A DNA stretch of 37,411 nt from an uncultured Ruminococcus sp. (GTDB lineage: Bacteria > Bacillota > Clostridia > Oscillospirales > Acutalibacteraceae): assembly GCA_902776975.1 (NCBI GenBank), contig CACYSI010000041.1, forward strand, positions 1 to 37,411, written 5' to 3'. Below the pieces are notes generated by a model that saw only the letters and a list, made by a program, of their open reading frames with translations, was not told the DNA's origin and made no database searches. Positions 1 to 37,411 of this stretch are shown here, one piece after another. Positions within the stretch are counted from its first letter, which is position 1. Each line of letters starts with the position of its first letter. The translations under genes were made by a program, and so were the position numbers.

Positions 1-1380
1 ACCGCCGACAAGCTCTATTTTGAGCCCCTCACTCCCGAGGACGTCATGGCGATCATCGACTTTGAACAGCCCGAGGGCGTTATCGCTTCACTGGGCGGTC
101 AGACCGCGATCAACCTCGCTCAACCCCTCATGGACAGAGGCGTAAAGATCATCGGAACCGACTGTGCCGCGATCGAGAGAGCCGAGAACCGCGACAGCTT
201 CAACGCGATCATCAAGGAGCTCGGTATCCCGCAGCCCGCGGGTCACGCGGTCACTTCGATCGAAGAGGGCGTAGCGGCAGCCGCCGAGATCGGCTATCCT
301 GTGCTTGTCCGTCCGTCCTTCGTGCTCGGAGGCAGAGCGATGCAGATTGTTTCTAAGGAAGAAGATTTACGCCACTATCTGAAAACCGCGGTTGAGATCG
401 ACGAGGACAAGCCTGTACTTGTAGATAAATACATCATGGGCAAGGAGGTCGAGGTCGACGCGATCTGCGACGGCGTAGACGTATTCGTGCCCGGTATCAT
501 GGAACTGGTAGAGAGAACGGGTGTTCACTCCGGCGACTCTATCTCCGTTTATCCGTCCTTCTCTATCTCAGATAAGGTCAAGGGTATCATACTGCAATAT
601 GCGAAGAAGCTCGGTAAAGCCATCGGCATTATCGGTCTGTACAATATCCAGTTCATTGTAGACGAAAACGACGATGTATACATAATAGAAGTCAACCCGA
701 GATCATCGAGAACCGTTCCGTTCCTCAGTAAATCCACAGGCTACTCCCTCGCGGATATCGCGACTGAGGTCATCCTCGGTAAGTCGCTCAAAGAGCAGGG
801 CATCTTCTGTCTCTATCCCGAAGAAAAACAGAGATACTATGTCAAGGTGCCGGTATTCTCCTTCCAGAAGATCAAGGGTCTGGACGCTTATCTCTCTCCC
901 GAGATGAAGAGTACAGGCGAGGCTATCGGATATGATAAGAAGCTGTCGCGTGCGATGTACAAGGCGCTCGTAGCGGCAGGCACAAAGGTGCAGAACTACG
1001 GAACCGTAATCGTCACCCTCGCCGACGAGGACAAGGAAGAGGCTATCCCGCTGGTACGCCGCTTCTACAATCTCGGCTTCAACATCGAGGCGACCGATCT
1101 GACAGCCAAGGTCATGCGTGAGAACGGTATCCGTACAAGGACGCTCAAAAAGCTCTCTGAGGGCTCTACACAGATACTCGACGCTATCCGCGCGGGCTAT
1201 GTCAGCTACGTCATCAACACCAGAGCGATAATGTCGGGCGTGCACTATGAGGACGGCACCGCGATCCGTCAGACGGCTGTCGAGAACGGCGTGACTATCT
1301 TCACATCACTGGATACAGTCCGTGTTCTGCTCGATGTACTCGAGGAGACCACACTGACTATATCGACTATAGACGCTTAA
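1..1380 (+). CDS. carB: Carbamoyl-phosphate synthase large subunit, 3' part (partial)
   Basis: This is the C-terminal part of the CPSase large chain, which makes carbamoyl phosphate from bicarbonate, ammonia (from CarA) and two ATP, for pyrimidine and arginine synthesis. The reading frame is open from base 1, and the residues before the first internal ATG (LYFEPLTPEDV) already match CarB, so the gene enters from the left. About 459 residues are visible. They cover the second ATP-grasp half (GGQTAINLA, VRPSFVLGGRAM, GVHSGDS, and EVNPRSSRT at bases 688-714) and the MGS-like allosteric domain at the end (SYVINT region). Family members are about 1,050-1,075 residues, so more than half lies outside. 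It is followed by a repeat-bearing gap and pyrK, which suggests it is the head part of the pyrimidine cluster, with carA presumably upstream. The identity is secure. Confidence 0.96.
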   Translation, partial: TADKLYFEPLTPEDVMAIIDFEQPEGVIASLGGQTAINLAQPLMDRGVKIIGTDCAAIERAENRDSFNAIIKELGIPQPAGHAVTSIEEGVAAAAEIGYPVLVRPSFVLGGRAMQIVSKEEDLRHYLKTAVEIDEDKPVLVDKYIMGKEVEVDAICDGVDVFVPGIMELVERTGVHSGDSISVYPSFSISDKVKGIILQYAKKLGKAIGIIGLYNIQFIVDENDDVYIIEVNPRSSRTVPFLSKSTGYSLADIATEVILGKSLKEQGIFCLYPEEKQRYYVKVPVFSFQKIKGLDAYLSPEMKSTGEAIGYDKKLSRAMYKALVAAGTKVQNYGTVIVTLADEDKEEAIPLVRRFYNLGFNIEATDLTAKVMRENGIRTRTLKKLSEGSTQILDAIRAGYVSYVINTRAIMSGVHYEDGTAIRQTAVENGVTIFTSLDTVRVLLDVLEETTLTISTIDA

Positions 1381-1444
1381 TAGTTAGGAATCAGGAGTTA
1401 GGAATCAGGAGTTAGGAATCAGGTATTAAGGGCGGGACGCCCGC
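1381..1444. repeat. Tandem 14-bp repeat plus GCGGG hairpin (dispersed element copy 1)
   Basis: A 14-base unit (gagttaggaatcag, first copy with one change) occurs three times head to tail at 1381-1422. It is followed at 1432-1444 by a small hairpin, GCGGG-acg-CCCGC. The same layout, purine-rich TTAGGA repeats and then a GCGGGC/GCCCGC hairpin, recurs in other gaps of this window. There is no T tract after the stem, so it is not an obvious terminator. Function is unknown; it looks like a dispersed intergenic repeat. Confidence 0.75.
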
Positions 1445-1470
1445 ACCCGATTTGTATTTTTGGTGAAATC

Positions 1471-3100
<1,630 letters not shown>

Positions 3101-3101
<1 letters not shown>

Positions 3102-3805
3102 TGGGTAAGGATGTGATCGTAGCCTGCGATTTCAGCTCAGCCGAGGCTACCTTTGACTTTTTGAGCAAATTTGAGAATGAAAAACGTAAGCCCTTTGTCA
3201 AGATAGGCATGGAGCTGTACTACGCGGAGGGTCCCTCGATAGTGCGCGAGATAAAGCGCAGAGGACACAAGATCTTTCTCGATCTCAAGCTCCACGATAT
3301 CCCCAATACCGTTATGAAGGCTATGCGAGTGCTCTCACAGCTCGACGTGGATATCACCAACCTTCACGCGGGCGGTACAAAGGCAATGATGAGAGCGGCG
3401 CTGGAGGGCTTGACCCGTCCCGACGGTACCCGTCCGATGCTGATAGCCGTTACTCAGCTTACCTCTACCGACCAGCAGGCTATGGAAGAAGATCTGCTGA
3501 TAAAGGAGCCTATAGATAAGGTCGTTATGCACTATGCCAAGTGCGCGGAGGAGAGCGGTCTCGACGGCGTCGTATGCTCGCCGCTGGAGGCTGCTAAGGT
3601 GCATGAGACCTGCGGACACGCTTTCATCACCGTTACTCCGGGCGTAAGGTTCGCTGACGGAGATATCGGCGACCAGAAGAGAGTCATGACGCCTAAGGCG
3701 GCTAAGGAGATAGGCTCGGATTATATAGTAGTGGGCAGACCTATCACCCAGGCTGCCGACCCCGTAGCGGCTTACAGAAGATGTGTTGAAGAGTTTATCG
3801 GCTGA
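3101..3805 (+). CDS. pyrF: Orotidine 5'-phosphate decarboxylase
   Basis: PyrF decarboxylates OMP to UMP, the last step of de novo UMP synthesis. At 234 residues it has the normal length of the short bacterial group. The catalytic D-x-K-x-x-D motif is seen as Asp61-Lys63-Asp66 in [12 protein letters not shown]. The phosphate-binding end is VTPGVRF followed by [13 protein letters not shown]. The ATG overlaps the pyrD stop, and an AGGAGG lies just inside the pyrD end at 3088-3093, which supports coupled translation. A hairpin-bearing repeat separates it from pyrE. Confidence 0.95.
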
Positions 3806-3930
3806 CGCCGGTGAATAGGGAATAATGAATGGTAAATAGTTAAGGGCGGGCTTTGCCCGCGCCCGATTCCTGATTCATTACACTAAGTGTTTTTTCGATA
3901 TTATTATCTGTTGTGTGAAAAGGAGATATT
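3806..3930. repeat. Intergenic repeat with GCGGGC hairpin (copy 2)
   Basis: The gap between pyrF and pyrE contains a GCGGGC-ttt-GCCCGC hairpin at 3846-3860, preceded by ttaa and followed by gcccgattcctgattcatt. This is the same core as in five other gaps of the window. Downstream there is a short ACAC-taa-GTGT stem followed by six T residues (around 3880-3895), too weak to call a terminator with confidence. The pyrE ribosome-binding site AAAGGAG lies at 3918-3924. Confidence 0.65.
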
Positions 3931-4575
3931 ATGGATCTGAAAATCAAAATCGCTAAGGATTTATTGAAAATAAAGGCGGTATTCTTCCGCCCCGAGGAGC
4001 CGTTCACCTGGGCGAGCGGTATAAAAAGCCCTGTTTACTGCGACAACAGGCTGACCTTATCCGATAAGGACGTCCGTACGGATGTTGAGGAGGGTCTGGC
4101 TGAGCTTATCACAGAGAATTATCCCGATGTCGAGGTGCTTATGGGCACATCGACGGCAGGTATAGCTCACGCCGCTATAACGGCGCATATCATGGGGCTG
4201 CCCATGGGCTATGTGCGCTCGGGTCATAAGGATCACGGCAGACAGAACCAGATCGAGGGCAGACTCGAAAAGGGTCAGAAGGTCGTAGTTGTAGAGGATC
4301 TTATCTCTACGGGCGGCTCTGTGCTCGAGGTAGTGGACGTTCTGCGTGAGGCGGGCGCCGAGGTGCTGGGCATCGTGTCGATCTTCACCTACGGTATGCA
4401 GAAGGGTCTCGACCGTCTCGCTGCCGCTGACGTAAAGAATATATCGCTGACCGACTTTGACGTCATCGCGGATGTTGCCGCCGAGGACGGTTATATCAAG
4501 GCTGCCGATGTTGAAAGACTGATAAAATTCCGCAACAATCCTTCTGACGAGAGTTGGATAGGAGGTCAGGCATGA
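3931..4575 (+). CDS. pyrE: Orotate phosphoribosyltransferase
   Basis: PyrE joins orotate to PRPP to give OMP. The 214 residues match the family. The PRPP-binding loop is clear as [17 protein letters not shown], and the N-terminal [13 protein letters not shown] stretch is typical of the orotate site region. The [13 protein letters not shown] segment corresponds to the flexible catalytic loop. The ATG follows AAAGGAG with normal spacing. Its stop overlaps the pyrB start in an ATGA arrangement, and the pyrB ribosome-binding site GGAGG lies within the pyrE 3' end. Confidence 0.95.
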
Positions 4576-5495
4576 GGTCTGTGCTCGATATAGTAGACCT
4601 GAGCGTCGAAGAGCTCGAAGAACTGATGCAGACCGCCTGCGACATCATAGATAACCCCGAGAAGTATCAGGAGGTATGCAGGCACAAGAAGCTCGCGACC
4701 CTGTTCTTTGAGCCGTCCACGCGCACAAGGCTCAGCTTTGAGGCGGCTATGTATGAGCTGGGCGGCAACGTCATCTCGGTATCCTCGGCGGGAGCGAGCT
4801 CCGCGGCTAAGGGCGAGAGCGTAGCCGATACCGCCAAGACAGTATCCTGCTACGCCGACATCATCGCTATGCGTCATCCTAAAGAGGGCGCGGCTCTGGT
4901 AGCTTCCCGCGCGGCGACTATCCCGGTCATCAACGCGGGCGACGGCGGTCATAACCACCCGACCCAGACCCTCGCCGATCTGCTGACCATATATCGTGAA
5001 AAAGGCCGTATGGACAGCATGACTATCGGTCTGTGCGGCGATCTGAAATTCGGCAGGACGGTACACTCGCTCATCAACGCTATGTCGAGATATGAGAATA
5101 TACGCTTTGTGCTTATTTCTCCTGAAGAATTAAAAGTGCCGAGCTATGTAAAGAAAGACGTTTTGCAGAGAAAGGGTATACCCTATTTGCAGACGACCGA
5201 TCTTGAGACCGCTATGCCCGAGCTGGATATCCTGTATATGACACGCGTCCAGCGCGAGCGCTTCTTCAACGAAGAGGACTATGTAAGACTCAAGGACAGC
5301 TATATACTCACCCCTCAGAAGCTCGAAAACGCCAAAAAGGATCTGGCGATCATGCATCCGCTGCCCAGAGTCAACGAGATCAGCGTAGCTATAGACGACG
5401 ATCCCCGCGCGTGCTACTTTAAGCAGGTAGCTAACGGCAAGTATATGAGAATGGCTTTGATACTCAAGCTGTTGAAGGAGGCGGGCACCATATGA
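4572..5495 (+). CDS. pyrB: Aspartate carbamoyltransferase catalytic subunit
   Basis: PyrB condenses carbamoyl phosphate with aspartate, the committed step of pyrimidine synthesis. The carbamoyl-phosphate motif [15 protein letters not shown] is intact, and aspartate-side residues include the [10 protein letters not shown] loop near the end. It has 307 residues, normal for the class that binds regulatory chains. The start is the ATG that overlaps the pyrE stop (ATGA) behind GGAGG at 4561-4565; an in-frame ATG 18 bases upstream is less well placed. It is followed by pyrI with another ATGA overlap, so the 2-subunit ATCase is encoded as a coupled pair. Confidence 0.96.
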
Positions 5496-5917
5496 AAATA
5501 GATTCGATACAGAACGGCATAGTCATAGATCACATCACCGCCGGCAGAGGCATGAGACTGTATGAGCTGTTGAAGCTCGACGATCTCGACTGTTCGGTGG
5601 CTATCATAAAAAATGTCGTTTCGAAAAAAATGGGTAAGAAGGATATCATCAAGATAGATTCATCGACCCATATAGATATGGATGTTATCGGCTTTGTGGA
5701 TCCTCAGGCTACCGTCAACATCATCCGTGACGGAGAGCTCATACGCAAGCGCTGTATCGATATGCCGCACGAGCTGACCAACGTCATAAAGTGTATGAAT
5801 CCCCGATGCATCACAACTACGGAGCAGGAGCTCGACCATGTGTTCAGACTCACTGATCCCGAAAATAAAATCTATCGCTGTATCTACTGCGAGACAAAGG
5901 CTGAAAGGAAATACTGA
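5492..5917 (+). CDS. pyrI: Aspartate carbamoyltransferase regulatory subunit
   Basis: PyrI is the nucleotide-binding regulatory chain of ATCase; in the family it binds CTP/ATP in the N-terminal domain and contacts PyrB through a zinc domain. At 141 residues it is slightly shorter than the E. coli protein. The N-terminus has [16 protein letters not shown], typical of the allosteric domain. The C-terminus has four cysteines for zinc, two near NPRC and two in CIYC. It overlaps pyrB by four bases. Its presence implies feedback-controlled ATCase in this Gram-positive cluster. guaB starts two bases beyond its stop. Confidence 0.94.
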
Positions 5918-5919
5918 TA

Positions 5920-7425
5920 ATGGCAACTTTTATAAACGAACCTGCGCATACCTTCAACGAATATCTGTTGATACCGGGCTACTCGTCGAGCGAGTGTGTG
6001 CCCGCTAACGTATCTCTCAAAACTCCCCTTGTAAAGTACAAAAAGGGAGAAGAGAGCGCTATCACCATGAATATCCCGCTCGTATCCGCTATCATGCAGG
6101 CGGTATCGGGCGATAAGCTCGCCGTAGCTCTGGCTACTCAGGGCGGTGTGAGCTTCATCTACGGCTCACAGAGTGTAGAGGACGAGGCGGCTATGGTACG
6201 CCGCGCTAAGAGCTATAAGGCGGGCTTTGTACAGAGCGACTCAAACATCCGCCCCGACGCTACCCTTGCCGACGTCATCGAGCTTACGGAGCGTACGGGT
6301 CACAGCACCCTTGCCGTGACCGAGGGAGGCGCTCCCGACGGCAAGCTGCTCGGCGTTGTCACCAGCCGCGACTATCGTATCAGCCGTATGGACAGATCGG
6401 AGAAGGTCGAGAGCTTCATGACTCCGTTCGACAAGCTCATCTATGCTTATGAGGGAGCGACTCTGTCTGAGTGCAACGATATCATCTGGGATCATAAGCT
6501 CAACTCTCTGCCCGTCATCTCAAAAGACGGCAGAATGAGATACTTTGTATTCCGTAAGGATTATGACAGCCACAAGCAGAACCCCAACGAGCTGCTCGAC
6601 GAGCATAAGAGATATGTCGTCGGCGCGGGTATCAATACAAGAGACTATGCCGAGCGCGTACCTGCTTTGATCGAAGCAGGCGCGGATGTGCTGTGCATAG
6701 ACTCATCCGAGGGCTTTTCCGAGTGGCAGAAGCTGACTATTGACTGGATCCGCGAGCGTTACGGCGACAGCGTGAAGGTCGGCGCGGGCAACGTAGTAGA
6801 CGCTGAGGGCTTTCGCTATCTCGCGGACTGCGGCGCTGACTTCATCAAGGTCGGCATCGGCGGCGGTTCGATCTGCATCACCCGCGAGACCAAGGGTATC
6901 GGACGCGGTCAGGCTACCGCTCTGATCGAGGTCTGCGCCGAGAGAGATAAGTACTTTGAGGAGACGGGCGTGTACATCCCCGTTTGCTCAGACGGCGGTA
7001 TCGTCTACGATCATCACATAACCTTAGCTCTGGCTATGGGCGCCGACTTCATCATGTTAGGCAGATACTTCGCCCGCTTTGACGAGAGTCCGTCCAACAA
7101 GGTCAGCATCAACGGTACATATTATAAGGAATACTGGGGCGAGGGCTCACAGCGCGCCCGCAACTGGCAGCGCTATGACCTCGGCGGCGATAAGAAGCTC
7201 AGCTTTGAGGAGGGCGTAGACTCGCTCGTTCCTTATGCCGGTCCCCTTAAGGATAATGTGGCTCTGTCGCTGTCTAAGGTCAAATCCACCATGTGCAACT
7301 GCGGCGCTCTGAATATCCGCGAGCTGCAGCAGAAGGCTAAGCTGACTCTGGTATCGGCTACATCCATAGTAGAGGGCGGCGCGCACGACGTAATCCAGAA
7401 GGATAAGAGTTCGGCAATGAAGTGA
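5920..7425 (+). CDS. guaB: IMP dehydrogenase, Tritrichomonas foetus-like type
   Basis: IMP dehydrogenase oxidises IMP to XMP with NAD+, the first committed step to GMP. The protein has 501 residues with a TIM barrel interrupted by a CBS pair at roughly residues 95-215. The active-site loop reads [18 protein letters not shown] with the nucleophile at Cys319. The mobile flap reads [12 protein letters not shown] with Arg418 and Tyr419. These positions and the wording of the loop match, from memory, the protozoan T. foetus enzyme rather than the common bacterial GSICTTR type. The gene sits two bases after pyrI with no gap for a promoter, so it appears to be co-transcribed with the pyrimidine genes. 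The ATG is preceded by AAAGGAAAT inside pyrI. The function is secure; the subtype is a recollection-based inference. Confidence 0.93.
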
Positions 7426-7589
7426 TTGCAGTTAGGAATTAGTAGTTAGGAGTTAGGAGTTAGGGATTAATGGCGGGCGCTGCCCGCACCCATTTATAGT
7501 GTGTTATACAACGTACTATTCATTCAAAACGCGTCAGCGTTTCCCTTAACTCCTCACTCCTCACTTCTCACTCCTGACTTAAACCGGTT
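7426..7589. repeat. Composite long-hairpin repeat upstream of purE (copy 3)
   Basis: The left arm is a run of gttagga-type heptamers (about 7431-7466). A central hairpin GCGGGC-gct-GCCCGC follows at 7473-7487, then an AT-rich spacer, a second hairpin AAACGC-gtca-GCGTTT at 7527-7542, and a right arm tcccttaactcctcactcctcact. The right arm is the near-complement of the left arm, so the whole element could fold into one long stem. An almost matching copy lies after purE. There is no T tract and no coding potential. Confidence 0.75.
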
Positions 7590-7603
7590 GGAGGTATATG
7601 ATA

Positions 7604-8092
7604 ATGAAAAAAGTCGGTATTATCATGGGCTCGGATAGCGATCTGCCCATTGTAAAAAAAGCCACCGATATGTTGAAGAGCCTTGACATACCCTTTGAGG
7701 TCCATGTGTATTCGGCTCACCGTACGCCTGTTGAGGCGCGTGACTTCGCCTTGAACGCCCGCGATAACGGCTTCGGCGTTATCATAGCGGCGGCAGGTAT
7801 GGCGGCGCATCTGGCGGGAGCAATAGCCGCCAACACTACGCTGCCTGTCATCGGTATCCCCTGCAAAGGCGGTATGATGGACGGTCTGGACGCTCTGCTG
7901 TCTACCGTGCAGATGCCTACGGGCATCCCCGTAGCTACGGTAGCGCTCAACGGCGCCGCTAACGCGGCTCTGCTCGCGGCTCAGATAATCGCCGTAGATG
8001 ATAAAGAACTCGCCGATAAGCTGGACGCTAAGCGCAGGGCTGACGCGGCTGTGGTTTTGGAGAAGGATAAAGGTATATCCGAGAGACTTTAG
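7604..8092 (+). CDS. purE: N5-carboxyaminoimidazole ribonucleotide mutase
   Basis: PurE acts in the carboxylation of AIR to CAIR in purine synthesis. The 162 residues show the class I signatures [11 protein letters not shown] near the N-terminus, SAHRTP, and [23 protein letters not shown], with the C-terminal NAALLAAQI helix. I chose the second ATG because GGAGG at 7590-7594 sits nine bases before it; the ATG six bases upstream, at 7598, would leave only three. No purK is seen next to it, so the N5-CAIR synthase partner, if used, is elsewhere. The gene is enclosed on both sides by copies of the same hairpin repeat. Confidence 0.94.
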
Positions 8093-8229
8093 TTGAGTTA
8101 GGAATTAGGAATTAGGAGTTAGGAATTGATGGCGGGCGCTGCCCGCACCCATTTATAATCGGTTTGCGCCTACATATAAATCTAAAACGCGAATCGCGTT
8201 TCCCTTAACTCCTCACTCCTCACTAAAAA
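8093..8229. repeat. Composite long-hairpin repeat downstream of purE (copy 4)
   Basis: This element repeats the layout of the one before purE: gttaggaatta-type units, a GCGGGC-gct-GCCCGC hairpin at 8132-8146, acccatttata, a spacer, a hairpin AAACGCG-aat-CGCGTTT at 8185-8201, and a right arm tcccttaactcctcactcctcact. The two copies agree closely in the arms and hairpins and differ in the spacer. It ends just before the Shine-Dalgarno sequence of the purF-like gene. Confidence 0.75.
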
Positions 8230-8239
8230 GGAGGTAAAT

Positions 8240-9664
8240 ATGGGAGGCTTTTTTGGAATAACATCTACGGAAGACTGTATGATGGATGTTTTCTTCGGCG
8301 TTGACTATCACTCCCATCTCGGCACAAGGCGCGGAGGACTTGCCGCTTACGATCCCGAGATAGGCTTACAGCGCAAGATACACAATATTGAGAACGCTCC
8401 CTTCAGAACGAAGTTTGAGCATATCTTAGATGAGATGTCGGGCACATCGGCTATCGGCGTTATTTCGGATACCGATCCCCAGCCGCTGCTCATACGCTCG
8501 CATCTCGGCACCTACGCTATCTGCAACGTAGGTATCATAAACAACTATGAGGAGCTCATAGATAAGCACCTCAAGCACTCTTACGGACATTTTGACTCTA
8601 TGACGGGCGGCAGAGTCAATACTACGGAGCTGCTCGCCGCGCTGATAGATACTCAGTCGAGCTTTGCCGAGGGCATCAAGTTCGCGCAGAGCATCATCGA
8701 CGGCACGCAGAATATCCTGATACTCTGCGAGGACGGCTCGCTTATCGCCGCGCGTGACAAGGTGGGCAGGCTGCCTGTGTGTATAGGCAAGAGCGAGTTT
8801 GGCTATGCCGTGTCTTTTGAGAGCTACGCTTATCAGAAGCTCGGCTATGACGACGAGTGTGAGCTCGGCCCCGGAGAGATCGTCAGACTTACTCCCGACA
8901 GCATGAAACAGCTTCAAAAGCCCGGTAAGAAGAAGCGTATCTGCTCCTTTTTGTGGAGCTACTACGGATATCCGACCTCTACTTATGAGGGCGTGAACGT
9001 AGAGGTCATGCGCTATCGTAACGGCGCCGTCATGGCTGAGCATGACAGAGAGAATCTCGGCGATATCAAGGTGGACTATGTCGGCGGAGTGCCTGACTCG
9101 GGTACGCCTCACGCCATAGGCTACGCTAACGCGAGCGGCAAGCACTTTGCGCGCGCTTTCATCAAGTATACGCCCACATGGTCGCGCTCGTTCATGCCTC
9201 AAAGGCAGAGCGACCGCAATAAGGTAGCTAAGATGAAGCAGATACCCGTATATGATCTGATCACTGATAAGGATCTGCTGTTTGTAGATGACAGTATCGT
9301 GCGCGGTACTCAGCTCAGAGAGACCGTAGAGTTCCTTTACGAGAACGGCGCCAAGAGCGTGCATATGCGCTCGGCGTGTCCGCCCATCATGTACGGATGT
9401 AAGTATCTCAACTTCTCGCGCAACACATCTGATATGGATCTGATAGCGCGCAGGGTCATCTTAGAGTTAGAGGGCGAAGAGGGCTTTGACCATATCAAGG
9501 AGTATGCCGACGGCTCGACCGAGCGCGGCAAAAGACTGAGAGAAACGATATGTGAGAAACTGAAATTTGACTCGCTCGATTTTCAGTCGCTCGACGGCAT
9601 CGTAGAGGCGATAGGTCTGCCTAAGTGTGATCTGTGCACCTATTGCTGGGACGGAGAGGAGTGA
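8240..9664 (+). CDS. purF: PurF-like amidophosphoribosyltransferase without the N-terminal catalytic cysteine
   Basis: PurF normally makes phosphoribosylamine from PRPP, using ammonia released from glutamine by an N-terminal Ntn glutaminase. The phosphoribosyltransferase part is intact: VPDSGTPHAIGYA and the PRPP loop LLFVDDSIVRGTQLRE. Cysteines fitting the 4Fe-4S ligands of the Bacillus-type enzyme remain at Cys235, Cys387, Cys466 and Cys469. The protein begins MGGFFGI where family members have CGVFGI after processing, so the nucleophile is Gly. The oxyanion HNG motif reads NVG, the Arg of HTRYST is not conserved, and the SDSE motif reads VNTTE. The start is fixed by AAAGGAGG seven bases upstream. 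It may use free ammonia, or a canonical PurF may exist elsewhere; both are inferences. Confidence 0.85.
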   Translation: MGGFFGITSTEDCMMDVFFGVDYHSHLGTRRGGLAAYDPEIGLQRKIHNIENAPFRTKFEHILDEMSGTSAIGVISDTDPQPLLIRSHLGTYAICNVGIINNYEELIDKHLKHSYGHFDSMTGGRVNTTELLAALIDTQSSFAEGIKFAQSIIDGTQNILILCEDGSLIAARDKVGRLPVCIGKSEFGYAVSFESYAYQKLGYDDECELGPGEIVRLTPDSMKQLQKPGKKKRICSFLWSYYGYPTSTYEGVNVEVMRYRNGAVMAEHDRENLGDIKVDYVGGVPDSGTPHAIGYANASGKHFARAFIKYTPTWSRSFMPQRQSDRNKVAKMKQIPVYDLITDKDLLFVDDSIVRGTQLRETVEFLYENGAKSVHMRSACPPIMYGCKYLNFSRNTSDMDLIARRVILELEGEEGFDHIKEYADGSTERGKRLRETICEKLKFDSLDFQSLDGIVEAIGLPKCDLCTYCWDGEE

Positions 9665-9832
9665 CGCGCGCGTCTTTGTTCCGCCTTTTGAAACGCTTGT
9701 TATTATCTTTAACGGCATTAACTGCGGATCATGGGTTCGCTGTGCGATGAACCAAAATCATCAACATAGATTCACAGATTTCTATTAAATTATTTGTTTC
9801 AACGCTCTTTTTCGAGCAGAAAGGTAAGATAT
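9665..9832. other. Non-coding gap between purF-like gene and purM
   Basis: This 168-base gap is AT-rich and lacks the GCGGGC hairpin found in most other gaps. It contains an imperfect stem around ggttcgctgtgcgatgaacc (about 9733-9752). It has no clear -35/-10 pair and no purine or PRPP riboswitch core that I can recognise. The purM Shine-Dalgarno sequence, GAAAGG, is at its right end. Confidence 0.4.
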
Positions 9833-10882
9833 ATGATTAACAATTCCAAATCAGACGCTTACGCCGCGGCGGGCGTCGATATCACGGCGGGATATAAGGC
9901 GGTAGAGCTGATGAAGGCTCATGTAGCCCGCACCGCTACAGCGGGTGTATGCTCGGATGTAGGCGGCTTCGGCGGATTGTTTGAGCTTGACCTCGAGGGC
10001 ATATCCAAGCCCGTGCTTGTCAGCGGTACCGACGGAGTCGGAACAAAGCTGAAACTGGCTTTCCTTATGGATAAGCATGACACCGTAGGTATCGACTGCG
10101 TAGCTATGTGCGTCAACGATATCGTGTGCGTGGGCGCTAAGCCGCTGTTCTTTCTCGACTACATCGCCTGCGGCAAGAACGTGCCCGAGCGTATCGCCGA
10201 TATAGTCAAAGGCGTAGCGGACGGCTGTGTGCAGTCGGGCGCGGCTCTCATAGGCGGCGAGACCGCTGAAATGCCCGGCTTCTATCCCGAGGACGAGTAC
10301 GATCTGGCGGGTTACAGCACAGGCGTGGTCGATAAGGCTAAGATAATAGATAACAAGACTATGGAGGCGGGCGACGCAGTGATAGCTCTGCCGTCGTCGG
10401 GCGTCCACTCCAACGGCTTTTCGCTGGTCAGAAAGGTCTTTGACGTAGAGAACGCCGATATCAAAGCTCCCGTAGCCGAGCTCGGCGGCAAGAGCGTAGG
10501 CGAGACGCTGCTCACTCCGACCAAGATATATGTTAAGCCTGTACTGGCTCTGCTTGAAAAAGTCAAGGTCAAGGGCATCTCGCATATCACGGGCGGCGGC
10601 TTTTATGAGAATATCCCGCGCTCTATACCCGACGGACTGTGCGCGAAGATAAATAAGGATTCTGTCCGTGTCTTGCCTATCTTCAAGCTCATCAAGGAGA
10701 AGGGCGGCATATCGGAGCATGATATGTTCAACACCTTCAACATGGGCGTAGGCATGAGCATCACCGTGCCTGCGGCTCAGGTCGACGAGGCTCTGGAGAT
10801 ACTTAAGGCTCAGGGCGAGGACGCATATGTCATCGGCGAGATCGTCAAGGCTGACGGCGAGGAGAAAATCGTATTATGTTAA
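9833..10882 (+). CDS. purM: Phosphoribosylformylglycinamidine cyclo-ligase (AIR synthetase)
   Basis: PurM closes the imidazole ring, converting FGAM to AIR with ATP. The 349 residues carry the family signatures [11 protein letters not shown] at the N-terminus, [53 protein letters not shown] and the [12 protein letters not shown] loop. The start is the ATG after GAAAGG, giving [11 protein letters not shown]; an in-frame ATG 39 bases upstream would add residues not seen in the family. The 3' end overlaps purN by seven bases. Confidence 0.95.
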
Positions 10883-11487
10883 AGGCTAAGATAGCCGTAC
10901 TCGTATCGGGCGGCGGCACTAATCTGCAGGCGCTCATAGACGCTCAGAACAGCGGTGTGATAAAAAGCGGCGAGATAAAGCTGGTCATATCGAATAACGC
11001 CGACGCATACGCGCTGACAAGAGCTGAGAACGCCGGCATCAAGGCAATATATATTTCCATAAAAGAATTAAAAACACAAGAGGCCTTTGAGAGCGCGGTC
11101 ATAGCGGCTCTTGAAGAAAACGGTATTGATTTGATCGTGCTGGCAGGCTTTATGTCTATACTTTCGGCTGACTTTACATCGAGATACGATCACCGTATCA
11201 TCAACGTGCATCCCTCGCTCATACCGTCGTTCTGCGGTCAGGGCTACTACGGCTTAAGGGTGCATGAGGCTGCTCTCAAAAAGGGCGTCAAGGTGACGGG
11301 AGCTACCGTACACTTTGTCAACGAGATACCCGACGGGGGAGAGATAATCGCCCAGAAGGCTGTCGAGGTCATGGACGGCGATACTCCCGAGACTCTGCAA
11401 AGACGGGTCATGGAGCAGGCTGAGTGGATAATTCTGCCGCAGTCGGCGGAAAAGATATCAGAGAATCTCTGTAGGGGCGGGTCTTGA
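10876..11487 (+). CDS. purN: Phosphoribosylglycinamide formyltransferase, 10-formyl-THF type
   Basis: PurN transfers a formyl group from 10-formyltetrahydrofolate to GAR. The 203 residues start with [16 protein letters not shown], the phosphate-binding end. The catalytic Asn and His are in [13 protein letters not shown], and the catalytic Asp is in [10 protein letters not shown]. The start overlaps the end of purM. The last codons (CRGGS and the TGA) are written by the left terminal repeat of a palindromic element that begins at 11470, so insertion has replaced the original C-terminal tail. The loss is outside the catalytic core, so the enzyme is probably active. Confidence 0.94.
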
Positions 11488-11575
11488 CCCGCCCGACTGT
11501 AAGCCTTTATAGGTTTACAGTCGAAAATGTGCTTATGTTGCTTTGCAAACGGGCGGGTCAAGACCCGCCCCTACA
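11470..11575. mobile_element. MITE-like 106-bp element with 26-bp perfect terminal inverted repeats
   Basis: The left end (11470-11495) and right end (11550-11575) are perfect 26-base inverted repeats beginning TGTAGGGGCGGGTC. Each end is itself a palindrome (GGGCGGGTC-tt-GACCCGCCC). Between them lies a third near-palindrome, ACTGTAAGCCT-ttat-AGGTTTACAGT (11496-11521), with one mismatch. There is no coding capacity and no clear target-site duplication. It overlaps the last codons of purN. The nested inverted-repeat structure without a transposase suggests a non-autonomous mobile or REP-type element. Confidence 0.75.
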
Positions 11576-11602
11576 ATAAATAGATTATAAGGGGAATTTG
11601 GA

Positions 11603-12322
11603 ATGGATATTTACAAGATCAACGACATCGCCGAGCTGCTCGAGGGCAATACTTATCCCGGCAGAGGCATAATCATCGGCAAGACTGCCGACGGCACAAA
11701 GGCGGTGACCGCGTACTTCATCATGGGACGCAGCGCTAATTCGCGCAACAGAGTGTTCACGGAGCGTGACGGTGCGGTATTTACCGAGCCCTTTGACGCA
11801 TCTAAGGTAGAGGATCCCTCGCTGATCATCTACGCGGCTATCCGCGAGTATGAGAACAATCTCATCGTAACCAACGGTGACCAGACCGATACTATCTATG
11901 AAGGTCTTGAAAAGGGTCTGAGCTTCAACAGAGCGCTCGCGGCGCGTGAATTCGAGCCCGACGCTCCCAACCTCACACCCCGTATCAGCGGTATGCTGAC
12001 CTTTGAGGACGGCGACTTCTGCTACAGCATGAGCATATTGAAGTCCGTTGACCCCGAGGGCAGCGCCTGCGCGCGCTACGGCTTTGACTATCCGTCAAAG
12101 GCCGGCTTAGGTCACTTCATCCACACCTATGTATGCGACGGCAACCCGATACCTACCTTCCAGGGGGAGCCCGAGCGCGTAGCGATACCCGATGATATCG
12201 ACGAGTTCGCTGACAAGCTGTGGAGCGCTCTGGACGAGAACAACAAGATATCTCTGTATGTCCGCTACATCGACCTCGAAACAGGCGATGAGGACAACAG
12301 ACTGATAAACAAGAACGTGTAA
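11603..12322 (+). CDS. purO: IMP cyclohydrolase, PurO-like
   Basis: The product resembles the archaeal-type IMP cyclohydrolase family (PurO), which closes FAICAR to IMP. The 239 residues begin MDIYKINDIAELLEGNTYPGRGIIIG, and the central MGRSANSRNRVF stretch fits the family's (V/M)GRS..SRNR motif. It is followed at once by an AICAR transformylase that lacks the usual MGS-type IMP cyclohydrolase domain, so this gene would supply the missing last step. The context therefore supports the call strongly. The start follows AAGGGG at 11590-11595. The family recognition is from memory; the alternative is an uncharacterised purine-cluster protein. Confidence 0.8.
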   Translation: MDIYKINDIAELLEGNTYPGRGIIIGKTADGTKAVTAYFIMGRSANSRNRVFTERDGAVFTEPFDASKVEDPSLIIYAAIREYENNLIVTNGDQTDTIYEGLEKGLSFNRALAAREFEPDAPNLTPRISGMLTFEDGDFCYSMSILKSVDPEGSACARYGFDYPSKAGLGHFIHTYVCDGNPIPTFQGEPERVAIPDDIDEFADKLWSALDENNKISLYVRYIDLETGDEDNRLINKNV

Positions 12323-12396
12323 TATCGGTTTTATAATCCGGTTTTAATAGAGTTTAGAATAAAGACTCCGCTTATTAATGAAAAGGAGATAGTATA

Positions 12397-13581
12397 ATGA
12401 AAGAGTTTGAGTTAAAATACGGTTGTAACCCCAATCAGAAGCCCGCAAAGATCTTTATGCACGACGGCTCCGAGCTGCCTATCGAGATACTCTCCGGCAG
12501 ACCCGGATATATAAACTTCCTTGACGCGTTCAACTCATGGCAGCTCGTCAAGGAGCTTAAGGAGGCTCTCGGACTGCCCGCTGTGACCTCCTTCAAGCAC
12601 GTCAGCCCCACCTCGGCGGCTGTAGGCGTCAAGCTCAGCGATAAGCTCAAGAAGGCTTGTTTTGTCGACGATATCGAGGGTCTGGATGACTCTCCCTTAG
12701 CCTGCGCTTACGCCCGCGCCCGCGGCACCGACCGTATGTGCTCTTTCGGCGACTGGGTGGCTCTGTCCGATGTATGCGACGTTACCACGGCGCTGATGAT
12801 CAAGCGTGAGGTCAGCGACGGTATCATCGCACCCGGCTATGAGCCCGGGGCGCTTGAGATACTCAAATCCAAGAGAAAAGGCAACTACAATATCGTAAAG
12901 ATCGATCCCGACTATGTGCCTGCTCCCGTAGAGCATAAGCAGGTCTACGGAATCACCTTTGAGCAGGGCAGAAACAACTTTGAGATCAACCGTGAGCTGC
13001 TCTCAAACATCGTTACGAAGAACAAGGAGCTCCCCGAGAGCGCTGTCCGCGATCTGATAATCTCGCTCATTACCCTTAAGTATACACAGTCCAACTCTGT
13101 CTGCTATGCTGTGGACGGTCAGGCTATCGGCGTAGGAGCCGGTCAGCAGAGCCGTATCCACTGCACCCGTCTCGCGGGCAGCAAGGCTGATACATGGTTC
13201 CTCAGACAGAGCGACAAGGTGCTCGATCTGCCCTTCCGCGAGGATATCCGCAGACCCGACCGCGACAACGTCATCGACGGTTATATCAACCGCAACGAGG
13301 AGGACGTAACCGCGGACGGCAACTGGCAGAAGTACTTTACCGAGCAGCCCGCTCCCTTTACCGACGAGGAGCAGAGAGCTTATCTCGACACAGTAGACAA
13401 CGTGGCTCTGGGCTCGGACGCGTTCTTCCCGTTCTCGGACAACATCGAGCGCGCGTATAAGAGCGGCGTAAAGTATATCGCCGAGCCCGGCGGCTCGATA
13501 CGCGACGACGCCGTTATCGACTGCTGTGACCGCTACGGTATGGCTATGGCGTTCACCGGTATGAGACTGTTCCACCACTGA
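12397..13581 (+). CDS. purH: Stand-alone AICAR formyltransferase (PurH transformylase domain only)
   Basis: This enzyme formylates AICAR to FAICAR with 10-formyltetrahydrofolate. The 394 residues begin directly with ELKYGCNPNQKPA, the start of the transformylase domain, so the about 130-200-residue N-terminal IMP cyclohydrolase domain of bifunctional PurH (about 510-530 residues) is absent. The catalytic Lys67-His68 pair is in SFKHVSPTSAAVG. The C-terminus ends AMAFTGMRLFHH, as in normal PurH. The start is fixed by AAAAGGAGA. It follows the PurO-like gene, which makes the pair functionally complete. Some annotators call this form purV. Confidence 0.93.
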   Translation: MKEFELKYGCNPNQKPAKIFMHDGSELPIEILSGRPGYINFLDAFNSWQLVKELKEALGLPAVTSFKHVSPTSAAVGVKLSDKLKKACFVDDIEGLDDSPLACAYARARGTDRMCSFGDWVALSDVCDVTTALMIKREVSDGIIAPGYEPGALEILKSKRKGNYNIVKIDPDYVPAPVEHKQVYGITFEQGRNNFEINRELLSNIVTKNKELPESAVRDLIISLITLKYTQSNSVCYAVDGQAIGVGAGQQSRIHCTRLAGSKADTWFLRQSDKVLDLPFREDIRRPDRDNVIDGYINRNEEDVTADGNWQKYFTEQPAPFTDEEQRAYLDTVDNVALGSDAFFPFSDNIERAYKSGVKYIAEPGGSIRDDAVIDCCDRYGMAMAFTGMRLFHH

Positions 13582-13708
13582 TTTCTGATAAAAGGGAATA
13601 GAAAAGAGATAACGGTTAAGGGCGGGCTATGCCCGCGCCCTGTCCGATACAATCCCTCAGTCGACATTCGTCGACAGCTCCCTTTACCAAAGGGAGCCTT
13701 TGGGTCAT
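13582..13708. repeat. Two intergenic hairpin elements before purD (copy 5 and a second family)
   Basis: The first element is the window's common hairpin GCGGGC-tat-GCCCGC (13622-13636), preceded by ggttaagg. The second, different element has GTCGAC-attc-GTCGAC (13660-13675) and then a perfect 9-bp stem GCTCCCTTT-acc-AAAGGGAGC (13677-13697). The strong second stem ends 11 bases before the purD ribosome-binding site AAGGAG. No T tract follows, so termination is not obvious; an effect on mRNA processing or purD translation is possible. Confidence 0.7.
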
Positions 13709-13721
13709 AAGGAGAAATATA

Positions 13722-14987
13722 ATGAAAATACTTGTCGTTGGCGGCGGCGGACGTGAGCACGCCATAATAAAGAAACTGAAAGAGAATAAAGATATAGATA
13801 AGATATACGCCCTGCCCGGCAACGGCGGTATAGCCGCCGACGCCGAGTGCGTGAGCATAGGAGCTACGGATATAGACGGTATCGTGAGGTTCGCTGTCGA
13901 AAACAGTATCGACTATGCCGTTGTGGCTCCCGATGATCCGCTGGTGCTCGGCTGTGTGGACGCTCTCGAAGAGAAGGGCATCCCATGCTTCGGTCCCCGC
14001 AGTGAAGCCGCGATCATAGAGGGCAGCAAGGTCTTTTCTAAGAATCTAATGAAGAAGTACGGCATACCTACAGCCGCGTATGAGGTCTTTTCCGACGCGG
14101 ACAAGGCACTGGAGTATATCAAGACAGCTCCGATACCTACGGTCATCAAGGCTGACGGCTTGGCTCTCGGCAAGGGAGTCATCATAGCTCAGACGAGAGA
14201 AGAGGCTGAGGACGCCGTTATATCAATAATGAAGGATAAGAAGTTCGGCAAAAGCGGCAACAGCATCGTTATCGAAGAGTTCTTGGAAGGTCCCGAGGTA
14301 AGCGTGCTGAGCTTTACCGACGGCAAGACCGTCGTGCCGATGATCTCATCCATGGATCACAAGCGCGCCGGCGATAACGACACCGGACTCAACACAGGCG
14401 GTATGGGTACTGTAGCTCCGAACCCGTATTATACCGAGGCTGTAGCCCGGGAGTGTATGGATAAGATATTTATCCCGACTATAAACGCTATGAACGCGGA
14501 GGGCAGAACCTTCAAGGGCTGTTTGTACTTCGGTCTGATGATAACAAAGGATGGCCCTAAGGTGATAGAGTACAACTGTCGCTTTGGTGATCCCGAGACT
14601 CAGGTCGTACTGCCTCTGCTCAGATCAGACTTGTTCACTATCATGAGAGCGACTACAGACGGCACGCTCTCTGAGACCGAGGTCGAGTTTTATGATAAAA
14701 AAGCCGCCTGTGTCATCATGGCGAGCGAGGGTTATCCCGTAGCTTATGAAAAGGGCTATGAGATCACGATACCCGATGATATCGCCGACTGTGTGTTTGT
14801 CGCCGGAGCCGCCCACAAGGACGGCAAGCTCCTGACCTCCGGCGGCAGGGTCCTCGGAGTCACGGCGATAGCCGATAGTCTCAAAGAGGCTGTCGACGCC
14901 TCTTACGGCATGGTAGAGAGGATACATTTTGACAACGCTTATTACCGCAGCGATATAGGTAAGAGAGCGTTGGAAGCAGAAGTGTGA
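13722..14987 (+). CDS. purD: Phosphoribosylamine-glycine ligase (GAR synthetase)
   Basis: PurD joins phosphoribosylamine to glycine using ATP. The 421 residues show MKILVVGGGGREHAI at the N-terminus, an ATP-grasp fold with TVIKADGLALGKGV, the loop NTGGMGTVAP, and YNCRFGDPETQVVLPL at the metal/ATP site. The start is the ATG behind AAGGAG at 13709-13714. The frame is open 93 bases further upstream, but that part runs through the hairpin repeats and is not protein-like. purL follows after about 30 bases with its own Shine-Dalgarno sequence. Confidence 0.95.
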   Translation: MKILVVGGGGREHAIIKKLKENKDIDKIYALPGNGGIAADAECVSIGATDIDGIVRFAVENSIDYAVVAPDDPLVLGCVDALEEKGIPCFGPRSEAAIIEGSKVFSKNLMKKYGIPTAAYEVFSDADKALEYIKTAPIPTVIKADGLALGKGVIIAQTREEAEDAVISIMKDKKFGKSGNSIVIEEFLEGPEVSVLSFTDGKTVVPMISSMDHKRAGDNDTGLNTGGMGTVAPNPYYTEAVARECMDKIFIPTINAMNAEGRTFKGCLYFGLMITKDGPKVIEYNCRFGDPETQVVLPLLRSDLFTIMRATTDGTLSETEVEFYDKKAACVIMASEGYPVAYEKGYEITIPDDIADCVFVAGAAHKDGKLLTSGGRVLGVTAIADSLKEAVDASYGMVERIHFDNAYYRSDIGKRALEAEV

Positions 14988-15018
14988 CATAGTTTTTTGT
15001 TGCCTACGGAGGATAAAA

Positions 15019-18000
15019 ATGGTTTATAGAATCTATGTAGAAAAACGAGAGGGTCTTCGGAACGAGGCTAAGGCTCTGCTCAGCGACGTCAACAATCTGC
15101 TGTCGATAAGCTCGCTGACCGATGTGCGTATCATCAACCGTTACGACGCTGAGGATATCGACAAGGAGCTTTTTGACTATGCTGTAGGCGCGGTGTTCTC
15201 TGAGCCGCAGCTCGATATCGCAAGCCCGGAGATAGATACAACAGGCGCGTACACCTTTGCTGTAGAGTATCTGCCGGGACAGTTCGACCAGCGCGCGGAC
15301 TCCGCCGCTCAGTGTATACAGATCATATCGCAGGGCGAGCGTCCGCTTATACGCTCGGCTAAGGTGTATGTTCTGTACGGTGATCTGACAGACTCTGAGA
15401 TAGCAGAGATCAAGAAGTACGTCATCAACCCCGTTGAGGCGAGAGAGGCTGCTCTTGAGAAGCCCGAGACCTTGGCGGTAAAATATGAGATCCCGACAGA
15501 GGTAAAGACTCTCGACGGATTTAACGAGCTTGACAGAGAGGGCTTGGAGAAGTTTGTGGCCGATTACGGTCTTGCCATGGACGCTGACGATATAGCCTTC
15601 TGTCAGCGGTATTTCATCAGCGAACGCAGAGATCCCACCATCACCGAGATCCGCATGATAGATACTTACTGGTCGGATCACTGCCGTCATACTACCTTTT
15701 TGACCACTATCGACAGCGTCAGGTTTGATGATGAGCTTTTACAGAGCGCGTATGATGAATATATAGATGTAAGAAAGGGCTTGGGCAGGACAAAGCCTGT
15801 CTGCCTGATGGATCTGGCGACTATCGCGGTTCGCCGGCTCAAAAAGGACGGAAAACTCGATAAGCTCGTGCTCCTGTTCAAGAATGAGACTCATAACCAT
15901 CCCACCGAGATAGAGCCCTTCGGCGGAGCCGCTACCTGTATCGGCGGCGCTATCCGCGATCCGCTTTCGGGACGCTCGTATGTCTACGGCGCTATGCGTG
16001 TCACGGGCGCGGCAGATCCGACGGTCCCGGTATCAGAGACTATCGAGGGCAAACTGCCTCAGCGTAAGCTCGTTACCACTGCCGCCGCGGGCTACAGCTC
16101 ATACGGCAACCAGATCGGTCTTGCCACAGGTATCGTAGACGAGCTGTATCATCCCGGCTACGCCGCAAAGCGTATGGAGATCGGCGCGGTTATCGCTGCC
16201 GCTCCGGCTGAGAACGTCAGACGAGAGGTACCCGCTCCCGGTGATGTGGTCATCCTGCTCGGCGGAGCGACCGGACGCGACGGCATCGGCGGAGCTACAG
16301 GCTCTTCCAAGGCGCACAACGCTCATTCGGTAGAGACCTGCGGAGCTGAGGTGCAGAAGGGCAACGCTCCCGAGGAGCGCAAGCTGCAGAGACTCTTCCG
16401 CAAGAAAGAAGCTACCCGGATGATAAAGCGCTGCAACGATTTCGGCGCGGGCGGCGTATCGGTAGCTATCGGCGAGCTTGCCGACGGTCTGGATATAGAT
16501 CTTAACGCTGTTCCTAAGAAGTATGAGGGTCTGGACGGCACTGAGCTGGCTATCTCAGAGTCACAGGAGCGTATGGCGGTAGTCGTAGCTCCCGAAGACG
16601 CCGACAAGTTCATTGAGCTTGCTTACGGTGAGAACCTGAGCGCCTGTGTGGTAGCTGTCGTAAAGGCTGAGCCGAGACTCACCATGACCTGGAACGGCAA
16701 GAAAATAGTTGATATCAGCCGTGAGTTCCTTAACTCTAACGGCGCTGAGAAGCATATAGATATAACTCCCGCCGCTCCCGAGAGCTTTGATAAGGATATA
16801 AGCGGCAGCTTTACCGATAACTTCAAGGCGATGGCGGCTGATCTTAATATCTGCTCTAAGCGCGGACTATCGGAGCGTTTTGACTCTACTATCGGCGCGG
16901 GTACCGTGCTGATGCCCTTCGGCGGCAAAAACCAGCTCACGCCTATCCAGGCTATGGTGCAGAAGGTATCTGTAGAGAAAAAGCATACCGATACCGTATC
17001 GCTGATGTCTTGGGGCTATAACCCGATGATAGCTGAGAAAAGTCCTTATCACAGCGCTTATCTCGCCGTGGTCGAGTCGGTTTCTAAGCTGATAGCTGCA
17101 GGCGCGTCATTTGAGGACGTGTATCTGACCTTCCAGGAGTATTTTGAGAAGCCCGGTACAGACGGCAAGCGCTGGGGCAAGCCTCTGGCGGCTCTGCTCG
17201 GAGCGTTCAAAGCTCAGATGAACCTCGGTATAGGCTCGATCGGCGGTAAGGACAGCATGAGCGGCAGCTTTGAGAAGCTCGATGTACCGCCTACGCTGGT
17301 ATCGTTTGCCGTTACCACCGATAAGGCTGAAAATATAATTTCGCCCGAGTATAAGGGAGCCGGCAATAAGGTCCGGCTGCTCGCTCCCGACTATGACGAG
17401 AACGGTCTGCCTGTGACCGAGAGCCTGATCGCTCTGTACAATAAGGTCACCACTCTGATGCGTGAGGGCAGGGTGTGCTCTGCTTATACGCCGACTATCG
17501 GCGGTATAGCCGAGGCGGTGATGAAATCCGCGTTCGGTAACGGTTTCGGATTTGATTTCAATACCGATGTCTCTATAGATAAGCTCTTCGGCTATTGCTA
17601 CGGAGCGTTCCTGCTCGAGACTGACGGGGATATAGACGGCGAGCTCATCGGAACGGTCACGGATGACGGTAAGTTCACCTACGGCAGTGAGAGCTTAGAC
17701 GCAGGCGATATATTAAAGGTATACGAGGACAAGCTCGAAGGCGTATACTCATGCAACATCCCCGACACAGGCGCGCCTGTAAAAACTTTCAGCTACATAA
17801 AAGAGAACAAAGATTCTGCCGCGGCAGCGGCTCCTGCGGTCAAGACAGCCTGTCCTAAGGTGCTTATCCCCGCTTTCCCGGGCACTAACTGCGAGTATGA
17901 CTCAGCTAAGGCTATGGCTGACGCCGGCGCCGAGCCTGAGATAATCGTCATAAACAACCTCAGCGCCGAGGGCATACAGGCGAGCGTCGAGAGATTCGCT

Positions 18001-18648
18001 CAGGCGCTCAAGACGGCGCAGATGATATTCATACCCGGAGGCTTTTCCGGCGGCGACGAGCCCGACGGCTCCGCTAAGTTCATCACGGCTTTCTTCCGCA
18101 ACGCCGCCGTCAAAGAGGGCGTTACCGATCTGCTCGACAACAGAGGCGGTCTGATGTGCGGTATCTGTAACGGCTTTCAGGCGCTTATCAAGCTTGGTCT
18201 GGTGCCTTACGGAAAGATCATAGATACCGACGAGAACTGTCCCACTCTGACATACAACACAATCTCGCGACATCAGAGTAGAATCGTTCGCACACGGGTA
18301 AGCTCGAATAAGAGTCCGTGGCTTTCGCTTACTAATGTGGGAGATGTGTATACTGTACCGATTTCTCACGGCGAGGGTCGCTTCTACGCGAGCGAGGAGC
18401 TGATCCGTCAGTTAGCTGAGAACGGTCAGATCGCGACTCAGTATGTTGATTTACAGGGGAACGCTGCTACAGACGTACATTTCAACCCGAACAACTCTGC
18501 ATACGCGATCGAGGGTATAACCTCTCCCGACGGCAGAGTCTTCGGCAAGATGGGTCACAGTGAGCGTAAGGGCAGCTATCTGTATAAGAACGTACCCGGT
18601 AATTATGACATAAGGATGTTCGATGCCGCTGTAAAGTATTTTAAATAA
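15019..18648 (+). CDS. purL: Phosphoribosylformylglycinamidine synthase, single-chain clostridial type
   Basis: PurL turns FGAR into FGAM using glutamine and ATP. At 1,209 residues it is a single chain with a PurS-like N-terminal part, two PurM-like halves and a C-terminal glutaminase. NHPTEIEPFGGAATCIGG and DFGAGGVSVAIGEL mark the synthetase part. The glutaminase begins about residue 950 with IPAFPGTNCEYDSA, and its nucleophile is Cys1050 in GICNGFQAL; HGEGRFYA follows. The length and arrangement fit the long clostridial form rather than separate PurS/PurQ/PurL. The start follows CGGAGGA. It is the last gene of the purine cluster, and the converging minus-strand gene begins about 100 bases on. 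Confidence 0.96.
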   Translation: MVYRIYVEKREGLRNEAKALLSDVNNLLSISSLTDVRIINRYDAEDIDKELFDYAVGAVFSEPQLDIASPEIDTTGAYTFAVEYLPGQFDQRADSAAQCIQIISQGERPLIRSAKVYVLYGDLTDSEIAEIKKYVINPVEAREAALEKPETLAVKYEIPTEVKTLDGFNELDREGLEKFVADYGLAMDADDIAFCQRYFISERRDPTITEIRMIDTYWSDHCRHTTFLTTIDSVRFDDELLQSAYDEYIDVRKGLGRTKPVCLMDLATIAVRRLKKDGKLDKLVLLFKNETHNHPTEIEPFGGAATCIGGAIRDPLSGRSYVYGAMRVTGAADPTVPVSETIEGKLPQRKLVTTAAAGYSSYGNQIGLATGIVDELYHPGYAAKRMEIGAVIAAAPAENVRREVPAPGDVVILLGGATGRDGIGGATGSSKAHNAHSVETCGAEVQKGNAPEERKLQRLFRKKEATRMIKRCNDFGAGGVSVAIGELADGLDIDLNAVPKKYEGLDGTELAISESQERMAVVVAPEDADKFIELAYGENLSACVVAVVKAEPRLTMTWNGKKIVDISREFLNSNGAEKHIDITPAAPESFDKDISGSFTDNFKAMAADLNICSKRGLSERFDSTIGAGTVLMPFGGKNQLTPIQAMVQKVSVEKKHTDTVSLMSWGYNPMIAEKSPYHSAYLAVVESVSKLIAAGASFEDVYLTFQEYFEKPGTDGKRWGKPLAALLGAFKAQMNLGIGSIGGKDSMSGSFEKLDVPPTLVSFAVTTDKAENIISPEYKGAGNKVRLLAPDYDENGLPVTESLIALYNKVTTLMREGRVCSAYTPTIGGIAEAVMKSAFGNGFGFDFNTDVSIDKLFGYCYGAFLLETDGDIDGELIGTVTDDGKFTYGSESLDAGDILKVYEDKLEGVYSCNIPDTGAPVKTFSYIKENKDSAAAAAPAVKTACPKVLIPAFPGTNCEYDSAKAMADAGAEPEIIVINNLSAEGIQASVERFAQALKTAQMIFIPGGFSGGDEPDGSAKFITAFFRNAAVKEGVTDLLDNRGGLMCGICNGFQALIKLGLVPYGKIIDTDENCPTLTYNTISRHQSRIVRTRVSSNKSPWLSLTNVGDVYTVPISHGEGRFYASEELIRQLAENGQIATQYVDLQGNAATDVHFNPNNSAYAIEGITSPDGRVFGKMGHSERKGSYLYKNVPGNYDIRMFDAAVKYFK

Positions 18649-18660
18649 GTATATTCGGTT

Positions 18661-18696
18661 GAGATTGCCACAGCCCTAAAGGGCTTCGCAATGACG
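18661..18696. repeat. Partial copy of a TTCGCAATGACG-type dispersed repeat
   Basis: The sequence gagattgccacagccc-taaa-gggcttcgcaatgacg has a small AGCCC/GGGCT stem. It closely resembles the right half of the longer element found before rpsM at about 32821-32860. Such repeats ending in TCGCAATGACG are common in intergenic regions of many bacteria. Only half an element is present here. Confidence 0.6.
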
Positions 18697-18707
18697 ATTA
18701 TGAAAAA

Positions 18708-18743
18708 GCGCCGATGGCTCGTATGGACCATCGGCGCGTATTT
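18708..18743 (-). terminator. Intrinsic terminator between converging purL and lipoprotein gene
   Basis: A perfect 10-bp stem, GCGCCGATGG and CCATCGGCGC, encloses a 10-base loop. Read on the minus strand, it is followed by TTTTTCA, a good U tract, so it should end the minus-strand lipoprotein transcript. On the plus strand only gtattt follows, but it may still stop the purine operon. The position, 9 bases past the minus-strand stop codon, fits well. Confidence 0.85.
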
Positions 18744-18752
18744 GCCTGAATA

Positions 18753-19472
18753 TTATTTTGCTGTTTCAGAGATGTAATGGATGTATGATATCTTTGAAGT
18801 ATCGCCGTTGAGTACAGCGCCGATATTCATAGTTACCTTAAGCGGGGTATCTCCGATAGAGGACTCTTTGTTATAGGTAAGGTACTCGAGAGTCGTGTTG
18901 CCGCGTACGGTTATGTCGATGTTGTGTACAGGCATACCGTCCTGTGAAAGGATCTCTTCGAGAGTCGAATTCTCGTTTGTTCCGTTGTAGGAGTAGTGAG
19001 CGTACGAGTTGGGAGTGACGTAAAAGCCGCCTACGGTCATATCATCGAGCTTGACAGCCTTGTCGGACGTGTTCTCACTCGTGAACAGGCTGCAGGACTG
19101 ACCGTCGCGGGTGATCGGGATCTCGATGCTCTTGCCTTTGGGGATGGACTCGGGCGCGTTCTTATCAAACTTGAAGCCGAGCTTAGCTATATCAGCGAAA
19201 GTGGTCTTACCGATAGTTATCTCATCCTTATCGAGAGTCAGCACATCGGAGAAGTCAGCAGTGGCGTTGTCTTTGCTTACCCAGCGGGCGGTGTAGCCGT
19301 TGCCGCTTTCGCGGGTGAATTTTTCGGTATCAATGAGCGATTCGATATGCGCGCCGGCATCCTGTACGGGTTTTGTATCGGGCGTAGCCTTTTGAGCTTC
19401 GGTATTATTACCGCAGGCGCACATCGATATGACCATAAGCAGCGCGAGCGCCGCGATCAGTATTCTTTTCAT
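18753..19472 (-). CDS. Putative lipoprotein of unknown function
   Basis: The 239-residue product starts MKRILIAALALLMVISMCAC, a signal peptide ending at a plausible lipobox (MCAC, lipidated Cys20), followed by a polar linker rich in T, Q and D. The rest is soluble and beta-rich by eye, with no motif I recognise. It is probably anchored to the outer face of the membrane. Its own promoter lies upstream, the ribosome-binding site AAGGGAG sits before the ATG, and a terminator follows, so it is a single-gene unit. It is the only minus-strand gene in the window and lies between the purine and ribosomal blocks. Function is unknown. Confidence 0.8.
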   Translation of the reverse strand: MKRILIAALALLMVISMCACGNNTEAQKATPDTKPVQDAGAHIESLIDTEKFTRESGNGYTARWVSKDNATADFSDVLTLDKDEITIGKTTFADIAKLGFKFDKNAPESIPKGKSIEIPITRDGQSCSLFTSENTSDKAVKLDDMTVGGFYVTPNSYAHYSYNGTNENSTLEEILSQDGMPVHNIDITVRGNTTLEYLTYNKESSIGDTPLKVTMNIGAVLNGDTSKISYIHYISETAK

Positions 19473-19499
19473 TTATAAAACTCCCTTGCTTTTTTTATT

Positions 19500-19528
19500 A
19501 TTATAATGTTTAGCGTCGGGAGAGTCAA
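19500..19528 (-). promoter_or_regulatory. Sigma-A-type promoter of the lipoprotein gene
   Basis: On the minus strand, TTGACT and TATAAT are separated by exactly 17 bases. The -10 ends 27 bases before the lipoprotein ATG at 19472. Both boxes are close to consensus. No operator is obvious inside the spacer. Confidence 0.8.
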
Positions 19529-19639
19529 GCACATATATATTAAGGATTCGTTAATATTCGGTCGACTTGTGGTCGAGTGGACGACTGACCGCAATATATA
19601 GATGTGTTGTTGAAATTGCACAAAACAGTTATGATATAT

Positions 19640-19671
19640 TCGTAAATATTCTACACATGAAAAATTTACGA
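19640..19671. promoter_or_regulatory. Inverted repeat just upstream of the S10-operon promoter
   Basis: TCGTAAAT (19640-19647) and ATTTACGA (19664-19671) form a perfect 8-base inverted repeat with a 16-base spacer. It ends six bases before the -35 box of the ribosomal promoter. It could be an operator or an AT-rich upstream element. There is no direct evidence for either. Confidence 0.35.
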
Positions 19672-19676
19672 TTTTG

Positions 19677-19705
19677 TTGCAATTTTGGGGCTTATATTGT
19701 ATAAT
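19677..19705 (+). promoter_or_regulatory. Promoter of the S10-spc-alpha ribosomal operon
   Basis: TTGCAA and a perfect TATAAT are separated by 17 bases, with AT-rich DNA upstream. Transcription would start near 19712 and give a leader of about 270 bases before rpsJ. It is the strongest promoter-like signal seen in the window. Confidence 0.85.
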
Positions 19706-19711
19706 CCATTT

Positions 19712-19985
19712 TGTGTGACTGCACAATGATATGCGTTGAAGCGGGAGGTTGCAACCTTATAGGTTGGTTTTTCCGTGGAGTATGTCCGATTTTAAACCGG
19801 GCGAAAGAATAGTTTGAGTTTTACTTGGCATTGGGGTTGCTATGCCATGCTGCTCGAGATCCGCTTCCGGTTGCCGCTTTGCGGCTATCGGCTTTTTTAA
19901 CGGATAGGGTAGGAACACCCGGGCGGGTGTTTGAAAAGTTCGACATATTCTTCGGTCACCCAAACAATATTTAGGAGGCGAAGAT
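19712..19985 (+). promoter_or_regulatory. Structured 5' leader of the S10 operon
   Basis: This leader of about 270 bases contains several foldable parts. AGGTTG-CAACCT-tat-AGGTTG at 19746-19766 is followed by GTTTTT and allows two mutually exclusive pairings. A TGGCAT/ATGCCA stem lies at 19826-19847. A strong terminator-like hairpin with six T residues lies at 19867-19898. The rpsJ ribosome-binding site TAGGAGG is at its end. The layout suggests attenuation by a ribosomal protein or growth-rate signal. I do not recognise a named Rfam family. Confidence 0.55.
19867..19898 (+). terminator. Intrinsic-terminator-like hairpin inside the S10 leader (candidate attenuator)
   Basis: CCGGT-t-GCCGC pairs with GCGGC-t-ATCGG around a ttt loop: ten pairs including one G-U, with a single T/T mismatch. 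The stem is followed by C and six T residues. It lies 87 bases before the rpsJ start codon and about 155 bases after the expected transcription start, so it could regulate read-through into the whole ribosomal operon. Confidence 0.65.
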
Positions 19986-20297
19986 ATGGCAGTCAAGGAA
20001 AAAATCAGAATCAGATTAAAGGGCTATGATCACCAGCTGGTAGATCAGTCCGCTGAGAGAATCGTTGCTACGGCTAAGCGTACAGGCGCGAGAGTTTCGG
20101 GTCCCGTCCCGCTCCCGACCGAGAAGCAGATAGTTACGATCCTTCGCGCTGTTCACAAGTATAAGGACAGCCGCGAGCAGTTTGAGATGAGAACTCACAA
20201 GCGTCTCATCGACATCTTAAGACCGTCAAACAAGACAGTCGAGGCTCTTATGAGCTTAGAGCTCCCTGCCGGCGTTGAGATTGAGATTAAGTTATAA
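19986..20297 (+). CDS. rpsJ: 30S ribosomal protein S10
   Basis: S10 is a small-subunit head protein that also serves as NusE in antitermination complexes. The 103 residues read [21 protein letters not shown] near the start, then [17 protein letters not shown] and [12 protein letters not shown], the conserved loop tip. It is the first gene of the operon, behind TAGGAGG at 19972-19978. An unusual 257-base non-coding stretch separates it from rplC. Confidence 0.97.
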
Positions 20298-20554
20298 GCG
20301 CTGAGGTCCGGAGCCCTCGGATAACGACCGACGAGTCGGTGCCTGACGAAATGACCGCAGGTCATGGAGACGGGCGGACGAGTGGGAGTTATACGAGTAT
20401 AAGCGAAGGACAACGAGGCGTGACATGCTGTCGCAGACCAATTAACCCAGTCGCGCGCATGTTATATATAACGTATCACATTCCCAACCTACCACGCAGA
20501 CAGGGTCATGTCGGTATAAACGCCGACCAATAACCTAAAAGGAGGATATACAGA
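20298..20554 (+). other. Structured non-coding insertion between rpsJ and rplC
   Basis: This stretch holds a series of small stems: CTGAGG/CCCTCGG-type pairing at 20301-20320, ACCGA-cgag-TCGGT at 20327-20340, ATGACC-gca-GGTCAT at 20351-20365, TTATA-cgag-TATAA at 20389-20402, GACA-tgc-TGTC at 20422-20432, the perfect palindrome GTTATATATAAC at 20461-20472, and GTCGG/CCGAC at 20510-20527, just before the rplC Shine-Dalgarno. CGAG loops recur. The 64-codon open frame on the plus strand is not protein-like. It could be a structured RNA, a second leader acting on rplC, or a decayed element. Confidence 0.45.
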
Positions 20555-21187
20555 ATGCAGAAAGCATTAATCGGCAAGAAGATCGGTATGACACAGATCT
20601 TTGACGAAAAGGGAAAAGTAGTTCCCGTAACCGTAGTCGAGGCAGGTCCCTGCGTAGTATCGCAGCTCAAGACCGTTGAGACCGATGGCTACAACGCCGT
20701 TCAGATGGGCTTCGGCGACATCAAGCCCAAGCACGTCACAAAGCCTTTACAGGGTCACTTCAAGAAGGCTGACGTTGCTCCCAAGAGAATTCTTAAAGAA
20801 TTCAGATTTGACGATTGCTCCGCTTTTGAGCTGGGACAGATCATCAAAGCAGACGTATTTGAGACAGGTGACAAGGTTGACGTCACGGGCAAGAGCAAGG
20901 GTAAAGGCTACGCCGGCGTAATCAAGCGCTGGAACTTCTCCCGACTCAAGGAATCTCACGGTACCGGCCCTAACGCGCGTCACGGCGGCTCCATGGGCGC
21001 TTGCTCCTCTCCCTCCAGAGTATGGAAGGGCAAGAAGATGGCAGGTCACCTCGGCGCTGAGAAGGTCACTGTTCAGAATCTCGCCGTAGTAAAGATCGAC
21101 GCTGAGGATAACCTCATCGCCATCAAGGGCGCCATCCCCGGCGCAAACGGCGGTTACGTTGTCATCAAAGACAGCGTAAAGGCTTAA
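20555..21187 (+). CDS. rplC: 50S ribosomal protein L3
   Basis: L3 is an early-assembly protein that binds near the 3' end of 23S rRNA and reaches toward the peptidyl transferase centre. The 210 residues start [23 protein letters not shown], with the conserved Gln/Gly-rich loop [18 protein letters not shown] followed by [17 protein letters not shown]. The start is set by AAAAGGAGGA. It follows the structured insertion and precedes rplD by 16 bases. Confidence 0.97.
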
Positions 21188-21203
21188 GGAAGGAGGAAAT
21201 CAT

Positions 21204-21827
21204 ATGCCTAATGTACAGGTTGTAGATATGCAGGGCAAGAAGGTTTCTGCCGTAGACCTTGCAGATTCGATTTTCGGCATTGAGCCGAACGCAGCTGTTA
21301 TGCACATGATGGTGGTAAGCTATCTTGCTAATCAGCGTCAGGGCACACAGTCGGCTCTCACCCGTTCTGAAGTATCGGGCGGCGGTCGCAAGCCCTGGAG
21401 ACAGAAGGGCACAGGTCGCGCTCGTCAGGGTTCGACACGCTCACCCCAGTGGTACCACGGCGGTATAGTATTTGCTCCCAAGCCCAGAGATTACCGCTTC
21501 TCGGTAAACAAGAAGGTCAGAAGACTGGCTATGAAGTCCGCTTTCTCCGCTAAGGCTCAGGCTGACGAGATCATCGTCATCGACAAGATCGCTCTTGACG
21601 AGATCAAGACCGCCAAGATCGCGGCTATGCTCAGCGCCGTAGGCTCTGAGAAGAAGGCTCTGATCGTACTGCCCGAGGTAGACGAGAAGGTCATCAAGTC
21701 AGCTCGCAACATCGAGGGCGTCAAGACAGCTCAGGTCAACGAGCTGAATGTTTATGACATTCTCAACGCAGGCAAGCTGATCATCTCGAAGGACGCGCTC
21801 ACAAAGATCGAGGAGGTATACGCATGA
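21204..21827 (+). CDS. rplD: 50S ribosomal protein L4
   Basis: L4 lines the peptide exit tunnel and, in gamma-proteobacteria, represses the S10 operon. The 207 residues contain the extended-loop motif GGRKPWRQKGTGRARQGS and the following SPQWYHGGIVFAPKPRDY. The start follows GGAGGAAAT. Its stop overlaps the rplW start (ATGA). Whether it controls the leader attenuator here is unknown. Confidence 0.97.
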   Translation: MPNVQVVDMQGKKVSAVDLADSIFGIEPNAAVMHMMVVSYLANQRQGTQSALTRSEVSGGGRKPWRQKGTGRARQGSTRSPQWYHGGIVFAPKPRDYRFSVNKKVRRLAMKSAFSAKAQADEIIVIDKIALDEIKTAKIAAMLSAVGSEKKALIVLPEVDEKVIKSARNIEGVKTAQVNELNVYDILNAGKLIISKDALTKIEEVYA

Positions 21828-22117
21828 TAGCTCAAGATATCATTATCCGCCCCATCATCACTGAGAAAGCGATGCAGGACATCACAAAGAAGAAATATGT
21901 TTTTGAGGTAGCTAAGTCCGCTACCAAGATAGACGTTGCCAGAGCTGTAGAAGAGCTCTTCAAGGGCGCTAAGGTCGACAAGGTGAACACCGTTCATGTA
22001 AGAGGCCGCCTGAAGAGACAGGGCCGCTTTGAGGGCTACACCCGTAGCTGGAAGAAGGCTTATGTACAGCTTACTGCCGACAGCAAACCGATAGAGTTTT
22101 TTGAAGGCATGATGTAA
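21824..22117 (+). CDS. rplW: 50S ribosomal protein L23
   Basis: L23 sits at the tunnel exit and docks SRP and trigger factor. The 97 residues show IIRPIITEKAMQDITKKKYVFEV and the RGRLKRQGRFEGYTRSWKKAYV loop. It overlaps rplD by four bases. About 200 bases of repeat-containing DNA follow before rplB, an unusual break in this operon. Confidence 0.96.
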   Translation: MIAQDIIIRPIITEKAMQDITKKKYVFEVAKSATKIDVARAVEELFKGAKVDKVNTVHVRGRLKRQGRFEGYTRSWKKAYVQLTADSKPIEFFEGMM

Positions 22118-22317
22118 GCTTGTGCTCGCGTTGCTCGCGGTTAACGGTTAATAGTTAACGGTTACCGGTTTTTGGCGGGCTCTGCCCGCACCCGATTACT
22201 GTTTGGCTTGACCGCTCGCTGAGCGTGACACAGACATCTACTTTAAGTAAAGCACAGGCATGAATGTATGGGATACGCCATAATCCCGCAAAGCCATCAT
22301 GAGGAGAGTGAAATAAC
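22118..22317. repeat. Repeat-containing gap between rplW and rplB (copy 6)
   Basis: After rplW come gttaacggttaatagttaacggtta repeats. The common hairpin GCGGGC-tct-GCCCGC follows at 22175-22189, with acccgattactg after it, the same core as in the pyr/pur gaps. Further right is a short stem, CGCTCGCTGAGCG, near 22212-22224. The rplB Shine-Dalgarno, GAGGAGAG, is at the end. There is no coding potential. Confidence 0.65.
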
Positions 22318-23151
22318 ATGGCTATTAAAGTTTATAAGCCGACTACAAACGCAAGACGTAATATGTCGGTTACGGACTACTCCGGACTCTCAAAGGTCGC
22401 TCCCGAAAAGAGCTTGCTCACCCCTCTCAAGAAGAACTCCGGTCGTAACAGCTACGGCCGCATCACAGTTCGTCACAGAGGCGGCGGCAACAGGAGAAAG
22501 TACCGTATAATTGATTTCAAGAGACAGAAGTTTGACGTAGAGGGTACAGTAAAGACCCTTGAGTACGATCCTAACCGTTCGGCGTTCATCGCTCTGGTTG
22601 AGTACACCGACGGCGAGAAGGCGTATATCATAGCGCCTCAGGGCCTGAAGGTAGGCGACAAGGTAGTATCCGGCACAACAGCCGATATCAAGCCCGGTAA
22701 CGCTCTGCCCCTCGTAAACATCCCCACAGGTACCTTCATCCATAACGTAGAGCTTTATCCCGGCAAGGGCGCTCAGCTCGCCCGCGCCGCAGGCAATATG
22801 GCTCAGCTTATGGCTAAGGAGAACGGCTACGCGCTCTTAAGACTGCCCTCCGGCGAGCTGAGAAACGTACCCGAGACCTGCATGGCTACGATCGGCCAGG
22901 TCGGCAACATCGACCATGAGAACGTTAAGATCGGTAAAGCAGGACGTAAGAGAAACATGGGTATCCGCCCGACAGTCCGCGGTTCTGTCATGAACCCGAA
23001 CGACCATCCGCACGGCGGTGGTGAGGGTAAGTCCCCCGTAGGTCGTCCCGGCCCTGTAACCCCCTGGGGTAAGCCCGCTCTTGGTTACAAGACCAGAAAG
23101 TCCAACAAGTCCAGCGATAAGCTTATCGTAAGACGCAGAAACAGCAAGTAA
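22318..23151 (+). CDS. rplB: 50S ribosomal protein L2
   Basis: L2 is needed for subunit association and peptidyl transfer. The 277 residues include the N-terminal [18 protein letters not shown] and the C-terminal loop [17 protein letters not shown] with the conserved histidine, then the basic tail ending [18 protein letters not shown]. Its length is standard. rpsS follows after about 25 bases. Confidence 0.97.
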
Positions 23152-23175
23152 GGCAGAAAGGAAGGAACTTAACTT

Positions 23176-23448
23176 ATGAGTAGAAGTACTAAAAAAGGAC
23201 CTTTTGTTCAGCCTGTGCTGCTCAAAAGAGTTCAGGAAATGAACGATAAGGGCGAGAAGAGAATCTTAAAGACATGGTCAAGATCCTCAACAATCTTCCC
23301 TGAATTTGTAGGTCATACATTTGCTGTTCACGACGGCAGAAAGCATGTTCCGGTATATGTTACCGAGGATATGGTAGGACACAAGCTCGGCGAGTTTGCT
23401 CCGACCCGTACCTTCCGCGGTCACGCCGGTTCAAAGACAAGTAAGTAA
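23176..23448 (+). CDS. rpsS: 30S ribosomal protein S19
   Basis: S19 lies in the small-subunit head near S13. The 90 residues start [18 protein letters not shown] and include [10 protein letters not shown]-like [17 protein letters not shown] and [18 protein letters not shown], all conserved. The start ATG follows AAGGAAGGAAC. The length is normal. Confidence 0.97.
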
Positions 23449-23467
23449 GGCAAAGGAGAGTAAGAGA

Positions 23468-23803
23468 ATGGAAAGTAAGGCATATCTGAATTATGTCCGT
23501 ATCTCACCTCGCAAGGTTTCCATCATCCTCAACCTCATCAGAGGCAAGGATGTCAAGCTCGCGAAGGCTATTCTTGAGCAGACTCCCAAGGCCGCTTGCG
23601 AGCCGCTGCTGAAGCTGCTCAAGTCAGCTATGGCAAATGCTGAGAATAACCACGATATGGACGTGGCCAGCCTCTATGTAGCAGAGTGCTATGTAGGTCA
23701 GGGCCCCACACTCAAGCGTATCCGTCCCAGAGCACAGGGCAGAGCCTTCCGCATTGATAAGAAGACCTCGCACATCACCATGGTGCTCAAGGAAAGAGAA
23801 TAA
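23468..23803 (+). CDS. rplV: 50S ribosomal protein L22
   Basis: L22 lines the exit tunnel with an extended beta hairpin. The chosen ATG follows AAAGGAGAG and gives [17 protein letters not shown], 111 residues, the family's normal length. A longer open frame reaches back into rpsS but has no support. The hairpin region reads [18 protein letters not shown], intact. It is followed by rpsC after 12 bases. Confidence 0.96.
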
Positions 23804-23815
23804 GGAGGTAGAGTA

Positions 23816-24556
23816 ATGGGCCAGAAAGTTAATCCGCACGGTTTACGTGTAGGTATCATCAAAGATTGGGATTCACGTTGGTTCGCCGACAAAAAGCACT
23901 TCGGCGATACGCTGGTTGAGGACTACAACCTCCGCCGCGACCTCAAAAAGCAGCTCTATGCTGCGGGTATCCCGAAAATCGAGATCGAACGCGACGGCAA
24001 GAAGGTTCGCATTCACATCCACTGCGCTAAGCCCGGTATGATCATCGGTAAGGGCGGCTCTGAGATAGAGAAGCTCCGCGCTCAGTGTGAGAAGAAGCTC
24101 GGCAAGCCTGTTGCGATCAATATCGTAGAGGTCAAAAACCCCGACCTCAACGCTCAGCTGGTAGCTGAGAGCATCGCGGCTCAGCTGGAGAGACGTATCT
24201 CCTTCCGCCGCGCTATGAAGCAGAGCATCGGACGCGCTATGCGTTTCGGCGCCAAGGGTATAAAGACACAGTGCTCAGGCCGTCTCGGCGGCGCTGAGAT
24301 CGCGAGATCCGAGCAGTATCATGAGGGTACGATCCCGCTTCAGACTCTGCGCGCGGACATCGACTACGGCTTTGCCGAGGCTAATACCACCTACGGCAAG
24401 ATCGGCGTAAAGGTATGGCTGTACCGCGGTGAGGTCCTGCGCGACAACGCAGGCTCCGAGCAGCGCAGAGAGAGACGCGAGAGACGCGGCGACCGTCGCG
24501 GCGACCGCGATAACAGAAGACCTCGCAGAGACAATAGGGAAGGGGGCAGAAAATAA
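23816..24556 (+). CDS. rpsC: 30S ribosomal protein S3
   Basis: S3 forms part of the mRNA entry channel. The 246 residues begin [19 protein letters not shown], with the KH domain motif [15 protein letters not shown] and [16 protein letters not shown]. The last 30 or so residues form a highly charged Arg/Asp-rich tail beyond the conserved core, longer than in many relatives, which is probably disordered and RNA-contacting. Its stop overlaps the rplP start (TAATG). Confidence 0.96.
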
Positions 24557-24972
24557 TGCTGATGCCTAAGCGTGTGAAATACAGAAGAGTTCACAGAGGC
24601 AGAATGACAGGCCGCGCCTACAGAGGCAACAAGGTCACATACGGTGAGTACGGTCTGCAGGCGTTAGAGCCCGCATGGATCACTTCCAACCAGATCGAGG
24701 CAGCCCGTGTAGCTATGACACGTTACTGCAAGAGATTCGGTAAGGTCTGGATCAAGATATTCCCCGATAAGCCGGTAACAGCTAAGCCCGCTGAGACCCG
24801 AATGGGTTCAGGTAAGGGCTCACCCGAGTATTGGGTAGCAGTTGTCAAGCCCGACAGAGTTATGTTTGAGATCGCGGGCGTACCTGAGGAGACAGCAAGA
24901 GAGGCTATGCGCTTAGCGGCTGCCAAGCTGCCCATCAAGTGCAAGTTCATCAAGAAGGAAGAGGAGGTTTAA
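24556..24972 (+). CDS. rplP: 50S ribosomal protein L16
   Basis: L16 helps position A-site tRNA. The 138 residues start [19 protein letters not shown], which matches the family and supports the first of two nearby ATGs. The [22 protein letters not shown] segment with the conserved Arg region and [16 protein letters not shown] is intact. The start overlaps the rpsC stop; AAGGGGG lies about ten bases upstream. Confidence 0.96.
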
Positions 24973-24974
24973 GC

Positions 24975-25172
24975 ATGACTGCCAAGGAATTAAGAGAATT
25001 GACTGATTCTGAGCTCCAGACAAAGCTGAAGGATCTTAAGCAGGAGCTTTTCAACCTTCGCTTTCAGCTTGCTATCAACCAGCTCGATAACCCAATGCGT
25101 ATCACCGCGGTCAAGAGAGATATCGCGCGCGTTTCTACAGTAATGCGTGAGAACCTCGACCGGGAAGCATAA
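24975..25172 (+). CDS. rpmC: 50S ribosomal protein L29
   Basis: L29 is a small two-helix protein near the tunnel exit. The start at [14 protein letters not shown] follows GAGGAGG that overlaps the rplP end; an upstream in-frame ATG would add 12 atypical residues. The 65 residues include [20 protein letters not shown] and [10 protein letters not shown], typical of the family. Confidence 0.96.
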
Positions 25173-25183
25173 GGAGGTAAGCC

Positions 25184-25441
25184 ATGAGCGATAGAAATAT
25201 GAGAAAGACTCTCGTCGGTCGCGTTGCTTCGGACAAAATGGATAAGACCATCGTAGTAGCGATCGAGGACAGCGTAAAGCACAAGCTTTACAACAAAGTT
25301 ATCAAGCGCACCATCCGCGTTAAGGCTCACGATGAGAAGAATGAGGCTCGCGTAGGTGACCGCGTTAAGATTATGGAGACTCGTCCCCTGTCTAAGGACA
25401 AGAGATGGAGACTCGTCGAGATTATAGAGAAAGCTAAGTAA
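25184..25441 (+). CDS. rpsQ: 30S ribosomal protein S17
   Basis: S17 is an OB-fold protein binding 16S rRNA early in assembly. The 85 residues include [19 protein letters not shown], the [26 protein letters not shown] stretch, and a short C-terminal end. It follows AAGGAGG and is of usual length. Confidence 0.96.
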
Positions 25442-25463
25442 GTTCTTGAGAGGAGATTAACAC

Positions 25464-25832
25464 ATGATTCAACAGCAGACTTATCTCAAGGTCGCCGACA
25501 ACACAGGCGCTAAGGAACTTATGTGCATTCGTGTACTCGGCGGTACCAGGAGAAGATACGCAAACATCGGCGATGTTATCGTTGCTTCTGTTAAGAAGGC
25601 AGCGCCCGGCGGCGTTGTAAAGAAGGGCGACGTCGTACGCGCGGTAGTTGTACGCTCTGCTAAGGGCGTTCGCCGCGAGGACGGCACCTACATCCGCTTC
25701 GACGAGAACGCAGCCGTTATCATCAAAGAAGATAAGAACCCCCGCGGTACTCGTATCTTCGGACCCGTAGCAAGAGAGCTTCGTGATAAAGACTACATGA
25801 AGATCCTCTCTCTCGCTCCGGAAGTACTTTAA
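25464..25832 (+). CDS. rplN: 50S ribosomal protein L14
   Basis: L14 lies at the subunit interface, where GTPase-related factors and silencing factor RsfS bind. The 122 residues start [27 protein letters not shown] and end with [25 protein letters not shown], fully conserved in form. The start is behind GAGAGGAGA. Confidence 0.97.
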
Positions 25833-25846
25833 TGGAGGTGTCATAA

Positions 25847-26164
25847 ATGAATAAAGTTCATGTTAAAACCGGTGACACCGTAGTTGTATTAAGCGGTAAG
25901 GACAAGGGCAAGAAGGGCAAGGTGCTCGCGGTATCTCCCAAAGAGGGCAAGGTCATCGTTGAGAAGATCAACATGGTATCTAAGCACATCAAGCCCCGCC
26001 GTATGGGCGAGCCCGGAGGCATCATCAAGGCAGAGGGTGCTATGTACGCCTCTAAGGTCCAGATCGTATGCCCCCGCTGCAAGCAGCCTACCCGCGTAGG
26101 CCACAAGCTCTATGAGGACGGAACCAAGAGCCGCATCTGCGTTAAGTGCGGCGAAGCGCTGTAA
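25847..26164 (+). CDS. rplX: 50S ribosomal protein L24
   Basis: L24 initiates large-subunit assembly. The 105 residues carry the KOW motif VKTGDTVVVLSGKDKGKKGKV and the conserved MVSKHIKPRR. Two CxxC pairs, CPRC and CVKC, in the C-terminal third suggest a zinc ribbon, which occurs in some Firmicutes L24 proteins. The start follows GGAGGTG. Confidence 0.96.
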   Translation: MNKVHVKTGDTVVVLSGKDKGKKGKVLAVSPKEGKVIVEKINMVSKHIKPRRMGEPGGIIKAEGAMYASKVQIVCPRCKQPTRVGHKLYEDGTKSRICVKCGEAL

Positions 26165-26177
26165 GGAGGACTGAAGA

Positions 26178-26717
26178 ATGGCAAGACTTAAGAAGTTTTA
26201 CGCTGAGGAAGTTGCACCCGCTCTGATGAAGAAGTTCTCTTACAAGAGCGTTATGCAGATTCCGAAGCTCGATAAGATCGTAGTAAATGTAGGCGCCGGC
26301 GAGGTCAAGGATAACGCTAAGGCGATGGACGCCATCCTCTCCGATCTGGCTCAGATCACAGGTCAGAAGGCGCACATCTGTAAGGCGCGCAAGTCGGTAG
26401 CTAACTTCAAGCTCCGTGAGGGCATGCCCATCGGCGCTAAGGTTACACTGCGCGGCGAGCGTATGTATGAGTTCCTTGACAGACTCTTCAACGTAGCTCT
26501 GCCCCGTGTACGCGACTTCAGAGGTATCAACCCCAACTCCTTCGACGGCAGAGGCAACTATGCTCTGGGTCTTAAGGAGCAGCTGATCTTCCCTGAGATC
26601 GACTACGACAAGATTGACAAGGTTCGCGGTATGGATATCGTTTTCGTTACCACCGCTCAGAACGATGAAGAAGCACGCGAGCTGCTCACTCTGATGGGCG
26701 CTCCGTTCGAGAAGTAA
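26178..26717 (+). CDS. rplE: 50S ribosomal protein L5
   Basis: L5 binds 5S rRNA together with L18 and L25. The 179 residues contain [17 protein letters not shown], the conserved [22 protein letters not shown], and the C-terminal [20 protein letters not shown]. It has the normal length. Its 5S partner L18, encoded a few genes on, is broken in this sequence. Confidence 0.97.
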
Positions 26718-26729
26718 GGAGGGATTGTT

Positions 26730-26915
26730 GTGGCAAAGACTGCTATGAAAAACAAGCAGCAGAGAAAGCAGAAGTTCTCTACTCGTGAGTATACACGTTG
26801 CAAGATATGCGGTAGACCACACGCCTACCTTCGTAAGTTTGGCGTATGCCGTATTTGTTTCCGTGAGCTCGCTTATAAGGGCGAGATCCCGGGCGTTAAG
26901 AAAGCAAGCTGGTAA
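26730..26915 (+). CDS. rpsN: 30S ribosomal protein S14, zinc-binding short type
   Basis: S14 lies in the small-subunit head. This 61-residue short form has two CxxC pairs (CKIC and CRIC), the zinc-containing type. The frame starts with GTG seven bases after GGAGG at 26718-26722; the next in-frame ATG, four codons later, is less well placed. The end reads [17 protein letters not shown], as in relatives. Confidence 0.95.
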
Positions 26916-26933
26916 GCAAGGAGGATTTAAGTT

Positions 26934-27332
26934 ATGCAAATTACAGATACAATAGCTGATTTACTGACACGAATCCGTAACGCTAATTCAGCTAAGCACG
27001 ACACAGTTCAGATCCCCGCATCCAACATGAAGAAGGCTATCTGCCAGATCCTGGTGGACGAGGGTTACATCAAGAGCTTCTCCGTTGAGGAGGATGGCAA
27101 GCAGGGCATCATCACCGTTACTCTGAAGTATCTCGAGGGCAAGACCCCCGTTATCCAGGGCCTCAGACGTGTATCAAAGCCCGGTCTGCGTATCTACAGC
27201 AACGTAGAAGATATGCCCAAGGTCATGAAGGGTCTCGGCGTAGCCATTATCTCGACCTCCAAGGGCGTTATGACCGATCGTGAGGCTCGCAAGCAGCACA
27301 TCGGCGGCGAGGTTCTCGCTTTTATTTGGTAA
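26934..27332 (+). CDS. rpsH: 30S ribosomal protein S8
   Basis: S8 is a central-domain binder of 16S rRNA and, in E. coli, represses the spc operon. The 132 residues start [22 protein letters not shown] and end with the signature [30 protein letters not shown]. It follows GCAAGGAGG. Confidence 0.97.
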
Positions 27333-27347
27333 AGAGGAGGTGCGATT

Positions 27348-27887
27348 ATGTCTCGAATTGGAAGAAAACCTATAAATATTCCCGCCGGTGTCGAAGCTAA
27401 GTTTGAAAACGGCGTTATGACAGTCAAGGGTCCCAAGGGTCAGCTGACCCAGAAGATCAACCCCAACATGACTGTAGAAATCAATGGGGCAGTTATCGAG
27501 GTAAAGCGTCCTGACGATGAGAAGCTCAACCGCTCTCTGCACGGACTTACCCGTACTATCATCCACAACATGGTCGTCGGCGTTACCGAGGGTTACAAAA
27601 AGGAGCTCGAGGTCAACGGCGTAGGCTACCGTGTTCAGAAGCAGGGCAACAAGCTCGTTATGAACATCGGCTACAGCCACCAGGTTATCGTTGAGGAGAC
27701 TGAGGATATCAAGATCGACGTCCCCAACCCCAACAGCATCGTTATCCACGGCATTGATAAGCAAAAGGTTGGTCAGTTTGCTGCCGAGGTAAGAGAGAAA
27801 CGTCCGCCGGAGCCTTACAAGGGTAAGGGCATCAAGTATGCCGGTGAGTATATCCGCCGTAAGGAAGGCAAGGCCGGTAAGGCTTAA
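27348..27887 (+). CDS. rplF: 50S ribosomal protein L6
   Basis: L6 lies near the sarcin-ricin loop and the factor-binding site. The 179 residues begin SRIGRKPINIPAGVEAKF and end with KRPPEPYKGKGIKYA-like RPPEPYKGKGIKYAGEYI. Length and motifs are standard. The gene is followed after 18 bases by the broken rplR. Confidence 0.97.
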   Translation: MSRIGRKPINIPAGVEAKFENGVMTVKGPKGQLTQKINPNMTVEINGAVIEVKRPDDEKLNRSLHGLTRTIIHNMVVGVTEGYKKELEVNGVGYRVQKQGNKLVMNIGYSHQVIVEETEDIKIDVPNPNSIVIHGIDKQKVGQFAAEVREKRPPEPYKGKGIKYAGEYIRRKEGKAGKA

Positions 27888-27905
27888 TAAAGGAGTGAAA
27901 ATACA

Positions 27906-28167
27906 ATGGTAAGTAGACCTGATTCGAAAGCTGCTCGTGTCAAAAGACACAAGAGAGTACGCGGTAAGTTAAGCGGCACAGCCGAGTGTCCCCGCCTTTG
28001 TGTGCGGCGGCAACAAAGATGCTGCTAAGGCAGTAGGCAAGCTCATCGCTGAGCGCGCAAAAGAAAAGAACATCACCGATGTCGTATTTGACAGAGGCGG
28101 TAACATCTATCACGGCCGTGTACAAGCGTTGGCCGAAGGCGCCCGTGAGGGCGGCCTCAATTTCTAA
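27906..28167 (+). pseudogene. rplR: 50S ribosomal protein L18, disrupted by an out-of-frame deletion
   Basis: L18 carries 5S rRNA into the large subunit with L5 and is normally about 120 residues. Here the ATG at 27906 begins [18 protein letters not shown] and runs to GTAECPRL, then hits a stop at 28026-28028. The normal C-terminal half ([18 protein letters not shown] onward, ending EGGLNF, TAA at 28165-28167) is present but in the +1-shifted frame. About 34 residues are missing between the halves, so roughly 100 bases (not a multiple of three) are lost at a junction near 27999-28005 (tttgtgtgc). Loss of an essential, single-copy ribosomal protein is biologically unlikely, so a sequencing or assembly error is a serious possibility. 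Confidence 0.85.
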
Positions 28168-28185
28168 GGATTGGAGGAATTAACT

Positions 28186-28686
28186 TTGGCTAATATTATT
28201 GACGCATCTACACTGGAGCTTACAGAGCGCGTTGTAGCTATCAACCGCGTATCTAAGACTGTTAAGGGCGGCCGTGTCATGAAGTTTGCCGCACTGGTAG
28301 TTGTCGGCAACGGCGACGGCATAGTAGGCTTCGGTATCGGCAAGGCCGGTGAGGTTCCCGACGCGATCCGCAAGGGAATCGAGGACGCTAAAAAGCACCT
28401 TATGACAGTAGCCCTCAAGGGCACCACAATTCCGCACGAGATCATCGGCGCTTACGGCGCGGGCAGAGTTCTGATGAAGCCCGCCGCTCCCGGTACCGGC
28501 GTTATCGCGGGCGGTCCCGTGCGTGCCGTAGTTGAGGCTGTAGGCATCAAGGACATCCGTACCAAGGCTCTGCGCTCCAACAACCCCTGCAACGTAGTAA
28601 GAGCTACACTTCAGGGACTGGGCGCTCTGCGTACCGCCGAGCAGGTAGCTCGCGTTCGCGGTAAGTCCGTAAAAGAGATTCTGTAA
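28186..28686 (+). CDS. rpsE: 30S ribosomal protein S5
   Basis: S5 contributes to translational accuracy. The 166 residues include [21 protein letters not shown]-type start of the double-stranded RNA-binding fold and [20 protein letters not shown]. The start codon appears to be TTG eight bases after GGAGG at 28173-28177; an earlier TTG lies upstream of this Shine-Dalgarno and is unlikely. No ATG is available near the start. Confidence 0.93.
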
Positions 28687-28698
28687 GGAGGCGGCTAC

Positions 28699-28869
28699 AT
28701 GAAAATCAAGTTGGTTAAGAGCCTTATCGGCTCCAAGAAGGATCAGATTGCTACCGCTTACTCCCTGGGTCTGAAGAAGATCGGTGACGTCACCGAGCAG
28801 CCCGATAACGCGGCTACCAAGGGCAAGGTACAGAAGATTATCCACCTCGTAGTGGTTGAGAAAGACTAA
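28699..28869 (+). CDS. rpmD: 50S ribosomal protein L30
   Basis: L30 is a small protein of the large subunit. The 56-residue frame reads MKIKLVKSLIGSKKDQIATA, then SLGLKKIGDVTEQPDNAATKGKVQ and IIHLVVVEKD in translation of the plus strand, matching the family. The ATG follows AAGGAGG at 28685-28691. It sits in its usual place between rpsE and rplO. Confidence 0.95.
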   Translation: MKIKLVKSLIGSKKDQIATAYSLGLKKIGDVTEQPDNAATKGKVQKIIHLVVVEKD

Positions 28870-28884
28870 GGAGGTGCGAACAGA

Positions 28885-29325
28885 ATGAAACTTCACGAAT
28901 TATCACCCGCTGAGGGTTCCAAGAAGACAGCTAAAAGAATAGGCAGAGGTCACGGCTCAGGCTGGGGCAAGACTGCAGGCAAAGGTCACAAGGGTCAGAA
29001 AGCAAGAGCCGGTAAGGGTATGCGCGTAGGATTTGAAGGCGGTCAGATGCCGCTGCAGAGACGTATCCCTAAGCGTGGCTTCAACAACATCTTCAGAAAG
29101 TATGTTGTCGCTATCAATGTAGGCACTCTCAATAAGTTTGAGGACGGTGCTGTTGTAGATATCGCTGCGCTTGCCGATAAGGGTATCGTCAAAAACTCCT
29201 TTGACAGCGTAAAGATTCTTTCCAACGGCACATTGACAAAGAAGCTCACAGTCAAGGCAAACGCGTTCTCTAAGGGCGCTGTAGCTAAGATAGAGGCTGC
29301 CGGCGGAAAGACTGAGGTGATCTGA
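28885..29325 (+). CDS. rplO: 50S ribosomal protein L15
   Basis: L15 is a late-assembly protein that threads into 23S rRNA. The 146 residues start [22 protein letters not shown], followed by the [18 protein letters not shown] stretch and [18 protein letters not shown]. Its stop codon is directly followed by the secY start codon. Confidence 0.97.
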
Positions 29326-30669
29326 TTGTTTGCAACAATTAAGAACGCTTGGTCCATTCCAGATCTGCGTAAAAAGATTCTTTTTACACTTCTTATTGTA
29401 ATCATCTTCAGGATCGGTTCCGTAATCCCGGTTCCGTTCCTGAATATGGATGCACTCGCCAGCGTTATGGGTAACGCTCAGGGCGTAGACGATACACTCG
29501 TCGGCTACCTGAACACCTTATCGGGCGGCGCGTTCAGTAACGCGACCATCTTTGCTATGGGTATCACACCCTACATCAACAGCTCCATTATCATGCAGCT
29601 GCTGTGTGTAGCTATCCCTCCCCTCGAGCGTCTCTCCAAAGAGGGCGAAGAGGGCAGAAAGAAGATCGCCGCTATCACAAGATATGTCACTGTCGGCTTA
29701 GGTCTTATTCAGGGTACAGCTTACTACTTCTTCCTGAAGAACACCATCGACAACCAGGGCGACAGCCCCACATACCTGCCTATCGCTAAGTATACTTCGG
29801 GCTTTTCGATGTGGTTCAGCGCGATAGTTATCATCTTTGCGTTTACCGCAGGTACCGCGTTGATCATGTGGCTCGGCGAGCAGATCAACAAGAAGGGCAT
29901 CGGTAACGGTATCTCTATCCTGCTGTTTGCCGGTATCATCGCCAGACTTCCCTATACCGTCAACCTCCTTGCTCAGTACTGGAACCTCGGTTCTCAGGGC
30001 AGCACTCAGTACTACGTCTTTGTACCGCTCTGGGTCGTACTCTTCCTCGCAGTCGTATGGGTCATCACCTTCATGCAGGACGCGGAGAGACGTATCCCGA
30101 TCCAGTACGCAAAGCGTGTTGTCGGCAGAAAGATGTACGGCGGCCAGTCCACTCACCTGCCTATCAAGGTAACTCTGGGCGGCGTTATGCCTATCATCTT
30201 TGCTTCATCCATCCTTTCTATCCCCAGCACCATCAAGCTGTTCGTTCATCCCGAAGAGGGCAGCTTCTGGGACGGCTTCTTCAAGGCGTTCCAGACGAAC
30301 GGCTGGCTGTACGCAGTTCTCTACTTTATATTGATTCTTGCGTTCGCGTACTTCTACACGACCATCCAGTATAATCCCGTAGAGATGGCTAACAACCTTA
30401 AGCAGAACAACGGTGCTATCCCCGGAATCCGTCCCGGAAGATCAACAGCTGATTTTATCGCTAAGATATTGTCAAGAATCACCCTGATCGGCGCTCTGTT
30501 CCTCGCTGTTATCGCGCTGTTCCCGATCCTGTACTCCGACATCACCGGTCTGTACGGCCTGTCAATGGGCGGTACCTCCGTAATCATTATCGTCGGTGTC
30601 GCTCTGGATACAGCTAAGCAGCTCGAGAGTCAGATGATGATGCGTCATTACAAGGGCTTCCTTGACTGA
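29326..30669 (+). CDS. secY: Preprotein translocase subunit SecY
   Basis: SecY is the membrane channel of the Sec translocon. The 447 residues contain about ten hydrophobic segments. The N-terminus is LFATIKNAWSIPDLRKKILFTLLIV-like, the plug/TM2 region has GITPYINSSIIMQLL, and the C-terminal half contains AERRIPIQYAKRVVG and the conserved loop NNGAIPGIRPGRST. The start is a TTG touching the rplO stop, behind GAGGTGAT inside rplO, so translation is probably coupled. The order rplO-secY-adk-map is the classic spc arrangement. Confidence 0.96.
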   Translation: MFATIKNAWSIPDLRKKILFTLLIVIIFRIGSVIPVPFLNMDALASVMGNAQGVDDTLVGYLNTLSGGAFSNATIFAMGITPYINSSIIMQLLCVAIPPLERLSKEGEEGRKKIAAITRYVTVGLGLIQGTAYYFFLKNTIDNQGDSPTYLPIAKYTSGFSMWFSAIVIIFAFTAGTALIMWLGEQINKKGIGNGISILLFAGIIARLPYTVNLLAQYWNLGSQGSTQYYVFVPLWVVLFLAVVWVITFMQDAERRIPIQYAKRVVGRKMYGGQSTHLPIKVTLGGVMPIIFASSILSIPSTIKLFVHPEEGSFWDGFFKAFQTNGWLYAVLYFILILAFAYFYTTIQYNPVEMANNLKQNNGAIPGIRPGRSTADFIAKILSRITLIGALFLAVIALFPILYSDITGLYGLSMGGTSVIIIVGVALDTAKQLESQMMMRHYKGFLD

Positions 30670-30686
30670 TAAAAAGGAGATAAAGC

Positions 30687-31319
30687 ATGAAAATTATCCT
30701 TTTAGGCGCGCCCGGTGCCGGCAAAGGCACTCAGGCAGCTGTAATCAGCGAGCGCTTGAATATCCCCCAGATCAGCACGGGTAATATCATCCGTGCGGCG
30801 CTGAAGAGCGGTACAGAGATGGGTCTGAAGGCTAAGTCCTTCATCGACGCGGGCCAGCTTGTTCCCGATGATGTCGTTATCGGCATCATCAAGGAGCGTC
30901 TTGCCGAGGCCGACTGCAAAGACGGCTTCATACTTGACGGCTTTCCCCGCACCATCCCCCAGGCCGAGGCTCTGGACGAGATGGGTATCGTCATCGACAA
31001 GGTCATCGATATCGAGGTTGCCGATGATGTTATCGTAAACCGTCTGTCCGGACGCCGCGTGTGCGAGAAATGCGGCAGACCCTACCATACCGAGAGCCTT
31101 AAGCCCAAGGTAGAGGGTATATGCGATGATTGCGCGGGCGCCCTTATTCAGCGCAAGGACGACCATCCTGACACGGTCAAGGCTCGCCTTGACATCTATC
31201 ACAAAGAGACCGAGCCTCTCAAGGGTTACTATGAGAAGCAGGGCAAGCTCTATGTGGTAGAAGGCGCGAGCTCAGTCGAAGAGACGACCAGACTCACTTT
31301 TGAGGCTCTCGAGGCTTGA
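30687..31319 (+). CDS. adk: Adenylate kinase
   Basis: Adk interconverts AMP, ADP and ATP. The 210 residues begin MKIILLGAPGAGKGTQA, the P-loop. FILDGFPRTIPQAEAL and the LID domain follow. The LID carries four cysteines (CEKC and CDDC), the zinc-containing form common in Gram-positive bacteria. The start follows AAAAGGAGA. map begins four bases after its stop. Confidence 0.97.
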   Translation: MKIILLGAPGAGKGTQAAVISERLNIPQISTGNIIRAALKSGTEMGLKAKSFIDAGQLVPDDVVIGIIKERLAEADCKDGFILDGFPRTIPQAEALDEMGIVIDKVIDIEVADDVIVNRLSGRRVCEKCGRPYHTESLKPKVEGICDDCAGALIQRKDDHPDTVKARLDIYHKETEPLKGYYEKQGKLYVVEGASSVEETTRLTFEALEA

Positions 31320-31322
31320 TCT

Positions 31323-32075
31323 ATGATCGTTGTTAAGACCGCACGTGAAATTCAGAAAATGCAGGACGCGTGCACACTGTCCGCGCGGGCTCTGAAGCTC
31401 GCGGGAGAGATGGTCGAGCCGGGAGTGTCGACCTATGAGATCGACAAGGCTGTAAAAAAGTTTATCGAGGGTGAGGGCGGCGTGCCCTCCACCCTCGGTT
31501 ACAACGGCTATCCGGCGAGCACCTGTATCTCAGTGAACAGTGTGGTAGTCCATGGCATACCGAGCAAGAAGACGATCCTCAGACAGGGTGATATAGTGTC
31601 GATAGATATCATGGCAGGAATGCACGGATATCACGGAGACAACGCCTATACCTATCCCTGCGGAGATATCACCGAGGAGGCGAGACGCCTGCTCGACGCT
31701 ACAAAGGAGAGTCTTTACGAGGGTATAAAGGCGGCGCTTGCGGGTAATCGCATAGGCGATATCGGCAGCGCTGTGCAGAGGTATGTCGAAGCTCGTGGCT
31801 ACGGGGTGGTACGGGAGTTTACCGGCCACGGCGTAGGTACGAAACTGCATGAAGACCCAAGTGTGCCTAACTACGGCACACCCGGACGAGGCCCTCGCCT
31901 CATACCGGGCATGACTATCGCGATCGAACCGATGATAACGATGGGCAACCACAGGGTAAGGATACTTGACGACGAGTGGACCGCCGTAACGGTGGACGGC
32001 TCGCTTGCGGCTCACTATGAGCACACCGTATGTATCACACCCGACGGTCCTCGTATAATGACCTTATTGGATTGA
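31323..32075 (+). CDS. map: Methionine aminopeptidase, type I
   Basis: Map removes the initiator methionine from nascent proteins. The 250 residues show the five metal ligands of the family: two Asp in SIDIMAGMHGYHGDNAY, His in GHGVGTKLHEDP, Glu in IAIEPMI, and Glu in YEHTVCI. GAGG near the adk 3' end is the likely ribosome-binding site, implying coupling. A small KOW-domain gene follows after seven bases. Confidence 0.96.
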   Translation: MIVVKTAREIQKMQDACTLSARALKLAGEMVEPGVSTYEIDKAVKKFIEGEGGVPSTLGYNGYPASTCISVNSVVVHGIPSKKTILRQGDIVSIDIMAGMHGYHGDNAYTYPCGDITEEARRLLDATKESLYEGIKAALAGNRIGDIGSAVQRYVEARGYGVVREFTGHGVGTKLHEDPSVPNYGTPGRGPRLIPGMTIAIEPMITMGNHRVRILDDEWTAVTVDGSLAAHYEHTVCITPDGPRIMTLLD

Positions 32076-32082
32076 GGTATTT

Positions 32083-32331
32083 ATGGATATCGTTAAGGGC
32101 TCTGTTGTCATCGCTAAGGCGGGACGAGACAAAGGCAGGGCGTTCGCGGTCACTGATGTGATCGGCAAGCGCGAGGTGCTCATAGCAGACGGTAAGAGCC
32201 GTCCTTTAGAGCGACCTAAGCGTAAGAACGTCATTCACCTGCAGGCTACATCGACCGTTATTGATCACGTAACAACAAACCGACAACTAAGAAATTTACT
32301 CAGAGAACATAATTTCATACAGGAGGGTTAA
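32083..32331 (+). CDS. KOW-domain RNA-binding protein (L14e-like)
   Basis: This 82-residue protein begins GSVVIAKAGRDKGRAFAVTDV, a KOW motif similar to that of eukaryotic/archaeal L14e and of small Firmicutes RNA-binding proteins. A central basic stretch (KSRPLERPKRKNVIHL) also suggests RNA contact. It sits between map and infA, a position where such genes are seen in Gram-positive spc operons. Its role in translation is not established. infA begins three bases on. Confidence 0.85.
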   Translation: MDIVKGSVVIAKAGRDKGRAFAVTDVIGKREVLIADGKSRPLERPKRKNVIHLQATSTVIDHVTTNRQLRNLLREHNFIQEG

Positions 32332-32334
32332 GTC

Positions 32335-32553
32335 ATGTCAAAACAGGACGTTATCGAGATTGAGGGTATCGTCACAGAGGCTCTGCCGAACGCTCAGTTC
32401 AACGTAGAGCTCCCCAACGGTCACAAGATACTGGCCGTTATCTCAGGCAAGCTGAGAATGAACTTCATCCGCATCCTCCCCGGCGATAAGGTGACCGTAG
32501 AGATGTCTCCCTACGACCTGACCCGCGGCAGGATCACTTGGAGAACAAAATAA
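32335..32553 (+). CDS. infA: Translation initiation factor IF-1
   Basis: IF-1 binds the ribosomal A site during initiation. The 72 residues read [46 protein letters not shown] and end with [14 protein letters not shown], the complete OB fold. The start follows AGGAGGG. Confidence 0.97.
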
Positions 32554-32617
32554 GCGAGCTTTTATAAGCGAAAGCACGCAGTTAAACATCTTACTAAGAA
32601 GGAAAGGAATGATATTA

Positions 32618-32731
32618 ATGAAAGTCAGACCTTCAGTAAAGAAAATGTGTGAAAAGTGCAAGATTATCAAGAGACACGGTAAGGTTATGGTAATCTGCGA
32701 GAATCCCAAGCATAAGCAGAGACAGGGATAA
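32618..32731 (+). CDS. rpmJ: 50S ribosomal protein L36
   Basis: L36 is the smallest large-subunit protein. The 37-residue frame reads [17 protein letters not shown], then [20 protein letters not shown]. It contains the zinc ligands Cys, Cys, Cys and His (CEKC, IC, KH). The ATG follows AAGGAAAGG with a rather long spacing of about 9-10 bases. Its position after infA is standard. Confidence 0.95.
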
Positions 32732-32738
32732 TATTCGC

Positions 32739-32860
32739 TGTCATTACGAGCAGGGGCTACCCCCCGACGTGGAAATCCCGCAAAGAGGAGCAGAGATGCT
32801 CTTAAACAGTATTATTGACCGTGGGATCGCCACAGCCCGTGAGCGGGCTTCGCGATGACG
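32739..32860. repeat. Imperfect palindromic dispersed repeat between rpmJ and rpsM
   Basis: The left end TGTCATTACGAG and right end CTTCGCGATGACG are near-complements. Inside, GTGGAAATCCC and GGGATCGCCAC pair again, and AGCCCG-tgag-CGGGCT forms a small stem near the right end. The right half resembles the partial copy after purL at 18661-18696. There is no coding potential. The element is about 120 bases and looks like a REP/MITE-type intergenic repeat; an AT-rich stretch to the rpsM ribosome-binding site GGAGGTG follows. Confidence 0.7.
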
Positions 32861-32921
32861 ATTTGTGACAAATTTTTCATACAAACAAAACTATTATTTA
32901 ATCTAAATGGAGGTGCACTAA

Positions 32922-33290
32922 ATGGCTCGTATAGCAGGCGTCGACTTGCCCCGTGACAAGAGAGTCGAGATCGGACTCACTTATATCTACGGTATCGGTC
33001 GCAAAACCGCTACAGACATTATTGCTGCAACAGGTGTTAATCCCGACACTCGTGTTCGTGATCTCACCGAAGAAGATGTTTCAAAGTTAAGAGAATATAT
33101 TGACCATAATTGCCGAGTTGAAGGTGATCTCCGCAGAGATATCGCTTTTGACATCAAGAGACTGATCGAAATCGGTAGTTACCGCGGTGTTCGCCACAGA
33201 AAAGGTCTCCCCGTAAGAGGCCAGCGCTCTAAGACCAACGCCAGAACCAGAAAAGGCCCGCGCAAGACTATGGCTAACAAGAAGAAGTAA
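32922..33290 (+). CDS. rpsM: 30S ribosomal protein S13
   Basis: S13 forms inter-subunit bridges and contacts P-site tRNA. The 122 residues begin [26 protein letters not shown] and contain [22 protein letters not shown], the conserved basic tail. The start follows GGAGGTG. It opens the alpha-operon part: rpsM, rpsK, rpsD, rpoA, rplQ. Confidence 0.97.
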
Positions 33291-33303
33291 GGAGGGCAAT
33301 TAA

Positions 33304-33705
33304 ATGGCAGTTAAAACAGGTAAGAAGGCTCCTATCCGCCGCCGCCGCGAGAGAAAGAATATCGAGAAGGGCTCGGCGCATATCCAGTCTACCTTTAACA
33401 ACACTATCGTTACTATATCCGATACACAGGGCAACGCTATATCTTGGGCTTCCGCCGGTGAGCTCGGCTTCCGCGGATCCCGTAAGTCCACTCCCTTCGC
33501 GGCTCAGTCCGCTGCTGAGACAGCCGCTAAGGTCGCTATGGAGCATGGCATGAAGAGCGTTGAGGTCTTTGTCAAGGGTCCCGGCCAGGGTCGTGAGGCG
33601 GCTATCCGCGCTCTGCAGACCGCAGGTCTTGAGGTAACCATGATCAAAGACGTTACCCCCATCCCGCACAACGGATGCCGTCCTCCCAAGAGAAGACGCG
33701 TATAA
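33304..33705 (+). CDS. rpsK: 30S ribosomal protein S11
   Basis: S11 forms part of the platform and lies near the mRNA 3' side. The 133 residues include [38 protein letters not shown] and the end [17 protein letters not shown]. The start follows AAGGAGGGC. Confidence 0.97.
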
Positions 33706-33726
33706 AGAAAAAGGAGGATATAGATT

Positions 33727-34362
33727 ATGGCTAAGAATTCACAGCCTATCGCAAAGCGCTGCAGAGCGCTGGGCATTTCACCCGCTGTTATGGGTTACAG
33801 CAAGAAGACCTCTAACCGTAATCCCGGCGGTAAGATGAGAAGAAAGCAGAGTGAGTACGGTATCCAGCTCACAGAGAAGCAGAAGGTAAAGTTTATCTAC
33901 GGCGTTCTCGAGAAGCAGTTCCGTATGTACTATGAGAAGGCGGAGAAGATGGAAGGCAAGACAGGTGAGAACCTGCTGTCTCTGGTTGAGCGCAGACTCG
34001 ACAACGTTGTATACCGCCTCGGTTTGGCAGCTACCCGCCGTGAGGCCCGTCAGCTCGTAAACCACGCTCATTTCACTGTAAACGGCAAAAAATGCAACAT
34101 CCCCTCATATATCATTAAGGTCGGCGATGTGATCGCGGTTTCAGACGGCTCTAAGGACACCAACCGCTTCAAGGCTCTCGTAGAGAACGACGCGGCTGTA
34201 CTCATCCCCAAGTGGCTTGAAAAGACCGACAAGCTCAGCGGCAAGGTCATCGCGCTGCCTCAGCGTGACGATATCGACTATCCTGTTGAGGAACACCTCA
34301 TCGTCGAGTTGTACTCCAAGGCGGGCATAGCGGCGCGGCTCGTTCCGCGTTTGCAGAGCTAA
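33727..34362 (+). CDS. rpsD: 30S ribosomal protein S4, zinc-free type, with short C-terminal extension
   Basis: S4 initiates 16S rRNA assembly and influences accuracy. The 211 residues contain [18 protein letters not shown], the S4 RNA-binding domain [20 protein letters not shown] and [12 protein letters not shown]. The N-terminus keeps only one cysteine, so it is the form without the four-Cys zinc site. Family members usually end at ELYSK; here 13 more residues ([13 protein letters not shown]) follow before the stop, which suggests loss of the original stop codon. The effect is probably small. Confidence 0.95.
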
Positions 34363-34384
34363 AAATTTAAGGAGGAATTCGCTA

Positions 34385-35338
34385 ATGATAGAGATAGAAA
34401 AACCCAGAATTGATACGGAAGAGTTATCATCGGACGGTAAGTACGGCAGGTTTGTGGTTGAGCCCCTTGAGCGCGGCTTCGGCAATACTCTGGGCAACTC
34501 TCTGCGCCGCGTACTGCTCTCCTCTTTAGAGGGCGTAGCTGTTACATCGATCAAGATCAACGGAGTACTTCATGAGTTCTCTACTATACCGGGCGTCAAA
34601 GAGGACGTGACCGAGATAGTTCTGAACATGAAGAGTCTGGTAGCTAAGCTGCACAGTAACGGTCCTAAGGTCGTAGAGATAGCGGCAGAGGGTCCCTGTG
34701 AGGTCACCGCTGAGAGCATCAAGTGCGACAGCGAGGTCGAGATCCTCAACCCCGAGCTCCATATCGCCACACTCGCCGAGGGCGCGGTGCTGAACATGGA
34801 GATCACCCTCGACAAGGGCAGAGGTTATGTCCCGGCTGAGAAGAATAAGCTCATCGCCGGCAACGAGATCATCGGTGTGCTGCCGATCGACTCTATCTAC
34901 ACACCTGTCCTCAAGGTCAACTACACGGTAGATAATACCCGCGTAGGTCAGATCACAGACTACGACAAGCTGACGATCAGCGTTTGGACAAACGGCGTAA
35001 TCAACGCTCAGGAGGCTCTTTCGCTGGCGGCTAAGGTACTCTCTGAGCATCTGAATCTCTTTGTCAATCTGACTGACAGAGGTCTGAGCACACAGATCAT
35101 GGTCGTCAAGAACGATAAGGGCAAGGAGAAGGTACTCGAGATGACTATCGAAGAGCTCGATCTCTCTGTCAGATCGTTCAACTGCCTCAAGCGCGCCGGT
35201 ATCAATACCGTAGAGGACCTTATCTCTAAGTCTGAGGAGGATATGATGAAGGTACGCAACCTCGGCCGCAAGTCGCTCGAGGAGGTTGTCTTCAAGCTCG
35301 ATACGCTGGGCTTCAGCCTGCGTAAAGAGGACGAATAA
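34385..35338 (+). CDS. rpoA: DNA-directed RNA polymerase subunit alpha
   Basis: The alpha subunit nucleates RNA polymerase assembly and its C-terminal domain contacts UP elements and activators. The 317 residues have the N-terminal dimer domain ([38 protein letters not shown]) and the C-terminal domain ([22 protein letters not shown] and [15 protein letters not shown]) separated by a linker. The start follows AAGGAGG. Confidence 0.97.
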
Positions 35339-35388
35339 CTATTAGGCGCAAGCCTTGACTTAAATATTCCCGAAAGGAGTGAATATAA

Positions 35389-35730
35389 ATGCCGGGTACA
35401 AGAAAATTGGGCAGAGCTACCGATGCTCGCCTCGCGATGCTGAGAGCTCTCGTTACTTTCTTACTTGAAAACGGAAAGATCGAAACTACTCTTACCCGCG
35501 CCAAGGAGACTGCCTCCATGGCCGAGAAGATGATCACTATAGCAAAAAAGGATACGCTCGCTAACAAAAGACAGGTCATGGCGTTCATCACAAAAGAGGA
35601 TGTAGCTACTAAGCTGTTTAAGGAGATTGCTCCCAAGTATGCGGACCGCAACGGCGGTTATACACGCATCACTAAGATAGGCCCCCGCCGCGGTGACGCT
35701 GCTGAGATGGCTATCATAGAGCTTGTCTGA
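35389..35730 (+). CDS. rplQ: 50S ribosomal protein L17
   Basis: L17 lies near the tunnel exit. The 113 residues start [21 protein letters not shown] and contain [10 protein letters not shown] and [20 protein letters not shown]. The start follows GAAAGGAGTG. It is the last gene of the ribosomal cluster; an intrinsic terminator lies 24 bases beyond its stop. Confidence 0.97.
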
Positions 35731-35753
35731 TCATATTTATAAGCAAGAAATGC

Positions 35754-35783
35754 GCCTCGCTGAGAAGCGGGGCTTTTTCTTTG
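35754..35783 (+). terminator. Intrinsic terminator after rplQ
   Basis: GCCTCGCT-gaga-AGCGGGGC forms an eight-pair stem (one G-U) with a four-base GAGA loop, followed by TTTTTCTTT. It marks the end of the S10-spc-alpha transcript. Confidence 0.9.
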
Positions 35784-36129
35784 GATTTATTATATGTAAG
35801 TTTTGTATTATTTGACTAAAAAAGGTTTTAGTGTCTGTAAAAATACTATAAAATGACCGCTAAGAAAAAATCAAACATTTCAAAAGTTACAAAATTGTAA
35901 TACGCCTGTATATTTTGTGATTTTTAACTTGCCTTTAACTACATATGGCGAATAAACAGATAAATGAGGCGGTTTTGTAATTGTCATAATTCGCTAAAAA
36001 TCGTTATTTCGGCAACAAAAATATAAAGCAAAAAGAGCAAAAAAAGACAAAAGCAAAAGAAAATTACAAAATAGTTACAAATAGTTAAAATAAGATTACA
36101 AAACATACGAAAAAGTTACAGAATTGTTG
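35784..36129 (+). promoter_or_regulatory. AT-rich upstream region with phased A-tracts and TTACAA motifs
   Basis: This gene-free stretch is strongly AT-rich. TTACAA-aa-TTGTAA at 35887-35900 is an inverted pair. Runs of four to seven A residues start at 36017, 36030, 36039, 36049 and 36055. TTACAA-like hexamers then start at 36064, 36075, 36085 (TTAAAA), 36096 and 36116 (TTACAG), spaced by about one or two helical turns. The array ends just before the promoter of the secreted-protein gene, so a regulator-binding array or curved upstream DNA is plausible. Confidence 0.5.
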
Positions 36130-36159
36130 TTGGTAATGACTGAGCGCTTGAAATATAAT
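36130..36159 (+). promoter_or_regulatory. Probable promoter of the secreted cohesin-like protein gene
   Basis: TTGGTA and a perfect TATAAT are separated by 18 bases. The -10 box ends about 61 bases before the ATG at 36221, leaving a leader of about 55 bases. TTACAA repeats lie directly upstream. Confidence 0.65.
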
Positions 36160-36220
36160 GTAATTGCTTAGAATTGGCGAAAACTATATCTTTAGCAAAT
36201 TATTTTAGGAGGAAATACGA

Positions 36221-37411
36221 ATGCTTAAGACTAGGAAACTAATCAGTTTGCTGCTTGTCGTATCCATGCTCGTATCGGTATTTTCCGTTGCGTTGGTTTC
36301 GACAAGCGCGGCAGCGACAGGCAATGTTGCGGTTACCGCGGCACAGCCCAGCGCTACCATCACAGCAGGCGGAGAGAGTCAGAGCTTTCATGTAGGCGAT
36401 ACTATTAAGTATACCTATTATATGAATGCTTCGGACATTTCTCCAAACGGCAAGATAAGCGGCGTTGACGCTGCTGTCTACTATGATGAGAGCATCCTGA
36501 AGTTTACAGGCGATCGCGAAGAGATCTGCCCTAACCTTTTGGATCCTAAAATCTCAACTGCCGAAGACGTACATAACGGCATCAAGTTCAACGACTCTAA
36601 TGTCGGCAGAGGCTTTAAGTTCAACTCTGACGATAAGGTTCTCGTTGAGCTGACCTTTGAGGTCATCGCCGAGGGTACTACCGATGTGTACACTCATATC
36701 GAGACCCTTTATGCCGTCTACGACGCAGAGGTAGCTATCTTTATTCAGCAGGGAGAGGTCACCGATAAGGGCGCCCCCTTGGTTTCTGATGAAGTTGTGC
36801 TCGTAAATTGCCCGCATCCCACTGAGGCTGAGACCACAGCCCCCGTGACAGAGGTTACTGAGGCAACTCAGCCTGCTACAACAGAGCCCGTGCCCGCTGA
36901 TAAGGCGGTTGTAACTCTGTATGCGCTCGACGGCACATTTGAGACAAAGACCTTTGATATCGGCGACGAGTTCACAGTATATACAATGCTCAACTCCTCC
37001 GCTAACGACGACGGTAAGATCTCTACCGTAGCAGGTGAGCAGTATTATACCAAGGAAATCCTCCAGCGCATGGACGCTCTGGATGACGAAGACCTGATCG
37101 ACGATGTAGAGACAGTATTCCCGATCCTGTCCCAGGCCAACGTAATCGGCAACGGTATGGACGAGGGCGCGCTGTACTTCTCAGGCTCCAACGCCTCCAA
37201 GAAGAAGCCCTACATGTTCGACAGCGACAGCAGCAAGCTCGTAGTTACCCGGTATAAGGTAACAGCCGGCGGCACTGCCGAGGTAAGAACAAACCTCAAG
37301 ACTCTGGCACTTACAGATGACTATCTGACCAGAGTAGTAGATAAGTATGTAGTACAGCCCGGCATGGAGATCAACTTCTACTCATCCTTCACCGATCCCG
37401 ACGCTCCTGTA
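36221..37411 (+). CDS. Secreted multi-module protein with cohesin-like domains (partial, 3' end missing)
   Basis: The frame stays open for 397 codons to the window edge. It starts MLKTRKLISLLLVVSMLVSV, a signal peptide probably cleaved near STSAAA. Residues about 50-185 form a beta-rich module with FHVGDTIKYTYYMN, DAAVYYDESILKFTGD and VLVELTFEVIAEGTT, resembling cohesin/scaffoldin modules. A Thr/Pro/Glu linker (about 200-225) follows, then a second, related module (FDIGDEFTVYTMLNS, LVVTRYKVTAGGTAEVRT) with an insertion. In Ruminococcus, such proteins occur as cell-surface scaffoldins or adhesins binding polysaccharide-degrading enzymes. The start follows TAGGAGGAA at 36206-36214. The family call is by pattern only, and other bacterial Ig-like surface proteins are possible. 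Confidence 0.6.
   Translation, partial: MLKTRKLISLLLVVSMLVSVFSVALVSTSAAATGNVAVTAAQPSATITAGGESQSFHVGDTIKYTYYMNASDISPNGKISGVDAAVYYDESILKFTGDREEICPNLLDPKISTAEDVHNGIKFNDSNVGRGFKFNSDDKVLVELTFEVIAEGTTDVYTHIETLYAVYDAEVAIFIQQGEVTDKGAPLVSDEVVLVNCPHPTEAETTAPVTEVTEATQPATTEPVPADKAVVTLYALDGTFETKTFDIGDEFTVYTMLNSSANDDGKISTVAGEQYYTKEILQRMDALDDEDLIDDVETVFPILSQANVIGNGMDEGALYFSGSNASKKKPYMFDSDSSKLVVTRYKVTAGGTAEVRTNLKTLALTDDYLTRVVDKYVVQPGMEINFYSSFTDPDAPV

Follow-up and report, generated by a model that had tools for sequence, protein, structure and literature searches.

The rplR locus

The window analysed here is the whole of contig C41 (37,411 bases), which belongs to a 65-contig draft genome of 2,140,305 bases that is 97.75% complete and 1.91% contaminated. 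The gene rplR, coding for ribosomal protein uL18 (L18), is located at positions 27906–28167, between rplF and rpsE, and is found there as two remnants on the forward strand. The N-terminal remnant (27906–28004) encodes L18 residues 1–33, as seen in an alignment with 18 relatives, and matches positions 4–34 of PF00861 with 24.9 bits; it gave no match to TIGR00060. The C-terminal remnant (28005–28167) encodes residues 66–118 in the +1 frame and matches positions 62–114 of TIGR00060 with 83.3 bits, under the cut-off of that model (87.85), and PF00861 with 83.9 bits, over the cut-off of 27.8. The frame opened at 27906 is ended by a chance stop codon at 28026–28028, after residues 1–33, and residues 66–118 can be read only in the +1 frame, as far as 28167.

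Between the two remnants, at 28004..28005, lies the junction of the loss, which has one ambiguous base (G) and no repeat. The loss is a single clean block, of 95 bp when compared with 17 of the 18 aligned relatives and of 98 bp when compared with L052, whose L18 has one extra codon (119 amino acids; the other whole genes among the 18 relatives encode 118). Residues 34–65, that is, 32 residues, are absent, and instead of the one open frame of about 118 codons of a functional uL18 gene there are two frames. The window thus shares with uL18 genes (PF00861, TIGR00060) both ends of rplR and its position in the spc operon, but differs in the missing residues and the broken frame. The first-pass annotation had described an out-of-frame deletion of about 100 bases in rplR, with both ends of L18 present and conserved in different reading frames and about 34 central residues missing. 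The alignment and the frames bear this out at the same coordinates, including the missing central block, with the sizes corrected to 95 bp and 32 residues.

The two break ends have one base in common, the G of the junction. In L016, the relative used for this comparison, the 50-base stretches that surround the break ends have no direct repeat of at least 5 bases in common, and on both grounds a collapse of repeats at the junction was rejected. Two inverted 6-base matches between the break ends were taken as chance. When the identities to six relatives were compared on both sides of the junctions, no clear switch that would point to a strain chimera was observed.

L18 in related genomes

A survey of 161 genomes of the genus, that of the window included, gave an L18 match in 100. 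In 98 of the 99 other matching genomes the L18 frame runs uninterrupted to model position 116, and in the remaining one (G140) L18 is split by contig ends. The match was absent in 61 of the 161 genomes, including 13 of the 81 with a completeness of 90% or more and a contamination of no more than 5%; four further genomes, beyond the 100 with a profile match, matched the region at the DNA level. Drafts without an L18 match are therefore common here, likely because of fragmentation. The clade pattern was also found at 17 loci in genome_contigs, in all of which rplR is intact, the deletion being present in none; many of these loci seem to come from the same genomes as the survey, so they are not independent of it. 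Their titles describe uncultured organisms or MAGs, with three mentions of goat, one of reindeer, and eight RUG names, presumably those of rumen genomes. The same pattern had no match in IMG/VR. No second genome of the window's own species was identified, in searches from which records very near the window may be left out, and the nearest relatives are about 92–93% identical across this stretch.

In the draft itself, neither a second L18 copy nor the missing piece was found beyond the rplR locus, either by a profile search or by a DNA search with the whole gene of a relative, the draft being 97.75% complete. The second copy proposed in the first-pass annotation, a full-length rplR elsewhere in the genome that would make this one a true pseudogene, was therefore not encountered in the draft, where only the broken locus is present.

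Other lesions on the contig

Lesions of a similar kind were observed in two other genes of the contig, cleanly in purL and less so in rpsD. The gene purL (15019–18648, forward strand), which encodes phosphoribosylformylglycinamidine synthase, lacks 24 codons at 15868|15869, and its reading frame stays open. The 72 bp are present in 6/6 relatives, and the loss, clean and in frame, is unique to the window in this comparison; judged by eye, its break ends share no base. In the PurL of the window, TIGR01857 is matched only at 2–288 and 311–1239. The gene is single-copy in the draft. PurL was matched in 151 of the 161 genomes of the genus and, counting among the matches listed, was uninterrupted between position 1 or 2 and position 1239 in at least 119 of the 161, the other listed matches being partial.

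In rpsD (S4; 33727–34362, forward strand), the usual stop codon is lost at 34320|34321 and the frame extends for 13 residues to 34362; all six relatives stop at the same codon. The spacer between rpsD and rpoA is about 100 bp shorter in the window than in the relative G137. Because the spacer 3' of rpsD differs in length among relatives, this lesion is less certain than the losses in rplR and purL, and could be natural. The earlier statement that all surrounding ribosomal genes are intact consequently holds for the immediate neighbors of rplR, but not for rpsD, on the same contig. Short spacers at about 14,985–15,015 and 35,349–35,369 have longer counterparts in several of the six relatives, though not in every one, and were not counted as lesions. 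A 2-base difference at the 3' end of the ORF at 2154–3101 looks like a natural gene-end difference, and single-base differences near 19727, 23461–23468, and 33703 are outside coding sequence, by eye.

To serve as a control, a comparison with G137 was also made for nine stretches that lie on three further contigs of this genome. In the 139,957 bases aligned outside the window, this genome showed two clean gaps of at least 20 bp, both intergenic, and no clean loss of that size inside a gene; the 31,888 aligned bases of the window also contained two, both within genes. Against a second relative, G021, with lower coverage and two stretches without any, only the two gaps of the window were found. 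A genome-wide tendency to lose sequence was rejected, as the outside candidates, L153:676 and L156:1066, are both intergenic; the 64 bp of the first are missing from G021 as well. In the reverse direction, G137 had two clean gaps of at least 20 bp, both in the region of the window. One of them is an in-frame gap of 24 bp near the end of rpsC that is common to G137 and G102, indicating that clean in-frame indels arise naturally in the clade. At the protein level, internal gaps of at least 12 residues were observed in 1/43 ORFs of the window vs. 0/143 elsewhere, in a scan that raised many further flags, most of them for shadow ORFs or for stops lying upstream of a start. As one of the lesions was the reason for choosing this window, their clustering is weak evidence, suggestive at most.

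Selection on the remnants and importance of L18

Over 85 codons, the rplR remnants differ from the gene of G137 by eight silent changes and one replacement. If three quarters of random changes were replacements, the probability of finding one or none among nine would be about 1e-4. Judging by these changes, rplR is still under selection or was until recently, although the RNA fold described below may be responsible for some of the conservation of silent sites close to the 3' end. The pattern speaks against an old pseudogene, but not against a recent deletion or an artefact.

In both Escherichia coli and Bacillus subtilis, rplR belongs to the essential genes. The draft retains one 5S rRNA gene (83.2 bits), and uL18 is described as one of the three bacterial proteins that bind 5S rRNA (PMC10931766). 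In a study of Mollicutes, rplR is listed among the 79 core genes used for the tree, and the same source refers to systematic deletion studies of ribosomal protein genes, with 24/55 in E. coli and 22/57 in B. subtilis (PMC4014445). By sequence comparison, the L18 of an intact relative aligns end to end and gap-free with the solved chain 7nhk_R. A second chain, 1ily_A, has 90 residues and corresponds to L18 residues 30–118. As the loss removes 32 of those 89 residues, recoding by a frameshift could not restore a normal L18.

Origin of the break

In our view, the contig very probably contains pieces that were joined over short gaps left unassembled, and the organism itself very probably has an intact L18. 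The draft would be a metagenome-assembled genome, in which contig pieces were presumably butt-joined end to end over unassembled gaps of about 70–105 bp; such joins would account for the bases that rplR, purL, and the rpsD end have lost, and the living strain would have a whole L18. Losses of 72 and 95 bp with no or one common base, together with a third of about 100 bp, are what is expected if pieces are joined end to end across gaps. Because similar damage is seen in two more genes of the contig, and because rplR is whole in the relatives examined, an assembly mistake is most likely, rather than life without L18. This reading is also supported by the clean rplR loss without a repeat, the absence of the other two lesions from the six relatives, the lack of a second L18 in the draft, the retention of the 5S rRNA gene, and the mostly silent changes in the remnants. 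Against it, two of the three lesions leave the frame unbroken (the purL loss is in frame and S4 is just extended), the one in rpsD could be natural, and clean in-frame indels do occur naturally in the clade. The fault would be a local one, since the genes in the nine control stretches, drawn from three further contigs, showed nothing similar. The first-pass annotation had considered a collapse of sequence by the assembly at tttgtgtgc; an assembly fault is indeed best supported, but the collapse mechanism is not, as no repeat is present there.

The other explanations are far less probable. A real, very recent deletion in the sampled cells, leaving a compromised sub-population or L18 function provided by an intact copy outside the draft, seems improbable: about 2% of the genome may be missing from a draft of this completeness, and remnants without decay are as expected of a recent event, but the profile and DNA searches of the draft gave no other copy or fragment, and purL and rpsD would need to have been hit too. 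Still less probable is that the lineage truly lives without a normal L18. We give the same very small credence to the picture that would follow, of a gut-type bacterium whose genome measures about 2.1 Mb, whose L18 gene consists of two out-of-frame ends, and whose ribosome would thus dock 5S rRNA without the L18 core. The draft does lack a complete L18, and a reduced symbiont genome, bcc, which we take to be that of a Buchnera, can be set beside it. For that cosymbiont, rplR is reported as absent (PMC9035817), which is in favor of such a life and makes bcc, like the window's draft, a genome without a complete rplR; unlike bcc, however, the 2.14-Mb draft keeps both ends of the gene conserved. 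Tolerance of the loss, also raised in the first-pass annotation, gained no positive support, given the retained 5S rRNA gene, the remnants that look selected (eight silent changes vs. one replacement), the whole L18 of nearly all other matching genomes of the genus, and the two further lesions on the contig. For a genome this large to have lost L18 would be striking, and the present case is unfit to support such a claim. Hardly credible, finally, is a programmed +1 frameshift that joins the remnants into a short working L18. The reading frame of either remnant stays open as far as the junction, and the two would be connected by a +1 shift, but the product would still be without 32 residues of the domain, as compared with 7nhk_R and 1ily_A; moreover, the split was found in no relative in the genus survey, and no known type of slip site was seen by eye.

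The joining of contig pieces that we favor would be an instance of metagenomic misassembly, the subject of metaMIC (PMC9661791), which likewise deals with errors within contigs of metagenome-derived drafts. Tools of that type use reads, whereas the join mechanism proposed here was inferred from the assembled sequence. If this explanation is right, a draft with good completeness figures can hide several silent losses of about 70–105 bp in core genes, and surveys of gene loss as well as marker alignments would be misled by them.

A conserved RNA fold at the rplR/rpsE boundary

A conserved RNA fold, which could matter more for biology than the break in rplR, spans the 3' end of rplR and the start of rpsE (28126–28193, forward strand) and is intact in the window, where it scores 94.8 bits. 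Among 31 relatives of the genus, the last 12 sense codons of rplR are nearly invariant, even at silent positions; at third positions their conservation is 0.987, more than in any other of the 647 twelve-codon stretches compared across six spc genes (median 0.637). The end of rplR together with the start region of rpsE folds with −29.5 kcal/mol (z −3.06), and 1 of 200 shuffles was as good. A ten-pair stem, with a GNRA-type hairpin inside, pairs the rplR side with the neighborhood of the TTG at 28186; this TTG is regarded as the start codon of rpsE because GGAGG precedes it.

An RNA model built from 17 sequences matched 239 of 300 genomes of the family and 117 of 135 genera, part of this signal being that of protein coding. 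Pairs were counted in 36 distinct sequences, which came from the matches with the best scores and had been fitted to this model. Paired cells make up 96.2% vs. 95.5% in shuffles; two pairs changed on both sides, a number reached by 42/500 shuffles, and the cells changed on both sides amounted to 12 vs. a shuffle mean of 4.5, reached by 0/500. Support from covariation is moderate. The third helix is a weak one: 19 sequences cannot form one of its pairs. For 25 of 26 loci from other genera, TTTGGC follows the rplR stop codon in 25/25, a partly circular result, since the loci were chosen by a seed string of the element; the variable silent sites in these loci include the N of the GNRA loop. Six records from outside the genus, obtained from a plasmid collection by a distant DNA search, served as an outgroup. 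In four of them the match is weaker (46.4 to 16.0 bits) and pairs are broken, and the other two gave no match; in the five that are annotated, rpsE starts with ATG.

These features make the fold a candidate element that likely controls the translation of rpsE. It is possibly undescribed: in Rfam it had no match at the gathering score or at E values up to 1, and neither uS5 nor L18 appears in the main text of a 2020 paper on 20 ribosomal leaders (PMC7247131).

The second highest silent-position conservation of the 647 stretches (0.981) was observed at the start of rplF (27351–27386, forward strand), and maybe a further element exists at the rpsH/rplF boundary. Upstream of the S10 operon there is an S10-Clostridia ribosomal protein leader, of the known family RF03136 (19727–19804, forward strand; 54 bits). 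Elsewhere in this genome, at L083:18713-18879, there is a dispersed element, about 165 bp long, with matches at many sites in the genomes of relatives.
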